Below are positions 1-64,000 of a stretch of 64,000 nt of DNA, piece after piece. The number at the start of each line of letters is the position of its first letter. The stretch's first letter is position 1. Position numbers and translations under genes: made by a program. The notes beneath the pieces were generated by a model. That model saw only the letters and a list, made by a program, of their open reading frames with translations, ran no database searches and was not told the DNA's origin. Location: NCBI GenBank assembly GCA_020161505.1, contig JAIUNY010000001.1:124001-188000 (forward strand). The letters run 5' to 3'. The stretch comes from Armatimonadota bacterium (GTDB lineage Bacteria > Armatimonadota > Fimbriimonadia > Fimbriimonadales > Fimbriimonadaceae).

Positions 1-62
1 CTGGGGTCGGGACTCGCGGCGGGGGCGTCAATGCGTAGACATAAGGTAACCTCTGCTTGAGC

Positions 63-665
63 ATGATATCCCGACTTCGCGGACAGGTGATAGAGGTGAG
101 CGCAGGGCGTTTGGTCGTGCTGTGCGGCGGAGTGGGCTACGAGGTCAGCGTTCCGGAGTCTGTGGTTGTCGAGTTCGGCGTGATGGATGCCGAGATCGAG
201 CTGTGGACGCGCCAAGTGATCCGCGAAGACGAGCACAATCTCTACGGTTTTGCCAATGGCGACCAACGTCGTTTGTTCGATCTGTTGCGCGATGTGAAGG
301 GGTGCGGGAGTAAGACTTCGCTCAATCTCATCGGGTCTCTGGGAGAGGGCGGTGTCGTCGAGGCGATTGCTGCTCAAGACTTGAAAGGTCTCGCTCGAGC
401 ACCTGGTGTGGGGCCGCGACTCGCGGAGCGCATCGTGGTGGAGTTGAAAGACAAGGTTCTGGAACTGCGCCTCGAAGGCGCCGTGAACAGAGCCGTGATC
501 GCCTCGCGCCCTCGGCCTTCGGCGCTGGACGATGAACTCATGGAGGCTCTGCTCGCGCTCGGCTATCGACGCAGCGAGGCTGAGGAGGCCGCCCACCATG
601 CCCGCTCCGAAGCCGATGGAGTGGAGGACCAGATCAAGGCCGCCCTCAAGAGGTTGGCCCGATGA
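63..665 (+). CDS. ruvA: Holliday junction branch migration protein RuvA
   Basis: RuvA binds four-way DNA junctions as a tetramer and loads the RuvB motor for branch migration. The protein is 200 aa, the usual length. It starts MISRLRG, the family N-terminus, has two helix-hairpin-helix segments ([13 protein letters not shown] and [17 protein letters not shown]) and ends in the RuvB-contacting domain ([18 protein letters not shown]). I chose ATG 63 because it gives the conserved N-terminus. An in-frame TTG at 57 adds two residues and is better spaced from AAGGT at 43-47, so it cannot be excluded. The stop overlaps the ruvB start by four bases, implying translational coupling. The 62 bases upstream hold only the possible tail of an unidentified gene; ruvC cannot be recognised. 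Confidence 0.96.
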
Positions 666-1705
666 GCCGCCACCCCGACCTCGATCCAAGCGCAAACGGC
701 CTGGAGGACGAACTCTCCCTTCGTCCGAGAAGGCTGGGAGAGTTCATTGGTCAGGAAGGCCTGAAGCAGAATCTGCGGATTTTCTTGACGGCGGCCCGGC
801 AACGCGAAGAGTCGCTTGACCACGTGCTGCTCTACGGGCCTCCTGGTTTGGGCAAGACGACACTGGCGCACATCATCGCCCAGGAAATGGATGCCCTCAT
901 CCACGTCACGAGTGGCCCGGCGATCGAGCGACCTGGGGATCTCGTCGGTATTCTCACGAACCTCGATCCTGGTGCCGTGCTCTTCATCGACGAAATCCAT
1001 CGTCTCTCGCGCCAGGTCGAGGAGATTCTCTACCCAGCGATGGAAGATCGAAAAGTCGACATCATGATCGGCAAGGGTCCGGCGGCGCGGTCGATCCGGC
1101 TGGATGTTCCACAGTTCACCGTGGTCGGGGCAACCACCCGTCAGGGTCAGCTCACAGGTCCGCTCCGGGATCGCTTTGGCATCGTGATGAACTTTGGGTT
1201 CTACGACGAAATGGCGCTTTTCCAGATCATTCGTCGTTCGGCGACGATTCTCGGAATCTCGGCGGATGAGGACGGCGGGGCGGAGATTGCCCGTCGAAGC
1301 CGAGGCACCCCAAGAATCGCCAACCGCATCCTACGGCGCGTTCGCGATTTTGCCCAAGTCGACGGTCTGAGCGTGATCACGAAATCTGCCGCGCAGAAAG
1401 CCCTTGATGCGCTCGAAATCGACGATCTGGGCCTCGACCGGCTGGATCGCGCGGTCCTGCTGACAATCATCAAGAAGTACTCGGGTGGTCCGGTCGGATT
1501 GGAGACGATTGCTGCCTCCACGGGCGAGGACTCCGGAACCATCGAGGATGTCTGCGAGCCGTATCTCCTCCAATGCGGTCTCCTCGCCCGAACTCCTAGG
1601 GGCAGGGTGGCGACGAAACTGGCCTATCAGCACCTGGGCGTCGCGATGCCAAAAAAGCGAGATCAGGGAAGCCTCAGCGGACTCGAGTCGGACGCAGAAA
1701 TCTGA
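662..1705 (+). CDS. ruvB: Holliday junction ATPase RuvB
   Basis: RuvB is the AAA+ motor that drives branch migration with RuvA. The protein is 347 aa, normal length. Walker A is [12 protein letters not shown] near residue 58, Walker B is [10 protein letters not shown] near residue 103, sensor 1 is GATTR, and the arginine-finger segment is GPLRDRFG. The C-terminal winged helix ends with [16 protein letters not shown]. The ATG overlaps the ruvA stop (ATGA), so ruvAB is one operon. The gene ends four bases before the convergent ThuA-like gene. Confidence 0.97.
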
Positions 1706-1709
1706 GCCG

Positions 1710-2390
1710 TCAATCCAGTCTGACGCCCTTGGCCGCCCACAGGCAGCCGCGGCGGAGAAGTTCGCGGGCGGTTCCGGTCTCGATCACATCCCGGTGATGC
1801 CCGAGAGCCGAGTAAGAAACACGTCCGGCACCAAACATCTTTGTCCAAACCTGCGGCATGGCGCAGGGGTTCGCCGTATGAGGCCCCTCGACGCCGGGGT
1901 GCGGAAATTGAGTCGTCGCCAACACCGTGTTGCCGGGATCAGTGTGCAGGAAATACTGCTCGCTCACGACTTCAAAATCGCTCAAGCCCCGTGTGATCGG
2001 GTGATCGGTGCCCGGAACAATATTCACGGTGTAGGCTACGCCGTCGTTGCCCGGGTGAGCCACCCACTGACCGCCGGTCATGTACTGCCAATCTGTGTTC
2101 GACCGGAAGCTATCGCACATTCCGCCGTGGCATCCCGCCATCCCGACGCCATGATCGGCAACCGCCTTCACCACTGCCTGACATTGGTCATGCGAAATCT
2201 CGCCCATTGTCCAGACCGGAACGATCAAGCTGAGCTGCGTGAGATCAGTATCAAGGAAGGCATCGAGGGTATCCCGTACCGTCACGGTGAAGCCCTCCGC
2301 TTCCAAAATCTCGCGGAAGAGATCAGCCACTTGCTCTGGTTCGTGTCCATCCCATCCGCCCCAAACGACCAATGCCGAACGATCTGCCAT
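1710..2390 (-). CDS. ThuA-like domain protein
   Basis: A single-domain protein of 226 aa with the ThuA/class I glutamine amidotransferase-like fold. It begins ALVVWGGWDGHEPEQV, then has GMAGCHGGMCDSF, GGQWVAHPG, DHPITRGLSDFEV and a C-terminal GRVSYSALGHHRDV. These are the usual ThuA signatures (trehalose/sugar utilisation family). No signal peptide is visible. The exact reaction of ThuA proteins is not settled; in rhizobia they take part in disaccharide oxidation. It stands alone, convergent with ruvB, and the 144 bases at 2391-2534 serve as a divergent promoter region shared with the UbiA-family gene. Confidence 0.85.
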   Translation of the reverse strand: MADRSALVVWGGWDGHEPEQVADLFREILEAEGFTVTVRDTLDAFLDTDLTQLSLIVPVWTMGEISHDQCQAVVKAVADHGVGMAGCHGGMCDSFRSNTDWQYMTGGQWVAHPGNDGVAYTVNIVPGTDHPITRGLSDFEVVSEQYFLHTDPGNTVLATTQFPHPGVEGPHTANPCAMPQVWTKMFGAGRVSYSALGHHRDVIETGTARELLRRGCLWAAKGVRLD

Positions 2391-2534
2391 ATCGATTTCA
2401 GACTACCGCGCCTGAGGCCCGAATCGGTGCGAATCGACCCTCTCTTCCCACGGGGCAGATGGTCTAAACTTGCCGGAGTTGGATTCGTTGGCGCACTTTG
2501 TGTGAAGAATCAACGAATATTGCGGCGAACAGGC

Positions 2535-3425
2535 ATGATGCAGGGCATTTTCAAACTCATTCGACCCAAGCAGTGGGCGAAAAACCTGCTCGTCTTTGCT
2601 GCCTTCCTCTTCACGGGCAGCCTCAGCCGGACGGATCATCTCACGCTCGCGCTCATCGCCTTTGCGGCGATGTGTTTGGTGAGCTCCGCCACCTACGTTT
2701 TCAACGATCTTGCCGATGTCGAACGGGATCGCGCCCATCCCGTTAAACAGAATCGCCCGATTGCGGCGGGTCTCGTCTCGACCACGACTGCTTGGCTTGT
2801 CGGCGTGACGATGGGAATTTGCGGCCTCGGATTGGGCTTCTCCTTGGGAGAAGGCGCGCTCACCATCCTTGGCGTTTACGCCGTAACCCAGGTTCTGTAC
2901 AACTGGAAGATCAAGTCCTATGCCGTGGCTGATGTCTTCACCATTGCGTTTGGATTTGTCCTCCGCGCGGCACTGGGAGCCGCCGCGATCGGGGTGGGGA
3001 TGTCGGGATGGTTGTTCCTGTGTACGGCTTCGCTGGCCCTCATGCTTGGATTCGCCAAGCGCCGGAACGAGTACATTCTGCAGGGTAAAGACCGCTCGCT
3101 CTCCCGGCAAAGCCTGAGCGCGTACAGCCAGTTATCGCTCGACATGTTCGTCGCGATCTTCAGCGGTCTCGCGATCATGTGCTACGGCCTTTACACGCTG
3201 GAGTCAGAAACTGCTCGCACTTACCCGGGACTGATCCTGACCTTCCCGTTCGTGGTGTACGGCGTGTGCCGCTATCTGCTCGCTGTCTACACCAAGGATG
3301 AGGGCGGAGAGCCGGCCGATACGCTTTTTGGAGATCGCCACGTGCTGTTCAGCGTGATCGGTTTCCTCCTCGCGGCTGCCCTGGCGATGAGCAAGGTATC
3401 GGTTCCTCTTATTTCGCTGGACTAG
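2535..3425 (+). CDS. UbiA-family polyprenyl-phosphate phosphoribosyltransferase (DPPR synthase-like)
   Basis: A polytopic UbiA prenyltransferase-fold protein of 296 aa with about nine membrane segments. It carries the aspartate motif NDLADVERDRAHPVK followed by RPIAAG, and a second motif around SYAVADVFTIAFGFVLRA. Both closely resemble mycobacterial Rv3806c (decaprenyl-phosphate 5-phosphoribosyltransferase), which transfers phosphoribose from PRPP to a polyprenyl phosphate. The open frame runs much further upstream, but homology starts at the ATG pair 2535/2538 (MMQGIFKLIRPKQWAKNLL). Nearby dprE2/dprE1 homologues support the arabinofuranose-donor role over quinone or haem prenylation. The last 17 bases overlap the convergent membrane-protein gene. 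Confidence 0.85.
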   Translation: MMQGIFKLIRPKQWAKNLLVFAAFLFTGSLSRTDHLTLALIAFAAMCLVSSATYVFNDLADVERDRAHPVKQNRPIAAGLVSTTTAWLVGVTMGICGLGLGFSLGEGALTILGVYAVTQVLYNWKIKSYAVADVFTIAFGFVLRAALGAAAIGVGMSGWLFLCTASLALMLGFAKRRNEYILQGKDRSLSRQSLSAYSQLSLDMFVAIFSGLAIMCYGLYTLESETARTYPGLILTFPFVVYGVCRYLLAVYTKDEGGEPADTLFGDRHVLFSVIGFLLAAALAMSKVSVPLISLD

Positions 3426-4686
3426 CCAGAAGCGCCCCGTCGAGTTCCTTCTTGATCCGTGGCATCACGTAGAGCAGGACAAACAGAATGGTGAGCGGGC
3501 CAAAGAAGAGTCTCGTGATGGCCACCCACTCTTGGTAGCCAAACATCATGGTGGCCGCCAGCGACAACACCGCGAGGTGAAGCACGGCCAACCGGTCACG
3601 TTGCTCGGCCGGGAGCCTCATCAACATCAAGGGCACGATGATGCTGGCCATCGGCCAACCGTAGCCGACGAGTCGAGACACCGAAGCCCCCAGGCACGGC
3701 CCCAGGAGAATCGTCACCACGCTGGCCGCCGCAAGAGGTCGGAGGATCCACGATGAGTCGCGAAGGGTCTGCCGCATCGACTTTTTGGCCCGGAGCAACA
3801 AGGGAATCGCCAGCCCATGCAATCCAAGAACCGAGGCGAACGTCCACACCATGATGGAAGCGTGCCACTCCACGATCCCGATATTCTGGTTATTCCCCAA
3901 TTGGAGAAAACTCGGGAGCGGGTAGACCGTCGCGGGCTTCTGATTGATGACATCCGTGAGCGATTCTGTCCAGATGCTGAATCCGAGGTAGTTCCGGGCA
4001 AAGTTTAGCGGTACTTTCAGGATCATGTAGAGCCCGCTGGAGAGCCCTTGCCGGTTCCCAACAGAATCCGTGATCGCCGCCGCTGCGATCATCCCCACGA
4101 CAAAAACCGCGAGTGAGGCCAGGCCCCACCAGCGAAACTTGGATCGCCAGGCAAGAGCCGCGAGAATCAGCGCGAACAGCAGATAGCTCTCCCGCGCCAT
4201 CGCCAGGGGGAACATCGCGGCGACCGCCCATCCGGTCTTTTCGCGCAGCCAAAGAAGAATCACGAGCGCAAAGAGGAGCATCCCAATGAGATCCGGCATC
4301 ATCGGCTCGGTGAAGGTGAAGGGGAGATACCCTCCAGCCAAGCCGACCCATTTCAGGATGGGAGTAAAGGAGAGCTCGTCAAAAATCTCGTTCAGAATCC
4401 AGAGAAAGCCCACCGACATGAGCAGGGTGGCGATCCAGGTAAGTGCGTCGAGAGGCACATCCAGCGGAAAAAGGGAAATCAGGAGGGGATAGAGGACTCG
4501 CGAGGCAAAAGGGGCTTTGATCCCCTCAAAAATGCCTTCAAACATCGGTCGATAGAAGGCGATGTCCCCATCTTGTCCATCCAGAACACCCAGGAGACAG
4601 AAGAAGAGTCCAAGTCCGATCACCCAGAAGCGCACTTGCGAAAGCAAGCGACTGCCCATGGGATCAGACGACTTCGGTGAACTCAT
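3409..4686 (-). CDS. Polytopic membrane protein, possible GT-C fold glycosyltransferase
   Basis: A 425-aa integral membrane protein with roughly ten hydrophobic segments. The first extracytoplasmic loop is acidic (DGQDGDIAFYRP) and is followed by APFASRVLYPLLIS. An acidic loop after the first helix is where GT-C glycosyltransferases keep their catalytic aspartate. I cannot name a family from sequence alone. Because it lies between the DPPR-synthase-like gene and dprE2-dprE1, it is a candidate transferase for a polyprenyl-phosphate pentose; that is inference. It overlaps the UbiA-family gene tail to tail and diverges from dprE2 across 4687-4832. Confidence 0.6.
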   Translation of the reverse strand: MSSPKSSDPMGSRLLSQVRFWVIGLGLFFCLLGVLDGQDGDIAFYRPMFEGIFEGIKAPFASRVLYPLLISLFPLDVPLDALTWIATLLMSVGFLWILNEIFDELSFTPILKWVGLAGGYLPFTFTEPMMPDLIGMLLFALVILLWLREKTGWAVAAMFPLAMARESYLLFALILAALAWRSKFRWWGLASLAVFVVGMIAAAAITDSVGNRQGLSSGLYMILKVPLNFARNYLGFSIWTESLTDVINQKPATVYPLPSFLQLGNNQNIGIVEWHASIMVWTFASVLGLHGLAIPLLLRAKKSMRQTLRDSSWILRPLAAASVVTILLGPCLGASVSRLVGYGWPMASIIVPLMLMRLPAEQRDRLAVLHLAVLSLAATMMFGYQEWVAITRLFFGPLTILFVLLYVMPRIKKELDGALLASPAK

Positions 4687-4832
4687 GACTTTGCAACAAA
4701 TGATCCCGCTTTAAGGGGATATTACCCAGGTTCCTGGCATAGAACCTGCAAGAATGGAGGCATACGCCTGGGGCTTTTCACCAGGAAGAACGGCATCCCG
4801 TTCGCTCATTTGAGAGTAAAGGCAATTCAGGC

Positions 4833-5552
4833 ATGATCAAAGAAGCAATCATCGTTGGGGCGTCCTCAGGCATGGGGTACGAGGTTGCGCGGCAGTTGGC
4901 TGAGGCGGGCACGAAGGTTGCGGTTGTCGCTCGGCGGCTCGATCGACTGGAGCAACTCGCCGCCGCCTTTCCGGGCAAGATTCTTTGCTATAGCCACGAT
5001 GTCACCCATTTCGAGGAGATTCCTGGGTTGTTCCAGCAAATCACCCACGATCTTGGCGGCCTCGATCTTTTCCTCTACGCGAGCGGAGTCATGCCCGAAG
5101 TCGGATGGCACGAATACAGCTTCACGAAGGACAAGCCGATGGTGGACGTGAACATCTCGGGAGCCGTCGCTTGGATCAACGAAGCCGCGGAGCGGATGGA
5201 CAACACGCGTCACGGACGCCTGGTGGCGATCGGAAGTGTGGCGGGCGAACGTGGACGATCTCAGCAACCGGTCTACAACGCAAGCAAGGCCTTTCTGCAC
5301 ACCTACATGGAGGCGATCCGGAACCGAATTGCCCGCCACGGTGTTGCTGTTGTCACCATCAAACCAGGCCCGACAGAAACGGAGATGACGGCTCATCTCA
5401 AGATGAAAAAAATGCCGGTGGAAGTGGCGGCTCGCAAGATCATTGCCCTGAGCGGCAAAACAGGAGAGCACTTCCTGTCGCCGGTTCACGCCGTGGCCTT
5501 TTTCATCATCCGAAACTTCCCATCCTTTATCTTCCGAAAGCTCAAGGTGTAG
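4833..5552 (+). CDS. dprE2: Short-chain dehydrogenase, DprE2-like
   Basis: A classical SDR of 239 aa. The nucleotide-binding motif is VGASSGMGYEVA at residues 8-19. The catalytic serine is in AIGSVAGERG and the YxxxK pair is Tyr148/Lys152 (YNASK). The C-terminal hydrophobic stretch FFIIRNFPSFIFRKLKV resembles the membrane-associated tail of DprE2-type SDRs. DprE2 reduces decaprenylphosphoryl-2-keto-ribose to the arabinose epimer with NAD(P)H. The gene lies seven bases upstream of the DprE1-like oxidase, the pairing seen in mycobacteria (there E1 comes first). Without the partner it would be called only an SDR. Confidence 0.78.
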   Translation: MIKEAIIVGASSGMGYEVARQLAEAGTKVAVVARRLDRLEQLAAAFPGKILCYSHDVTHFEEIPGLFQQITHDLGGLDLFLYASGVMPEVGWHEYSFTKDKPMVDVNISGAVAWINEAAERMDNTRHGRLVAIGSVAGERGRSQQPVYNASKAFLHTYMEAIRNRIARHGVAVVTIKPGPTETEMTAHLKMKKMPVEVAARKIIALSGKTGEHFLSPVHAVAFFIIRNFPSFIFRKLKV

Positions 5553-5559
5553 TGCAGCC

Positions 5560-6987
5560 ATGATCCGCGCCACTTCTCCCTCGCGAATGGTTCGCGCCAC
5601 CGGGTTCGGCATGACCGAAGGAGGCGATGTCTATCTTTATCGGCCGACCAATGTGCAGGAGGTCAAGGACATTCTGCAGATGGCCCGAGAAACAGGTCGC
5701 CAGGTCGTGCTCCGAGGATCCGGTCGGAGCTACGGCGACGCGAACATTGCCCGGGAATGCCTGATGCTCGACATCAGCCGGATGAATCAGATTTACAGCA
5801 TCAACAAGCAGTCCGCCGAAGTTGATTGCCAAGCGGGTGTCACGATCGAGCAGCTCTGGCGATCCACCCTCGAGGACGGATTCTGGCCGCCCATTGTGAG
5901 TGGGACAATGGCTCCCACCTTGGCGGGGGCCCTGGGGATGAACATCCACGGAAAGAACGCCTATGTCGCGGGGCCGATTGGCGAGCATGTGACCGAGCTT
6001 GATGTCGTGCTCCCAAACGGCGACGTCCGGACGCTCAAGCCCGAGAATCCCCTTTTCCATGCCGTCATCAGCAGTGCCGGGCTCCTCGGAGTCATCACCC
6101 GGGTACGCCTCAAGATGAAGCGGATCAAGAGCGGCGATCTGCGGGTTCTTCCCCTGAGCGTTCCCGATTGGGCAGGGCAGTTCAAGATCTTTGAGGATCT
6201 GGAGCACGATGCTGACTACATGGTGACCTGGATCGACTGCTTCGGGCGGGGCAAGCACGCCGGGCGAGGGGTTTTTCACGCCGCGTGGTACACCCAAGAG
6301 AACGAAGAGTTCCCCTCCACCCTGCGGCCAGAGAACCAAGATCTTCCGGACACCATCCTGGGCTTCTTTCCGAAGTCGGTGGTCTGGAGATTCCTAAAAC
6401 CCCTCAACAATCGGTTCGGCATGCGGGCTCTCAATGCGGCCAAACATCACGCATCGCGATTGCTCGGAAACGGCAAGCAGCACCCGCAAGGCTTGGTGGG
6501 ATTCAGCTTTTTGCTCGACTACGTTCCCAACTGGCGCAACGCTTATCTGCCGGGCGGTTTCATTCAGTACCAGTCGTTCGTGCCCAAGGAACACGCGCCA
6601 CGCGTGTTTGCCGAGCAAGTGCGCCTCCAACAAGAAGCCAAGCTCGAAAGCTTCCTGGGTGTGATGAAACGCCACAAGCCAGACCCGTTTTTGTTCTCGC
6701 ATGGCGTGGATGGATATTCTCTCGCCCTGGATTTCAAGGTGACTCGCAAGAATCGCGAAAAGCTGTGGCAGCTGGCCCACGCCATGAACGACCTCGTGGT
6801 GGCAGCGGGGGGCAAGTTTTATCTGGCGAAGGATTCAACGCTCCGCCCCGCCGACTTCCAGGCGACGATTGGCTCGGAGAATCTGGCGAGGTATTTTGAT
6901 CTCAAGGCAGAATTAGATCCGGAATCGATCCTGACGAGTTCCTTGGCCAAGCGCCTCGGGCTCGACCCACGTGAGTTCTCAAAATGA
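5560..6987 (+). CDS. dprE1: FAD-linked oxidase, DprE1-like decaprenylphosphoryl-ribose 2'-oxidase
   Basis: A 475-aa VAO/GlcD-type FAD flavoprotein. The FAD-binding part has VVLRGSGRSYGDANI near residue 50 and a glycine-rich stretch SGTMAPTLAGALGMNIHGKN. Near the C-terminus, GGKFYLAKDST aligns with the DprE1 active-site segment; Lys424 is equivalent to M. tuberculosis Lys418. The position of the benzothiazinone-reactive Cys387 is Ala389 here (SLALDF). The enzyme would oxidise polyprenylphosphoryl-ribose at C2' for DprE2 to reduce. The gene follows dprE2 by seven bases and overlaps pcp by four. Other aldonolactone-oxidase-like sugar oxidases are the alternative reading. Confidence 0.83.
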   Translation: MIRATSPSRMVRATGFGMTEGGDVYLYRPTNVQEVKDILQMARETGRQVVLRGSGRSYGDANIARECLMLDISRMNQIYSINKQSAEVDCQAGVTIEQLWRSTLEDGFWPPIVSGTMAPTLAGALGMNIHGKNAYVAGPIGEHVTELDVVLPNGDVRTLKPENPLFHAVISSAGLLGVITRVRLKMKRIKSGDLRVLPLSVPDWAGQFKIFEDLEHDADYMVTWIDCFGRGKHAGRGVFHAAWYTQENEEFPSTLRPENQDLPDTILGFFPKSVVWRFLKPLNNRFGMRALNAAKHHASRLLGNGKQHPQGLVGFSFLLDYVPNWRNAYLPGGFIQYQSFVPKEHAPRVFAEQVRLQQEAKLESFLGVMKRHKPDPFLFSHGVDGYSLALDFKVTRKNREKLWQLAHAMNDLVVAAGGKFYLAKDSTLRPADFQATIGSENLARYFDLKAELDPESILTSSLAKRLGLDPREFSK

Positions 6988-7532
6988 CGCGGCTGCTGAT
7001 CACAGGCTTCGGCCCCTTTGGCCCTCATGAGGTGAATCCTGCCTCTGTCTTGGCGGAGAACTCGGGAGAGCGATTCGAGATCCTGCCTGTCTCCTATCAA
7101 GCAGCTCAGGAGTTTATTGCCCAGCTCGACCCAGAGACATTTGACGCCTGGCTGATGATCGGCGTTCATGGCGGTGCGACTCAGCATCACCGGGAGACTG
7201 TCGCTCGGAATCGGGCTGGGATGGTGCCGGATGTGGAAGGATTTGTCTCCGGCCCCGGACCTCTCGATCCCGCGGGGCCATGGCAGGTCAGCGGAACCTT
7301 GTGGAGCGACTTGGACTGGAACAATTCGGAACGCCACGAGTGGACGGTGGATGCAGGCGACTATCTCTGCAATGCCCTCTTCTACTACGGTGTTCGGGCC
7401 TTTCCGGAGAAGAAACTCGGATTTCTGCACATTCCGCCGTTCAATGTCATTCCTCAGAGCGAGCAACAAGCGATGCTCGCGGAAGTGATTGAGGAAATCA
7501 AGGCTGCTCAGGCTCCGCGCACAAAGCGATAG
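6984..7532 (+). CDS. pcp: Pyroglutamyl-peptidase I (peptidase C15)
   Basis: A 182-aa cytosolic cysteine peptidase that removes N-terminal pyroglutamate. The N-terminus is TRLLITGFGPFGPHEVNPA. The catalytic triad is visible: Glu71 (HRETVARN), Cys129 (DAGDYLCN) and His149 (LGFLHIPPF). It is slightly shorter than the usual 200-215 aa. The ATG overlaps the dprE1 stop (ATGA), so it is co-transcribed with dprE2-dprE1, although nothing links it to their pathway. The last 25 bases overlap the convergent TIM-barrel gene. Confidence 0.92.
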   Translation: MTRLLITGFGPFGPHEVNPASVLAENSGERFEILPVSYQAAQEFIAQLDPETFDAWLMIGVHGGATQHHRETVARNRAGMVPDVEGFVSGPGPLDPAGPWQVSGTLWSDLDWNNSERHEWTVDAGDYLCNALFYYGVRAFPEKKLGFLHIPPFNVIPQSEQQAMLAEVIEEIKAAQAPRTKR

Positions 7533-8365
7533 GTGTTGACAAGGCTCTGGGGGACACCTTCAAAGGGATCAGTGTCTCCTTCGTACTCCAGATTCAGCCA
7601 GCCGGTGTATCCAGCGGCTCGAAGGGTGGAGACGCACTGCTCAAGATCAACCGTGCCTTCTCCGATGACGGTTCCTCGGAACTGGGCACCATCGAGGCCG
7701 TCGTAGACGTGCCCCTCGTACCCTGCCGGAGCCGGAGCGAAGTCTTTGAAGTGAACCATCGTGGCAAGGTCGGCAACTTCTGCGACTCCCTGATGCCCTG
7801 GTTGACCGACGAGGAGGAAGTTGCCGGTGTCCGGATTGGCACCGAGCGTATCGTGACCGCACGCCTCGCGAACCTCTTCGATGATGCCCCGTACTTGCTC
7901 TCCGCGCCCCGCGAGCTTGCCATGATTCTCAAGCCCGAGCCTGACTCCCTGTTCCCGCGCGAAATCGGAGGCCTCGGCGAGCCCCTCAACGATCCAGGCC
8001 CTCGCTTCGTCGAACCCGAACGAGGCATCAGGAGGCAGATTTCCCGCGAAAACGCGGACGGTTCCCGCGCCGTAAGCGACGGCTTCCCGGATCCCGAAGA
8101 GGATGCGCTCGAGGGCGATCTTCCGCTCGGCCGGGTCATCTTTGGCGAAGTTATTGGCGACGCTGAACACGCCGCAGACAAGCCCCGTCTCGGCGAGGGC
8201 CGCTTGGGCGAGAGGCCGTTCCTCTTCTGGATTCTTGTAAAAGAAGTCAAGCAGTTCGACCCCTTCGGCACCGATTTTCTTGGCCTCGTGAATGAAACTG
8301 ACTAGATCCAAACGCCCCGCCTGAACGGCGGAGACGTAGGAATACATGCTGACGCCGACACGCAT
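7508..8365 (-). CDS. Sugar phosphate isomerase/epimerase (xylose-isomerase-like TIM barrel)
   Basis: A single-domain protein of 285 aa of the AP-endonuclease-2-like family. It begins MRVGVSMYSYV and carries metal-ligand segments GVRLGLENHG, GANPDTGNFL, MVHFKDF and LNLEYEG, in the family order. Such proteins isomerise or epimerise sugars such as hydroxypyruvate, inosose or ketohexoses; the substrate is unknown here. An in-frame GTG at 8374 overlaps the nuoN stop as GTGA and would add three residues. It is the last gene of the nuo transcript and has no evident role in respiration. Confidence 0.85.
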   Translation of the reverse strand: MRVGVSMYSYVSAVQAGRLDLVSFIHEAKKIGAEGVELLDFFYKNPEEERPLAQAALAETGLVCGVFSVANNFAKDDPAERKIALERILFGIREAVAYGAGTVRVFAGNLPPDASFGFDEARAWIVEGLAEASDFAREQGVRLGLENHGKLAGRGEQVRGIIEEVREACGHDTLGANPDTGNFLLVGQPGHQGVAEVADLATMVHFKDFAPAPAGYEGHVYDGLDGAQFRGTVIGEGTVDLEQCVSTLRAAGYTGWLNLEYEGDTDPFEGVPQSLVNTYRFVRGA

Positions 8366-8370
8366 GTGGC

Positions 8371-9963
8371 TCACTCGCCTTCTTGCGCGGGCGGAGGCGG
8401 CCCCCCGCCCGGTGCTGCAAATCCTGAGGGACGCGGCATATCGTCGGGGATTTGATCCACTCGGGGATCAAGCACCTGCATCTTCGTACCGGTCTCGACC
8501 CGATCCATACCAGCGGTTTGCCCGAGCGTGAGCAGCGGGCTTGCGACAAACGCCGCCACCAGCACACCGACCATCGAAAAGACCGCCGTAGCCTTGAGTC
8601 CTCCGCTCATGGGAGCGAAGTCGTTTTGAACTGCGATGTTCTCGTCCACGAAGGCCGCCTTCGCGATTTGCCAGTAGTAGAACGTGCTGATCACCGAGTT
8701 GATCGCGAGTGCGATCGCGAGGGTGGTGAGACCTGCTGTGAGAGCGTCTCCGAAAATGAACGCCTTGCCCCAGAATCCGGCGGTAGGCGGAACGCCGATG
8801 AGGGAGATGAGACACACGAACAAGGCGACCGCCGCGAGCGGCTGAGTCTTCCAGAGCCCGTTTAGATCCTGAGTCCGCGTGCCTTCTTTGCCCGCCTTCG
8901 CGGTGAGGCCGACGATCGCAAACGCACCGACGGTCATCACGGAGTAGGAGATGAGGTAGAAGATCACCGCCGTGAGGCTGATTTTGTCCGGCATTTTGAG
9001 GTGAGCCAGCAGCCCAACCAGGATGTATCCCGCGTGGGCGACACCGGAATAACCGAGAGCTCGCTTGACATCCTTCTGCACCAGAGCGGCCAGGTTGCCG
9101 ACCGTCATGGTGAGGATAGCAATCACCGTGAGAACGGGCATATAAGCGGCCTGGTAAGGTGCCGCAGCATCGAGGATTCGGTAGAGCGCACCAAACGCCG
9201 CGATCTTACTGACCGCGCCCATGAAGGCGGTCACGTTGGTCGGCGCGCCTTGGTAGACGTCGGGCGTCCACTGGTGAAATGGCACGAGCGAGGTCTTGAA
9301 CCCGAGTCCGATCAGCATCAGGCCGAGGGCGAAGAGCCCCATGGTGGGGTATGCCGTATCGGGCAGATCCTGAATGATTCGGAAGGCATCAAGAGAGATC
9401 GAACCAGATGCTCCGTATGCCCAGGCAATGCCATAGAGCAGGAAAGCGGAGGCAAACGATCCGAGAAGGAAATACTTGAGCGCAGATTCTTCCGATCTCT
9501 GCTCTCCGCGCGCCATTCCCGCGAGGCAGTAGAGGGAGATCGAGAGCACTTCAAGACCGATGAAGAGCATGAGCAGGCTCTCGGTGCCCACCATGATCAT
9601 CGCGCCGCTGGCCGACCACATCGCGAGGGGATAGAACTCGCCAAAGGCGATGCGCTTTTGGCGCAGATACGCTTCGCTGAAGAGGAAGCAGAGGAAGGTG
9701 ACCCCGACGATCATCATCTGGGTGAGCACCGCGAACTGATCGCGATAAACCAGCCCTGACATGGTCGAAGTCACGGGTTGTCCGAGCTGCCCGACCAGGC
9801 TCCAGAAGCCGAGCAGTAGCCCCGCGAGAGAGACCCCAATGATGAGGTTGTTGTTCTGCTTTGGCCGCGCCATCTCAATGAGCAGCGCCACAATGCCCGT
9901 CACCGCCACGATGAGCGTGGGCATCAGGACAGACCAATCAATCGTTGGAATCACGTAGTTCAT
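8371..9963 (-). CDS. nuoN: NADH-quinone oxidoreductase subunit N
   Basis: A 530-aa antiporter-like membrane subunit of complex I with about 14 helices. Family signatures include MFIGLEVLSISLYCLAG, SLVPFHQWTPDVYQGAP, KDVKRALGYSGVAHAGY and GVPPTAGFWGKAFIF. Conserved proton-channel residues (Glu in GLEVLS, Lys in KTSLVPFH) are present. The C-terminus carries a Pro/Gly-rich tail (PGGGPPPPAQ) beyond the usual end. The start overlaps the stop of the URO-D-like gene by four bases. Confidence 0.96.
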   Translation of the reverse strand: MNYVIPTIDWSVLMPTLIVAVTGIVALLIEMARPKQNNNLIIGVSLAGLLLGFWSLVGQLGQPVTSTMSGLVYRDQFAVLTQMMIVGVTFLCFLFSEAYLRQKRIAFGEFYPLAMWSASGAMIMVGTESLLMLFIGLEVLSISLYCLAGMARGEQRSEESALKYFLLGSFASAFLLYGIAWAYGASGSISLDAFRIIQDLPDTAYPTMGLFALGLMLIGLGFKTSLVPFHQWTPDVYQGAPTNVTAFMGAVSKIAAFGALYRILDAAAPYQAAYMPVLTVIAILTMTVGNLAALVQKDVKRALGYSGVAHAGYILVGLLAHLKMPDKISLTAVIFYLISYSVMTVGAFAIVGLTAKAGKEGTRTQDLNGLWKTQPLAAVALFVCLISLIGVPPTAGFWGKAFIFGDALTAGLTTLAIALAINSVISTFYYWQIAKAAFVDENIAVQNDFAPMSGGLKATAVFSMVGVLVAAFVASPLLTLGQTAGMDRVETGTKMQVLDPRVDQIPDDMPRPSGFAAPGGGPPPPAQEGE

Positions 9964-10616
9964 GATGACAAGGCCCCCGCGAGCAGGGAAGAAATCGATT
10001 CAGGCGTTTGGGCGATCAAGACATCGCCCCCAGGCCGGGGAGTGCCGAGCGCGCCGCCTTTCATCGCGCGCAGATCGGAAAGATTCACGTCTTCCGTGGC
10101 CGTCCAGGCAAGGACATGGCAGGGAAGATCGGTGAGGAAGTCGAGGTACGGCTCCGTGTCGGCTTCGACAAGCACAACGTTCAACCGAGCATCGGTGATT
10201 ACTTCCAGAATGGAGCGATCTCGTTCCAGGAAGAAGCTCCCGTACTGCATGGGCGAAGTTGCGGCAGGATGGGCCCCGGTCAGTCGGTAGAGCACGCCAT
10301 CGGCCCCCGAACCGAGTGCGTTCGCGCAAGCCAGGCTGGTTTCAAGCGCGATTTCCTCAAGCTTGGCATCCGCGGCCTCGGGATCGTTGGCGATGAGGTC
10401 AAAGAGGGGAACGGTCGAGGACTCGACTCGTGCATGCAGACCATCCACTCGCACGAGCACGGCTTGATCGGGCGATTCAGCCAGAGCCCGTTCGACGTCG
10501 GAAAGTTCGACGACCACTGCATCCGCAGACGCGCTCGTCCCGGTCAACAGGATCACCGGAGCCCGATCAAGCTCTCCGCCCCGCGAGGCGGCGACACACC
10601 GTTCCCGACCGGTCAT
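9960..10616 (-). CDS. Uroporphyrinogen-decarboxylase-like protein embedded in the nuo operon
   Basis: 218 aa. The first 25 residues (MTGRERCVAASRG, then DRAPVILL) match the start of URO-D/methyltransferase family proteins. The second half resembles the URO-D C-terminal barrel: GADGVLYRLTGAHPAA, SPMQYGSFFLERDRSILE, a strand LNVVLVEAD, CHVLAWTATEDVNL and a final GTPRPGGDVL. It is much shorter than HemE (about 340 aa); the middle of the barrel is missing, so decarboxylase activity is doubtful. It overlaps nuoM (4 bases) and nuoN (4 bases), so it is translated with complex I. No standard Nuo subunit fits this place. The family call rests on my reading of motifs. Confidence 0.68.
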   Translation of the reverse strand: MTGRERCVAASRGGELDRAPVILLTGTSASADAVVVELSDVERALAESPDQAVLVRVDGLHARVESSTVPLFDLIANDPEAADAKLEEIALETSLACANALGSGADGVLYRLTGAHPAATSPMQYGSFFLERDRSILEVITDARLNVVLVEADTEPYLDFLTDLPCHVLAWTATEDVNLSDLRAMKGGALGTPRPGGDVLIAQTPESISSLLAGALSS

Positions 10617-12316
10617 CGGCTCTCCTTGGGAGGGATGATCGCGGTGTAGAGTCGGTTGTCCGAGATCCGGCGGATTCCCGCTGTCTCGTCAATCGTGCCA
10701 TCAGACTTGCGGGTGGTGATTTCCACCAGGTGCCCGTCGTCGTCAATCTCGTGTCGGGCTTCTGTCCAAGTCGGCCGAAGACCGGGTTCGTTGATCGTCA
10801 TCATCCGCGCGGCGGCAATCGATTTCTCCATCGGCTTGAGGAAGGTGTTGGGATACAGACCGCCCCAGAAGATGAAGAGAATGAAGACTCCGACGAGCCC
10901 GATTTCCCAAGGCTTCAGATCCTTGAGGCGAAGCAGATCGGGATTGGTGATCGGGCCGTAGAACACCTTTTGGAACATCCACAGCAGGTAGACCGCCGCA
11001 AGGATGACACCAATGCCTGCCAGGAACGGCATGACAATGTTGAGCCCAAACGATCCAGCCGCCGCCGAGTAGAAACCACCCGCCAGAGCGAGGAACTCGC
11101 CGACAAAGCCATTCATGCCCGGCAGACCGACGCTGCTGAGCATGACGAGCAGGAACAGAGCGGAGTAGATCGGCATCTGCGCCTTGAGGCCGCCCATCTT
11201 GGCGAACTCTCGGGTGTGGGTGCGCTCGTAAAGCAGACCAATCAGAAGGAAGAGCGCGCCCGTGCTGATACCGTGGTTGAGCTGCTGATAGGCGCCGCCC
11301 ATCATGCCCATCTGGTTGAGGCTGAAGATGCCGAAGACGACAAATCCCATGTGCGCCACCGAGCTGTAAGCAACAAGTCGCTTCACATCCGGCTGAACTG
11401 TCGCCACGATGGCCCCATACAAAATCCCGACGACAGCGAGCCACATGATGATCGGCGTCGCCTGCATCGCCGCTTCAGGGAAGAGCGGGAGGGAGAATCG
11501 GAGCATGCCGTAGGTGCCCATCTTGAGGAGCACGCCCGCCAAGATCATCGAACCTGCGGTCGGAGCTTCGGTGTGAGCATCGGGGAGCCACGTGTGGAAC
11601 GGGAACATCGGGCACTTGACAATCAAAGCCAAGGTAAACGCCCAGAACAGAATCGCTTGCATCGATCCCGTGCCTTCCCAGAACTTGCCGCTGGCCACCA
11701 AGGCTTGGATCGCCGTGATGTCGAACGTCATCACGCCCGTCAGAGCCTCATGGTGCTTCGCCATCGCGATCATTCCCAGAAGCAGGAAGATCGAAGCGGC
11801 AAAGGTGTAGATGAAGAACTTGATCGCGGCGTAGTTCCGGTTGCTGCCCCCCCACACAAAGATCATCACCGCCATCGGGATGAGCGTTGCTTCAAAGAAG
11901 GTGTAGAACAGGATCATGTCCATCGCGACAAAGACCCCGAGCATCGCGGCTTCCAGGAACAGAAGCATCGAGAAGTAGACCTTCGGGCGCTTGTCGATAT
12001 AGAAACTAAAGATCGCGCTCAGGAAAGTCAGGAGCGTCGTGAGGACAAACAGCCAGATGCTGACGCCATCGAGACCGACCTTGTATTGAATGCCCCATTG
12101 AGGAATCCAAGGCGCGGCTTCAACCATTTGGAAGTGGAATGTGTTCTGATTAAACACATTGAGCACGGCGAGCGAGGCCAAGAAGGCTCCCCCCGTGACC
12201 ACGAGGGTCATCCATTTGATCGCCTTCTTGAATTCTTCCGGCACCATGAGCACCAGCAGAGCCCCAATGAAGGGGATCAGGATGGTGGAAGTGATGGTTC
12301 CAATGCCACCCGTCAT
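10613..12316 (-). CDS. nuoM: NADH-quinone oxidoreductase subunit M
   Basis: A 567-aa proton-pumping antiporter-like subunit of complex I. Signatures include MFPFHTWLPDAHTEAPT, GSMILAGVLLKMGTYG, DVKRLVAYSSVAHMGF and GMNGFVGEFLAL. Beyond the last helix there is a hydrophilic tail of about 70 residues (EARHEIDDDGHLVEITTR) not usual for NuoM. The stop overlaps the start of the URO-D-like gene and the ATG abuts the nuoL stop, so the genes are tightly coupled. Confidence 0.96.
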   Translation of the reverse strand: MTGGIGTITSTILIPFIGALLVLMVPEEFKKAIKWMTLVVTGGAFLASLAVLNVFNQNTFHFQMVEAAPWIPQWGIQYKVGLDGVSIWLFVLTTLLTFLSAIFSFYIDKRPKVYFSMLLFLEAAMLGVFVAMDMILFYTFFEATLIPMAVMIFVWGGSNRNYAAIKFFIYTFAASIFLLLGMIAMAKHHEALTGVMTFDITAIQALVASGKFWEGTGSMQAILFWAFTLALIVKCPMFPFHTWLPDAHTEAPTAGSMILAGVLLKMGTYGMLRFSLPLFPEAAMQATPIIMWLAVVGILYGAIVATVQPDVKRLVAYSSVAHMGFVVFGIFSLNQMGMMGGAYQQLNHGISTGALFLLIGLLYERTHTREFAKMGGLKAQMPIYSALFLLVMLSSVGLPGMNGFVGEFLALAGGFYSAAAGSFGLNIVMPFLAGIGVILAAVYLLWMFQKVFYGPITNPDLLRLKDLKPWEIGLVGVFILFIFWGGLYPNTFLKPMEKSIAAARMMTINEPGLRPTWTEARHEIDDDGHLVEITTRKSDGTIDETAGIRRISDNRLYTAIIPPKESR

Positions 12317-14523
12317 TAGTTTGCGCCTCCGATCATGGTGATGTAGATGAAGTAGCCGAGCAAGGCGACGATACCGATTTGCATGAGAACGGCATAGCCT
12401 CTCACGTAACCCGTTTGCATGCTCCTAAAGAGGTTGCCAAAGCCCTTGGAAAGTCCTCCGAGTCCGTTCACGATGCCGTCGATGACGTACTTGTCAAAGG
12501 CCATCGAGATGTCGCCCAGAATCTTGCCGAGATTGATGGAGCCCCAGGTGAGGGTGCCATCGATACCGAACTGCTTGCTCGCCGCTTTTTGGAATCCTGT
12601 CCACTTGGTTTCGTCGACTCCGTCCTTCTCGGGAAGGCCCTTGAAGTAGCGGGCGTATCCCCAAGCAACGCCGAGCAAGAAGGCTGCCGTGGCGGCCCAG
12701 AAGATCGGCTTGGCAAGGACCTTTTGGATCCAGTAGGGAATGCTCTTGATCTCTTCGTGGTGGTGAACCACAACGCCCGCCGAGGCGAGCCACTCAGGAA
12801 GTTGCACCCCAAAGAAGAGCCATCCGCCCCCGACAAGGCTCAGAGCAGCAAGCACGACGAGAGGAATCCACATAGTTGCCGGAACTTCGTGCGGCTTGTG
12901 ATTCTCGTCCAGGTCGTGGTGATGCTCGTGGGGAGTGCGCTTGGCAATCTCCGCCATTTCCGCATCGGTGTAGAAGAAGTTGTGCACGTCCGGCCCGTGG
13001 TCGTGATGACCATGATCGCCGTGATGATGATCGTGATCGTGGTGGTCATCGTGCCCGTGACCCGCATGAGCAGGGATCAGCTTCCATCGCTCTTCCCCGC
13101 TGAAGAAGGTCATGAAGGTCATCCGCGTCATGTAGGCGGCGGTGAGCACCGCGACGAGCATCGCGACGCCAAAGCCGATCAAACCAATCGGAAGGCCGTA
13201 CCAGTTGAGCTTGGAGGCAAAGGTTTCGAGGAGGATTTCTTCCTTCGAGAATGCACCACTGAGAAACGGGAAGCCAGCGATCGCGAGCCATCCGATGGTC
13301 ATTGTGCCAAAGGTGATCGGGATGTATTTGCTCAGCTTGCCGTAGTTCCTCATGTCCTGGTTGTGAGCCATCGCGTGAATCACCGCGCCGGAGCCAAGGA
13401 AGAGCAGGGCCTTGAAGAAGGCGTGGGTCGCCACATGGAAGAGCCCGACCCAGTACGCTCCGACTCCGCAGGCGATGAACATGTAGCCGAGCTGAGAAAC
13501 TGTCGAGAAGGCAAGAACCTTCTTGATGTCCGTCTGGCCGAAGGCGATGAGCGCGCCGAGGAGAGCCGTGATACATCCAACAATGACCACCACCGCGCCC
13601 GCCACCGGAACCGCCTCAAACAGAGGAGACATGCGGTTGAGCAGGAAGACGCCCGAGGTGACCATCGTGGCGGCGTGGATCAGTGCCGACACCGGAGTCG
13701 GGCCAGCCATCGCGTCCGGAAGCCACAGATAGAGCGGGAACTGCGCCGACTTACCCATCGCCCCGATGAAGAGGAGAATTGCCGCAGCGGCGAGTGGCCA
13801 GTGACCGTAGTTCTCCAGCATCACGCCGATGTTCGGCAGGAGGACATCGTAGCTGAGCCAGCGCGGATCGCTGCCCTGACCAGTAACGCCCAGAGTCGTT
13901 GCCGCCATGAACATCAAGAAGAAGATGCCGAGGCTGAGACCCCAGTCACCGATCCGGTTGACGATGAACGCTTTGTTCGCGGCGAAGCTGTTGTTGAGAT
14001 CCTTGTACCAGAAGCCAATAAGCAGATAGGAGCAGACGCCCACGCCTTCCCAGCCGACAAAAAGCAGGGCCAGGTTGTTGCCGAGCACGAGCAGGAGCAT
14101 CGCGCAGACGAACAGGTTCAAGTAGGTGAAGAATCGGGTGTAATCCTTCTCTTCCGACATGTAGCCGGTCGCATAGAGGTGGATCAGGGTGCCAATGCCG
14201 GTGATGATAAGCACCATCGTCATCGAGAGGGCATCGACGCGGACTTCAAAGGGAATCGAGAGGTTGCCGACGGTAATCCACTCGAACAGAGTGAGGATTC
14301 GGCTTCGTCCATCTTCCGGGAGAGCCCGCAGAGCCGCAGTGATGTTTGCGGCAATCGCGAACGATCCGAGAATCGGAAGGACCGCGAAGGCCCCCATCAT
14401 GGTGCGGCCAATTTTCGGCCCCAGGTTATCAATGACCAGTTTGCCCATGAGGGCCTGGAACAAGAATCCGAACAGCGGGAGGGCGAGCACCCACCAAATC
14501 AGCTTAAAGATGTCGTCTTGCAT
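12316..14523 (-). CDS. nuoL: NADH-quinone oxidoreductase subunit L with histidine-rich insert
   Basis: A 735-aa antiporter-like subunit with the lateral helix. It has VGWEGVGVCSYLLIGFW, FPLYLWLPDAMAGPTPVSAL, HAATMVTSGVFL, KVLAFSTVSQLGYM and the helix-12 region. It is longer than E. coli NuoL (613 aa), mainly because of a soluble insert near residues 484-544 that is extremely rich in His and Asp (HDDHHDHDHHHGDHGHHDHG, then HEHHHDLDENH). The insert lies between transmembrane segments and looks like a metal-binding loop. nuoK lies eight bases upstream. Confidence 0.96.
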   Translation of the reverse strand: MQDDIFKLIWWVLALPLFGFLFQALMGKLVIDNLGPKIGRTMMGAFAVLPILGSFAIAANITAALRALPEDGRSRILTLFEWITVGNLSIPFEVRVDALSMTMVLIITGIGTLIHLYATGYMSEEKDYTRFFTYLNLFVCAMLLLVLGNNLALLFVGWEGVGVCSYLLIGFWYKDLNNSFAANKAFIVNRIGDWGLSLGIFFLMFMAATTLGVTGQGSDPRWLSYDVLLPNIGVMLENYGHWPLAAAAILLFIGAMGKSAQFPLYLWLPDAMAGPTPVSALIHAATMVTSGVFLLNRMSPLFEAVPVAGAVVVIVGCITALLGALIAFGQTDIKKVLAFSTVSQLGYMFIACGVGAYWVGLFHVATHAFFKALLFLGSGAVIHAMAHNQDMRNYGKLSKYIPITFGTMTIGWLAIAGFPFLSGAFSKEEILLETFASKLNWYGLPIGLIGFGVAMLVAVLTAAYMTRMTFMTFFSGEERWKLIPAHAGHGHDDHHDHDHHHGDHGHHDHGPDVHNFFYTDAEMAEIAKRTPHEHHHDLDENHKPHEVPATMWIPLVVLAALSLVGGGWLFFGVQLPEWLASAGVVVHHHEEIKSIPYWIQKVLAKPIFWAATAAFLLGVAWGYARYFKGLPEKDGVDETKWTGFQKAASKQFGIDGTLTWGSINLGKILGDISMAFDKYVIDGIVNGLGGLSKGFGNLFRSMQTGYVRGYAVLMQIGIVALLGYFIYITMIGGAN

Positions 14524-14530
14524 GTTCTGG

Positions 14531-14899
14531 TTAGCCTCGCAGGGTGCTCATTTCGTCGACGTCCACTTCGTTCTTCTGCCGGAAGATCGCCATGATGATG
14601 CCAAGTCCGACCGCGACTTCGGCGGCGGCGATCGCCATCACAAAGATGACCATCATCTGGCCCGACATCGCGGCTTGGTTCGGATCACCGACGACCGGAC
14701 TGGGGTAGGCAGCAAACGAGAGGAAAGAGAGATTGACCGCATTGAGCATGAGCTCGATGCACATAAAGACCACAACCGGATTTCGGCGAATCATCACGCC
14801 GAGTCCACCGAGAGTGAACATCAGCAGGCTCAGGGTGAGGAACCATCCGAGCGGCACATCGTCGAAGACGCTGGCGAGCGGGATCAGGTGAGAGAGCAT
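14531..14899 (-). CDS. nuoK: NADH-quinone oxidoreductase subunit K
   Basis: A 122-aa subunit with three transmembrane helices. The typical segments are FTLGGLGVMIRRNPVVVFMC, IELMLNAVNLSF with the conserved membrane glutamate, and MVIFVMAIAAAEVAVGLGI with the second conserved glutamate. The C-terminus is IFRQKNEVDVDEMSTLRG, a common NuoK ending. The start overlaps the nuoJ stop by one base. Confidence 0.96.
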   Translation of the reverse strand: MLSHLIPLASVFDDVPLGWFLTLSLLMFTLGGLGVMIRRNPVVVFMCIELMLNAVNLSFLSFAAYPSPVVGDPNQAAMSGQMMVIFVMAIAAAEVAVGLGIIMAIFRQKNEVDVDEMSTLRG

Positions 14900-15402
14900 T
14901 AGAACTTCCTCTTCGCCAGCATGATCGAGCCGACGATTCCGACAAGGAGGAGAATCGAAATCACCTCAAAGGGCCAAACATATTGCGTGAACAGCACGGT
15001 GCCGATGGATTGGGGTGTGCCGTAGATGCGGTTGAACTTCTCACCGGTGTAGTTCATGGTGGGAGAGATCACGGCGACATAGGTCAGGGCGGCAATCGCG
15101 AGAGAGGCGACGAGCCCGACGAGGAACTTGCCTTCTTGGGTCTGAGGCTTGTCGGTTTTCCCGTCATCGCGCAGCATCATCACCACGAAGAGGAACAAAA
15201 CCATGATCGCGCCCGCGTACACCATGATCTGGCTGATGCCCAGCATTTGGGAGCCGAGCATAAAGTAGATCAGGCCGAGGACGAAAAAGTTGATCACGAG
15301 CGAGAGAGCGGCTCGGACCGGACTACGGAAGAACACGACTCCCACGGCCCCAAACAAAGCCGCTGCCCCCATCACCAGAAAAGCAATCTGGTTGAGGGTC
15401 AA
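14899..15402 (-). CDS. nuoJ: NADH-quinone oxidoreductase subunit J
   Basis: A 167-aa membrane subunit with five helices. It has SPVRAALSLVINFFVLGLIY and the conserved LGISQIMVYAGAIMVLFLFV. The start is TTG at 15402; a strong Shine-Dalgarno (AGGAGG, complement of 15410-15415) lies seven bases upstream, and the protein start MTLNQIAFLVMG fits the family. In most operons nuoI separates nuoH and nuoJ; here only 95 bases with a hairpin lie between them. Confidence 0.95.
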   Translation of the reverse strand: MTLNQIAFLVMGAAALFGAVGVVFFRSPVRAALSLVINFFVLGLIYFMLGSQMLGISQIMVYAGAIMVLFLFVVMMLRDDGKTDKPQTQEGKFLVGLVASLAIAALTYVAVISPTMNYTGEKFNRIYGTPQSIGTVLFTQYVWPFEVISILLLVGIVGSIMLAKRKF

Positions 15403-15437
15403 GGTCGTTCCTCCTCAAAGAGTCTGACGATATTCAT
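15399..15437 (-). other. Mini-ORF before nuoJ (12 codons)
   Basis: A short reading frame ATG...TGA encoding MNIVRLFEEERP. Its TGA overlaps the TTG start of nuoJ (TTGA) and its last codons contain the nuoJ Shine-Dalgarno. It could couple translation into nuoJ or be a leftover of a lost gene. It has no clear Shine-Dalgarno of its own, so translation is uncertain. Confidence 0.3.
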
Positions 15438-15456
15438 GGTTCTCTCTAGTTCAAAC

Positions 15457-15497
15457 GGAGAGAAGGTCGGTGTTCCCATGCACCGACCTCACTCTCC
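15457..15497 (-). other. Intercistronic hairpin between nuoH and nuoJ
   Basis: A nine-bp perfect stem (15464-15472 with 15481-15489) around an 8-base loop is extended by a second six-bp stem (15457-15462 with 15492-15497) across a small internal loop. It starts one base after the nuoH stop. No T-run follows on the minus strand, so it fits an mRNA-stability or processing hairpin better than an intrinsic terminator. Confidence 0.55.
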
Positions 15498-16868
15498 TCA
15501 AGCTTGCGGGGTCTCCTGCGGTTTCGCGTCGACCATCGTGACGGATCGGCGTTCCGAGGTCGGATTGACCAAAGTAACGGTACGCTTTTCCATCGGTGGG
15601 GAAGTTCGGGCGATCTTCACCAGGTTCAGATAGAGAACGGTGAGGATGCCGAAGGCAGCGAGCACGGCGATCCAGCCTCCCATCACGCCGTACATCTTGG
15701 TCATGATGACCCAGAGTCCGACGACAATGAAGTTGGCCACGCTCAGCGGCAGAAGGCTCTTCCAGCCGAGGTTCATAAGCTGGTCGTAGCGAAGTCGTGG
15801 GAGGGTCGCTCGGAGCCACACAAAGAAGGTGATGCCCGCGAAGCATTTGCCCAGGAAGACGATCGGAGCGAGCCAATAGTTGGCCCCTTCGAGCGCGCGC
15901 CAAAGTCCTTGACCCCAACCAAGGTTCTCCGCCATCCATCCCCAGTTGACGGGGAGAATGTTGTATCCGCCCAGGAACAGGGTGGCGAACACACCGCTGA
16001 AGATAAACATCGCCGCATATTCACCCATGAAGAACACGGCGAACTTCATCGAGGAATATTCGGTGTGATAGCCCGCGATGAGCTCGTTCTCCGCTTCCGG
16101 AAGGTCAAACGGGGCTCGGTTCGTTTCGGCAATCAAGGCGATCAGGAAGATGATCGCGGCGATGAATCCGAACGGAGTGAAGATGAACCAGTTCTGCAGG
16201 AAGGGTACGGCACCCCAGAGTGCGTCTTCTTGAATTGCCACCACTTGGGTCAGCTTCATGGAGCCAACCGCCATGATGATACAGGCCACCGACATCGCCA
16301 TCGCGAGTTCGTAGCTGATCAGCTGTGCCGAGGCGCGCAGACCACCCATGAGCGAGTACTTGTTGTTGCTCGCGTATCCCGCGAGAACAATGCCGTAGGC
16401 ACCAAGCGAGGAGATTGCCAGAACGTACAGGATTCCGATCTCGACATCGGCGATCGGGGTCAGGATTCCGTAGAGGCCGTAGTTCGGACCCCAGGGAAGA
16501 GTTGCGCCGAGGGCAAATGCGGGGAAGAGAGCCAGAGCCGGCGCGATGAAGTAAATCTTGCGGTCAACCGCGTTGGGGGTGATGTCTTCCTTGAGGAAGA
16601 GCTTCACGCCGTCCAGAAGCGGCTGAATGAGGCCAAAAGTGCGAATCTTCTTGCTCGCGAGACCTTTCACCGGGAAGTTATCCGGGAAGGTGATGGTTCC
16701 CGATCGGTTCGGGCCGATACGGTCTTGCATCCAGCTCAGCAGGCGCCGTTCCCACCAAATGAGCGGCGGAACCAGCGAGAGGATCGCGACCAGCACGAAC
16801 AGACAGCGGATCAGACCCAACAGGATGGGCTGCTCAGCATGCAATCGGAAGAAGAATTCAGCGACCAA
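15498..16868 (-). CDS. nuoH: NADH-quinone oxidoreductase subunit H
   Basis: A 456-aa membrane subunit linking the peripheral arm and the quinone chamber. Conserved segments are ERRLLSWMQDRIGPNR, GLIQPLLDGVKLFLKED, SLGAYGIVLAGYASNNKYSL, LIAETNRAPFDLPEAENELI, GYHTEYSSMKFAVFFMGEY and WLRATLPRLRYDQLM. It is longer than the E. coli protein (325 aa), with a hydrophilic C-terminal tail of about 30 residues after the last helix. nuoG lies 27 bases upstream. Confidence 0.96.
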   Translation of the reverse strand: MVAEFFFRLHAEQPILLGLIRCLFVLVAILSLVPPLIWWERRLLSWMQDRIGPNRSGTITFPDNFPVKGLASKKIRTFGLIQPLLDGVKLFLKEDITPNAVDRKIYFIAPALALFPAFALGATLPWGPNYGLYGILTPIADVEIGILYVLAISSLGAYGIVLAGYASNNKYSLMGGLRASAQLISYELAMAMSVACIIMAVGSMKLTQVVAIQEDALWGAVPFLQNWFIFTPFGFIAAIIFLIALIAETNRAPFDLPEAENELIAGYHTEYSSMKFAVFFMGEYAAMFIFSGVFATLFLGGYNILPVNWGWMAENLGWGQGLWRALEGANYWLAPIVFLGKCFAGITFFVWLRATLPRLRYDQLMNLGWKSLLPLSVANFIVVGLWVIMTKMYGVMGGWIAVLAAFGILTVLYLNLVKIARTSPPMEKRTVTLVNPTSERRSVTMVDAKPQETPQA

Positions 16869-16895
16869 GGCGACCTCACTTTACCTCTGTGAACT

Positions 16896-19061
16896 TCACA
16901 GGCTTCCCAAAACTCCCGTCAGGACATCGGACTTCAGGGCGAGCCCTGGGCGTGTCGGCAGAAGATGCCCGGACTCGGGCAGAACGTCGTACTTCGCTCC
17001 GGCAAACCCGCCGTGCTCAGCCGCGATTTCGTTCATGATCTCTGCCGGGTTGAAACTCGGTACGCCTGGCTTGGCTCGCAGATAAGCCTCCGTCATGATT
17101 CTCCAGACCGGCTTCGCTTCGCCTGGAGCGGGGAGGATTTGCTTCATCCGCTGCACACGGCGCTCGCTGCTTGTGTAGGTGCCATCTTGTTCGGCGGGAA
17201 GCGCCATCGGCAAGATCAGGCTGGCGTAGCTTGCGGTTTCGGTGGCGCGGAAGTCAGCCACGACCAAGGTTTCGACATTCTCAAGCGCCTTCTCCACGAG
17301 TGCGCGATCCGGATACTCGTTCAGCACATCGCAACCGACGAGCCAAAGAGCAGTGATTTCACCACTCACGCATGCTTCAAGGATTTGCTTCGTGTTCTTG
17401 CCGCTGGCAACGCTCGCCGTGTTCACGCCGGAATCCGGGAGAGCTCCCATTTCGATGGCACCCTGGCTATTGGCATGCAGGGCCATGTGGTTAAAGCCGA
17501 TTCCTGCGCTTGCCGCGAGACCGGCCAGCACATGGGTAGCCGTTCGACCCGATGCCGATTCATCAAGAGCGTGCGTCGTGAGGATCGTGCGGGATCCCGA
17601 CTTGAGGACTTCCACCGCCTGGGCAAGTGCAGATTCGCTCACGCCCGTGGCCCTTGCGGTGTCCGAAAGCGACGATTTCGCACCGCTTACTCCGAGTGCC
17701 CCAGCGAGACCGGCGGCGAGCTTGGCCTCGGTGCCTGGTTCATAGTTCAGCACCACATGGGCGAAGCTGTCGGCATCGGTCGGGGAATGGTGGGCCACCA
17801 CGACTTTCATGCCGTTTTGGTACCAGCCCTTCCGGACACGCAGGAAGCTCATCGGCTGTTCATCCGCGAGCGAGGTGCCAAAGATGAGCACCGCATCTTG
17901 CGATTCCAGGGCGGAGATCGGAGTCGAAACCGCCGCTACACCCAGTTTGGCTTCTACCGAATCAGCCGAAGAAACGGCATTTTCCGTCATCCGAGCGTCG
18001 ATGTTGGGCGAATTGAAGACGTTGCGGAAGAGTTTTTGGGTGGCAAAGTAAGCTTCGTTCGAAAGGTTCGCGCCGAGGAGGATCGCTCCCTTGGTTCCGG
18101 CGGCTTCAAAAGTCTTGACCACTTCGCCAAGAGCATCACCCCAGCCGACTCTGACAAAGCCATCGCCGTTGCGCTTGTTCGGCGCGGTCAGTCGATCTTC
18201 GGCATTGTAGAAATCGTGACCAAACTTGCAGCGATCCGCGGTCCACTCCTCGTTGACTTCCTCGTTTGTGCGACCGTTGATCCGCACGAACTTGCCTGCC
18301 CGATAGTCGAACCAGACATTGGTTCCGCACGGCGTGACCGTGCAGATGCCCGGCTTGGTTTCCAAGTCCCACGGTCGGGCGCGGAATCGGTACCGGCTTG
18401 AGGTGAGGGCGCCGACCGGGCAGATTTCAATGACGTTTCCGCTGAACTTGCTCTCGAAATCAGTGAGCTGGTAGGTCGAGGGCTGCATGGCGGCCCCTCG
18501 GAATCGGAAAGCTAGCTGGGAATCTCCGGAAATTTCTTCGGTGAACCGGACGCACCGGCCGCACTGAATACAGCGCTCCAGGTCGAGCGTCACATATTTG
18601 CTCAGGGGATACGCCTTGGGGAGGTGCCGCTTGATCTCGACGAATCGGCTGGTGCTCGGGCCGTAGGCGAGAGTGTTGTTTTGGAGCGGGCATTCGCCGC
18701 CTCGGTCGCAGATCGGGCAGTCGAGCGGGTGGTTGATGAGCAGGAACTCAAGCACACCTTTTCGATCCTTGTGAATCTGCTCGGAGTCGGTGGTGATCAC
18801 CATTCCGTCGCTTGCCGGGAGGGTGCATGCCGCTTGCGGCTTCGGCATCATGCGGACGCTTCCGTCCGGCTGCTTGAACCCGACTTCAACGAGGCACATG
18901 CGGCACATGCCGACCGGCTTCATGCGCGGGTGGTAGCAGAAGATCGGAACTTCGAGGCCCAGGCGTTTGACCGACTCGACGATCAACTCATTTTTGGGGA
19001 CATCGATTTCGATGCCATTGATCGTGATCTTCACGGTCTGTTCCTGGACGACGCTTGCCAT
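16896..19061 (-). CDS. nuoG: NADH-quinone oxidoreductase subunit G
   Basis: A 721-aa iron-sulfur subunit of the peripheral arm. It carries the [2Fe-2S] ligands (CYHPRMKPVGMCRMC plus AACTLP), the His/Cys [4Fe-4S] site (HPLDCPICDRGGEC), a further [4Fe-4S] site (CIQCGRC with EICPVGALTS) and then a degenerate molybdopterin-oxidoreductase domain. The extra cluster site (N7) looks incomplete: CTVTPC replaces CxxCxxxC. It is the first nuo gene of the window on this strand; nuoA-F and nuoI are not nearby. The promoter should lie in 19062-19338. Confidence 0.95.
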   Translation of the reverse strand: MASVVQEQTVKITINGIEIDVPKNELIVESVKRLGLEVPIFCYHPRMKPVGMCRMCLVEVGFKQPDGSVRMMPKPQAACTLPASDGMVITTDSEQIHKDRKGVLEFLLINHPLDCPICDRGGECPLQNNTLAYGPSTSRFVEIKRHLPKAYPLSKYVTLDLERCIQCGRCVRFTEEISGDSQLAFRFRGAAMQPSTYQLTDFESKFSGNVIEICPVGALTSSRYRFRARPWDLETKPGICTVTPCGTNVWFDYRAGKFVRINGRTNEEVNEEWTADRCKFGHDFYNAEDRLTAPNKRNGDGFVRVGWGDALGEVVKTFEAAGTKGAILLGANLSNEAYFATQKLFRNVFNSPNIDARMTENAVSSADSVEAKLGVAAVSTPISALESQDAVLIFGTSLADEQPMSFLRVRKGWYQNGMKVVVAHHSPTDADSFAHVVLNYEPGTEAKLAAGLAGALGVSGAKSSLSDTARATGVSESALAQAVEVLKSGSRTILTTHALDESASGRTATHVLAGLAASAGIGFNHMALHANSQGAIEMGALPDSGVNTASVASGKNTKQILEACVSGEITALWLVGCDVLNEYPDRALVEKALENVETLVVADFRATETASYASLILPMALPAEQDGTYTSSERRVQRMKQILPAPGEAKPVWRIMTEAYLRAKPGVPSFNPAEIMNEIAAEHGGFAGAKYDVLPESGHLLPTRPGLALKSDVLTGVLGSL

Positions 19062-19338
19062 GATGTTCCTGCAATCAATCGCGGGACGCAGAACCCCGCA
19101 ATCTAACCCTGCTGGTGTACCTCATCCTACGAGGGCAACACGGCATGTTTCCCCAAGCTTGCGCGCAGAAATGCAACCAATCGCGCTCTCAAACGTAGCA
19201 CAGAGCCCCGTAATGGATGCGGGTTTTGTAAGGTGTAGGACGGAAACTTGTCGAAAGAGTGATTACGTCGATTCATAATGGGGGAATCTTGGATTGCCCA
19301 CTGGGTGAGCGGGCGATTTGTTTTTTGGAACAACTCTG
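19062..19338. other. Divergent intergenic region, nuoG / BNR protein
   Basis: 277 bases with no convincing gene. It must contain the minus-strand promoter for nuoG-H-J-K-L-M-N and the plus-strand promoter for the secreted BNR protein. CATAAT at 19274-19279 is a possible -10 for the latter. I see no strong palindrome. Confidence 0.5.
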
Positions 19339-22300
19339 ATGAAGAAGCATGCGTTGGCGTCTCGGTCGCTGTCGATCGGGGTAGGCCTCCTGTTCACACT
19401 CACCTCGTCCATTGCCCTGGCGAAGTCCCACGATTACGTTTTCAACGAGATCAAGGTGGAATTTCGCGGGGAGACCAATCAGGCCGATCTCGCAAGTCAC
19501 CTCGCTCAAGGATTCGGCTGGGTGCATCGCCGCGAGGGCGGTGCCTGGATTTTCCGGATCAAAGACCCCTCAGCCTTGGGCTCCACAATGGATGCCTGGA
19601 AGCGCAGGTCTTCGGTGAGGGAAGTCGAGGCGATCATCCCGCATTTGCCGCAAGAGCTCATCAAGACCAGCGGTCTTAGCAAGCTGGAACAGGTCATCGA
19701 CGAATACAAAACCGCCTACTGGGCGTATCACCCCTTCCGCGATGAAGAAGAGGATTTGATCGAGGAAGGCGAAGAAGGGATGGAAGAAGTCCCTGGACTC
19801 GACTTCCTGGAAACCTATCTGGAGCACAAGCGGCTTCGCGCTTACCCGAACCAGGAAATCGACTTCAGCGGATACATCGAGGTGGCCCAGCGTCGACTTC
19901 AACAGCCTCAGCCGAACGGCAATGAGCGTCCGCGAGGCTTGCCCGGCATGCGATTCCCGGGCGAGGCACCTGCACCAAGAGCTCAGGAAGACTTCAGTGG
20001 CAATTGGGAGTTCATGGGGCCGCGCGATCTTCGCGCTCCCTACCGGATCTACTTCGGACTCAGTCCGGTCAATGGCCGGATCAATGCTCTGGCGGTTCAC
20101 CCGACTCAGCCGAACACCTTCTACGCAGGAGGCGCGCAAGGGGGAGTCTGGCGAACCACCGATGCCGGAGTGAACTGGGAGGTGCTCACCGACAACTGGC
20201 CTCTCCTGGGGGTCAGCTCGGTGGAGATCCACCCGACCAATCCGAACATCATTCTCGCCGGAACCGGCGATTACTTCGGCTATGACGTAGCGGGAATCGG
20301 TGTGATGCGTACCACCGATGGCGGCACCACGTGGACGCGGACGGGCGTCAACATGGGCAACGCGGCGATTTCTCGCATCAAGTTTGACCCGACCAACCCG
20401 AATATCGTCGTGGCGGTTGGCGGTCGCACGGGAGGCAACGGTCTGTGGCGATCGAACGATGCGGGCCAAACCTGGACTTTGCTGGATAGCTCCATCGCTT
20501 ACAGCGATCTCAGCGTCGGAGTGGCTCCGAGTGGACAGCCCAACACCATGTGGGCGGTTGCGGGGGGCAGTTCCTTTGCCGTGCGACGTTCCGACGACCG
20601 AGGCGCGACCTGGACCAACGTCACCCCGCCGAGCACCCTGCTCACAGGGAGTCAAAACCCGCTCGCAGTGGCCGCATCGACGATCACTCCGGGCACGGTC
20701 TATGTTCTCAGCACGACTCAACGCCGGATTCTCAAGTCCACCGACTTCGGTGCGACGTGGGCGGATACGACCAACAACTTCCCAACTGGCGGCACGAACA
20801 ACTACAACTGGAGCCAGGGATGGTACGACTATCACATCACCGCGAGCTCCACGACACCGACGGGGGGATCTCCGCAGGATGTGCTCTGGGTCGGCCTGAT
20901 TGATATCAACGTCAGCGTCAATGGAGGAACCACTTGGCGGAATGCAGGCGGTACCAACTATGCCTCCGGCTACTCCAACAGCGCGATCGTTCACGTGGAC
21001 CATCACGGATTCGCCATTGATCCCCAGAATCCTGATCGATTCCTTGCGGGGAGCGATGGCGGAGTGTTCCTGGGCACCTATGCCCCCAGTACCGACGCTC
21101 TGACCTGGTCACGGCTGAACAAGAATCTAGGGGTCACCCAGTTCTATACGCTCGCCGTCCACCCGACGAATCCGGATTACGTGAAGGGCGGAACCCAAGA
21201 TAACTCCACGCCACACTCCTTCGGAAACCTCGCGCTCTGGCAAAACCCTGGCGCAGGGGACGGAGCCGGATGCGCGATCAACCCGTTCAATGTGAACTTC
21301 CAATACAACAGTTCGCAGTACCACGGACTCAGCAAGACGACAAACGCCTACGGGGGCCAATCCGGATTCAAACCGAGCTTTGGGAGCGACTCCGTTCCGT
21401 TCATCGGCAAGCTCTGGCTCGATCCCAACAACGGTCGATATGTGTACGTGAACACCAACTATCTGTGGCGATATGACGAAGACACCGACACCTGGACGGC
21501 ACGTGTCGGGGCTCAGGCTCTCTCCACAAACTCACGGGTGAACTGGGTTGAGGTCGCGCCGGGTGATAGCAATCTGATCTACACAGGGTCGGGCGATGGA
21601 CAGCTGTGGATGAGCCGCAACTTTGGTTCAACCTGGACGCGAATCGACCGACAAGGTCTCTCGGGCGGGCTTCCGAACCGAGCGATCACATCCATCTCCG
21701 CCAATCCTCTCAACAAGAATGAAATCCTCATTGGTCTGGGAGGAAGCGGCGGCAACCTTTACCGATGTTCGGACACGACGGCGACCTCTCCGACTTTCAC
21801 CAATGTGAGCGGGAGCGGAAGCACGGGCCTTCCGAGCGTCATCGTGAACACGGTGGTTCGTGATCCTTGGCGTCCGGCGACCACTTGGTACGCGGGCAAT
21901 GACGTGGGAGTTTTCGTCACCGAAAATGCCGGCTCGACTTGGACTGACATCACTCAGGCTCGAGGGCTCCCGAACGTGCAAGTCAACCAGCTGATCGCGA
22001 ATCAGACGACCGGCTATCTGACCGCTGCCACGTTTGGTCGGGGGATTTGGAGGATGAAGCTGGTTCCGGTGAACCTGCAATCGGTCTCCGCTGAACCGAT
22101 TATCTCCGGCGACGGTGGAACGGCAACCGTGGTTCTACAACGAGCCGCCCCGGCAGGTGGTGTAACGGTCGCTCTGACGAGCGCCAACCCGGCCCGTCTC
22201 GGCGTTCCTGCTTCGGTCTTTGTTGCCGAGGGGGCAACGAGTGCCACCTTCCCCGTTACCACCACGGAGGGGACATCAAACACGAGCGTCGACATCACGG

Positions 22301-22788
22301 CGAGCCTGAGCGGGAACTCGGTAGTCGGGACGGTGAACGTTCTCGGCATGCAACTGCTGCAAACCACCCGGGGCGGCGCTCGCAACTCGATCAACGAAAC
22401 CGGGTCATTCGCCAATATCGACAACGAAGACACCTCGGTGTGGAGTTGGTCGATGCAGGATCCTCGCACCGGATTTACCGAAGCGGTCATGCTGGCCCGC
22501 GCTCCCAGCGGATCAACGAGCACCTCGCGTCTCGTTCTCCGAGCGAAGTCGAGCGTGGCGAACACCACCTTCCGGGTGTTGTTCTATAACTCGAACACCC
22601 GAACCTTCACTCAGGTGGGTTCTGGGGTGATTGGAACCAGCTACAGCACCAATGTCCTGACTCTCCCCTCGGTGACGCCTTACTTGGCTCCAGGGCAAGA
22701 GTTCCGGTATTCGGTGATCTTCGACAAATCAGCCTCCAGCTCCACCTTGCGCGTGGATGTGGATCGCTTGGTGGTTCGAACTCGATAA
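19339..22788 (+). CDS. Large secreted Asp-box/BNR repeat protein (sortilin/GH74-like propeller)
   Basis: 1149 aa with an N-terminal signal peptide (MKKHALASRSLSIGVG, hydrophobic core, SIALA cleavage region). Residues ~30-200 are a charged region with an acidic patch (EEEDLIEEGEEGMEEV). The body holds at least eight Asp-box motifs, such as TTDAGVNWE, TTDGGTTWTR, SNDAGQTWT, SDDRGATWT, STDFGATWA, SRNFGSTWT and TENAGSTWT, which form VPS10/xyloglucanase-like beta-propellers. A C-terminal Ig-like domain (TVVLQRAAPAGGVTVALTS) and a beta-rich end follow. No glycosidase active site can be assigned by eye. ATG 19339 was preferred to an upstream TTG because it begins the signal peptide. Confidence 0.85.
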   Translation: MKKHALASRSLSIGVGLLFTLTSSIALAKSHDYVFNEIKVEFRGETNQADLASHLAQGFGWVHRREGGAWIFRIKDPSALGSTMDAWKRRSSVREVEAIIPHLPQELIKTSGLSKLEQVIDEYKTAYWAYHPFRDEEEDLIEEGEEGMEEVPGLDFLETYLEHKRLRAYPNQEIDFSGYIEVAQRRLQQPQPNGNERPRGLPGMRFPGEAPAPRAQEDFSGNWEFMGPRDLRAPYRIYFGLSPVNGRINALAVHPTQPNTFYAGGAQGGVWRTTDAGVNWEVLTDNWPLLGVSSVEIHPTNPNIILAGTGDYFGYDVAGIGVMRTTDGGTTWTRTGVNMGNAAISRIKFDPTNPNIVVAVGGRTGGNGLWRSNDAGQTWTLLDSSIAYSDLSVGVAPSGQPNTMWAVAGGSSFAVRRSDDRGATWTNVTPPSTLLTGSQNPLAVAASTITPGTVYVLSTTQRRILKSTDFGATWADTTNNFPTGGTNNYNWSQGWYDYHITASSTTPTGGSPQDVLWVGLIDINVSVNGGTTWRNAGGTNYASGYSNSAIVHVDHHGFAIDPQNPDRFLAGSDGGVFLGTYAPSTDALTWSRLNKNLGVTQFYTLAVHPTNPDYVKGGTQDNSTPHSFGNLALWQNPGAGDGAGCAINPFNVNFQYNSSQYHGLSKTTNAYGGQSGFKPSFGSDSVPFIGKLWLDPNNGRYVYVNTNYLWRYDEDTDTWTARVGAQALSTNSRVNWVEVAPGDSNLIYTGSGDGQLWMSRNFGSTWTRIDRQGLSGGLPNRAITSISANPLNKNEILIGLGGSGGNLYRCSDTTATSPTFTNVSGSGSTGLPSVIVNTVVRDPWRPATTWYAGNDVGVFVTENAGSTWTDITQARGLPNVQVNQLIANQTTGYLTAATFGRGIWRMKLVPVNLQSVSAEPIISGDGGTATVVLQRAAPAGGVTVALTSANPARLGVPASVFVAEGATSATFPVTTTEGTSNTSVDITASLSGNSVVGTVNVLGMQLLQTTRGGARNSINETGSFANIDNEDTSVWSWSMQDPRTGFTEAVMLARAPSGSTSTSRLVLRAKSSVANTTFRVLFYNSNTRTFTQVGSGVIGTSYSTNVLTLPSVTPYLAPGQEFRYSVIFDKSASSSTLRVDVDRLVVRTR

Positions 22789-22806
22789 GCGATCCCTGGG
22801 ACGAGA

Positions 22807-22850
22807 AGAGCCCCGGGTTCAGATAAAACTGAACCTGGGGCTCTTGTTTT
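22807..22850. terminator. Bidirectional intrinsic terminator
   Basis: A 16-bp stem (22807-22822 with 22829-22844, one G-T wobble) with a six-base loop ATAAAA, followed by TGTTTTTT on the plus strand. It sits between the convergent BNR-protein and hslU genes and may serve both. Confidence 0.9.
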
Positions 22851-22864
22851 TTCGAGGCGGTCAA

Positions 22865-24256
22865 TCAGACGAGGGTCTGGTTCTTGTGAGCGTCCCGGAT
22901 GAGCTGGCTGAGCTCTTCCTTCACGAAGTCGCCGTCGATCACCAGGGTCTCTGGCGCGACCTCGGGGGCATCGAAGAGATAGTCTTCGAGCAGTCGCTCA
23001 ATCATCGTGTGGAGCCGTCGCGCGCCGATGTTGCCCGCCTTGCTGTTGAGTTCGGTGGCGAAGTGGGCAATCTGCTCAAGCGCTTCTTTGGTGAACGAGA
23101 GCTTGATCCCCTCCACGCCGAGCAGAAGTTCGTACTGCTTCGTGAGGGCATTGCGGGGCTCGCTGAGGATGCGGACGAAGTCTTTTTCTTCGAGCGCTTC
23201 CAGCTCCACGCGGATCGGGAGTCGGCCTTGAAGTTCGGGGATCAGATCGCTTGGCTTGCTTTCGTGGAAGGCACCAGCCGTGATGAACAAAATGTGATCG
23301 GTGCGGACTTGGCCGAACTTGCTCGCCACCACGCTCCCTTCGACAATCGGCAGGAGGTCGCGCTGCACGCCTTCGCGGCTGACATCCGGGCCGGAACCGT
23401 GGCTCTTCATGGCGACCTTGTCGATCTCGTCAATGAAGATGATTCCGGTCTGCTCGGCGCGTTCCAGAGCTTCCTTGTTGATGCTGGCCTTGTCGATGCG
23501 CCGCTGGGCTTCCATCTCCTGGAGCACCATCTTGGCCTGCGCGACCGGCATCTTCTGGTAGCCGGTGCGGGTTCGGTTTCCTCCGAGAAGATGGTTCATG
23601 TCCAGGCCCATCTCTTCCATCCCGCCCGGGGTGAAGACCTGCAGGAACTGGCTTCCTTGCGGCTCTTCGACCTCAACTTCCACGAGCTTCGCATCGTGGA
23701 GACCCTCGGCAATCTCTTGTCGAAGCTTGGCGAGTCGAGCGGTTCGCTCTTCATCGGTCTCGCCGAGTTCCTCGGGCTCCGCCGGGGATTCTTCGCTGGC
23801 GAAGAAGTGGGTGAATCGAGCCGGAGCCGGGTGGTCGTCGAGCATTTCGACGAGTCGATCGAGCGCGGCTTCGCGGGAGGGTTCCTGGACGGCCGCCACG
23901 CGCTCGGCTTCCACCAGTCGAACAGCATCGCTCACGAGGTCACGAACCATGGATTCGACATCGCGGCCGACGTAGCCGACTTCCGTGAACTTGGTGGCTT
24001 CCACCTTGACAAACGGGGCGCGGGCGAGTTGGGCAAGACGGCGGGCGATTTCGGTTTTGCCGACGCCGGTGGGGCCGATCATGAGGATGTTCTTCGGCAT
24101 GATGTCGGCGCGTTGCTCGGCGGGGAGCTGCTGGCGTCGGTATCGGTTGCGCAAGGCGACGGCCACGGCACGCTTCGCGGCGTCTTGGCCAACGATGTAC
24201 TTGTCCAGTTCGGCAACGATCTGACGCGGGGTGAGTTCTTCGACGGGAAGGCTCAT
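22865..24256 (-). CDS. hslU: ATP-dependent protease ATPase subunit HslU
   Basis: A 463-aa AAA+ unfoldase that feeds the HslV peptidase. The start MSLPVEELTPRQIVAELDKY matches the family; the longer open frame upstream is ignored. Walker A is GPTGVGKTEIARRL and Walker B is IIFIDEIDKVA. The intermediate domain is charged. The C-terminal part has DHILFITAGAFH, SDLIPELQGRLPIRVEL, GARRLHTMIERLLE and the conserved end LSQLIRDAHK. hslV, usually next to hslU, is not in the window. Confidence 0.96.
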   Translation of the reverse strand: MSLPVEELTPRQIVAELDKYIVGQDAAKRAVAVALRNRYRRQQLPAEQRADIMPKNILMIGPTGVGKTEIARRLAQLARAPFVKVEATKFTEVGYVGRDVESMVRDLVSDAVRLVEAERVAAVQEPSREAALDRLVEMLDDHPAPARFTHFFASEESPAEPEELGETDEERTARLAKLRQEIAEGLHDAKLVEVEVEEPQGSQFLQVFTPGGMEEMGLDMNHLLGGNRTRTGYQKMPVAQAKMVLQEMEAQRRIDKASINKEALERAEQTGIIFIDEIDKVAMKSHGSGPDVSREGVQRDLLPIVEGSVVASKFGQVRTDHILFITAGAFHESKPSDLIPELQGRLPIRVELEALEEKDFVRILSEPRNALTKQYELLLGVEGIKLSFTKEALEQIAHFATELNSKAGNIGARRLHTMIERLLEDYLFDAPEVAPETLVIDGDFVKEELSQLIRDAHKNQTLV

Positions 24257-24394
24257 GGAGTGAGGGAGTTGTACCTGCGGAACCCCGTCATGCCTCGGGT
24301 CTGGTTCACCGTGTTGCTTCCTAGTATCGCGGGGCAAAGTCCTCCCCGATCCTGGTGGAGGGTTGGGAGGGGGCCAAGCCACCCTGCCGAAAAC

Positions 24395-24428
24395 GGAAAA
24401 ACCCCTCACGGCAGGGCGCCATGAGGGG
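24395..24428 (-). terminator. Intrinsic terminator after sucC
   Basis: A seven-bp stem CCCCTCA/TGAGGGG (24402-24408 with 24422-24428), GC-rich inside, followed on the minus strand by TTTTTCCGTTTT. It lies 23 bases after the sucC stop and upstream of hslU, which therefore needs its own promoter in 24257-24394. Confidence 0.8.
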
Positions 24429-24450
24429 CATGTTTCGCTCAGAATGAGTC

Positions 24451-25605
<1,155 letters not shown>

Positions 25606-25709
25606 CGCGCTGGGGAGATTACCGCCTCAGCGCCGGTGGTCCTGCGAATCGTGGAAAACCTCGTCCGGCTTTGGTGGATTTGCCGGGGCAGAGTGGCGGG
25701 ACCGCAAGA

Positions 25710-25715
25710 TATACT
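25710..25715 (+). promoter_or_regulatory. Putative -10 box of rmuC
   Basis: TATACT ends six bases before the rmuC ATG, which would place transcription start at or next to the start codon. No Shine-Dalgarno lies between. No good -35 is visible. Confidence 0.4.
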
Positions 25716-25721
25716 AGACAT

Positions 25722-27215
25722 ATGGATGCAGTTTTGGCGGTGGTCATCGCGCTGGTCAGCGTGGTGGTGGGGGCATTTGCCGTTTGGTTCTTGATGCGCG
25801 GGCGCGAGTCTCAGGTTCGCACCGAGCTCGTGGCGGCACAGTCGGAACTCAAAAAGTCGAACGAAGAACTCAGCCAGGCCAAGGTCGATCGGGGCGTCGC
25901 CGAAACTGAGGCGGCATCGAGGGCATCGCAGCTCGCGGTGCTGGAAATCAAAGTCAACGACCTCGGCAACGAGCTTCGCGCGATGACGGAAAAATTTCAT
26001 GAGCGCGACGTTGACTTCGGCACGTTGAACTCATCGCTGGAAGAGAAGGAGCTTGCCTTCCTAAACGAGCGCGAGCGGCTTGAGAAGCTTCTGGAGGAGT
26101 CAGACAAGCGACTCAAGGAGGCGTTCGAGAATCTTTCCAACCAGACCCTCAAGGCGACTTCTGAGGACTTCATGAAGCGGGCTCAGGAGGTTTTGGAGAA
26201 GTATCGCGAAAACGCCGAGGGCGATCTGACGACAAAGCAAAAGGCCATCGAAGAACTCATGCGTCCGATGAGGGAGCAGCTGGAGCGACTCGACAACGCC
26301 AACAAGGAGCTCGAGGAAAAGCGCACGGGTGCGTACAGCTCGATCAAAGATCAGATTGAGCAGCTGACGATGCAGCAAGTGGGTTTGCAGAAGGAAACGA
26401 GTCGGCTCGTGAAAGCTCTTCAAGACCCTGGTTCGGCGGGTCAATGGGGCGAAATGGTGCTGGAAAGGGTCGTCGAAATGGCGGGCCTCCAGGATCGGGT
26501 GGATTTTGAGACTCAGGCGACGCAGTCGGCCGAGGATGGATCCCGCCAGCGACCAGACATGGTGGTCAAGCTTCCGGGAGATCGAACGCTCGTGATTGAC
26601 TCGAAGGCTCCGATGAAGAGCTATCTGGACGGCTTGGAATCCACCGACGAGGCATCGCAGCAAGTTCTTTTTGCGGATCACGCAAAGAAGCTGCTGGAGC
26701 ACAGCAAGGTGCTCAACCGCCGCGACTATGTCCGTGGCGACTCCGCTCCGGACTTCACAGTGATGTTTGTGCCGAGCGAATCGGCTTTCCGGGTGGCCAT
26801 GGAAGTCCGTCCCGGCTTGATGGAGGAAGCGCTTTCCAACAACGTGGTGATTGCGACTCCCACCACACTCCTGGCCCTCCTTCGGGCCGTGGCGTACGGC
26901 TGGCAGCAAGAAAAGTTCGCGAAGGAAGCCCACAAAGTACGGGAAAACGGTCGGGTGTTGTACGAGCGCCTGACGATCCTGGTGGATCACTACGCGAAGC
27001 TCGGGAAGGCGTTGGAGCAAGCCGGCAAAGCCTACAATAGCTTCGGCTCCTCGCTTGAGAGTCGGGTGTTGCCCGCGGCGCGGCAGTTCAAGGATTCTGG
27101 GATCACAACGAACAAGGATATTGCGGTGATCGAGCCCATTGAGCTTCACCCAAAGGCTTTGATCAGGACGGACGCCCCGGAGGGAAGTCAGTCGTTGCTC
27201 GGGCTCGACGACTGA
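25722..27215 (+). CDS. rmuC: DNA recombination protein RmuC
   Basis: 497 aa. An N-terminal membrane helix (residues 2-22) is followed by about 150 residues of coiled coil (QSELKKSNEELSQAK and onward), then the RmuC nuclease-like domain: GSAGQWGEMVLERVVEMAGL, RPDMVVKLPGDRTLVIDSKA and FVPSESAFRVAM. RmuC limits inversions at short repeats and defends against some phages; its biochemistry is only partly known. ATG 25722 begins the membrane helix and lies six bases after a TATACT box, so the transcript may be leaderless. The 3' end overlaps higA by 28 bases. Confidence 0.93.
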   Translation: MDAVLAVVIALVSVVVGAFAVWFLMRGRESQVRTELVAAQSELKKSNEELSQAKVDRGVAETEAASRASQLAVLEIKVNDLGNELRAMTEKFHERDVDFGTLNSSLEEKELAFLNERERLEKLLEESDKRLKEAFENLSNQTLKATSEDFMKRAQEVLEKYRENAEGDLTTKQKAIEELMRPMREQLERLDNANKELEEKRTGAYSSIKDQIEQLTMQQVGLQKETSRLVKALQDPGSAGQWGEMVLERVVEMAGLQDRVDFETQATQSAEDGSRQRPDMVVKLPGDRTLVIDSKAPMKSYLDGLESTDEASQQVLFADHAKKLLEHSKVLNRRDYVRGDSAPDFTVMFVPSESAFRVAMEVRPGLMEEALSNNVVIATPTTLLALLRAVAYGWQQEKFAKEAHKVRENGRVLYERLTILVDHYAKLGKALEQAGKAYNSFGSSLESRVLPAARQFKDSGITTNKDIAVIEPIELHPKALIRTDAPEGSQSLLGLDD

Positions 27216-27556
27216 GGGTCGATTCGCTCGACCACCGTGTACCCGGCGCGGGATTCTCGCACGGGGATCGGCTCGATGGTGATCTTCACGTCTTGACCGA
27301 GCGCGTTGAGGATCCCGATCAGGCGATCGGCTGAGTAGCCCCTGGTTTGGCCCCGGAGCAGGGCCGAAACCTTGGGTTGGTCGAGTCCGACCATGGTCGC
27401 GAGTTTCTTCTGCGAGACCCGCTTCGCCTTCATTGCTTGAGAAATCGCGATGACGAGGTTGGCTTTGAGCAGCCTCTCCTCTGGATTGGCGAGACCCAAG
27501 TCGGCAAATACGTTCCCCGACCCTCGCTCGACAATCATTTCTGTGCTTTCTTCCAT
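27188..27556 (-). CDS. higA: HigA-type antitoxin, XRE family
   Basis: 122 aa with a helix-turn-helix at residues ~45-100: SQKKLATMVGLDQPKVSALL followed by GYSADRLIGILNALGQDVKI. The last 25 residues are polar. It overlaps the toxin gene by 22 bases on the same strand and lies after it, the HigBA order. It should neutralise the toxin and repress the pair. It also overlaps the 3' end of rmuC on the other strand. Confidence 0.88.
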   Translation of the reverse strand: MEESTEMIVERGSGNVFADLGLANPEERLLKANLVIAISQAMKAKRVSQKKLATMVGLDQPKVSALLRGQTRGYSADRLIGILNALGQDVKITIEPIPVRESRAGYTVVERIDPQSSSPSND

Positions 27557-27906
27557 TCCGTATGTGCCTGTTCCGCCAGAGCGAGCCTGGATCGGATCAA
27601 ATCAATCTCTTGGCGGGGTGTCGAGATCCCTCGCTTTGACTTCTTTTGGAAGCAGTGAAGGACGTAGATCGACTCCTCAAACCGCACGGTGTAGATCGCT
27701 CGAAAGGTGTCGCCGTCAGAATTGTCGATGATCTCAAGAACGCCTGCCCCGTGGAATCCTCGCATCGGCTTTGCCCTCGGTGGCATCTGACCAAGCTGGG
27801 CAAGGTACAGCTGAAAGCCGAGCGAATCTTGAACGTCTTCTGGAAGCTCCCGCATGTCTTTTCGAGAGGAAGCTATCCAGTCAAGCCGTCTCAACTTATC
27901 TTCCAT
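27535..27906 (-). CDS. higB: HigB/RelE-like toxin (phage-derived Gp49-like family)
   Basis: 123 aa. It has RELPEDVQDSLGFQLYLAQ, KPMRGFHGAGVLEI, DTFRAIYTVRFEESIYVLHC and FQKKSKRGISTPRQEIDLI, the order and spacing of Gp49-like/HigB ribosome-dependent mRNA interferases. It precedes and overlaps the XRE antitoxin gene and follows mfd by 32 bases. A repeat-rich operator-like sequence lies at 27907-27936. Confidence 0.87.
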   Translation of the reverse strand: MEDKLRRLDWIASSRKDMRELPEDVQDSLGFQLYLAQLGQMPPRAKPMRGFHGAGVLEIIDNSDGDTFRAIYTVRFEESIYVLHCFQKKSKRGISTPRQEIDLIRSRLALAEQAHTEWKKAQK

Positions 27907-27936
27907 CAGATTTATACCATATCTGGCATATATCTG
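27907..27936 (-). promoter_or_regulatory. Putative HigBA operator/promoter
   Basis: The gap between mfd and higB contains CAGAT and ATCTG as an inverted repeat (27907-27911 / 27921-27925) and a second ATATCTG ending at 27935. A TATAAA-like box on the minus strand lies a few bases before the higB ATG. This would let the toxin-antitoxin pair be expressed and autorepressed independently of recN-mfd. Confidence 0.45.
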
Positions 27937-27938
27937 CG

Positions 27939-30900
27939 TCAGCCGCCCATACCGAGCGAGGCGCGTTGCTCTTCGAGCAGATCATGCGTGAACACCAGAG
28001 CCTTCACCATATCCCGAGCGGCATCGACGGGTGAACCGACAAACGGCCAAATGAGCTTGTCCTGGGCAAAGTAAGCGTCCCGCTTCTCCCGCACCAGCAG
28101 ACTCGGGATGCGCGGGTGCAGGGTGAAGTTCTCGTGGAAGGTCACCGCGAGTCGGCCGCCCTTGCCATCAACGCTCACGATATGTACATCACGAGCCTGC
28201 ATGCGCACCCCCATAACATCAACCGCATTGCGCACCTCGTCCGGCATCAGTCCATAGCGGTCCTCGAGATCCGCCGCGACTTCGCGCAAGGCTCCCAGAT
28301 CACGAGCGGCCATCAGCTGCTTGTAAAAATAGAGCCGCTGGCCTTGGTCTTCGATGTATGACTCGGGAATCAACGCCTTCACCGGAAGATCGAAGGTCGG
28401 CAGGGGCTCAAGTCCGACAAGCGGATCGTCGTAGCCCGTCGGGCGTTTGCCATCGGCGAAGGTCTTGAGGAACTGCACCTCGCTCTCAATGAGCTGAGAG
28501 TACAGCTCGTACCCGACACTCGTCATCTGACCGCTTTGCTTGGCCCCGAGCAGGTCGCCTGCGCCTCGGATCTGCAGATCCCGGAAGGCGAGCGAGTATC
28601 CCGAACCCAGCTGATTGAACTCGGCGAGTGCCTTCAGACGCTCCGTCGCATGCTCATTGAGAGTCTTGTCGGGCGTGTAGAGGAGGTACGAATAGGCTTG
28701 CCGATCGCTTCGCCCCACCCGGCCGCGCAACTGGTAAAGCTGGGCGAGACCGAACTTATCCGCGTTCTCCACGATCATGGTGTTCGCGTTGGGGATATCG
28801 AGACCACTTTCGACAATCGTTGTGCTCACCAGGATATCGATTTCGCCCTTGATGAACCCGACCATAACGGGTTCAAGCTCTCGCTCGCCCATCTGACCGT
28901 GCCCGATTGCAATCTTGGCTTGAGGGAGAGCTTTGCGGAGCTTCTCCGCAGTGTGATAGATCCCCTGAATCCGGTTCGAGACAAAGTACACCTGGCCTCC
29001 CCGCGCAAGTTCGCGGAGACACGCCTCGCGAATCACTTCCATCGACATCGGGCGCACGAAGGTGCGGATCGGGAGTCGGCCCGGCGGGGGATCGTTGATC
29101 AGAGACATCTCGCGGATGCTCATCAGCGCCATGCTCAGGGTTCGTGGGATCGGTGTAGCCGACATGCTGAGCACGTCCACGTTCACCCGGAGCTCCTTCA
29201 ACGCCTCCTTGTGCTTGACGCCGAACTTCTGTTCTTCATCTATCACCAGTAGGCCAAGATCGTTGAACTTCAGCTCATCGCTGAGCAAAGCATGGGTGCC
29301 AATGACGACCTTGGCGCGCCCATCGGCGAGTCGATCGAGATTGTTCTTGCGCTCTTTTCCGGTGACAAATCGGTTGAGGAGAACGACTTCAATATCAAAC
29401 GGAGAGAGCCTTTCTTCGAAGTTCCGGAAGTGTTGCTCGCTCAAGATGGTCGTCGGGCAGAGCACTGCAACCTGTTTTCCGGCATCCGCGACCTTGAAGG
29501 CGGCGCGCACCGCGACTTCGGTTTTGCCGAATCCGACGTCTCCGCACACAAGCCGATCCATCGGGTAGCTCATGCGGAGATCCATCTTCACATCCTCGAT
29601 GGCCTGGAGCTGACTGGGGGTTTCCGCCCAGGGGAAGGTGCCCTCCATCTCTTGCTGGTAGTCGGTATCTGGCCCGAACGCGGGTCGTTCGACGCGTTTG
29701 CGCTTGGCGTAGAGCTGGATCAGATCGCGGGCGAATTCGCGAGCCTCCTCGCGGGCTTTGGTGACAGCTTTCTTCCACTCGGTGCCGGTGAGCCGGTTGA
29801 TTTTGGGGCTCTCGTCGCCAGGAGTGACGTACTTCTGAATCCGGTCGAGCTGATCCGCCGGCACAAAGAGGCGATCGGGAGCCTTGTATTCAATGTGCAG
29901 ATACTCCTTCTCGATTCCATCGGTCGTGCGATTGACAAGACCCTTGTAGATGCCGATGCCGAAGTTGATGTGCACGACAAAGTCGCCCGGCTTCAGGTCG
30001 AGAACCGTCGCGATGGGAACTCCTTCGCTGAATTTGCGTTGCGGAAGCTTGAGCCGCCCGACGCCGAAAAGCTCCTGATCCGTGACCACCGCGAGTTTGA
30101 GCGCGGGGCAGATGAATCCTCCCGCCGGGTTGCCTTCGAGCACGAACAGTCCGGGCGGAAGCGGCTCCTCGCTTTCCTCCAGAGGGTGCCCCTGATCGGT
30201 GGGAGTCGGGAAGATTTCGACCTGTGAGAGCACGGTCTTGGTGCGCATCGGTTGGTCGCTGGCGAAGGCGACGCAGAGGTCTTCCTTGAGCCAGTTCGCG
30301 AGACTTTGGGTGAGGAGCTGGGGCTGCCCGCGATACATCTCCAAGTTGTTCGCACCCAGCTCGAACACCTGATCGCTCGGGAGCCAATCGGGGGTCGCGT
30401 TCATGCTGGTGAAGCTAAGGAGATGCGGCGCGTCGGCGAAGTGCTGGGGTGTCCAAACGAAATCGTAGGGGGTGGACTGCAAGATTTCCCCGCGCTGGTG
30501 CCGGTGAGCGAGGGAATCGGCCAGCTCTTCTTCCAACCGATTGACGTTCGCTTCGAGCTCGAGCGGCTCCTCGAGCACGAGAAGTCCGTCTTCGCCGAGA
30601 TAGTCCAGCGCACTTGGGCCGTCCGGCTGGATGAGGGGGCGGTAGAGGTCGAGTCGGTCGAAGTAGACGCGCTGTTCGAGGGCGACAACATCGAGGGTGA
30701 TGCTCTCCTCCAGCCGATTTCCTGCCTCGGTTTCGAGCCGTGAGGCTTCGAGGGCAATCGTTCGCTCCAGCATGTCGCGAACATCGACTTCCGGAGAAGG
30801 GAGCAGGGTTTCGCGGCTCAGGGTGAGTTCGAGCTCACTCACCGCGCGGATGGAGCGTTGAGACATCGGGTCGAACACGCGGAGCGATTCCACGGTGTCG

Positions 30901-31493
30901 CCGAAGAACTCGATCCGAATCGGGCGCTCGGCTCCCATCGGGAAAACATCGAGAATCCCGCCGCGCCGACTGAACTGCCCGGGAACACGAACGGGTTCGG
31001 CGGGTTCGTAGCCAAGACGCACCAGCTTGTCGCTGGCTTCCATGACATCAAGAGTTTCGTCTTGCTCAATCCGGATGAAGTGCTCCAGCAGATCCATCGC
31101 CGGGAGGGTGCGCTCCAGAGCCGCCTGAGGGGTCGCGATGACAATACAGGGATCGCCACTGGCGAGCACGCGCAGTGATCCGAGTCGGTCGCTGAGGGCG
31201 ACGGTTTCCGGGGCGGCATCTTCGAAAATCGCGCTGAGGCCGCTCGGAAGAATTCGGATCTTGTCCTTGGGAACACCATAGATTCCGAGCTTCGCTTGCC
31301 AGGCAAGGGCTCGGTCGTAGCCGTTGGCCACCAGCAGAATCTGGCGAGGTTCGCGCAGAAAAGCGGTCGCGAGAAAGCACGGACGGGCCTCCGGGGCAAT
31401 CGACGCGCATGTCGTCGATCCTCGGAGGCCTGCGAATACCTCACGGAGTTCTGGGTGCTCGGCCAGTCTCCGCGCTAGGGTGTCGAGGCGCAT
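27939..31493 (-). CDS. mfd: Transcription-repair coupling factor Mfd
   Basis: A 1184-aa DNA translocase that removes stalled RNA polymerase and recruits UvrA. In order: a UvrB-like N-terminal module (ALSDRLGSLRVLASG, RRGGILDVFP), the RNA-polymerase-interacting CarD-like domain (GDFVVHINFGIGIYKGL), RecG-like helicase motifs (VCGDVGFGKTEVAVRAAF, IDEEQKFGVKHKE with DEEQ, SATPIPRTL, VSTTIVESGLDIPNANT, LYQLRGRVGRS) and the C-terminal TRCF domain. It lies 12 bases downstream of recN, making a repair operon. Confidence 0.97.
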   Translation of the reverse strand: MRLDTLARRLAEHPELREVFAGLRGSTTCASIAPEARPCFLATAFLREPRQILLVANGYDRALAWQAKLGIYGVPKDKIRILPSGLSAIFEDAAPETVALSDRLGSLRVLASGDPCIVIATPQAALERTLPAMDLLEHFIRIEQDETLDVMEASDKLVRLGYEPAEPVRVPGQFSRRGGILDVFPMGAERPIRIEFFGDTVESLRVFDPMSQRSIRAVSELELTLSRETLLPSPEVDVRDMLERTIALEASRLETEAGNRLEESITLDVVALEQRVYFDRLDLYRPLIQPDGPSALDYLGEDGLLVLEEPLELEANVNRLEEELADSLAHRHQRGEILQSTPYDFVWTPQHFADAPHLLSFTSMNATPDWLPSDQVFELGANNLEMYRGQPQLLTQSLANWLKEDLCVAFASDQPMRTKTVLSQVEIFPTPTDQGHPLEESEEPLPPGLFVLEGNPAGGFICPALKLAVVTDQELFGVGRLKLPQRKFSEGVPIATVLDLKPGDFVVHINFGIGIYKGLVNRTTDGIEKEYLHIEYKAPDRLFVPADQLDRIQKYVTPGDESPKINRLTGTEWKKAVTKAREEAREFARDLIQLYAKRKRVERPAFGPDTDYQQEMEGTFPWAETPSQLQAIEDVKMDLRMSYPMDRLVCGDVGFGKTEVAVRAAFKVADAGKQVAVLCPTTILSEQHFRNFEERLSPFDIEVVLLNRFVTGKERKNNLDRLADGRAKVVIGTHALLSDELKFNDLGLLVIDEEQKFGVKHKEALKELRVNVDVLSMSATPIPRTLSMALMSIREMSLINDPPPGRLPIRTFVRPMSMEVIREACLRELARGGQVYFVSNRIQGIYHTAEKLRKALPQAKIAIGHGQMGERELEPVMVGFIKGEIDILVSTTIVESGLDIPNANTMIVENADKFGLAQLYQLRGRVGRSDRQAYSYLLYTPDKTLNEHATERLKALAEFNQLGSGYSLAFRDLQIRGAGDLLGAKQSGQMTSVGYELYSQLIESEVQFLKTFADGKRPTGYDDPLVGLEPLPTFDLPVKALIPESYIEDQGQRLYFYKQLMAARDLGALREVAADLEDRYGLMPDEVRNAVDVMGVRMQARDVHIVSVDGKGGRLAVTFHENFTLHPRIPSLLVREKRDAYFAQDKLIWPFVGSPVDAARDMVKALVFTHDLLEEQRASLGMGG

Positions 31494-31505
31494 GCCAGTG
31501 CTATC

Positions 31506-33212
31506 TTACCGGGCTACTCGGAGCATAGGGGTCACTTGTCTACCAGCAATTCGATCTCCGAGAAGCTCGGTCGCGTTGGCGAGGGCCGACTCACCGACTT
31601 CATCGCCGGCGAGCATCCGGGCGATTTCTTCGATACGGTCTGATGCCTGGAGTTCATGAATGCTGGTGCGCACCCGACCCTTCTGTTCGGACTTCTCGAT
31701 CAGAAAGTGGGTTTGCGCCCGACCGGCGATCTGCGGCAAGTGGCTGATGACGAGAACCTGGGTGTGATCGGCAAGCTGTTCGAGCTTGCGCGCGACCGCC
31801 GCAGCGGCACGTCCGCTCAGCCCGGTATCGACCTCATCGAAGACTAAGCTCGGAACCCCCGCCCGACCTGCCGACGCAACTTTGATCGCCAGCATCACTC
31901 GACTCAGCTCGCCTCCACTCGCGACCTTGTTCAATGCCCGGGCTGGTTCGCCAGGATTGGCGGAGAAGTCGAAGGTGACCGCGTCACCGCCGCACTCCGA
32001 AACTTCGACGGGATGGATCGAGACCCGAAAGACTGCCTTATCCATGGCGAGATCGCGGATGTGCCCCTCCACTTCAGCCTGGAAGATCAGAGCGGAAGCT
32101 TTGCGGAGTTTGGTGAGCTCTGCTGCACGACGCTGCAGCACTTTGGATTCAGCGTCAATCCGCGCCACCAGTGTGTCTTCGTCCAAGCTCTGATCGGTCA
32201 GGGCGGCAAGCTCGGCTTCCGCCCGCGTGAGGTACTCGAGAATCATCTCTTCGGTATCGCCGTACTTTCGCTTCAAACGGCTAAGGGCGTCGATTCTTGA
32301 GGCGGTTGACTCCAGGGCTTCCGGATCCGGCTCAAGCTGACCCGCGTAGAGGCGAAGGCCACGGATCGCCTCTTCCAGAGCGATATGGGCGGCGATGATC
32401 GGCTCGGTGGCCTCATTCAGGCCCTCGTCCAGGGCACGGAGTCCCGAGAGCTCTCGGGCAACGAGCCCAAGTTGCTCACTGACGGAGCCCTCATCGTCGG
32501 CGAGCCATCCCAGGCTGACCTGAACCCCCTGTCCCAGCCGCTCCGCATTCTGAAGTCGGCTGAGCAGGTTCTCGAGCTCGTGAGATTCGCCGGGTTGCGG
32601 TCCAACCCCGTTGATCTCCTCGATTTGAAACTGAAGCATGTCCACCCTCTGGGCTCGCTCACGCTGTCCCCGGCGGATTGACGAGAGCTGGCGAGTCAAA
32701 TCCTGAACCACCGCATATTGCTCCGCGACGGCTTGCCGAAGAAGCGTCGCATTCTCCCCGATCCAGGCATCGAAGAATTCGATCTGTCTCTCAGGGTTCA
32801 GAAGGCTCTGGTGGTCGTGCTGACCGTGCAGGTCGATCAGGTGCGCCCCAATCGCCCGAAGCGTGCCCACGTTCACAGGTTTCCCGTTGACTCGGACAAC
32901 CGAACGTCCTTCGACGCTGACTTCTCGGTGCACCACCAGCTCGTGATCCTCGATCTCAATTCCGAGCTCCTCACATTTTGACTGAGCCGCAGAATTCTCT
33001 CGCACATCAACGACAAGGGTGACGGTGCCTTTCGCGGCTCCTTCGCGAACAAGCTCGGATTCCGCTCTCCCTCCGAGAGCCAAGGTGATGGCGTCGATGA
33101 GCAGTGACTTCCCGGCACCGGTTTCCCCGGTGAGGGCGGTGAATCCTTCTCCAAGAGTCAGGTCGGCTCGGTCTATGATCGCAATATTCTCAACGGTAAG
33201 CGCACGGATCAT
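31506..33212 (-). CDS. recN: DNA repair protein RecN
   Basis: A 568-aa SMC-like ATPase for double-strand-break repair. Walker A is GETGAGKSLLIDAI near residue 30; a coiled coil follows; the ABC signature is ASGGELSRVMLAIKV and Walker B is LVFDEVDTGLSG, then LVISHLPQIAGRAQTHFLI. It begins MIRALTVENIAIIDRADL, typical for RecN. A TATACT box (minus strand, 33225-33230) lies 12 bases before ATG with no Shine-Dalgarno, so the leader is very short. Confidence 0.96.
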   Translation of the reverse strand: MIRALTVENIAIIDRADLTLGEGFTALTGETGAGKSLLIDAITLALGGRAESELVREGAAKGTVTLVVDVRENSAAQSKCEELGIEIEDHELVVHREVSVEGRSVVRVNGKPVNVGTLRAIGAHLIDLHGQHDHQSLLNPERQIEFFDAWIGENATLLRQAVAEQYAVVQDLTRQLSSIRRGQRERAQRVDMLQFQIEEINGVGPQPGESHELENLLSRLQNAERLGQGVQVSLGWLADDEGSVSEQLGLVARELSGLRALDEGLNEATEPIIAAHIALEEAIRGLRLYAGQLEPDPEALESTASRIDALSRLKRKYGDTEEMILEYLTRAEAELAALTDQSLDEDTLVARIDAESKVLQRRAAELTKLRKASALIFQAEVEGHIRDLAMDKAVFRVSIHPVEVSECGGDAVTFDFSANPGEPARALNKVASGGELSRVMLAIKVASAGRAGVPSLVFDEVDTGLSGRAAAAVARKLEQLADHTQVLVISHLPQIAGRAQTHFLIEKSEQKGRVRTSIHELQASDRIEEIARMLAGDEVGESALANATELLGDRIAGRQVTPMLRVAR

Positions 33213-33224
33213 GGCAACGATAAA

Positions 33225-33230
33225 AGTATA
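33225..33230 (-). promoter_or_regulatory. Putative -10 box of recN-mfd
   Basis: TATACT on the minus strand ends 12 bases before the recN ATG, giving a predicted leader of about five bases. The 104-base spacer 33213-33316 is AT-rich compared with its surroundings, as expected for two divergent promoters. Confidence 0.4.
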
Positions 33231-33316
33231 GACGAAAATCTACTAAAAAGACACAAGGGTGTAGAAAAAATATTCATAGCCCGGTTCCTCGCGAATCTGC
33301 GGGGTATCAATGAGGC

Positions 33317-34225
33317 ATGGCGTCTGCGCGCGAAACAGCCGTGAGCCAGGCGGCGACTCTGGCGGCCACGAGTACCGTGATTGTTGTCGTGGTCAAGCTC
33401 TTCGCGGCCTGGCAGAGCCGAAGTGTCAGCGTTCTGGCGGAGGCGCTCCAATCGCTGGTCGACATTGTTCTGAGCGGGCTCACTCTGGTGACTGTGCGTT
33501 ACGCCGCTCGCCCGGCGGATGACGATCACCCGTGGGGGCATGGCAAGGCAGAGCTGCTTTCCGGCGCGATGCAGATGCTGGTGGTGATCGCCACGGCAGG
33601 CGTTATTGCCTGGCAAGCCTCGCTCCGACTCGCTCAGCCGAGCGAAATCGAGGTTTCGAGCGGTTTGGTCGCGATGATTGTTGCCGTCGCGATGAATTTG
33701 GCGGTCATCGCCCGCCTTCGTAAAGTCGATCGCGAGCATGCCTCACCGGCGCTTCGGGGCGAAATTGAGCATCTGAGGAGCGATATCTTTGCCTCATGCG
33801 GCGTGTTTGTTGGGCTGGTTGCCGTGGCTCTCACGGGGTGGAATGCTCTTGACCCTCTAGTCGCCATCATCTTTACTCTGCTGGGCGCGGTGTTCGCGAT
33901 CCGTCAGCTTCTTAAGCTCGGTCACGAGCTCCTGGATGGATCTCTCCCGAGCGAAGAGGTCGACCTTGTCAAACAAGCCTTGATCGAACATCCTGAAGTG
34001 CGAGACTTCCACAAACTCCGCACCCGTCGAGTCGGGAATTTGCGGATCGTGAGTCTGCACGTGCTACTGGATGACGATCTCAGCTTTGTTCAGGCGCATG
34101 ACTTGGCCGAGGAAGTGGAGTCACATTTGAGTCAAGTTTTGGGTGGAGCGCTTGTGACCGCACATTATGAGCCCTACCAGGCAGAGATGCAGCACCAAGC
34201 AACGGCCCACGCCTCAGAACGGTGA
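33317..34225 (+). CDS. Cation diffusion facilitator family transporter
   Basis: A 302-aa inner-membrane metal/proton antiporter with about six helices and a cytosolic C-terminal domain (LPSEEVDLVKQALIEHPEV, then VSLHVLLDDDLSF). The CDF motif region is present (SLVDIVLSG and DDDHPWGHGKAELL). In helix 2 the usual DxxHSxxD becomes EALQSLVD, so one metal ligand is Gln; helix 5 keeps HLRSD. The metal cannot be named, and the changed ligand may alter specificity. Confidence 0.9.
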   Translation: MASARETAVSQAATLAATSTVIVVVVKLFAAWQSRSVSVLAEALQSLVDIVLSGLTLVTVRYAARPADDDHPWGHGKAELLSGAMQMLVVIATAGVIAWQASLRLAQPSEIEVSSGLVAMIVAVAMNLAVIARLRKVDREHASPALRGEIEHLRSDIFASCGVFVGLVAVALTGWNALDPLVAIIFTLLGAVFAIRQLLKLGHELLDGSLPSEEVDLVKQALIEHPEVRDFHKLRTRRVGNLRIVSLHVLLDDDLSFVQAHDLAEEVESHLSQVLGGALVTAHYEPYQAEMQHQATAHASER

Positions 34226-34275
34226 TTTTTCAGCAATCCCCACATGGCATTGCGAAAAGTCGGTAAAAGGGGAGC

Positions 34276-36090
34276 ATGACGACAACCGCGCAAGACATCG
34301 CGCAAGGGATCACGTGGGATCTCTCCGCCCTCTTTTCCTCGATGGAGGACGAGAAGATCGCCGGGACGTGGGCTTCATGCAATGCACGCGCCGAGGCCTT
34401 TGCCGCGAAGTACCGGGGCAAGGTCGCCGATCTGAGTGTGGGTGATCTCGTTGTCGCGCTGCGAGAGCTGGAAGATCTCTCGAATGAGGCAGCCAAGCCG
34501 CCTACCTATGCAAACCTGCTCTTTGCCGCCGATACCAGCAATCCGTCTCACGGGGCGTTTCTTGCCGAGCAGTCGGAAAAAGCGAGCGAAGTCCGGGTCA
34601 AGGTGATGTTCTTTGACTTGGAACTTCAGAAGATCGAGCAGTCGAAGCTGGACACGATGCTGGAGGATCCGGCACTGACGGTCTATCGCCACCACTTCGC
34701 GGTGGTGCGGGCTTACACTCCCTACATGCTCAGCGAGACCGAAGAGGTGCTCCTGGAAGAAACCAGCAACACCGGCGTTCGCGCGTGGGTGCGCTTGCAT
34801 GATGAGGTCACGGCCAATCACGATTTTCGCTACATCGATCCACTGACCGACGAAACTCTGGAACTGAGCCAAGAAGAGGTGCTTGATCGGCTGCGCGATC
34901 CGGACCGCCGGGTGCGTCAGGCGGCGGGCGATGCTCTGAGCAACGGCCTCGCGCAGATTGAGCGGGTTGTCACCTTTGCCTATAACACGATTCTCGCCGA
35001 CAAGAAGCTGGAAGATCGCCTGCGCAAGATGGAATATCCGGAGCGCAGTCGGCACCTGGCGAACGAGCTCGACAAAGAAACGGTGGATCTCGTCATGCAG
35101 CTGTGTAAGGAGCGGAGCGATCTGGTGGCGCGCTACTACCGGGTCAAGAAGAAGATTCTCGGCCTGGAAGAGCTGACTCATGTCGATCGCTACGCGCCGC
35201 TTTTCGAAGCCGAAGAGAAGATCGGTTGGGGTGAGGCCAAGGAGATGGTGCTCACCAGCTTCGGTGCCTTCCATCCCAAGATGCGGGAGGTCGCGGAGGA
35301 GTTCTACACCAAGAACTGGATTGATGCCGAAGCTCGCAAAGGGAAGACGGGCGGTGCCTTCTGCAACTACAACACTCCCGATACTCACCCGGTCATGCTG
35401 ATGACCTATCTGGGGAATCTCAAGGATGTCGGAACGCTCGCTCACGAACTCGGACATTGCGTGCACGGGTCATTGAGCCGGAAGCAGAGTTTGTTCAACT
35501 TCCACGGCACCTTGCCTCTGGCCGAGCTGGCCTCGATTTTTGGCGAGATTCTTGTGTTCGAGCGCGTGGTCGGCAATGCAAGCCTTAAGGACAAGATTGC
35601 CCTCTATGCCGACAAGATCGAAGGGATTTTCGCGAGCGTTCATCGCCAAAGCGCGATGTTCCGCTTCGAGCAAAAGTGCCATACCCACCGCCGAGAGCAG
35701 GGTGAATTGAGCAGTCAAGAATTTGGCGACTACTGGCAGGCTGAGCTTCAATCGATGTTCGAGGATGCGGTGAAACTCGGCGAACAGCACCGCCGCTGGT
35801 GGATGTATGTGGGGCACTTCTTCTTCGCGCCGTTCTACGTGTATGCCTATTCATTCGGCGAGTTGCTGACGATGGCGCTCTTTGAGAAAGCCAAGCAAGA
35901 GGGCCCGGACTTCGCGGATCGTTATGTGCATGTTCTGGAGCTCGGTGGCTCCAAGAACCCGGATGAGCTGATGGCGATTCTCGGCGTGGATCTGCACTCG
36001 CGCGCGTTCTGGGAAGGTGGATTCGCCGTCATCGAGGGTTTGGTCGGCGAGTTCGAGCGTCTTTGGGACGAGTACGCAGCGTCGAATTGA
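34276..36090 (+). CDS. pepF: Oligoendopeptidase F (peptidase M3)
   Basis: A 604-aa cytosolic zinc metallopeptidase that degrades short peptides. The zinc site is AHELGHCVHG near residue 395, with the downstream Glu of LASIFGEILVFE. Other family segments are KTGGAFCNYNTPDTHPVMLM and FFFAPFYVYAYSFGELLTMA. Length is normal. A GGGGAG Shine-Dalgarno lies just upstream of ATG 34276. It is probably monocistronic. Confidence 0.95.
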   Translation: MTTTAQDIAQGITWDLSALFSSMEDEKIAGTWASCNARAEAFAAKYRGKVADLSVGDLVVALRELEDLSNEAAKPPTYANLLFAADTSNPSHGAFLAEQSEKASEVRVKVMFFDLELQKIEQSKLDTMLEDPALTVYRHHFAVVRAYTPYMLSETEEVLLEETSNTGVRAWVRLHDEVTANHDFRYIDPLTDETLELSQEEVLDRLRDPDRRVRQAAGDALSNGLAQIERVVTFAYNTILADKKLEDRLRKMEYPERSRHLANELDKETVDLVMQLCKERSDLVARYYRVKKKILGLEELTHVDRYAPLFEAEEKIGWGEAKEMVLTSFGAFHPKMREVAEEFYTKNWIDAEARKGKTGGAFCNYNTPDTHPVMLMTYLGNLKDVGTLAHELGHCVHGSLSRKQSLFNFHGTLPLAELASIFGEILVFERVVGNASLKDKIALYADKIEGIFASVHRQSAMFRFEQKCHTHRREQGELSSQEFGDYWQAELQSMFEDAVKLGEQHRRWWMYVGHFFFAPFYVYAYSFGELLTMALFEKAKQEGPDFADRYVHVLELGGSKNPDELMAILGVDLHSRAFWEGGFAVIEGLVGEFERLWDEYAASN

Positions 36091-36195
36091 GCCGGCGCCC
36101 CGCCCAATGCCTCACCCCCGAGCCCCGAGAGAGTCGGGGGTGAAGCAGAACCGGGCAACGGGTCTCTCCCGCCCGGGCCGCCGCCTCAATTCGAC
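36081..36195. repeat. Nested inverted repeats at the pepF 3' end
   Basis: An 11-bp perfect inverted repeat (36081-36091 with 36185-36195) encloses a second perfect 10-bp stem TCACCCCCGA/TCGGGGGTGA (36112-36121 with 36134-36143). The left outer arm includes the pepF stop codon. No T-run follows. It could be a terminator-like 3' structure or part of a small repeated element next to the paired-repeat element at 36236-36355. Confidence 0.55.
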
Positions 36196-36235
36196 CCGGG
36201 GGCTCACTTTCCTCGGAGATCACGCCCTTGTGTTA

Positions 36236-36355
36236 GTGCCCCGATCCGTTTAGGGTCGGGAGTAGCCAGTTCTCAAATGAGTCCCCATATGGGAGATTCT
36301 CGGATCGGCACCGGTTGGAAGCAGGTGGTTCCCGACCCTGAAGGGATCGGGGCAC
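36236..36355. repeat. Paired inverted-repeat element, copy 1
   Basis: A 120-base element bounded by 25-base inverted arms (36236-36260 and 36331-36355, 23 of 25 matching). Each arm contains an imperfect small palindrome around ACCCTGAAGGG. Copy 2 at 42524-42654 has nearly the same arms and an unrelated or weakly related centre. No coding potential is evident. The layout fits a BIME/REP-like or MITE-like dispersed repeat. It fills the gap between pepF and the APH-fold kinase gene. Confidence 0.7.
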
Positions 36356-36388
36356 CCGAGGCCGCCTGCGGGCGGACAGCCAGGGCAC

Positions 36389-37342
36389 CTACCGCCGAGG
36401 CAGCCACGGCTGGAACATCTCGGGGGCGTCAACACAGAACTGCCAGAGGCGGATGAATCGCGTAAACGGCCCGGGGGCATATCCCGTGCTGGACGCTGGG
36501 CGCGATGCGCGGCGTAGCCCATGGCTGAGTTGCGCCCACAGCAGCCGCCCCGCAAACCCCTCATCAACCTCGCGCTCCCGCAAGTAGCCCTCTAGCATGG
36601 CGGGAATCCCGGCAAGGGGAAATACTCCAAACTCTTCGGCGGGATCCCCGTAGCCCGCATCGCCCCAGTCGATCAGCCAGGGATCGCCCGCTCGATCGAC
36701 GAGCACGTTGAGCTCGTGCACATCCCAATGGCAAAAGACCTCGGGCAGAGTGACTTCGAACGCCGGGCGAAGGTGATCAATCCACCGCCCGAGCCAGACG
36801 GCTTCCTCGGCAGCCAGATAGCCGCCTCGCTGGAGGTCGGCCAGGTGTCGAGCCGGATCATCGGGCTCGGGGAAGTCGAGAATCCCCTCCGGATCGGGCA
36901 CGCGCGGAACCACAGAATGAAGCCGCCCAAGATCTTCCCCCAGCTTCTGGCAAGCGGTCATCCTCTCCGCTTCGCCAGGCAGAGCTTCGAGAATCACGTC
37001 GCCATGAACCCGCGCGTAGGCTCCAAAGGGCACCGGCACGAGATCACGGTCGTTGTCGAAGGCAAGGAGATCCGGGGTTCGGATGCCGGAGGCCATCGCC
37101 AGAGGCACCGCCATCGACTCGGTCATTGTGTCGCGGATGGCGTCGGGTTCGTTGCGGGGGATCCGGAGGATCGCGTCTTCGCACGCGTAAACCCGGTTGA
37201 CGATTCCGCGAATCGGCAGAGCTTCCCAAGGGCCAAGCGGGAGGCCGTGCTTTCGGGCGATGGCCTCCAATTCGTTGGGCGTAAGATCGGGATACGGCGC
37301 ATCGGCGACATCCCCCGAGGAGAGATCAGAGTTTATTGACAT
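36389..37342 (-). CDS. APH/choline-kinase-fold phosphotransferase, possible amino-sugar kinase
   Basis: 317 aa with the aminoglycoside-phosphotransferase fold. The catalytic loop is CHWDVHELNVLVD and the metal-binding loop is WLIDWGDAGYGDPAEEFG. The N-terminal lobe has VNRVYACEDAILRIPRN. I chose ATG 37342 (MSINSDL), which overlaps the hexosaminidase stop by 17 bases. The family includes antibiotic, choline, homoserine and N-acetylhexosamine/glucosamine kinases. Operon placement directly after a GH20 enzyme suggests a sugar substrate; this is inference. Confidence 0.8.
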   Translation of the reverse strand: MSINSDLSSGDVADAPYPDLTPNELEAIARKHGLPLGPWEALPIRGIVNRVYACEDAILRIPRNEPDAIRDTMTESMAVPLAMASGIRTPDLLAFDNDRDLVPVPFGAYARVHGDVILEALPGEAERMTACQKLGEDLGRLHSVVPRVPDPEGILDFPEPDDPARHLADLQRGGYLAAEEAVWLGRWIDHLRPAFEVTLPEVFCHWDVHELNVLVDRAGDPWLIDWGDAGYGDPAEEFGVFPLAGIPAMLEGYLREREVDEGFAGRLLWAQLSHGLRRASRPASSTGYAPGPFTRFIRLWQFCVDAPEMFQPWLPRR

Positions 37343-39242
37343 AGATGTGCCCGAAGGAATCGGTGCCGCCATCGCTGCGGACGCTCGCCTTCAGGATCAC
37401 TTTGGCCCCTGCTGGCACGATGACGCCATCGAAACGATAGTCGTTGTTTTCATCCCGACCCCCGGTGGTGCCGAGATGCTCGTCGCGCCCGACGCGGACA
37501 TCGTTGACCCAGAGTTCCGCCCATTGGATATCCAGCCGGTGACTCCCGTGGGTGTAAGCGAACTTGATCCGGTAGTTGCCATTCTGGGTGAGGCCTTTGC
37601 TCAGATCCCAAGCTCGCTCGACCCAGTTCGTGCTCATTTGGTCGGCGTTCCAGGTCGTGACCGGGACATCGGTGGGAGTAGGAGTCCGGAAGTTGACATC
37701 CCAAGCAGTGAGCCTCTCAAGGTGAGTGCTCAATCGAACGAGAAAGTCGTCGTACGAGCGGCTTGCTTGGGCTGACCATCCGATTTCTGCGACCGCGGCG
37801 CCGCGTGGATAAGCCATGTACTCCATGTGCTTGAAGTCCTTGATGTATTCCGCCCACAGGTTTCCTTGAAGTCCAAGGATGTGCTTTTCGGCTTCCAGGG
37901 GGAGACCTGGCACGATGGGATTGAATGAGTAGACCTGCTGGAGGGGAACATGTCCTCCAATCGCCAGAGGCTCATTGGCATCGCGCGATTGATAGTAGTC
38001 CAGATACAGGTGGCTGGTTGGACTCATGACGACGTCCTTCCCGAGCTTGGCGGCCTCGACACCGCCCGAGGTTCCACGCCAACTCATCACGGCGGCCCCT
38101 TCGGCGAGCCCGCCCTCAAGGATTTCATCCCATCCAATCAGGCGTCGGCCTTTGGACTGGAGGTGGGCATCCATTTGGCGGATGAACCAGCTTTGAAGCT
38201 CGTGCTCATCCTTGAGGCCGCGTTCCTTCATTCGCTGCTGCTCGGCGGGATCGTTTTTCCATTGATCCTTCGGGCACTCGTCTCCGCCGATGTGGATGAA
38301 CTTGCTCGGGAAGATCGCCATGACTTCATCGAGGACATCCTTGCAGAACTGAACCGTCTCTGGTTTGGTGTTCAGCACCCGGGGGCTCACGCCCCACATC
38401 ATCATGACCTCAGCCGGCTTGCCATCGCCGAGTTCGGGGTAGGCAGAGATCGCCGCAACCATGTGGCCGGGCATGTCGATCTCTGGAACGATGGTGATGT
38501 GCCGCTCCTGAGCGTACGCGACGATTTCCTTCAAGTCTTCCTGCGTATAGTAGCCTCCGTGGGGGATTCCGTCGTACTTGCCGGAGTTCCGCCCGATCAC
38601 GGTCTCGCGCCGCCATGCTCCGATTTCAGTGAGGCGCGGGTACTTCTTGATCTCGACGCGCCAGCCCTGGTCATCGGTGAGGTGCCAGTGGAAGGTGTTC
38701 ATTTTGTGCAAGGCCAGCAGGTCGATGAATTTCTTCACATCCTCAACCGGTTGGAAATGCCGGGCGACATCCATCATCAGTCCGCGCCATGGGAAGCGCG
38801 GGTAGTCGTGGATTTGAACTTGGGGGAGGGTCCACTCGGCTTCTTGGCGGGTGGATCGATAGATTTTCGTCGGCAAAAGCTGGCGGAGCGTCTGAAGCCC
38901 GTAGAAGATTCCGGATGGTTTCTGAGCCCAGAGTTCGACACCTGCGGTGGTGACGTTGAGCGCGTAGCCTTCCTCTCCGAGCGTAGGATCTTCCGAGAGC
39001 CGCAGTTGGATCGTCGCCTCGGATCCGTCAGCGGCGGGCGGGAAGGAGAATCCGGTCGCAGGCCTGGCCCATTCGCGCCAGAGCCGAGCATAGTCCGCGA
39101 GCTCGGGGTCGGCGGAGAGGGTCGAGTTGGGAGCCAGAGTGATCGGAGACCCCAGAACTTGCATATGCTGAGGCAGAGGGACAATCGCAGGGGCACCGTT
39201 CGCAGTGTTGATTGCGGAGGCGGCAAGAAGGGAGGCAAGCAT
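37326..39242 (-). CDS. Beta-N-acetylhexosaminidase (GH20)
   Basis: 638 aa. A short N-terminal hydrophobic segment (MLASLLAASAINTANG) may be a signal peptide. The GH20b domain comes first (PLPQHMQVLGSPITL), then the TIM barrel starting RGLMMDVARHFQPVEDVKKF, with HLTDDQGWRVEIKKYP and the catalytic pair Asp321-Glu322 in HIGGDECPKDQW. A C-terminal beta domain follows. It releases terminal GlcNAc/GalNAc from chito-oligosaccharides or glycans by substrate-assisted catalysis. It is first in an operon with the APH-fold kinase and divergent from the sugar ABC importer. An operator-like palindrome covers its -35 region. Confidence 0.93.
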   Translation of the reverse strand: MLASLLAASAINTANGAPAIVPLPQHMQVLGSPITLAPNSTLSADPELADYARLWREWARPATGFSFPPAADGSEATIQLRLSEDPTLGEEGYALNVTTAGVELWAQKPSGIFYGLQTLRQLLPTKIYRSTRQEAEWTLPQVQIHDYPRFPWRGLMMDVARHFQPVEDVKKFIDLLALHKMNTFHWHLTDDQGWRVEIKKYPRLTEIGAWRRETVIGRNSGKYDGIPHGGYYTQEDLKEIVAYAQERHITIVPEIDMPGHMVAAISAYPELGDGKPAEVMMMWGVSPRVLNTKPETVQFCKDVLDEVMAIFPSKFIHIGGDECPKDQWKNDPAEQQRMKERGLKDEHELQSWFIRQMDAHLQSKGRRLIGWDEILEGGLAEGAAVMSWRGTSGGVEAAKLGKDVVMSPTSHLYLDYYQSRDANEPLAIGGHVPLQQVYSFNPIVPGLPLEAEKHILGLQGNLWAEYIKDFKHMEYMAYPRGAAVAEIGWSAQASRSYDDFLVRLSTHLERLTAWDVNFRTPTPTDVPVTTWNADQMSTNWVERAWDLSKGLTQNGNYRIKFAYTHGSHRLDIQWAELWVNDVRVGRDEHLGTTGGRDENNDYRFDGVIVPAGAKVILKASVRSDGGTDSFGHIYVNKL

Positions 39243-39274
39243 AGAATCTGCGGGTAGTTTACATTCCTGCCGTC

Positions 39275-39290
39275 GTGAGAACGTTCTCAC
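39275..39290. promoter_or_regulatory. Perfect 16-bp palindrome, putative operator
   Basis: GTGAGAACGTTCTCAC is a perfect palindrome with the central CG typical of LacI/GalR-family operators. It lies 33 bases before the GH20 start and 105 bases before the ABC solute-binding gene. A TAAACT box (minus strand, 39256-39261) is at -10 spacing, so the palindrome covers the -35 of the GH20 promoter. Repression by a LacI-type regulator is likely. Confidence 0.7.
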
Positions 39291-39394
39291 ATTTCGCGAA
39301 AATTCGTGGCTCAGAAGGTGTCACGCGGCACCTGGAACTCGGTAGGATGGAGAGATCGGAGACGCCCGAATTTGAGTTGGGCGGATGAGAAGAA

Positions 39395-40723
39395 ATGGGT
39401 TGGAAGCATTGGGGCTTGAAAGGACTGGCGATGACGGCGGCTCTGGGAGCGGCGTTCGCTATGGTGGCGTGCAACGGTGGCGGCGGCGCAGAGGCAGACA
39501 ACAAGAAAGTCGAGGTGCTTGTCTTCAAGGGCGGTTACGGAAGCGACTTTTACGAAGCAGCGGCAGAAGAGTTCAATAAGGCTACAGGAAAGGAAGTGGA
39601 GGTCATCGGCGATCCTCGAATCGACCAACAAGTGCAGCCCCGCATGCAGAAGGGCGACCCACCGGATTTGATGTATCCGGGTTGGCGATTCGACCACTGG
39701 AAAGCCGTGGACGACGGGGCCATCATGGATCTCACCGAGACGATGAAGTCGAAGCCTGCTTCCGGCGAAGGCACTTGGGGCGACACCTTTGAACCGGCCT
39801 TGCTCAAGCTTGGGCAGTACGAGGGCAAGCAGTACGTGTTGCCCTACTTCTTCAGCGTGATTGGCTGGTGGTACGACCCCGATCTCTTTGCCGAAAAAGG
39901 CTGGGCGCCGCCAAAAACCTATGCCGAAATGCTGAATCTTTGTCAAAAGATCAAGGCCGCAGGAATTGCTCCAATCACCTACCAGGGGCAATATCCCGAC
40001 TACATGATCTCCGGCATGCTGACGCCGTGGATGATCAGCTCCGGCGGACTGGAAGCGTTCAATGCCTGCCAGAACCTCGAACCGGGAGCTTGGAAGAATC
40101 CTGCGGTCATCAAGGCTGCGACCATGATCAAGGAGCTCAGCGACATGGGCTATTTCCAGCAGGGCGCGACGGCGATGAGCCATACCGAGTCTCAAGCCGA
40201 GTTTGTGAACCGACGGGCGGCCATGATCCCCTGCGGCACGTGGCTGAACTCCGAGATGAAGGAATCCATGCCGGAAGGTCGCAAGATGTCGTTCTTCCTG
40301 CCGCCAGTGATTGGCGATGGAGCGGGTGATCCTACCGCCGTCATGATCAAGATCGAGCCCTGGATGGTTCCTGCCGAAGCCAAGAACAAGGAAGCGGCGA
40401 TTGACTACTTCAAGTCCATGACCACGGTCGAAAAAGCGAAGCAGTTCGTGACCGAAAAGGGCACCCTCATGGCGATCAAGGGCGCGAACGATGTGGAGCT
40501 TCCGGGCTATCTCCAAGGTGCGGCGGATGCTTTCAAGAACTCAAACGCCACCTACGCTCCCCTGTGGCGAGAGTGGTACCCGACGCTCTACAAGGCGGTC
40601 GAGGGCGCGATCACCGAGCTGCTGAACGGCCAGCTCACCCCCGAAGCGTTCGGCGAGAAGATCGAGGCAGAAGCAGAGAAGATTCGGAACAATCCGGACA
40701 TCCCGAAGCGAAAAGTGAGCTGA
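39395..40723 (+). CDS. Sugar ABC transporter substrate-binding lipoprotein (NgcE-like)
   Basis: 442 aa. A lipoprotein signal ends in the lipobox AMVAC with Cys26. The mature part is a cluster-B-type carbohydrate-binding protein (VEVLVFKGGYGSDFYEAAA, GDPPDLMYPGWRFDHW, KYVLP-like YVLPYFFSVIGWWYDPDLF). Order and motifs resemble NgcE, the GlcNAc/chitobiose binding protein of Streptomyces. Two permease genes follow at once. No ATPase gene is nearby, as in Streptomyces, where a shared MsiK supplies it. Confidence 0.86.
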   Translation: MGWKHWGLKGLAMTAALGAAFAMVACNGGGGAEADNKKVEVLVFKGGYGSDFYEAAAEEFNKATGKEVEVIGDPRIDQQVQPRMQKGDPPDLMYPGWRFDHWKAVDDGAIMDLTETMKSKPASGEGTWGDTFEPALLKLGQYEGKQYVLPYFFSVIGWWYDPDLFAEKGWAPPKTYAEMLNLCQKIKAAGIAPITYQGQYPDYMISGMLTPWMISSGGLEAFNACQNLEPGAWKNPAVIKAATMIKELSDMGYFQQGATAMSHTESQAEFVNRRAAMIPCGTWLNSEMKESMPEGRKMSFFLPPVIGDGAGDPTAVMIKIEPWMVPAEAKNKEAAIDYFKSMTTVEKAKQFVTEKGTLMAIKGANDVELPGYLQGAADAFKNSNATYAPLWREWYPTLYKAVEGAITELLNGQLTPEAFGEKIEAEAEKIRNNPDIPKRKVS

Positions 40724-40727
40724 ATCC

Positions 40728-41621
40728 TTGGCGAAATCTGGCCTGCGTCGCGGGCGGACGGCCTTCTTGGTTGCCTGCCTAGCCCCCGCCCTCATCCTCT
40801 ATCTGGGGTTGGTGGCGGGGCCTTTCTTTCAGGTCTTCCAACTCGCGACCTTCCGGTTTTCGGGCGTTTCGACCAAGCGCACGTTTGTCGGATTTCAGAA
40901 CTTTCAGGATCTCTGGAGCGAAGAGCCATTCTGGTGGGCGATTCGCAACAGCCTGACTCTCATGTTGGTGGTGGGGCCGATCATTTTGGCCTTGGCTCTC
41001 GCTCTGGCTCACGGGATGGCGGGGCCATCGCGGCAGGCCAAGATGCTCCGCGCGGTGATCCTGTTCCCAAATGTATTGAGCGTGGTCGCGGTGGCTCTGC
41101 TCTGGCGAAGCGTCTACAACCCTTCGACGGGTCTCTTGAGAGGGATGGGGCTGACCGGGCCGCAGTCGGGATGGCTCGGCGATCTGAATACCGCGTTCCC
41201 TGCGTTCGCTTTTGCCTTCATCTGGGTGTCCGTGGGCTTCTACGCGATGCTTTTCTCGGCGGCCTTGCAGTCGATCCCGGTGGAGGTGAACGAGGCGAGT
41301 GATCTGGAAGGATGCACCGGATGGAAACGCTTCGTGCTCATTACCTATCCCCTGCTTTGGTCGGTGCGGAGGGTTGCATTTGTTCACGTGACGATCGCGA
41401 CGATGAGCGTTTTCGCGCTGGTTCACGTGATGACGGATGGTGCGCCGAGCGAGCGCACCCAGACGATTCTGAACTACCTTTTCCGCCTGATGACGATGGA
41501 AGGGCGCTACGGTCATGCCTCGGCGGTGGCGGTGATCAACATCGGGATCCTGCTCGCCGCGAGCGTGATGCTTTGGCTCGCCATGCGCCGTGACCCGACG
41601 GAGAGCCGGAGAAAGGCATGA
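40728..41621 (+). CDS. Sugar ABC transporter permease (NgcF/MalF-like)
   Basis: 297 aa with six predicted membrane helices. The EAA loop is EVNEASDLEGCTGWKRFVLI (E-A-x-D-x-x-G form). The N-terminus is LVACLAPALILYLGLVAGPF. It forms the importer channel with the next gene, whose start overlaps by four bases. The start at 40728 is a TTG just after the solute-binding gene. Confidence 0.92.
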   Translation: MAKSGLRRGRTAFLVACLAPALILYLGLVAGPFFQVFQLATFRFSGVSTKRTFVGFQNFQDLWSEEPFWWAIRNSLTLMLVVGPIILALALALAHGMAGPSRQAKMLRAVILFPNVLSVVAVALLWRSVYNPSTGLLRGMGLTGPQSGWLGDLNTAFPAFAFAFIWVSVGFYAMLFSAALQSIPVEVNEASDLEGCTGWKRFVLITYPLLWSVRRVAFVHVTIATMSVFALVHVMTDGAPSERTQTILNYLFRLMTMEGRYGHASAVAVINIGILLAASVMLWLAMRRDPTESRRKA

Positions 41622-42424
41622 AGTATCTGGGCCGTCTCTTCGCGTGGATTTTCGCCGCCTTGGTGGTTCTGCCGGTGGCTTGGGTGATGATGAGCTCACT
41701 CAAAAGCAATCAGGCGATTCTTGAGTCGCCCTGGTTGTTACCGGTGCCGCCGCAGTTCAATAACTTTGAAAAGGCGATCGTTGCCGAAGATTTAGGCTCC
41801 GCCATGATCCGGAGCGTGCTGGCCACTGCCCTGACGATGCTTTTCCTGATGCCGATCGGCTCCGCCGCTGCCTATGCGCTGGCGCGATTTAAGTTTCGCG
41901 GAAACTCGTTTTTGCTCGGCCTGTTCTCGGCCGGGATGCTCTTCCCGAATCTGCTTGCAGCGGTGCCCCTTGTGATGTTGATGTCGAAAGCGGGTTGGGA
42001 TGATTCGCTCTTTGGGCTGGTGACCGCTTACGTGGCGTACTCGCTCGCCTTCACGATCTTCGTGATGCACGGCTTCTTCTCCTCGCTTCCTGAGGAGCTT
42101 GCCGAGGCGGCGCAGATTGATGGATGCGGAGATGGCCGGGCATTTTTGCAGGTGATGCTTCCGCTGGCCAAGCCGGGACTGATCGTGGTGGCGTTGTTCA
42201 ATGGGATCGGACTCTGGAACGAGTACAACCTGGCCAAGGTGATTCTGCTCCGAGAAAAAACGCTGCCGGTTGGTCTCGCCGATCTGATCAGTCAGCAGCA
42301 GTACGCCGGAGAGTGGGGAGCGCTCTATGCCGGAGCGGTGATCGTGATGCTCCCGGTGCTCATCATCTACTGGTTGTTGAAAGAGAAGATCCAGCAGGCG
42401 ATGCTCGCCGGAGCCATCAAGTAA
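41618..42424 (+). CDS. Sugar ABC transporter permease (NgcG/MalG-like)
   Basis: 268 aa with six membrane helices. The EAA loop is ELAEAAQIDGCGDGRAFLQV followed by PLAKPGLI. It begins MKYLGRLFAWIFAALVVLPV and contains VMMSSLKSNQAILESPW, typical of the MalG group. Translationally coupled to the previous permease (ATGA overlap). Confidence 0.93.
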   Translation: MKYLGRLFAWIFAALVVLPVAWVMMSSLKSNQAILESPWLLPVPPQFNNFEKAIVAEDLGSAMIRSVLATALTMLFLMPIGSAAAYALARFKFRGNSFLLGLFSAGMLFPNLLAAVPLVMLMSKAGWDDSLFGLVTAYVAYSLAFTIFVMHGFFSSLPEELAEAAQIDGCGDGRAFLQVMLPLAKPGLIVVALFNGIGLWNEYNLAKVILLREKTLPVGLADLISQQQYAGEWGALYAGAVIVMLPVLIIYWLLKEKIQQAMLAGAIK

Positions 42425-42523
42425 CAGGGTGAGTCGATGGTTTCGGGGGAGGAACTGTGCCTCACCTCACCCGGTCGAGCCCCGGGTCGCGCAGAAAAAG
42501 ACATCTGGACCTGACGAAATCCT

Positions 42524-42654
42524 GGGTGCCCCGAGCCCTTTAGGGTCGGGCATCGCCTGTAACCGCCCGTTTCCCAGACAAGAATTTCCCTTCGCGAGAG
42601 GGGGAAAGGACACGAGAATCCGTTGTTCCCGACCCTGAAGGGTTCGGGGCACCC
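42524..42654. repeat. Paired inverted-repeat element, copy 2
   Basis: A 131-base element with 27-base inverted arms (42524-42550 and 42628-42654, 25 of 27 matching). The right arm matches that of copy 1 at 36331-36355 in all but one base, and the shared sequence runs on into CCCGAG. The centres differ in length and sequence. Same strand orientation as copy 1 cannot be judged because the ends are inverted. Confidence 0.72.
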
Positions 42655-42693
42655 GAGAGTTCCTGGGGCATCCCCTTCACCGTTGAATCGAAC

Positions 42694-42729
42694 GCAAAAA
42701 GAAACGGCGCGGCTCTTTCGAACCGCGCC
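42694..42729 (-). terminator. Intrinsic terminator for the prepilin-lipoprotein genes
   Basis: A seven-bp GC stem GGCGCGG/CCGCGCC (42706-42712 with 42723-42729) followed on the minus strand by GTTTCTTTTT. It lies about 65 bases after the lipoprotein stop. On the plus strand TTGTTT follows, so it may also end the ABC transcript. Confidence 0.7.
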
Positions 42730-42795
42730 TTGTTTCCGCATCTTCGCATCATGAAGATCAGTCTGGAGCGCCTTCAACTCCAGGGAGATCGTGTT

Positions 42796-43029
42796 TCAGT
42801 TGCCTTCGGTGCTTTGGTTGGCTGGGCCAGTGGTGCCTCCTGGTGGAGGTGCTGCCGGCCCGGCTCCGGCTGGGCCAGCCGTTCCGCCAGGTCCCCATCC
42901 TGGAGGCGGATCGGTTTTGGCGAAGTCTTCCTTCTTGTAGCCTTCTGGTTCAGCTGAGGTCGGGGCACACCCTGGGAGCAGAACTCCCAGAGTGGCTATG
43001 GCGAGGAGAAGTCCAGCGAGCTTCTTCAT
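42796..43029 (-). CDS. Small Pro/Gly-rich lipoprotein
   Basis: 77 aa. MKKLAGLLLAIATLGVLLPG is a lipoprotein signal ending at Cys21. The mature part is short and low-complexity (DPPPGWGPGGTAGPAGAG and more Pro/Gly). ATG 43029 is chosen because it begins the signal; the longer open frame upstream is not supported. It lies five bases after the prepilin gene on the same strand, so the two are probably cotranscribed. Function unknown. Confidence 0.72.
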   Translation of the reverse strand: MKKLAGLLLAIATLGVLLPGCAPTSAEPEGYKKEDFAKTDPPPGWGPGGTAGPAGAGPAAPPPGGTTGPANQSTEGN

Positions 43030-43034
43030 TCGTG

Positions 43035-43910
43035 TTATTCCGTGCGGAGGGCGTCCCATTGCTTCAGGTAGCCCGCTTCTGCGCATCCCGTGTTTCCGTA
43101 GCTAATGCCCTTCGCAAGATCCACCGTGCTGAACGGCTTCACGCTCTTGGCGTGGCTGTCGGCGTAGACGACCGGCGAACCGCCAGCATAGAAGGTGTCG
43201 ATGACGCCAGGATATTGCTGGGCAGGGGCGCTCCACGGAGCACCGGGGCCTTGACCGGGCAAGGTGCCGCCGTCCGGTCCAATGTCCATGCCGCTCGCTT
43301 GGTTGATGATCGAACCCCACGGGCTGAATGCGCCTTCCATCAGGTTTTGATCAGGATCCTTAGTCGATCCCTTCGGGTTGCGGGAGCGCGTCACGAAGAG
43401 GATGGTATCAGCAACCAGGCCGATGCCGGTTTGAGATCGGGTGCCGTTCTCGTACCAGTTGGTCGAACCGCTGTCCGACGGACCGTTGAGGTTGATGACG
43501 CCTCGGAACCTCCAGCCGCCCCAGCTCGGGCTGCATTGACCTGCAATGACGCCGTTTGCTGCGTAGCTGTACTTCGGTCCGGAGTCGTAGCTGCTGGTCG
43601 TCTTGAACGGATCGGTGGGATCCTTGACGATGCCGTAGCTCTTCATGTAAGGCAGAGTGAGCATGATCCAGGACTGTTGCCAGCCAAAGCTGTTGCTCGG
43701 ACTTGCGTAGCTGCTGACGAACAGGTCGTCATAGTCCGTGGCATAGATCAGGCTCGCGGTGCCGAGCTGCTTGATGTTGGACAGCGATTGAGTTCGCTTG
43801 GCGGCGGTCTTGGCTTGGGCAAAGACCGGGAAGAGGATCGCGGCCAGGATCGCAATAATTGCGATCACGACCAAGAGTTCGATGAGAGTGAATGCACGAT
43901 TTTTACTCAT
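43035..43910 (-). CDS. Type II/IV prepilin-like protein (N-methylation signal)
   Basis: 291 aa. The N-terminus is the prepilin peptidase signal: [20 protein letters not shown], with cleavage expected before Phe and Glu at position +5. The hydrophobic helix continues into [14 protein letters not shown]. The C-terminal part has [14 protein letters not shown], as in DUF1559-like pseudopilins that occur in many copies in Planctomycetes and Armatimonadetes. It would be exported to a pilus or secretion-like filament. The start overlaps the end of the GntR-LacI regulator by eight bases. Confidence 0.87.
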
Positions 43911-45129
43911 AGCGTGTACCCCCGTTGGTAACGGTTGAGGTATTCGAAAAGAAGGATTCAAATCTTTCGCCAAATTCGGCGGCTTGCTTGTTTGGTCGGG
44001 CGAAGGCGAGGCTGTTGGCGTGGCTCGAGAAAGGCCGGACGCACCACTCTTCTTCGGGGGCTCCGCAGGAACCGCGGATGACCAGATTCACGCCCAGGCG
44101 GATGGTGACCGGAGGTCGGTCATCGCCTTCTAGGCGGAGTCGAACTCGTTCGGCCACTTCACCGGCAACCTGCGACCAGTCCATGTCGATGGTCGTGAGT
44201 CGGCGCTTGCCAAACGTGAACGGAACATCGTTGCCGAAAGCCACGATCGCGATATCTTCCGGCACGCGCAGCCCTGCGTCCTCAATCGTTTGCACGACGT
44301 AGGGCATCAAGAAGTCGTCCATCACGAAGAGGGCGTCTGGGCGATCGTTGTCGCGAAGTCGTCGCTCCAAGTGCCCCATGTAGGGCTCGGCTTGGTTCGA
44401 TGTATAGCAGAACGAGAAATTCTTGGCGTCGGGTTGCACGCTCTCGTGGAATTGCCCGAGGAGATATCCGCTGAACCGGAGATGGTTCGTTCGGAGCATG
44501 TCCATCATTCCCGTGATGGCTATTTGCTTACGTCCGAGTCGGGAGAGGTGACTCGCCGCCAGCCAGCCGCCCATCAGGTGATCTTCCGTCACCAGGTCGG
44601 CTTGGGTGATGTTGGGGAATTCGTGTTGGACGCAGATCACGGGCATCTGCTTGAAGGTGTCTCCAACTTCATCGAGGTTGAGGTAACCCTTTTTCGGCCA
44701 GACGATGGCGGCGGCGAAGCCTTCCTCTTTGGCAAAGCGGAGGGCTCCCTCGACCCCGTGAGTTCGTGAATCCACGTGGACGAGGTGAAGCCCCAGGTCT
44801 TGGAGATGCCTGTTCGTTTGAAGAAAGAGAACTTGGTTGACCGTGTCGGTGTGGTCGATGTAGGCGACGTTGGTGGTCTTGGTGGCCAGCTTACCGCGCT
44901 TGGCAATCACGCCTCGGTTCGGGCTCGCTTCGGCCCATCCGGAATCGATCAGAGCTTGAAGAGCTCGGCGAACGGTGGTTCGGCTGACATGGAATCGCTC
45001 TTGCAGCTCCTTCTCGGTAGGAAGGAGGCTGCCCGCAGAGAAGACCGCCTCGCGGACATCCTCTCGTAGGAGTTCCGCGACATCTTGGTACCCGTACTTT
45101 CGGGCTGGGGTCTGCGTTGACCGTGCCAT
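43903..45129 (-). CDS. GntR-LacI type transcriptional regulator (AraR-like)
   Basis: 408 aa. Residues ~15-80 are a GntR winged helix ([20 protein letters not shown], then [15 protein letters not shown]). Residues ~85-365 are a LacI-type sugar-sensing periplasmic-binding domain ([69 protein letters not shown]). This fusion is seen in B. subtilis AraR. It lies between a prepilin and a divergent GH5-like glycosidase, its likely target along with itself. Its promoter TTTACA-17-TATACT gives an almost leaderless mRNA. Confidence 0.9.
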
Positions 45130-45139
45130 GTCGTTTCAA

Positions 45140-45168
45140 AGTATACAAGATGTTTGCCAAGATGTAAA
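45140..45168 (-). promoter_or_regulatory. Promoter of the GntR-LacI regulator with repeat boxes
   Basis: On the minus strand, TTTACA (45163-45168) and TATACT (45140-45145) are 17 bp apart, an almost ideal promoter; the ATG follows 10 bases later. Two direct CAAGATGT copies (45146-45153 and 45158-45165) lie between and over these boxes, and TGTTT...AAACA (45151-45170) is a partial inverted repeat. This looks like an autoregulatory site. Confidence 0.6.
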
Positions 45169-45242
45169 CAGGAATTTTAAGTAATGTTTCAGAACGTGTA
45201 CAATGAGTGTGCAAAAGGTACTCGGTTGAGTGCGAGGCGACG

Positions 45243-47228
45243 ATGATGTTGAGCTCTGTGATGATGTTGGCCCTGGGACAGGGCGATGCTGTTGAAGCGA
45301 AGGTTGTAGTTCAAATCCAGGTTCCCGCGCAGGTAGCGGGAAATCCCTACGAGCCTTCCGAGAACGATGCGGTTGTTGTCTTCCGGGTCGGCTCAAAGGA
45401 GGAACGGCGGATCGCCTTCTTCGATGGCAAGGGGTGGACAGCGCGTACACTTGCCGTCGCCGGGACAAAAGTCTCAGGGCAGCTGATGCTGAATGGCAAA
45501 TCGGTCGGTAGCTCATCGCCGGCTTCCGTCTTCGGCACCGATCTCCCGCTCGGAGGCATGGTGAAGGTTGATCCTCAAGCTCCGACCCGGTTTGTCTTGA
45601 GCAACGGCGAGCCGTTTCTCCCGTTCGGGACGAACACCTCCTGGGAGAACGAGGCGGTTCCCGATCTGACCGCCTACTTCGCCAAGCTTTCCGCGAACGG
45701 AGGAAACTGGGGTCGGGTCTGGGCCAACCACTGGGACAGGAAAAATCCCTACATGAAGCCTGATGGCACCGGCCCGAAACTGGGTTGGATGCTTCCTGAA
45801 GCTCTTGGGAAATGGGATCGTGTGGTCGCTGGGGCGGAGAAGCACGGGATTCGGTTCCAATTTGTTCTCTTCCACCACGGATTGTTCAGCACGGATGTGA
45901 ATCCGAACTGGGATATGCATCCGTGGAATGCGAAAAACGGCGGATTTCTCAAGACCCCGACCGAGTTCTTCACCAACGCGACCGCCAAGCGCTTGACCAA
46001 GAACTGGCTGCGCTACGCGGTGGCTCGGTGGGGCCACTCTTCGAGCATTTTTTGCTGGGAGCTGTTCAACGAAGTCGAATGGGTCGAACCGGCGCGGAAA
46101 GGGAACTGGAAGCTCATTTCCGATTGGCACGGCGAGATGGCGGACTATTTGAGATCCATCGATCCGTATGATCGAATGGTCTCGACCAGCTCTCACATGG
46201 ATCACCCCGAATTGTGGGCGAAGATGGACTTCATTTCACCGCACGGATATCCTCCGAGTGTGCTCGGCATGGTCAGTGGGATGACAAAGGACGCGAAGAA
46301 GCCGCAGTTCTTCGGCGAGTTTGGTGGGAACGAGTACGTGAAGGAGGCCGAGGCGAAGATCGTCCGCGACGGAATCTGGGCAAGTTTGCTGCGCGGACAC
46401 TCGGGTGTCGCAAGCTACTGGTATTGGGATCGCATGGAGGAAGCCAAGATCTGGCCCGAAATGAAGGCGGCAAGCGAAGCCATTGCAAAAGGCCGGTTTG
46501 CCGTGCGCGGGAAGGGAATTGCTCAGCCCGTTTCTGTGGCGACGACGGGCCGAACCGATTTGGAGATTCGGCCGGGCGTGGGCTGGGGCAAAACCACCAA
46601 GTTTCGCTTCTCTCTGCCTGAGGAAGCGACTGGTGAGCATCTGGGCCAACTTTCGGCTTACTTCAACAATCCCAAGGGCGGCAATGGTGCGCTCTTCGCC
46701 GAGCCGCTTCGGCTGAGCTTTACCCTGGCCAGTCCAGGCAGCCTCCTGCTTGATGTCGCTGAAATCTCCGGCGGGGGCGCAGCGGTGCGGATCAGCGCAA
46801 TTCGAAACGGAAAGGACGTGACGCTTGCCGAGAAAACCTGGCCTGGCAAGCAGGAAAATCCGGGCGATGTGACCGTCCAGCTACCCGCAGGCAAGCACGA
46901 GATTGTGATCACCAGCTCGGGAGCCGACTGGTTCAGGGTCGCCAGGATCGCGATTCCAGGCCTGTCCCCAACGGTTTTCGGCATGGCTTTTCGAGATGGT
47001 GATTTCGCGGCCCTTCGGCTGCGGGGCGAATCCAGCGTCGCAAAGGGCGATTCGGCCACTATTTCTCTCCCAGGGATGCCAGACGGCACCTATGCGGCAG
47101 AGATTTTGAACTTCGATACGAAGGCTTGGTCGAATCAGAGTTGGATGGTCAAATCTGGCCGCCTCTCTGCGCCCTTTGTGATGCCGGGCGAAGACGTGGC
47201 TGTCTTGCTCACAAAAAGCGCTCGGTGA
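45243..47228 (+). CDS. Secreted GH5-like glycoside hydrolase (DUF5060-like N-terminus)
   Basis: 661 aa. A short signal (MMLSSVMMLALGQGDA) precedes a beta domain, then PTRFVLSNGEPFLPFGTN, the usual entry to DUF5060/cellulase-like TIM barrels. The acid/base candidate is Glu277 in CWELFNEVEW; the nucleophile candidate is Glu359 in PQFFGEFGG. A C-terminal carbohydrate-binding-like region and a small beta domain follow. Substrate is probably a beta-glycan or mannan, but this cannot be told from sequence. It diverges from the GntR-LacI regulator; TGTACAAT at 45197-45204 is a possible -10. Confidence 0.83.
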   Translation: MMLSSVMMLALGQGDAVEAKVVVQIQVPAQVAGNPYEPSENDAVVVFRVGSKEERRIAFFDGKGWTARTLAVAGTKVSGQLMLNGKSVGSSSPASVFGTDLPLGGMVKVDPQAPTRFVLSNGEPFLPFGTNTSWENEAVPDLTAYFAKLSANGGNWGRVWANHWDRKNPYMKPDGTGPKLGWMLPEALGKWDRVVAGAEKHGIRFQFVLFHHGLFSTDVNPNWDMHPWNAKNGGFLKTPTEFFTNATAKRLTKNWLRYAVARWGHSSSIFCWELFNEVEWVEPARKGNWKLISDWHGEMADYLRSIDPYDRMVSTSSHMDHPELWAKMDFISPHGYPPSVLGMVSGMTKDAKKPQFFGEFGGNEYVKEAEAKIVRDGIWASLLRGHSGVASYWYWDRMEEAKIWPEMKAASEAIAKGRFAVRGKGIAQPVSVATTGRTDLEIRPGVGWGKTTKFRFSLPEEATGEHLGQLSAYFNNPKGGNGALFAEPLRLSFTLASPGSLLLDVAEISGGGAAVRISAIRNGKDVTLAEKTWPGKQENPGDVTVQLPAGKHEIVITSSGADWFRVARIAIPGLSPTVFGMAFRDGDFAALRLRGESSVAKGDSATISLPGMPDGTYAAEILNFDTKAWSNQSWMVKSGRLSAPFVMPGEDVAVLLTKSAR

Positions 47229-47239
47229 TCACAGTGATG

Positions 47240-47280
47240 GATCATGGAGAATCGGTGTATGATCCGGTTTCTCCATGATC
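47240..47280 (+). promoter_or_regulatory. Hairpin sequestering the aminotransferase start codon
   Basis: A perfect 12-bp inverted repeat GATCATGGAGAA/TTCTCCATGATC (47240-47251 with 47269-47280), loop 17 bases. The ATG at 47275 lies inside the right arm, and no Shine-Dalgarno is visible. If transcribed through, the start would be masked. It could also be a protein-binding palindrome. Confidence 0.5.
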
Positions 47281-48507
47281 CAAGAGCTTGAACTTCTGCG
47301 GCAGACTGCTCGGTCTCAATTCCCCTCCATGGCCCGACCTGAGGCATTTTTGGAAAATGCCGGCGGGAGTCAGGTTCCTGGGGTGGTCATCCAGGAGATC
47401 GCGCGATTCTTGCGCGAAGATTACGTGCAGACCGGCGCGGGCTATCCGCCGAGTGATCGGGCGACTCAGGTGGTCGAGGATGCGCGCCAATTCTGCCTGG
47501 AATTCTTTGGCGGGGAAGCCAGCGGGAAGGTCGCGTTTGGGCCATCTTCAACGAATCTGGTGTTTCTGTTTGCGTGGGCGCTCGGGCACACCCTCAGTTC
47601 CGGCGATGAGATCATCCTGAGCGTGGCGAACCATGAAAGCCACCTCTCGCCGTGGAAATGACTTCAAGACCAGGGAGTCAAAATTAAGTGGTGGCGCGTT
47701 GATCCGATCTCCGGGCAGTCATCGCTGGATGATTTGGCCGCGCTTCTCACGCCTCGCACCAAGATTGTGTGCTTCTCCGAGACGAGCAATCTGGTCGGAG
47801 ACATTCTGGACGTACGCGCGATCACAGAGATGGCTCACCAGGTCGGAGCCATCAGTGTGGTGGACTGCGTGGCGAGTGCAAGCCACACCCCTCCAGCAGT
47901 GGATGACTGGAAGGTGGATGCGGCTTTTTACAGTCAGTACAAGGTCTACGGCCCCCATTTCGCTGCGATGTTTTTAAGCACTGGCCTGCTCGAACGGCTC
48001 TCCGCGCCCGGGCTCAAGTTTCTCCCGGCAGGAACGAAGCGGTTTGAACTCGGCTGCCTCCCTTACGAGATGCTCGCGGGGATGCTCGCTCTGCGGAACT
48101 ACTTTGCTCTGCTGGCTGGTCACGACGAATATCGGGGGAGAAGCACCATCGTTGAGTCTGGCCGGAGCATGAAGATCCTCGAAGATCCTCTTGAAGACCG
48201 ATTGATCCAGTATGTATCCACTCGACCAGACCTGCGATTGCTCGGGCCGAACCAATCGGGGAAAAACCGCCAACCGACGTTCAGCTTGACTCACGATCGC
48301 ATGCCGTCTCAAGTGCTTGCGCGCGAGCTCCAGGCTCGTGGGCTGTGGGTGCGTCACGGAAACATGTACGCCTGGAGACTCTGCGAAGCGCTCGGGCTGG
48401 ATCCCGAAGATGGCGTCTTGCGCATCAGCGCGGTGCACACGAATACCCCGGAGGAAATTGAGCGGGTGTGCGAAGCATTGGATCAATTCTTGCCAAATGT
48501 GAGCTGA
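47275..48507 (+). pseudogene. Class-V aminotransferase / cysteine-desulfurase-like gene with in-frame TGA
   Basis: The frame reads as one PLP enzyme of about 410 aa related to the cysteine-desulfurase-like VC1184 subfamily, but codon 129 is TGA (47659-47661). Before it: PEAFLENAGGSQVPGVVI and SVANHESHLSPWK. After it, in the same frame: LQDQGVKIKWWRVDP, VVDCVASASHTPPAVDDWKV and the PLP lysine in YSQYKVYGPHF (codon 223). The stop sits where relatives have a basic residue, consistent with a CGA-to-TGA change. Both halves look intact otherwise, so the lesion is recent, a sequence error, or read through. A restart at 47734 would lack substrate-binding residues. Confidence 0.8.
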
Positions 48508-48593
48508 GTCACGGCGCGCTCCTGAGACTTCCCGAGTAAGGTTGCGTCTAAGTTAACAAGACTTGACTCACTACGGAGCTTGAATCAGAGGAG

Positions 48594-49877
48594 ATGCGCC
48601 ACACCCACCACATGACCACGGCGGTCGCCGAGCGGCTGCTGGAGCTGATCCACGATCTCGGCGAGTGCCAGGACGCCCGCGAAATCTTGGTGGCCGGCTT
48701 CCGACATTTAAGGTTCCTGTTCGGTGAATTCAGCGTCGCCGCCTTGCTCGTGGACTTTGACGAGGGGGCCCGGTGGATGCTGCTGCCGATGGAAAGCCCC
48801 TACGCTCCTTCTTGGGGCGGTGTGGCTCACCACATGGTGCCTGCCGGAACCGACATTGATAGCTTGATCCTGCAGCTCGGTCGCGATGTCACAGGCTGGT
48901 TGGAGAACGATTCGGCTCTCAAAGGCGTGCTTCGACAATCGCGGGAGCCGTTCCGAGTGACCGATGATGTCGTGGCCATCCGCCTCGGTGCCCTCACGGG
49001 ATCGCCGTGTCGATGCTTTTGGGCGGCTGGTTGGAAAAGACCGAGCGGTCAATTTGCCTGGATGATCCTCGGATTCCCCGAGACTCACGCCTGGCCCGAA
49101 GGCAGTCTGCAAACGTACGCCCGAACCGTTGAAACCACGAGCCGGATGGCGTTTTATCCCTCGCTTCTTCAATCGGTGCGCAAACAAGAGGAGGTGAACC
49201 ATTCGATTCGCCGCAACATCGTTCACGATCTCAAAACTCCCCTCACCGTGATCAAAGGGTACGCAGAGACACTGCTGATTCCAGGAGTCTGCGATGATGC
49301 CGAGATGAGAGATGAACTCCTTCAAGGCGTGGTGGAGAGCTGCGACCGTTTGTTGGATGACATTAAAGAAATCATCGAGCCTCTGACCGGGGTCTATGTG
49401 CCTCAGCGAGCCGAGATGGATCTTGCGACGACCCTCCAAAAGGTCGTCATGGCGGAGAGACATACCGAACGGTCTAAAAGTCACCAGTTGGTGCTGATGG
49501 GCACAGATGCGCCAGCTCCGTACCACGGAGATCGACGGAAGTTGATGAGGGTTTTCGAGAATCTGATCTCGAACGCAGTGAAGTACTCGCCTGGTCACGG
49601 CAAAACCGTGACAATCCGTCTCCAGCGCGGGCCGGGCGAATACGCTGTCTCGATCCACGACGAAGGGCTGGGAATGACCGATGTCCAGCTGGCCCGGGTG
49701 CTCAATCGGGGCGGCAGGGTGGTGGAAGAGACCCTCGGAATTGAAGGAAGCGGGTTTGGCCTTTCGAGCTGCCAATTGGTTCTCGAAGCTCACGGAGGCC
49801 GCTTGGACGCACGATCAGAGCCAGGCAAGGGCTCGATCTTCGCCGCGATTCTCCCAGATTCCCCCGAGAGCACATAG
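48594..49877 (+). CDS. Sensor histidine kinase with GAF-like input domain
   Basis: 427 aa, soluble. Residues ~1-190 look like a GAF-type sensor region. The HisKA box is RRNIVHDLKTPLTVIKGYAE with His211. The ATPase domain has the N box FENLISNAVKYSPG, G1 SIHDEGLGM and G2 IEGSGFGLSSCQLVLEAHGG. No response regulator gene is nearby, so it is an orphan. The ATG at 48594 directly follows GAGGAG; ATG 48612 is the alternative start. Confidence 0.88.
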   Translation: MRHTHHMTTAVAERLLELIHDLGECQDAREILVAGFRHLRFLFGEFSVAALLVDFDEGARWMLLPMESPYAPSWGGVAHHMVPAGTDIDSLILQLGRDVTGWLENDSALKGVLRQSREPFRVTDDVVAIRLGALTGSPCRCFWAAGWKRPSGQFAWMILGFPETHAWPEGSLQTYARTVETTSRMAFYPSLLQSVRKQEEVNHSIRRNIVHDLKTPLTVIKGYAETLLIPGVCDDAEMRDELLQGVVESCDRLLDDIKEIIEPLTGVYVPQRAEMDLATTLQKVVMAERHTERSKSHQLVLMGTDAPAPYHGDRRKLMRVFENLISNAVKYSPGHGKTVTIRLQRGPGEYAVSIHDEGLGMTDVQLARVLNRGGRVVEETLGIEGSGFGLSSCQLVLEAHGGRLDARSEPGKGSIFAAILPDSPEST

Positions 49878-49940
49878 AAGACTGATAAGTCTATTCAGCC
49901 CCCCTGCGCGCGAACCCCTAGGACGGAGTGTTAAGCCTTG

Positions 49941-49946
49941 TATAAT
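49941..49946 (+). promoter_or_regulatory. Putative -10 box of pyrG
   Basis: TATAAT preceded directly by TTG lies 70 bases before the pyrG ATG. The -35 is weak. Similar TG-TATAAT or TG-TACAAT boxes occur before the RRM gene (55426) and the GH5-like gene (45199). Confidence 0.5.
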
Positions 49947-50015
49947 CATTGAGACCCGCCCGGTGTTTCGTCGCGAGCGACCCGATGCGCGTCAACTTCC
50001 TCTTTTGGTGACGGC

Positions 50016-51656
50016 ATGACGAAATACATTTTTGTTACGGGTGGCGTGGTGAGTTCCATTGGCAAAGGCATTACGAGCGCCAGCCTGGGCCGCCTGCTTC
50101 GGAACCGAGGCTACACGGTCGCTCCCGTCAAGCTTGATCCTTACATCAACGTCGATGCGGGCACGATGAACCCGTACCAGCACGGTGAAGTTTTCGTCAC
50201 CGATGACGGCACAGAAACCGATCTCGACCTCGGCCACTACGAGCGGTTTCTCGATGTCAACTGCTCCAACGCAAGCAGCGTCACCACGGGCAAGGTCTAC
50301 CGGAATGTCATCGAAGCCGAGCGACGCGGCGACTATCTCGGCGGCACGGTGCAGGTCATTCCGCACGTCACCAACGAGATCAAGCGACTCCTGATCGATG
50401 CCGGTCAAAAGGAAGAAGCCGACATTGTGTTGGCTGAAATCGGCGGCACAGTCGGCGATATTGAGTCTCTGCCGTTTCTTGAAGCCATCCGCCAGATTCG
50501 CAAGGAATTCGGCAAAGAAAACACGCTTTTCGTTCACGTCACCCTGGTTCCGACCGTCGGGCCATGGGGCGAAATCAAGACCAAGCCGACCCAGCACAGC
50601 GTCATCAACATGCGCCAAATCGGCATCTCGCCGGACGTTTTGGTCTGCCGCTGCGAAGAGCCGATGCCGGACGATGTGAAGGAAAAGATCAGTCTCTTCT
50701 GCGACGTACCGATCGAAGCCGTGGTGGAGAGTCTGACTGCGGAGACGATTTATGAGGTGCCCCTTATGTACGAAAAGCTCGGACTTGGGAACCTCGTCTG
50801 CGAGCGACTCGGACTGAAAAACGATGGCCTCGACCTCACCGAATGGGAAGAGATCGTCAAGATCTTGAAGGAACCCAAGCACACCTGCCGCATCGGGGTG
50901 GTGGGCAAATACACGAGCAACGGCGACGCTTACAAGAGCATTGGCGAATCGCTGGTTCATGCCGGGATCTCCAACGATGCGCGGGTGAAGATCGAGTGGA
51001 TTGAGAGCGATGTCTTCGAGGGCGAAACCGGCCTGAGCGACGAAAAGGTCGCCGAAATGCTCGATGGGCTGGATGGATTGGTCGTCGCTCCTGGCTTCGG
51101 CACCCGGGGGATCGAAGGCAAAATTCGTGCGCTCAAGTACGTCCGCGAGCAAGGAATTCCGTTCCTGGGCATTTGTCTCGGCTTGCAGATGGCGGTCATT
51201 GAATACGCCCGGAACGTCTGCGGACTCGAAGGCGCAAGCAGCGAGGAATTCGATACCGATAAGTCCAAAACACCCTATCCGGTCGTCCACTTCATCCCAG
51301 ATCAAACCGGGATCACTCACAAGGGCGGCACGATGCGGCTGGGTTCTTATCCTTGCCATCTGACCGCGAACTCACTCGCTCATAAGCTCTATGAAGGCTC
51401 GCCAATCAACGAGCGGCATCGCCACCGATACGAGGTGAACAACGACTACCGCGAACTCCTGATCCAGCACGGATTGATGGTGAGCGGGGTCTCGCCCGAC
51501 TATCGTCTGGTCGAGATGGTGGAGCTGCCCACGCACCCGTTCTTCATTGCCACTCAGGCCCACCCAGAGTTCAAGAGTCGTCCGAATCGCCCGGCTCCGC
51601 TTTTTGCGGGATTGGTCGAGGCGGCCCTCCGGCGGCAGGCTCGGGTTCTGATCTAG
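50016..51656 (+). CDS. pyrG: CTP synthase
   Basis: A 546-aa enzyme converting UTP to CTP with ATP and glutamine. The synthetase domain starts TKYIFVTGGVVSSIGKGITS, with KLDPYINVDAGTMNPYQHGE and EIGGTVGDIESLPFLEAIRQ. The glutaminase domain has the nucleophile Cys in FLGICLGLQMAVIEYARN and His-x-Glu in TQAHPEFKSRP. Normal length and complete. Confidence 0.98.
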   Translation: MTKYIFVTGGVVSSIGKGITSASLGRLLRNRGYTVAPVKLDPYINVDAGTMNPYQHGEVFVTDDGTETDLDLGHYERFLDVNCSNASSVTTGKVYRNVIEAERRGDYLGGTVQVIPHVTNEIKRLLIDAGQKEEADIVLAEIGGTVGDIESLPFLEAIRQIRKEFGKENTLFVHVTLVPTVGPWGEIKTKPTQHSVINMRQIGISPDVLVCRCEEPMPDDVKEKISLFCDVPIEAVVESLTAETIYEVPLMYEKLGLGNLVCERLGLKNDGLDLTEWEEIVKILKEPKHTCRIGVVGKYTSNGDAYKSIGESLVHAGISNDARVKIEWIESDVFEGETGLSDEKVAEMLDGLDGLVVAPGFGTRGIEGKIRALKYVREQGIPFLGICLGLQMAVIEYARNVCGLEGASSEEFDTDKSKTPYPVVHFIPDQTGITHKGGTMRLGSYPCHLTANSLAHKLYEGSPINERHRHRYEVNNDYRELLIQHGLMVSGVSPDYRLVEMVELPTHPFFIATQAHPEFKSRPNRPAPLFAGLVEAALRRQARVLI

Positions 51657-51730
51657 CGGTGTAAGGTCCTGGGGTCGGCTCGCCGGAATCCCCAAGGGCG
51701 AGTGGGGAAAACCTTCATAATTCGAGGGCT

Positions 51731-53053
51731 ATGGACTCCCCCCGCCGCAATTCTGGCCCAGAGGATTTCGATACCTTTAGGCGGCGACTCATTCTCAAAT
51801 CCACTCCTTTGGGGAAGGATGAGCGGGCGGAGTGGTTCGAGGCCTTCTGCAATGTTGTGCAGAAAGCGTTCCCGAACCAAGAGATGCGTTTGAACAAGCC
51901 CGGTGTCGCTCACCGCATGTTTGCCGCTGAGATCTCGGTTCCCAAAATGAAGCCGGGTCAGTTGGTGAACTTCCTCAAGGAGTTCGAGCAGATCTTTGTT
52001 GAGGGAACCCCCGTCACCGTGGAGGCTCTCCACACCACGATTTTCGAAGATCGTCTGGATGCGATTTGGGAATTCGCGATGGATCTGGGAGATGCCTACG
52101 TGACCGGCGCTGTGAAGCTGCGAAACGCTGACTTCGGTCTTTTTGAGTATCTGCCGGACGAGCGACCCGATTTTGAGAATCGTCCCCGCCGACCGGGTGG
52201 CTATGGCGACCGGGATAACCGAGGAGATCGAGGTGGTCGACCAGGCTACGACCGTGGACCCCGTCCCGACCGAGGCGGAGATCGCCCGTGGCAAGATCGC
52301 GGCCCTCGTCCCGGTGGAGATCGTCCTTGGCAAGACCGAGGCCCTCGACCTGGTGGAGATCGTCCGTGGCAAGACCGCGGCCCACGTCCTGGTGGAGATC
52401 GTCCGTGGCAAGATCGTGGCCCACGTCCTGGTGGAGATCGTCCATGGCAGGATCGTGGCCCGCGCCCGGATCGCGGCGGTGATCGCCCGTGGCAAGATCG
52501 CGGCCCTCGTCCGGATCGTGGTGGAGATCGCCCCTGGCAAGACCGAGGCACACGCCCAGATCGCGGTGGAGATCGCCCCTGGCAAGACCGAGGCCCTCGC
52601 CCAGAACGCGGTGGCGATCGCCCCTGGCAAGACCGACGCCCTCGCCCAGATCGCGGTGGCGATCGCCCCTGGCAAGACAGAGGCCCACGTCCAGATCGCG
52701 GTGGAGATCGCCCCTGGCAAGACCGAGGCCCTCGCCCGGATCGCGGTGGAGATCGCCCCTGGCAAGACCGAGGCCCTCGCCCCGATCGTGGTGGTGATCG
52801 CCCTTGGCAAGACCGAGGCCCACGTCCCGGCGGAGATCGCCCGTGGCAAGATCGCGGTGGCGACCGCCCTAGAGGAGACCGCCCTTTCGATAATGATCGC
52901 GGCCCATCTCGCGAATTTCCAGGGTCAGACCGACCTTATCGTCCTCGACCATCGGGCGGAAGACCTCCTTCATCGTATGGAAAAGGCGGTCCGAAATTTG
53001 GCCCAAAAGGTCGTCGGGACGGCCCGCCAAAACGCAAACCGTCAGGTGAATAA
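51731..53053 (+). CDS. Protein with conserved-looking N-domain and 14 tandem RG-rich repeats
   Basis: 440 aa. Residues ~10-150 form a globular, mixed alpha/beta-looking domain I do not recognise ([40 protein letters not shown]). Residues ~182-375 are 14 tandem copies of [13 protein letters not shown], either 13 or 15 residues long (extra DR or ER), predicted disordered and very basic/acidic mixed. The tail is rich in Arg, Gly, Pro and Lys ([19 protein letters not shown]). Such RG/RGG tracts often bind RNA. The last 185 bases overlap the tautomerase gene on the opposite strand. Confidence 0.75.
52274..52855 (+). repeat. Tandem coding repeat, 14 units of 39 or 45 bp
   Basis: Units encode [13 protein letters not shown] with optional DR/ER. 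The order is four 39-bp units, eight 45-bp units, one 39-bp unit and a 27-bp partial. Variation is mostly single-codon (GTRP, RRPRP), so the array expanded recently. It is in frame throughout, which keeps long shadow frames open on both strands. Confidence 0.9.
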
Positions 53054-53231
53054 AGGCGGGCTTCCCACCTTCGCCGGTCAGCCAAACTTCTGAGGGTCGG
53101 GCGTACGCCTTGATCGCGGCCGGGTCAATGGTTTCCTGTGCCGAGAAAACCCGAGTGAGTGCTTCCAGAGCCTGAGAGATCTGTTCGCGGGTCAGGAGGC
53201 CCGTCGGGAGTTCAAGTTGCAGGTGCGGCAT
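52869..53231 (-). CDS. 5-carboxymethyl-2-hydroxymuconate isomerase / tautomerase family protein
   Basis: 120 aa. It starts [12 protein letters not shown] with the catalytic Pro after the initiator Met, as in the MIF/tautomerase superfamily, and has [32 protein letters not shown] and the C-terminal signature [17 protein letters not shown] typical of the HpcD-like group. Substrate unknown; no aromatic degradation genes are nearby. The last 62 codons overlap, antisense, the 3' end of the RG-repeat gene. It is 51 bases downstream of the nucleoside hydrolase on the same strand. Confidence 0.85.
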
Positions 53232-53282
53232 GGCCTATTGTGGCCTGCTCTCGCTTCACTTCGACTCTGCCCTGGTTCGTGC

Positions 53283-54134
53283 TTACCCGTGCATCACTCG
53301 GAAGAAGTGGTCAAAGAACTCGCGCGACTTGATCGTCGCGGCGACTCGGTCGTTCCCCGGCCCGCTTTCGAAGTAGGTGTGGGCATCTTCTGGCGTCGAA
53401 ATCACGCGACCTTGAGCGTAATCGCAGAGATGCGGCTCGAAAATCGCGGCCGCCGCCAGAGGATCATGGAAAACCAGATGCGGCGTGTGGCTGAACCAGT
53501 GCTCCGCCATGCTCGCAACGCACTCCAGAAGATCGCCGGTGAACTGCTGGCGAATTTCATCAGCAGGCAGAGCGCACTGCAGAGTGACATCGAGCCCGAA
53601 CCAGGTGTGCGTGGGGCGCTTGCTCGCGGCAACAATCCCACATGCCGCGGGGTCGCATTTACAATTCCACTCGTGATTCTCGTGACCGAAAAAGGCACCC
53701 GCCATGGAGACAATGTTCTTGAGGAGGAAAGGGATCTCCGGATCGAGAGCAAAGAGCAGGGCAATGTTGCCGAAGGGGCCAATGGTCAGGAGAGTGATTT
53801 CGCCGGGACGGGAGCGAATGGTGTCACGCATAAACTCGACGGCAGAATTGGGCTGACGATCGAGTCGATGAGGAAGGTGGGAGATGGCCTCGTACTGGGC
53901 TGTCCAGGGTTGTCCGGGGCCATGGGCGAGGGCGTCCGATCGTCCGGCCACGATGGGAATATCTTCGCGCCCGGCAATCCGGCAGAGAACTTCCGCGATA
54001 GCCGCGCGTTTGTTCACATCACCGGTCACCGTGGTGATACCGAGCAACTCCGCGCGTGGCTGCCGCAAGAGGTATGCGATGGCAACCGCATCGTCAATAT
54101 CGTTGCCTGGATCGGTATCGAGGAGAATCGGAAC
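53283..54134 (-). CDS. Nucleoside hydrolase (IUNH family) without a canonical start codon
   Basis: Hydrolyses ribonucleosides to base and ribose. From 54134 the frame reads PILLDTDPGNDIDDAVAIAY, the Ca-binding active-site motif, then LLGITTVTGDVNKRAA, PIVAGRSDALAHG, LTIGPFGNIALLFALDP and VFHDPLAAAAIFEP. No ATG, GTG or TTG lies in frame between the stop at 54185-54187 and TTG 54068, and the latter would remove the active site. GTT (54132-54134) is at good spacing from AAGGA. An ATG at 54149-54151 is one frame off. Either a GTT/ATA/ATT start, a frameshift, or a sequence error. About 283 aa. Confidence 0.78.
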   Translation of the reverse strand, partial: VPILLDTDPGNDIDDAVAIAYLLRQPRAELLGITTVTGDVNKRAAIAEVLCRIAGREDIPIVAGRSDALAHGPGQPWTAQYEAISHLPHRLDRQPNSAVEFMRDTIRSRPGEITLLTIGPFGNIALLFALDPEIPFLLKNIVSMAGAFFGHENHEWNCKCDPAACGIVAASKRPTHTWFGLDVTLQCALPADEIRQQFTGDLLECVASMAEHWFSHTPHLVFHDPLAAAAIFEPHLCDYAQGRVISTPEDAHTYFESGPGNDRVAATIKSREFFDHFFRVMHG

Positions 54135-54267
54135 GGTGTCTATCCTTTCATTGTATCCATCGGAGAGAAGGATATGGGTTAAGCCTTAATTCTTGACAAA
54201 AAGAAGTATTTTCTTTGACCCAAGGCCCGGGAGGTGGCGGGGGTAGTTTGATGGGTAGGGGCAACCA

Positions 54268-55365
54268 GTGGAACGAACAGAGAGACCAATTCGCGTCGGA
54301 ATTCTTACCGCCGGCGGTGACTGCGCCGGACTCAATGCAGTCATCGCCGCAGCCGTCAAGTACGGCACGACTCTCGGCTACGAGTTCATTGGGTTCAGAA
54401 GGGGGTACGAAGGGGTGCTCTCTCCCACCGATACGTTGGAGCTGACTCCGGACACCGTCCGCGGAATCAGCCATCTCGGCGGCACAATCCTACATTCCAC
54501 CAACCATGGTCGGTTCGGCGCCAAAAAAGGGGAAGGCGAAGTGGCACGGATCCCCGACGAAGTTCTTCAGGAAGCCAAGTCAAATCTGGAAAGCCTGGGC
54601 ATTGATTGGCTCATTGTCATCGGAGGGGATGGAAGCCTGAGCGGGGCCCTCCAGCTTTCGGAAATCGGCGTGAACGTCGTAGGCGTTCCGAAGACGATTG
54701 ACAACGATCTTGCCGCGACGGATCAAACCTTTGGTTTCAGCACCGCGCTGAGCGTCGCGGTCGATGCGATGGATCGGGTTCACACCACGGCAACGAGCCA
54801 CGACCGCGTGCTGTTCGTGGAAGTGATGGGCCGAAACACGGGCTGGATTGCCCTCAAAGCGGGCTTGGCCGGGGGAGCGTCGGCGATTCTCGTGCCGGAG
54901 TTCCCGTTCCACATCGAAGATCTGGTTGAATTTTTGCGGGAGCGCAAGCACCAGCCGACAACGTCCGCCATCGTGATGGTGGCAGAAGGGGCCATTGTTG
55001 AAGGCGGTCGGGTCTCTGACGGGGTGATCGCCGGTGGCGAGACGCATTACGGGGGCGTCTCGAACCAGCTTGTGCGGATGATCGAAGCCATGGCTCCCGG
55101 CGAATTTGAAATGCGCGCCACGATCTTGGGGCACATGCAGCGGGGAGGCACCCCGAATGCTCGAGATCGCAACTTGGCTCGAGCTTACGGAGTGGCTGCG
55201 ATCGATGCAATTTTGGAAAACCAAGCTCGAACCATGGTGAGTTTGCGAGACAACGATATCCTGCTGGTGCCTCTGGACGAAGCCGTGAGCAAGTTGAAGA
55301 CGGTCGGCCCAGATACCCTGGAATACCGCACCGCGCGCAAACTCGGAGTGTTTATCCACGCCTAA
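54268..55365 (+). CDS. pfkA: 6-phosphofructokinase
   Basis: A 365-aa glycolytic kinase. It starts with GTG 54268 (RPIRVGILTAGGDCAGLNAV). The nucleotide site is IGGDGSLSGALQLSE, with Gly at the position that distinguishes ATP-PFK from PPi-PFK, but the substrate loop reads VPKTIDNDLAATD, with Lys where E. coli PFK has Gly. That G/K pair marks the mixed (group III) PFKs. Other motifs are FVEVMGRNTGWIA and ATILGHMQRGGTPNARDR. ATP use is likely but not certain. Confidence 0.94.
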   Translation: MERTERPIRVGILTAGGDCAGLNAVIAAAVKYGTTLGYEFIGFRRGYEGVLSPTDTLELTPDTVRGISHLGGTILHSTNHGRFGAKKGEGEVARIPDEVLQEAKSNLESLGIDWLIVIGGDGSLSGALQLSEIGVNVVGVPKTIDNDLAATDQTFGFSTALSVAVDAMDRVHTTATSHDRVLFVEVMGRNTGWIALKAGLAGGASAILVPEFPFHIEDLVEFLRERKHQPTTSAIVMVAEGAIVEGGRVSDGVIAGGETHYGGVSNQLVRMIEAMAPGEFEMRATILGHMQRGGTPNARDRNLARAYGVAAIDAILENQARTMVSLRDNDILLVPLDEAVSKLKTVGPDTLEYRTARKLGVFIHA

Positions 55366-55425
55366 GCCAGGATTCTTGTACGGAACGGTTCTGCCACCCG
55401 GAAACGGGATCTGTTGAAAAGAGTG

Positions 55426-55431
55426 TATAAT
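55426..55431 (+). promoter_or_regulatory. Putative -10 box of the RRM gene
   Basis: TATAAT, overlapping an ATG (55430) that opens a longer reading frame. If this is the -10, transcription begins near 55438 and that ATG cannot be the start; translation would begin at TTG 55568 after a leader of about 130 bases. Confidence 0.5.
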
Positions 55432-55536
55432 GAGTACGCAAGTTTTCCGCTCTCCTGAATTAGCCGAGATTCCGCTCCGAAAGACAGCGCCCGAACCCCA
55501 GCTCACGAAGAAAGATATCCGAAAACGCGCACGACT

Positions 55537-55550
55537 GGCGGCATGCCGCC
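55537..55550 (+). promoter_or_regulatory. Palindrome in the RRM gene leader
   Basis: GGCGGCATGCCGCC is a perfect 14-bp palindrome directly before GGAG (55553-55556) and the TTG start (55568). As RNA it could form a short hairpin or dimerise at the ribosome-binding site, a plausible control site for an RNA-binding protein gene. Confidence 0.4.
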
Positions 55551-55567
55551 TTGGAGCAATTAAGAAA

Positions 55568-56020
55568 TTGGCTACGAAATCTCTCTACGTGGGAAATCTG
55601 TCTTACTCGACGAGTGAGCAGGGTTTGTTGGACGCATTCAGCGCTTTTGGCGCTTCTAAGGCCCGAGTGGTCGAAGGTCGCGGCTTCGGATTCATTGATG
55701 TTGAAGAAGAGCACATGGACGCCGCAATCGAGGCGATGAACGGTAAGGAAATCGACGGTCGCAAGGTTGTCGTGAACGAGGCTCGTCCTCGTCCTGAGCG
55801 CCCGAGCTACGGCGGTGGCGGCGGCGGTGGCGGAAGCTACGGCGGCGGCGGTGGTCGCAGCGGTGGCGGCGGCTACGGCGGTGGCGGCGGTGGTTACGGC
55901 GGCGGTGGCGGCGGTGGCGGCGGCGGTGGCTACGGCGGCGGTCGAAGCGGCGGCGGTGGTGGCGGTCGCGGTGGCCGTGATCGCGGCGGTCGCGGTGGCG
56001 GCGGCGGCGATCGCTGGTAA
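55568..56020 (+). CDS. Glycine-rich RNA-binding protein with one RRM domain
   Basis: 150 aa from TTG. The RRM runs from residue ~4 to 80: RNP2 is SLYVGNLSY and RNP1 is GRGFGFIDV, followed by AIEAMNGKEIDGRKVVVNEA. The tail (about 70 residues) is nearly all Gly with Tyr, Arg and Ser, like cyanobacterial Rbp proteins, which respond to cold. A longer frame starts at ATG 55430, but that ATG overlaps a TATAAT box and the extra 46 residues are not part of the family. GGAG at 55553 supports TTG 55568. Downstream is a strong terminator. Confidence 0.85.
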   Translation: MATKSLYVGNLSYSTSEQGLLDAFSAFGASKARVVEGRGFGFIDVEEEHMDAAIEAMNGKEIDGRKVVVNEARPRPERPSYGGGGGGGGSYGGGGGRSGGGGYGGGGGGYGGGGGGGGGGGYGGGRSGGGGGGRGGRDRGGRGGGGGDRW

Positions 56021-56049
56021 TCCCAGCCTCGCAATCCTCATCGATTCAA

Positions 56050-56083
56050 CGAGAGCGCGAATTTCGCGCTCTCGTTTTTGTTT
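56050..56083 (+). terminator. Intrinsic terminator of the RRM gene
   Basis: A perfect 11-bp stem CGAGAGCGCGA/TCGCGCTCTCG (56050-56060 with 56064-56074), three-base loop, followed by TTTTTGTTT. Confidence 0.95.
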
Positions 56084-56155
56084 CTCGGGACAAACATGCG
56101 ACGCGCTTGGATGGGTTCTTCCTCCACGAGCCACCAAGCGAATGCCCGAGCCGAC

Positions 56156-56830
56156 TTACTTTCCGCGCAGCCCCCGAAGCGGGCCGCTGGACTTGAGATC
56201 TGCCTCAAGCTCGGACCAGGGAACTTTCACGAAGTAATCACCCTCGGCGTAGCTCCCCATCTCGTAGGGGGCAAAGAGCCAGGTAATCCCGGCAGGTGTG
56301 ATGACGAAGTTGTCAACCTGTTTCGGCTCCAGTTCATTGATCGACCCTTCGGTGACCCACATCGCCCGAAGGACGATCAGCTTCGGCATCACGGCTTGAT
56401 CCGCGATCTCCTTGGCCCGCTTCGGGTCTTTGAGCAAATCAGCAAACACGAGTCGCTTGGCCTTTCCATTCACAAGACCATAGTTCAGCCCCACATGGTC
56501 ACGGTTGGGGTGAGCTCCGCCGAAATCATAGTAAGCCGTGCCGATGAGCGAGATGAGATCGTCGCGCTCGATGCTTCGGGTCACAAACCAATCGACCATT
56601 CCCGTGCGCATTTCCGGCAGATCAAGATCAGCGAAGTCTTTTCGGAATTGGGCGAGTCGGGTAAGCGCGGTGAGCTTGGTGTCAACCGTGGCCAGTTCCT
56701 TGACAGGGGAGCCCCGATACACCGGAGTGGTGGCCTTGAGCTCGTGGCCCTTACCGACCTTGTACTGAGTGACCTCACTCTCTGGCTTCTGGGCGATGGC
56801 AAAACTTGCGGCAAGAAGGGAGCTCAACAT
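56156..56830 (-). CDS. Secreted DUF3298/RsiV-like domain protein
   Basis: 224 aa with a short signal (MLSSLLAASFAIAQ). The C-terminal domain has LIGTAYYDFGGAHPNRDHVG, LVFADLLKD and the ending FAPYEMGSYAEGDYFVKVPW, the signature order of DUF3298, found in RsiV anti-sigma factors and periplasmic proteins. There is no transmembrane or sigma-binding part, so it is not a full anti-sigma factor. It diverges from the next gene across a region with repeated TGGGACA boxes. Confidence 0.78.
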   Translation of the reverse strand: MLSSLLAASFAIAQKPESEVTQYKVGKGHELKATTPVYRGSPVKELATVDTKLTALTRLAQFRKDFADLDLPEMRTGMVDWFVTRSIERDDLISLIGTAYYDFGGAHPNRDHVGLNYGLVNGKAKRLVFADLLKDPKRAKEIADQAVMPKLIVLRAMWVTEGSINELEPKQVDNFVITPAGITWLFAPYEMGSYAEGDYFVKVPWSELEADLKSSGPLRGLRGK

Positions 56831-56897
56831 ACAACGAGTCTACCGACCTACTGGCCCAAAATCCACCAGAAGACGCCTCGCTGGCAAAAGGAGGGGT

Positions 56898-56979
56898 TGT
56901 CCCATTCAAGAAGAAACCCATCCCATAGTTGGGACAGGTATCAGTTTCACAAAGGCACTAAATTGGGACAGTGTCCCAA
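56898..56979. promoter_or_regulatory. Cluster of TGGGACA/TGTCCCA boxes
   Basis: Four boxes in 82 bases: TGTCCCA at 56898-56904, TTGGGACA at 56929-56936, and an 8-1-8 perfect palindrome TTGGGACAGTGTCCCAA at 56963-56979. They lie between the divergent starts at 56830 and 56995 and most likely bind one dimeric regulator controlling both genes. Confidence 0.7.
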
Positions 56980-56994
56980 GTCAGAATCTGCTTC

Positions 56995-57570
56995 ATGGCT
57001 CTCTTTGCCTCTCTCATTCTCGCTTCCACTCTCGCTTCAACATCGACGTTGCCGACCTACGCACTGACTGACGGCGAGACGTGGAGCTTCCGAGTCAAGG
57101 CCAAAGCCGATATCCAGCCCTACTCCTACAGCGGCCTGTTGACGATCAAGTTCGATCAAAAGCCGGACTCCAAGTGGATCATGTCGATCAATCACAAGGA
57201 GGAAATGGAGATGAACGGCGAAAAAGGACCGGGGAACCAGACCTTGGCCGTCTGGGAAGTGACACCCGACCTCAAGCCGACGGGGAGCGGTCAGGGGGCC
57301 AACGTCTTTGGCGAGCAACTGATGGGGAGTCTGTTCTTGCCGAGCCAGGCCGAAGAGCGCGCGCCTCTTTTCGGCATGAACCCTCTGTTCGTCACCAAGG
57401 TTGAAGAGGAGAAGGAGCGCCTGAAGGTGACCAGTAGCATCAAGGATACTTCTGGAGATCACACGGTGGAGCGCTGGCTAGATGCCAAAACCCGAAAGCT
57501 TCTCCAGATCAGGTGCGTCTCGAGCTCGGCGATTGGGAAGATCACGTACGAACTTCTCCCGGTCAAGTAG
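56995..57570 (+). CDS. Hypothetical secreted protein
   Basis: 191 aa with a signal peptide (MALFASLILASTLASTSTLP). The mature part is a single beta-rich domain, with no family I recognise: DGETWSFRVKAKADIQPYSY, LAVWEVTPDLKPTGSGQGA and a C-terminal HTVERWLDAKTRKLLQIRC. An upstream GTG at 56971 lies inside an operator-like palindrome, so ATG 56995 is preferred. Probably a periplasmic or outer-surface protein co-regulated with the divergent DUF3298 gene. Confidence 0.65.
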   Translation: MALFASLILASTLASTSTLPTYALTDGETWSFRVKAKADIQPYSYSGLLTIKFDQKPDSKWIMSINHKEEMEMNGEKGPGNQTLAVWEVTPDLKPTGSGQGANVFGEQLMGSLFLPSQAEERAPLFGMNPLFVTKVEEEKERLKVTSSIKDTSGDHTVERWLDAKTRKLLQIRCVSSSAIGKITYELLPVK

Positions 57571-57705
57571 ACGATTCGCGATGGATTCGTGAAGGGGAGA
57601 GCACACGGCACGCCTGTTGGGTCGGGCTCAACTAAGGGGAGGATCCGTCGTCTTTCGTGCGATCAGCAGGAGCAAATCAGAAAGAAACCGGGTGCGGAGG
57701 GGGAA

Positions 57706-57782
<77 letters not shown>

Positions 57783-57903
57783 GCGAGACGTTATTATACC
57801 AACCGTTTTGGCGGGGATGGGTCCGGGGCGGAGGATTTCGCGTGACCTTAAGGCCGGATTGCACGTCCGTTTACTGGGGGAAGTTGGAATCGACGGCGAT
57901 GAA

Positions 57904-57933
57904 TAGACAAAGCCCCGGCGCGACCGCTATACT
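57904..57933 (+). promoter_or_regulatory. Putative promoter of the PQQ-like/dprA/nagA genes
   Basis: TAGACA (57904-57909) and TATACT (57928-57933) are separated by 18 bases, 41 bases before the ATG of the PQQ-like protein. A GAAGG Shine-Dalgarno follows before ATG 57975. Confidence 0.5.
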
Positions 57934-57974
57934 GCGGATGCGCTCCGACCGTGTGAGCGAATGAAGGACGACAT

Positions 57975-59639
57975 ATGACGCGTATGATTTCCCGAGTGGC
58001 CGCGTTCTCTGGATTGCTGGCGGCGATCGCGCCTGCGAGTGCGGAGATTACTGGCCCGATCCCCTTGGCTTGGCGATGGACTGAACAAACGGCCGCCGCA
58101 CCTGCTGGTCAGCCGCAGGTCAACGATGACTCCATCACGATTGCCGTAGGCGGGCGAATCTACAATCTTGATCGGGTGACGGGCAACCTGAACTGGCGTT
58201 ATCCTGCGGGAGAATCGATTTCTGGTTCTTTCCGCACCGGTGCCGTTCGCAGTGGCAATATGGTGATTGCGGCCGGCGACGATAAGTCGGTCTATTCGGT
58301 GGACGCCTCAAATGGTCAGCTTTTGTGGCAGCACCTGAGCGATGATCCGATCACCTCAAACGCGGTCGTTGCCGGAGACTATGTCGTCTATGTGACGTCG
58401 AACCAAAAGCTTCACGCTCTGTTCCTCAGCGATGGCAAGCCAGCGTGGCAAACCCCGCTCACGGTCGCGGAAGCCATCCATCCGCACATCGAGGCTTACG
58501 AGAACACGGTTATTTACTCGACACCCCGGGGCACACTCACGGCGGTCGACACCACGACTCAACGGAATCGCTGGAGCCAAAAATTCAGCCAGCTCAGCCC
58601 GCGCGGTGGGTTCACCGTTGCGGCTGACCGAGTCTATGTCAACTCCTTCAATTTCGTCATTGCCCTGCGCGCGAATTCCGGCAGTCTGATCTGGCAGAAT
58701 AATGCCGGTTCCCAACTGGATATTCGCCCGGCAGCCTCCTCCGATACGATTGCTGCCGTCACTCAGAACGGCGGACTGGTCGCCTACAATTCATCCGGAC
58801 GAGCGATTTTCGGTAAGCCGCTTCAGGTTGGATTCCCGATTGCCCCTCCGACCTTTGTCGGCAAGTACGTTTGCGTGGCGACGGCGAACGGCGCGATCAA
58901 CATGGTTGACGTCCAAGCCGCGTCCATTATCTGGTCGTACGTCATTCCTCCAATCACCCGAGCCTCCAACAGCGGCGGCTCCTCGGCACCGGCCGGTGGC
59001 CCTCCGGGTCTCGGTGGAGCGGCAGGTGGGCCCGGCGGTAGCGGCGCTCCTGGTGGTTTCGGAGCTCCGGGTGGATTCGGCGCACCGGGCGGACAAGGCG
59101 CCGGTGGCGGTCAGGGCACTACTCCGACAAATCAGCCAACGTTCTCGCTGGCCAGCGGCCAGCCCGTTGCAGTGGGTAACTCCCTGTACGTGCTGACCCG
59201 AGAAGGCAGCCTGCTCGCCTTCGACAAGGATCTTGGCATCGACCTGACGCCCCCGGACATCTCGATGGTCTGGCCGCGTCCCGGTGAAGAGACCGCAGGT
59301 CGAGCCCCAGCGGAAATGGTATTCAAGCTCGAAGACCTCGGGATCGGTATCCGCACGGAGTCGGTGAAGGTCACGATCAACGGCAAGGAGTACATCCACA
59401 AGCTCAGCAACGACGGATTTGTCAGCGTGCTGATCATCACGGGTGGAGCCAATCCGGCGATCAACAATGGTCGCGCTTTGGTGAAGGTGACGGCAACCGA
59501 CTGGCTGGGCAACAGCAAGACGGCAGAGTTCAACCTTTCCATCGACAACAGCCTTCCTCCGATGGGCAGCCCACCGCGCACGAACACCGGTGGTGCCGGT
59601 GGCACGGGTGGCGGAGCCGGTTCGGGCGCGATTGGCTAA
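57975..59639 (+). CDS. Secreted PQQ/BamB-like beta-propeller protein with Gly/Pro-rich insert
   Basis: 554 aa. Signal peptide MTRMISRVAAFSGLLAAIAP. Residues ~45-325 are PQQ/BamB-type propeller repeats (VGGRIYNLDRVTGNLNWRYP, DDKSVYSVDASNGQLLWQHL, ALRANSGSLIWQNN). A flexible Gly/Ala/Pro insert (GGFGAPGGFGAPGGQGAG) at about 335-380 interrupts the propeller, and one more repeat (LYVLTREGSLLAFDKDLG) follows. The C-terminus is Ig-like (VKVTINGKEYIHKLSNDG). No enzyme site is evident. It is eight bases upstream of dprA. Confidence 0.8.
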   Translation: MTRMISRVAAFSGLLAAIAPASAEITGPIPLAWRWTEQTAAAPAGQPQVNDDSITIAVGGRIYNLDRVTGNLNWRYPAGESISGSFRTGAVRSGNMVIAAGDDKSVYSVDASNGQLLWQHLSDDPITSNAVVAGDYVVYVTSNQKLHALFLSDGKPAWQTPLTVAEAIHPHIEAYENTVIYSTPRGTLTAVDTTTQRNRWSQKFSQLSPRGGFTVAADRVYVNSFNFVIALRANSGSLIWQNNAGSQLDIRPAASSDTIAAVTQNGGLVAYNSSGRAIFGKPLQVGFPIAPPTFVGKYVCVATANGAINMVDVQAASIIWSYVIPPITRASNSGGSSAPAGGPPGLGGAAGGPGGSGAPGGFGAPGGFGAPGGQGAGGGQGTTPTNQPTFSLASGQPVAVGNSLYVLTREGSLLAFDKDLGIDLTPPDISMVWPRPGEETAGRAPAEMVFKLEDLGIGIRTESVKVTINGKEYIHKLSNDGFVSVLIITGGANPAINNGRALVKVTATDWLGNSKTAEFNLSIDNSLPPMGSPPRTNTGGAGGTGGGAGSGAIG

Positions 59640-59647
59640 AGAATCCG

Positions 59648-60688
59648 ATGCCCCATCCGCCCCGATTCTGGCAAGCCTTTCTTGCCGCTGATTTGGGTCG
59701 AGAAAAGTCCCGAGAGTTCTTCGAGAACCTCGGGGCTTTTCCTGACCTGACCACGGCTTTGCTTTCCTGGCCAAAGCTCACCAGCGATGCGCGCAAGCGG
59801 ATCGAAAAAATGGATCAGAAGCAGCTGCAGCGTTTGGTCGATATGGGGGTCTGGGTGCTGGAGCGCGATCAGTTTCCGGAGACCCTGGACGATGTTCCTT
59901 CTCCGCCCTATGCGCTCTTTGCCTGGGGTTTTCCAGATTGGCTCAGCCGCCGGAAGGTCGCCATTGTCGGCACCCGCCGAGCCAGCCCCTACGGAAAAGC
60001 GGCGGCACAAAAGTTTGCCGAATCACTCTCCCGTGCGGGAGTTTGCGTTGTCAGCGGTGGGGCTCTGGGGATTGATGGGAGTGCTCATACAGGCGCCATC
60101 GAGGGGGGATCTCCAACGGTTGCCGTGCTGGGGACGGGGGTGGATCAGGTTTACCCATCGGCCAATGCCGGACTCTTCGATACGCTTCGTCGGAAAGGCT
60201 GCCTGGTAAGTCAGTTTGCATGCGGCATGCCCTCACTCCCGGAAAACTTTGTGAAGCGAAACCAGATCATCGCCTCGCTGGCGGAAGCCATCATCGTGAT
60301 CGAGGCTCCGGAAAAGTCGGGGGCACTCACCACGGCGACGGCGGCGGCTGATCTCAATCGTCCCGTGTTTGTGGTGCCCGGCCCAATCACCAAGTTCGGA
60401 TTTGCCGGATCTCACCGACTGATTCGCGAAGGTGCGACACTGGTCGACCATCCGGACCATGTGCTGGAAGAGCTCGGCATCGACCCCAGCGACATCACGC
60501 CCCCAGAGAGCGCGCTCACTACGTTCCAGAAGCAAATTCTTTCCGTGCTCGGCGCAGAACCTCTGAGGATGGAGGCGATCTGTGAGCTCACGGACCTGAT
60601 GATTGTGGACGTGATGGCGGAACTCACCGTTCTCGAAATGGAAGGCCTTGTGATCCGTGCGGGAAGCGGATACGCTTTGAAACCATGA
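59648..60688 (+). CDS. dprA: DNA processing protein DprA
   Basis: 346 aa. DprA loads RecA on incoming single-stranded DNA in natural transformation. The Rossmann core has VAIVGTRRASPYGKAAA, VVSGGALGIDGSAHTGAI, PENFVKRNQIIASLAEAIIV, SGALTTATAAADLNRPVFVV and GSHRLIREGATLV. An N-terminal helical region and a C-terminal winged helix (QKQILSVLGAEPLRMEAICE) flank it. The nagA start overlaps its stop (ATGA). Confidence 0.95.
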   Translation: MPHPPRFWQAFLAADLGREKSREFFENLGAFPDLTTALLSWPKLTSDARKRIEKMDQKQLQRLVDMGVWVLERDQFPETLDDVPSPPYALFAWGFPDWLSRRKVAIVGTRRASPYGKAAAQKFAESLSRAGVCVVSGGALGIDGSAHTGAIEGGSPTVAVLGTGVDQVYPSANAGLFDTLRRKGCLVSQFACGMPSLPENFVKRNQIIASLAEAIIVIEAPEKSGALTTATAAADLNRPVFVVPGPITKFGFAGSHRLIREGATLVDHPDHVLEELGIDPSDITPPESALTTFQKQILSVLGAEPLRMEAICELTDLMIVDVMAELTVLEMEGLVIRAGSGYALKP

Positions 60689-61725
60689 GCACGCGCATCC
60701 ACGCCGAGGGATTTGGGCCGGAGGGTTGGGCCGCCTATGAGTTCGACGTCCAACCGAACTCTGTCGAGGTTGTGCGCACGGTGGAGAAAGCCGACGGGTA
60801 TCTGATCCCCGGATTTGTAGACGTCCATATCCACGGGGCCTTCGGGATCGACTTCATGTCCGCCCCTACCCGCGATATCGAGCGCTGGGCGGAGAAGATG
60901 GCGGAGGAAGGCTACGCGGCCTTTTTCCCAACCACCGTCACCGCCAGTCTCAGGGATGTCGAATCGGCGCTCGAACGGCTTCCGGAGAATCACCCGATGA
61001 TTCCTGGCTTTCACTTGGAAGGGCCGTTCATCAGCCACATCTTTCCTGGTGCCCAGCCACCGCAGTTCATCTTAGATGCGCCGGACGGTGCCTGGAATAC
61101 AGTTCTCAGTGACCCGCGGCTCCGTCTGATCACCCTCGCGCCTGAGAACCCTGGCATCCTCCCGACCATATCCGATCTCAGGGCGCGTGGCGTGGTCGTC
61201 AGCGCGGGCCATACGAACGCCACTTACGGCGAGATATCCTCGGCGGTTGGGCGAGGGCTCAGCCATGCCACCCACACCTACAACGCCATGCGGGGGCTTC
61301 ACCATCGAGAAGCGGGCACGCTTGGTGCGGTTCTGAACCACGATGAGATCACGGCGGAGTTGATCTACGACCGGCTCCATGTGAGCAAGCCCGCCGCCGA
61401 GGTGCTCCTGCGGGCCAAGCCTCAAGACAAGGTGATCGGCATCAGCGACTGCACCCAGGCCAAAGGAATGCCGCCGGGAACCACTTGCAAAATGTGGGAT
61501 CACGAAGTCGTGGTGGGGCAGGGCGATGTCCGGCTCGCGGCGAATGGAGCTCTTGCCGGCAGTGCCGCGACGCTCCTCGATGTCTTCCGAAACCTCGCAG
61601 AGGACTTCGGGCCGGAAGTCGCGACGAGACTTTGTTCAATCAATCCACGATCTGAGTTCAAACTGGGAGAAGCCAGGCGATGGGTTTATCTTGACCAAAA
61701 CTTACACATAAGAAATCTCATATAG
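60685..61725 (+). CDS. nagA: N-acetylglucosamine-6-phosphate deacetylase
   Basis: 346 aa, slightly short for the family (about 380). Metal-dependent amidohydrolase making GlcN-6-P and acetate. Motifs: PGFVDVHIHGAFGIDFM (HxH), PGFHLEGPFIS (metal Glu), VSAGHTNATY, SHATHTYNAMRGLHHREAG and GISDCTQAKGMPPG, with the catalytic Asp in the last. It is coupled to dprA by a four-base overlap, but functionally it fits the GH20/ABC/kinase genes 20 kb away. nagB is not in the window. Confidence 0.93.
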   Translation: MSTRIHAEGFGPEGWAAYEFDVQPNSVEVVRTVEKADGYLIPGFVDVHIHGAFGIDFMSAPTRDIERWAEKMAEEGYAAFFPTTVTASLRDVESALERLPENHPMIPGFHLEGPFISHIFPGAQPPQFILDAPDGAWNTVLSDPRLRLITLAPENPGILPTISDLRARGVVVSAGHTNATYGEISSAVGRGLSHATHTYNAMRGLHHREAGTLGAVLNHDEITAELIYDRLHVSKPAAEVLLRAKPQDKVIGISDCTQAKGMPPGTTCKMWDHEVVVGQGDVRLAANGALAGSAATLLDVFRNLAEDFGPEVATRLCSINPRSEFKLGEARRWVYLDQNLHIRNLI

Positions 61726-61777
61726 GGTGTACGCTCACCGAGCGAGCTAGGCGGGAATCCGTCCAGACCCGCGCCTC

Positions 61778-63691
61778 ATGAGTTTTATTGGCAATGTCAA
61801 GCGCCTTCTGATCGGACGTCCGATCCACACGAAACACGCTCACAACGAGCGCTTGAATGTCCCCTTTGGCCTGGCGGTTTTCGCCAGTGACGCGCTGTCC
61901 TCGGTCGCCTATGCCACAGAGGAAGTGCTCCTGGTTCTTGTTCTGGCGGGGAGTCTGGCGGCCTACAACACGCTGACTCCGATTGCCCTGGTGCTCTCGC
62001 TTCTGTTGGTGATTGTGGCGTTCAGCTACTACCAAACGATCCACGCGTACCCCGACAACGGAGGCACCTACATCGTCTCCACCGACAATCTCGGCCCGCT
62101 TGCCGGACAGTTTGCGGGAGCCGCGCTGTTGGTTGACTACGTTCTCACCGTGGCGGTCTCGATCAGTGCCGGAGTTCAGGCCGTGATCTCCATCAACCAC
62201 GGCGTCCAGCCGTATGCGGTTCCCATCGCGTGCGCAGCGGTCGGGTTTCTGTGCGTGATGAACCTGCGCGGAGCCAAGGAATCGGGGCTCGTCTTTGCGA
62301 TTCCCACCTTCGGATTTGTCATTCTCGTGGCCGTTCTTGTCGGGCGGGCGATCTTCACGGGATTGCAGGAGCCCCATACTGCTCCAGTCCTGCCAGCAGG
62401 CGACGGATTGCACTCGATGGGTGCCTTCCTCATTCTTCGCGGATTCACCGCTTCTTGTACCGCTCTCACCGGAACCGAAGCGATTGCCAACGGCGTGAAG
62501 GCCTTCAAATCTCCGGAGGCCAAAAACGCTTCCCGGGCGCTGATCATGATGGTGGTGATGCTCGGCACGATGTTCATCGGCATCTCGTGGGCCGCGTGGC
62601 ATGCGGGCATTGTGCCGAAGCACATGAGCGATCCGACTTACCAAACCGTGCTCGCTCAAATCGCGGAGCAGGAGTTTGGGCGGGGCTGGTTTTATGCCGC
62701 GATCCTCATTGCCACCGCCGCGATTCTGTTTCTTGCCGCGAACACGGCTTTCGCCGATTTCCCGCGCCTAGCGAGCTTCATCGGTCGCGATGGATACCTG
62801 CCGAGGCAGCTCAGTTCTCTCGGCGACCGCCTGGTTTACCAAAACGGGATCATCGTTCTGGCCATCGTCTCGATTTTGCTGATCGTCAAGTTCAACGCAG
62901 ATCCCCACAAGTTGATCCCTCTGTACGCCTTGGGAGTCTTTGTGGCCTTCACTCTCAGTCAGGCCGGGATGGCGGTTCACTTCCTCAAAAAGCGGAAAAT
63001 GACGGTGTATCGGCACGACCGTGAACTTGCGGTCGGCGAGACATTGGACGAGGTGGCCTACCAGAAGCGCCGCCGCAAGCTCGCGATCCAGATGGCGATC
63101 AGCATCGTCGGCGCGATCACAACGTTCGTGGTGGCCTGCATCATTGTCGTCACCAAGTGGGAAGAGCGCGTGTGGATTGTCGTCATCGCCTTTGCGTTGC
63201 TGATGCTGATCTTCCGCATTGTGAAGGGGCACTACAACTCTTTGGCAAAGAGCCTGAGTCTGAGCCGAGCCGACGCGCTTCCGGAAATGCGGTCGGCGAC
63301 CCTGCTCCTCGTTCCGCGTCTTCACCGGGGCATTCTCCAAGCGATCAAATACGCACAGGTCACGGCGGACGACTGCCGGGCCCTGCATGTGAGCCTCAGT
63401 CACGAGCAGACGGCGAAGGTGAAAGACGACTGGGGTCACTTCGGCGCGGACATGCCGTTGGTGATCCTGGAGTCGCCCTATCGATCTCTGGTGAGCCCTT
63501 TGACCGATTACATCGACGAGATGCAGAGGGTGGACAAGAACTTGATGGTGACGGTGATCGTCCCACAAGCAGTACCGAAACACTGGTGGCAAGGTCTTTT
63601 GCACAACAACGCGGCGATCCAGCTCAAACTCGCCTTGGGCTCACGTAGAAACGTTGTGGTCACGAACGTCAGGTACTTTATCGAAAGCTGA
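61778..63691 (+). CDS. kimA: KimA-type potassium/proton symporter (APC superfamily)
   Basis: 637 aa. About 12 membrane helices and a C-terminal cytosolic domain. Many segments match KimA (YdaO): RLLIGRPI, FASDALSSVAYATEEVL, HAYPDNGGTYIVSTDNLGP, ALLVDYVLTVAVSISAG, ALTGTEAIANGVKAFKSPEA, ANTAFADFPRLASFIGRDGY, LIPLYALGVFVAFTLSQAGM, and in the soluble domain LLVPRLHRGILQAIKYAQ and ESPYRSLVSPLTDYIDE. KimA is a high-affinity K+ importer inhibited by c-di-AMP. Only 52 bases separate it from nagA, leaving no room for a ydaO riboswitch. Confidence 0.85.
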   Translation: MSFIGNVKRLLIGRPIHTKHAHNERLNVPFGLAVFASDALSSVAYATEEVLLVLVLAGSLAAYNTLTPIALVLSLLLVIVAFSYYQTIHAYPDNGGTYIVSTDNLGPLAGQFAGAALLVDYVLTVAVSISAGVQAVISINHGVQPYAVPIACAAVGFLCVMNLRGAKESGLVFAIPTFGFVILVAVLVGRAIFTGLQEPHTAPVLPAGDGLHSMGAFLILRGFTASCTALTGTEAIANGVKAFKSPEAKNASRALIMMVVMLGTMFIGISWAAWHAGIVPKHMSDPTYQTVLAQIAEQEFGRGWFYAAILIATAAILFLAANTAFADFPRLASFIGRDGYLPRQLSSLGDRLVYQNGIIVLAIVSILLIVKFNADPHKLIPLYALGVFVAFTLSQAGMAVHFLKKRKMTVYRHDRELAVGETLDEVAYQKRRRKLAIQMAISIVGAITTFVVACIIVVTKWEERVWIVVIAFALLMLIFRIVKGHYNSLAKSLSLSRADALPEMRSATLLLVPRLHRGILQAIKYAQVTADDCRALHVSLSHEQTAKVKDDWGHFGADMPLVILESPYRSLVSPLTDYIDEMQRVDKNLMVTVIVPQAVPKHWWQGLLHNNAAIQLKLALGSRRNVVVTNVRYFIES

Positions 63692-63698
63692 GAACCCC

Positions 63699-64000
63699 AT
63701 GATTGTTGAATCGCTCGAAGATGTGATTGTGCTCACCGGACCTCTCCGGGCGAATTTCTGGGAGGCGATCCGCACGGCGATTGCTCTCACCTTGCACCGT
63801 CACCCGACTGGCGTCATCATCGACTGCCACGGCATCAGCGAGATCAATGAATCGGGGGCCAAGACGTTCCAACAAGCCCTGGACTTTGTCCACCAGCACG
63901 ATTCTGCCCGGGTGATTTTTGCCCGCGTTCCGGATCATGTGATTGATGTGCTGAGAGAAGTTCCGGAAGTCCGGTCTCAACTCGCGATCACCGCGACGGT
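63699..64000 (+). CDS. STAS-domain protein, partial
   Basis: The first 100 codons of a gene cut by the window end. The sequence (MIVESLEDVIVLTGPLRANF, then GVIIDCHGISEINESGAKTF and ARVIFARVPDHVIDVLREV) fits a STAS/anti-sigma-antagonist fold: beta strand, then the loop DCHGISEINESGA where the phosphorylatable Ser of SpoIIAA-type proteins lies. It begins seven bases after kimA on the same strand and is probably cotranscribed. It could regulate the transporter or be a free-standing antagonist. Confidence 0.65.
   Translation, partial: MIVESLEDVIVLTGPLRANFWEAIRTAIALTLHRHPTGVIIDCHGISEINESGAKTFQQALDFVHQHDSARVIFARVPDHVIDVLREVPEVRSQLAITAT

What the first reader, a model, noticed from the sequence alone, without database searches (positions are those of the whole stretch)
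52869..53053. 185-bp antisense overlap between the RG-repeat gene and a tautomerase gene
The last 61 codons of the RG-repeat protein and the last 62 codons (with stop) of a recognisable HpcD-like tautomerase share the same DNA on opposite strands. First codon positions face each other in this phase. The conserved tautomerase end ([12 protein letters not shown]) constrains the other strand, so the RG protein tail may have been created by overprinting after loss of an earlier stop.
Basis: partly seen in the sequence, partly recalled or inferred. Interest (0 to 1): 0.6.

Follow-up and report, generated by a model that had tools for sequence, protein, structure and literature searches.

The report
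Two bacterial genes sharing opposite strands
In a family of environmental bacteria, the tail end of an arginine-glycine-rich protein gene and the tail end of an enzyme gene are written into the same ~180 bases on opposite DNA strands, and comparison of related species shows that evolution has kept both messages readable across several genera.

Summary
In detail: an RG-repeat gene (51731..53053, +) and a CHMI-family tautomerase (52869..53231, -) share 185 bp tail to tail, with first codon positions facing. It is not chance or misannotation. The genome is a Fimbriimonadaceae (Armatimonadota). The overlap is kept in 11 species of six genera (164-209 bp where measurable), all in one phase. In this phase every tautomerase wobble base is the middle base of an RG codon. 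Synonymous change in the tautomerase is suppressed inside the overlap (pooled odds ratio 0.32, p 2.8e-6) but not in controls (1.04). Synonymous shuffling of the tautomerase hardly ever reproduces the tail's lysine content (P <= 0.004 in all 11). A stop that ends this frame in 23 of 40 tautomerases without an RG neighbour is avoided in 11 of 11. So both C-termini look selected as protein. A deep, well-tested example of a known kind, the long convergent overlap. Translation itself is not measured. Interest 0.5.

The parts
51731..53053 (+). RG-repeat protein gene, 440 aa: N-terminal domain (~1-150), [15 protein letters not shown]-type repeats, basic C-terminal tail
   Evidence: N-domain relatives in 23 of 113 genomes of the order, no Pfam or NCBIfam match
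51731..52172 (+). conserved N-terminal domain of the RG protein, alpha/beta fold
   Evidence: AlphaFold2 pLDDT 88, pTM 0.82; weak resemblance to nucleotidyltransferase palm folds, Z up to 9
52196..52868 (+). RG repeat array, not overlapped by the tautomerase
   Evidence: sequence and translation
52869..53053 (.). double-coding segment, 185 bp, phase 123:132 (first positions face each other)
   Evidence: dual constraint
52871..53053 (+). RG C-terminal tail (60 residues, ...[18 protein letters not shown]) and its TAA stop
53051..53053 (+). RG stop TAA, made by the tautomerase F|I junction (TT|A on the minus strand); same place in 7 of 11 overlapping relatives
52925..52927 (+). RG Ser codon TCA opposite the tautomerase L|T junction; a stop here in 23 of 40 tautomerases without RG neighbour, Ser in 11 of 11 overlaps
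   Evidence: sequence
52869..53231 (-). tautomerase gene of the CHMI family, 120 aa, Pro after the start Met
   Evidence: Pfam CHMI E 6.7e-14; PDB 4jcu E 2.4e-5; alignment

Best explanation
A genuine, long-conserved convergent (tail-to-tail) gene overlap in which the same ~180 bp encode the C-terminal half of a CHMI-type tautomerase and the basic C-terminal tail of a Fimbriimonadaceae RG-repeat protein. It works through phase 123:132. The tautomerase amino acids largely fix positions 1 and 3 of every RG codon, and each tautomerase wobble base is the middle base of an RG codon, so each RG residue is one of about four choices made with tautomerase synonymous codons. Selection has used that freedom to write a Gly/Pro/Lys/Arg/Ser tail, to avoid stops, and to let RG translation end around the conserved tautomerase FIHLT strand. 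Shown: sequence, conservation, signs of selection on both strands. Inferred: that both proteins are made, and that the basic tail acts in nucleic-acid binding or another disordered-tail role. The overlap may persist partly because it is hard to undo without damaging one protein.
For: Long overlap in one phase in G000, G002, G003, G004, G008, G014, G022, G085, G086, G097 (43-free; for lengths) and in G092 across a contig break. Third-position differences G002 vs G004: tautomerase 23/60 outside vs 1/58 inside; RG 130/431 outside vs 2/59 in the tail. Five independent pairs pooled: odds ratio 0.32, p 2.8e-6; nine control pairs 1.04, p 0.78. Synonymous shuffles of each tautomerase: Lys 3-11 observed vs 0.2-1.6 expected, P <= 0.004 in all 11; Ala+Thr below expectation in all 11 (P < 0.05 in 10), hydrophobics low in most. 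Tails resemble non-overlapping RG tails better than any of 400 shuffles in 9 of 9 genomes tested. Column-locked comparison: stop 23/40 vs Ser 11/11; Lys 10/11 opposite the conserved Cys.
Against: No expression, ribosome-profiling or proteomic data. Suppression is strong in two pairs (G002/G004, G022/G092), marginal in G000/G003 and weak in G085/G086 and G014/G097. Per-genome openness by chance is 0.03-0.49, so openness alone proves little. Codon usage for the shuffles came from pyrG and rpoB or pyrG alone, which may be atypical. Tail composition is low complexity, so motif resemblance can converge. The column comparison was explored after the alignment was seen.
Confidence: 0.87

Rival explanations
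1. The RG tail is a neutral readthrough extension: the RG stop was lost and the frame runs through the antisense of the tautomerase until the first stop, with no selection on the tail.
For: The RG stop position is largely set by conserved tautomerase codons, so a passive extension would end at about the same place. Antisense of a GC3-rich gene in this phase is Pro/Arg/Gly/Ser-rich anyway (expectations).
Against: Lys excess, Ala/Thr and hydrophobic depletion, stop avoidance and synonymous-site suppression.
Confidence: 0.04
2. One reading: the overlap was gained (once or several times) within the RG clade by loss of an upstream stop, and the tail was then shaped from antisense sequence to resemble the older native tail. 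(This concerns origin and is compatible with present-day double coding.)
For: Non-overlapping relatives with a basic tail ending a few bases before the tautomerase end exist (G005, G007, G023; 4-bp overlap in G010/G093). Stop-codon mutation is reported as the likely main source of convergent overlaps (PMC2174442). The two-rate model leaves the root undecided (0.52).
Against: Equal-rate model favours an overlapping root (0.81); loss-only fits better than gain-only (lnL -10.9 vs -12.9); repeated gains must hit one phase and avoid stops each time.
Confidence: 0.35
3. The low synonymous divergence reflects an RNA or DNA element (shared terminator, antisense RNA pairing) in the overlap rather than the RG protein.
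For: Convergent transcripts probably overlap here; the only intrinsic-terminator-like match in 51500..54400 is on the minus strand at 53340..53323, fewer than shuffles give.
Against: The signal has protein grammar: Lys codons in the RG frame, stops avoided in that frame, and tails resembling non-overlapping RG tails.
Confidence: 0.05

Closest known systems
Long convergent gene overlaps in prokaryotes (surveyed in PMC2478687, BMC Genomics 2008, and PMC2174442, Biol Direct 2007)
   Same: Tail-to-tail orientation; phase 123:132 is the commonest for convergent overlaps of 5 bp or more (49%, PMC2174442). PMC2478687 found that among overlaps over 60 bp only convergent ones (54 of 178) might be real.
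   Different: Well over the 60-bp limit, shared by at least 11 species in six genera with tests of selection on both strands, and one partner ends in a low-complexity basic tail rather than a folded domain.
Antisense overlapping genes of E. coli O157:H7, e.g. pop antisense to ompA (PMC7103648) and others (PMC9927249)
   Same: Two proteins from opposite strands of one stretch.
   Different: Those are new ORFs antisense to annotated genes and supported by expression data (abstracts); here two genes with their own relatives overlap only at their 3' ends, and support is evolutionary, without expression data.
CHMI / HpcD (5-carboxymethyl-2-hydroxymuconate isomerase), Pfam PF02962
   Same: Sequence family of the minus-strand partner, with Pro after Met1 and a conserved C-terminal stretch.
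   Different: Far below the NCBIfam HpcD equivalog cut-off (20.5 vs 215 bits), so the substrate is unknown.

Membership tests
Real long convergent overlap (test of PMC2478687: gene lengths agree with orthologues) | Both genes keep the length of their orthologues; no 3' extension by frameshift or stop mutation in one genome | tested here: met
   RG stop at nearly the same place in 11 species; linked tautomerases 111-128 aa with or without overlap
Real long convergent overlap (test of PMC2478687: gene lengths agree with orthologues) | Overlap conserved between species | tested here: met
   11 species, six genera; absent or short in G005, G006, G007, G010, G023, G093, G094
Functional double-coding region | Synonymous-site constraint inside but not outside the overlap | tested here: met
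   odds ratio 0.32, p 2.8e-6; controls 1.04
Functional double-coding region | Both products translated | not testable with these tools
   needs ribosome profiling or proteomics
Recent overprinting (de novo tail) | Tail confined to one lineage and unlike orthologues without overlap | tested here: not met
   six genera; similar tails in non-overlapping RG proteins
CHMI family (PF02962) | Pfam gathering score | tested here: met
   52.8 bits vs 26.5
HpcD equivalog (NF011605) | NCBIfam equivalog cut-off | tested here: not met
   20.5 vs 215 bits
Nucleotidyltransferase-fold proteins (RG N-domain) | Fold similarity | tested here: inconclusive
   VIA Z up to 9.0, Foldseek E 1.8e-3 at best, low sequence identity; middling Z is common

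The most novel reading that the evidence does not exclude
An overlap about as old as the RG gene itself, in which the enzyme gene's synonymous codons are the writing medium for a second protein's functional basic tail, held through the history of several genera and tying the two genes together; the five RG genomes not linked to a tautomerase (G011, G017, G032, G083, G084) show no tautomerase at all.
Probability: 0.35. Interest if true: 0.65.

Novelty: new member of a known kind. Interest (0 to 1): 0.5.

Why it matters
Long antisense overlaps are often dismissed as annotation errors. This one passes comparative tests on both strands across several genera, with natural controls: close relatives without overlap, and tautomerases without the partner. 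It shows how a low-complexity basic tail can be written in the wobble bases of an enzyme gene, and it offers a clean set of species for studying how overlaps arise and dissolve.

Tried and rejected
Duplication as the way out of overlap: antisense of the G023 and G005 tails does not read like a tautomerase, but such a trace would fade fast, so this is undecided rather than excluded. Replacement of the tautomerase in G010/G093: suggested by the FAHLEVAVL motif and a small tree, not upheld with 58 sequences (one clade of all linked tautomerases not rejected, p-AU 0.485). A profile search for named relatives with the 12-row alignment failed for lack of conserved stretches and was replaced by a genus alignment. 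G006's apparent 25-bp overlap was set aside: its expected RG tail KKGGPPKRRD lies in another frame, so its RG gene carries a frameshift in the repeats. Possible remnants of an older C-terminus just before the junction (RPPRR in G014 and G085, GPPKK in G008) were seen by eye but may be repeat-derived; not counted as evidence. G010/G093 also show lower synonymous divergence in the tautomerase 3' half without a long overlap (0.19 vs 0.49); the pair is kept in the control set.

Full report
What is there. After pyrG comes an RG-repeat gene, 51731..53053 (+), and facing it a tautomerase gene, 52869..53231 (-). They share 185 bp. Each strand has 61 complete codons in the shared part, stop included, plus two bases of a 62nd. 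First codon positions face each other; RG position 2 faces tautomerase position 3 and RG position 3 faces tautomerase position 2. The tautomerase belongs to Pfam CHMI (E 6.7e-14) but is far below the HpcD equivalog cut-off. The RG protein matches no family; its N-terminal domain is found in 23 of 113 genomes of the order, all in one family.

Conservation. Of the 23 genomes, 17 have the tautomerase next to the RG gene in one contig, and G092 has it across a contig break, where contig C38 carries the RG repeats and tail. Eleven of these 18 have a long overlap: 164-209 bp in the ten where it can be measured directly, and 61 open codons in G092; always in the same phase. The rest do not: G005 and G007 (9 bp apart), G023 (7 bp apart), G094 (65 bp apart), G010 and G093 (4 bp overlap), G006 (25 bp through a frameshift in the repeats). 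The five RG genomes without a neighbouring tautomerase (G011, G017, G032, G083, G084) have no tautomerase match at all. The upstream neighbour pyrG recurs in many, and an AI-2E-type transporter follows the tautomerase in others (the transporter name rests on my own reading of its sequence, not on a search).

Chance and null. In this phase the antisense frame of a GC-rich gene tends to be open and rich in Pro, Arg, Gly and Ser, so openness alone is weak: 5 of 40 family tautomerases without RG neighbour stay open for 53 codons or more, and shuffles of the linked tautomerases stay open as far as observed with probability 0.03-0.49. What shuffles do not reproduce is the make-up of the tail. Lysine is 3-11 observed against 0.2-1.6 expected, at P <= 0.004 in all 11 genomes; Ala+Thr are below expectation in all 11 (P < 0.05 in 10), hydrophobic residues in most. 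The last 30 residues resemble tails of non-overlapping RG proteins better than any of 400 shuffles in each of nine genomes tested.

Column view. With RG codons locked to the tautomerase alignment, the site opposite the conserved T of TLE is a stop in 23 of 40 unlinked tautomerases and Ser in 11 of 11 overlaps; in the window the tautomerase uses CTG rather than CTC before that Thr, giving TCA instead of TGA on the other strand. Opposite the conserved Cys of the HLTVCVL strand the RG residue is Lys in 10 of 11. Seven overlapping RG genes stop opposite the F|I junction, G008 and G014 a little earlier at L|T, and G022 and G092 a few codons further on.

Synonymous constraint. Between G002 and G004 the tautomerase has 23 third-position differences in 60 codons outside the overlap and 1 in 58 inside; the RG gene has 130 in 431 outside and 2 in 59 in the tail. 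Over five independent pairs the pooled odds ratio for a synonymous difference inside vs outside is 0.32 (p 2.8e-6); over nine control pairs 1.04 (p 0.78). Two pairs carry most of the signal; the more divergent pairs are probably near saturation.

History. On a pyrG+rpoB tree overlap and non-overlap are interleaved: at least four changes, or three if G005, G006 and G007 are one clade, which is not rejected (p-AU 0.234). An overlapping root of the RG clade has P 0.81 with equal rates and 0.52 with two rates; loss-only fits better than gain-only. Tautomerase trees are too poorly resolved to help. So the direction is open, with a lean to an old overlap resolved several times. How a lineage leaves the overlap while keeping a similar basic tail is not explained.

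How it most likely works. The tautomerase residues largely fix RG positions 1 and 3; the wobble base of each tautomerase codon chooses the RG residue among about four (for example GNC gives V, A, D or G). Selection has kept choices that yield a Gly/Pro/Lys/Arg/Ser tail and no stop. That the tail binds nucleic acid is inferred from composition only. The N-domain model (pLDDT 88) weakly resembles nucleotidyltransferase palm folds (Z up to 9); no function is claimed from this.

Known background. PMC2478687 found that among overlaps over 60 bp only convergent ones might be real (54 of 178). PMC2174442 found phase 123:132 the commonest for convergent overlaps of 5 bp or more and stop-codon mutation the likely main source. 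A search for Fimbriimonas together with overlapping genes found no paper in the held library. The finding fits this kind and is a deep, well-tested member of it.

Noticed in passing
L072 (G006), RG gene: Frameshift inside the RG repeats of G006; the expected tail KKGGPPKRRD lies in another frame. Real mutation or sequencing error not decided.
   Followed up: partly
G011, G017, G032, G083, G084: RG genomes without a neighbouring tautomerase have no tautomerase match anywhere in the genome; two of them are under 90% complete.
   Followed up: no
window 51731..52172: N-terminal domain of the RG protein: family-restricted, no Pfam match, confident alpha/beta model with weak similarity to nucleotidyltransferase palm and RsfS/MALSU1 folds.
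   Followed up: partly
window 55430..56020: A second glycine-rich protein close by, with an RRM domain (Pfam RRM_1 E 6.5e-14) and a Gly/Tyr/Arg-rich C-terminal half.
   Followed up: no
window 52143..53093 (+) and 51653..52849 (-): The RG repeat array leaves long open frames in other frames (316 and 398 codons); taken as by-products of the repeat composition.
   Followed up: no
L082 and L083 (G010/G093), tautomerase: Synonymous divergence is lower in the 3' half than the 5' half (0.19 vs 0.49) although the overlap is only 4 bp; unexplained.
   Followed up: no
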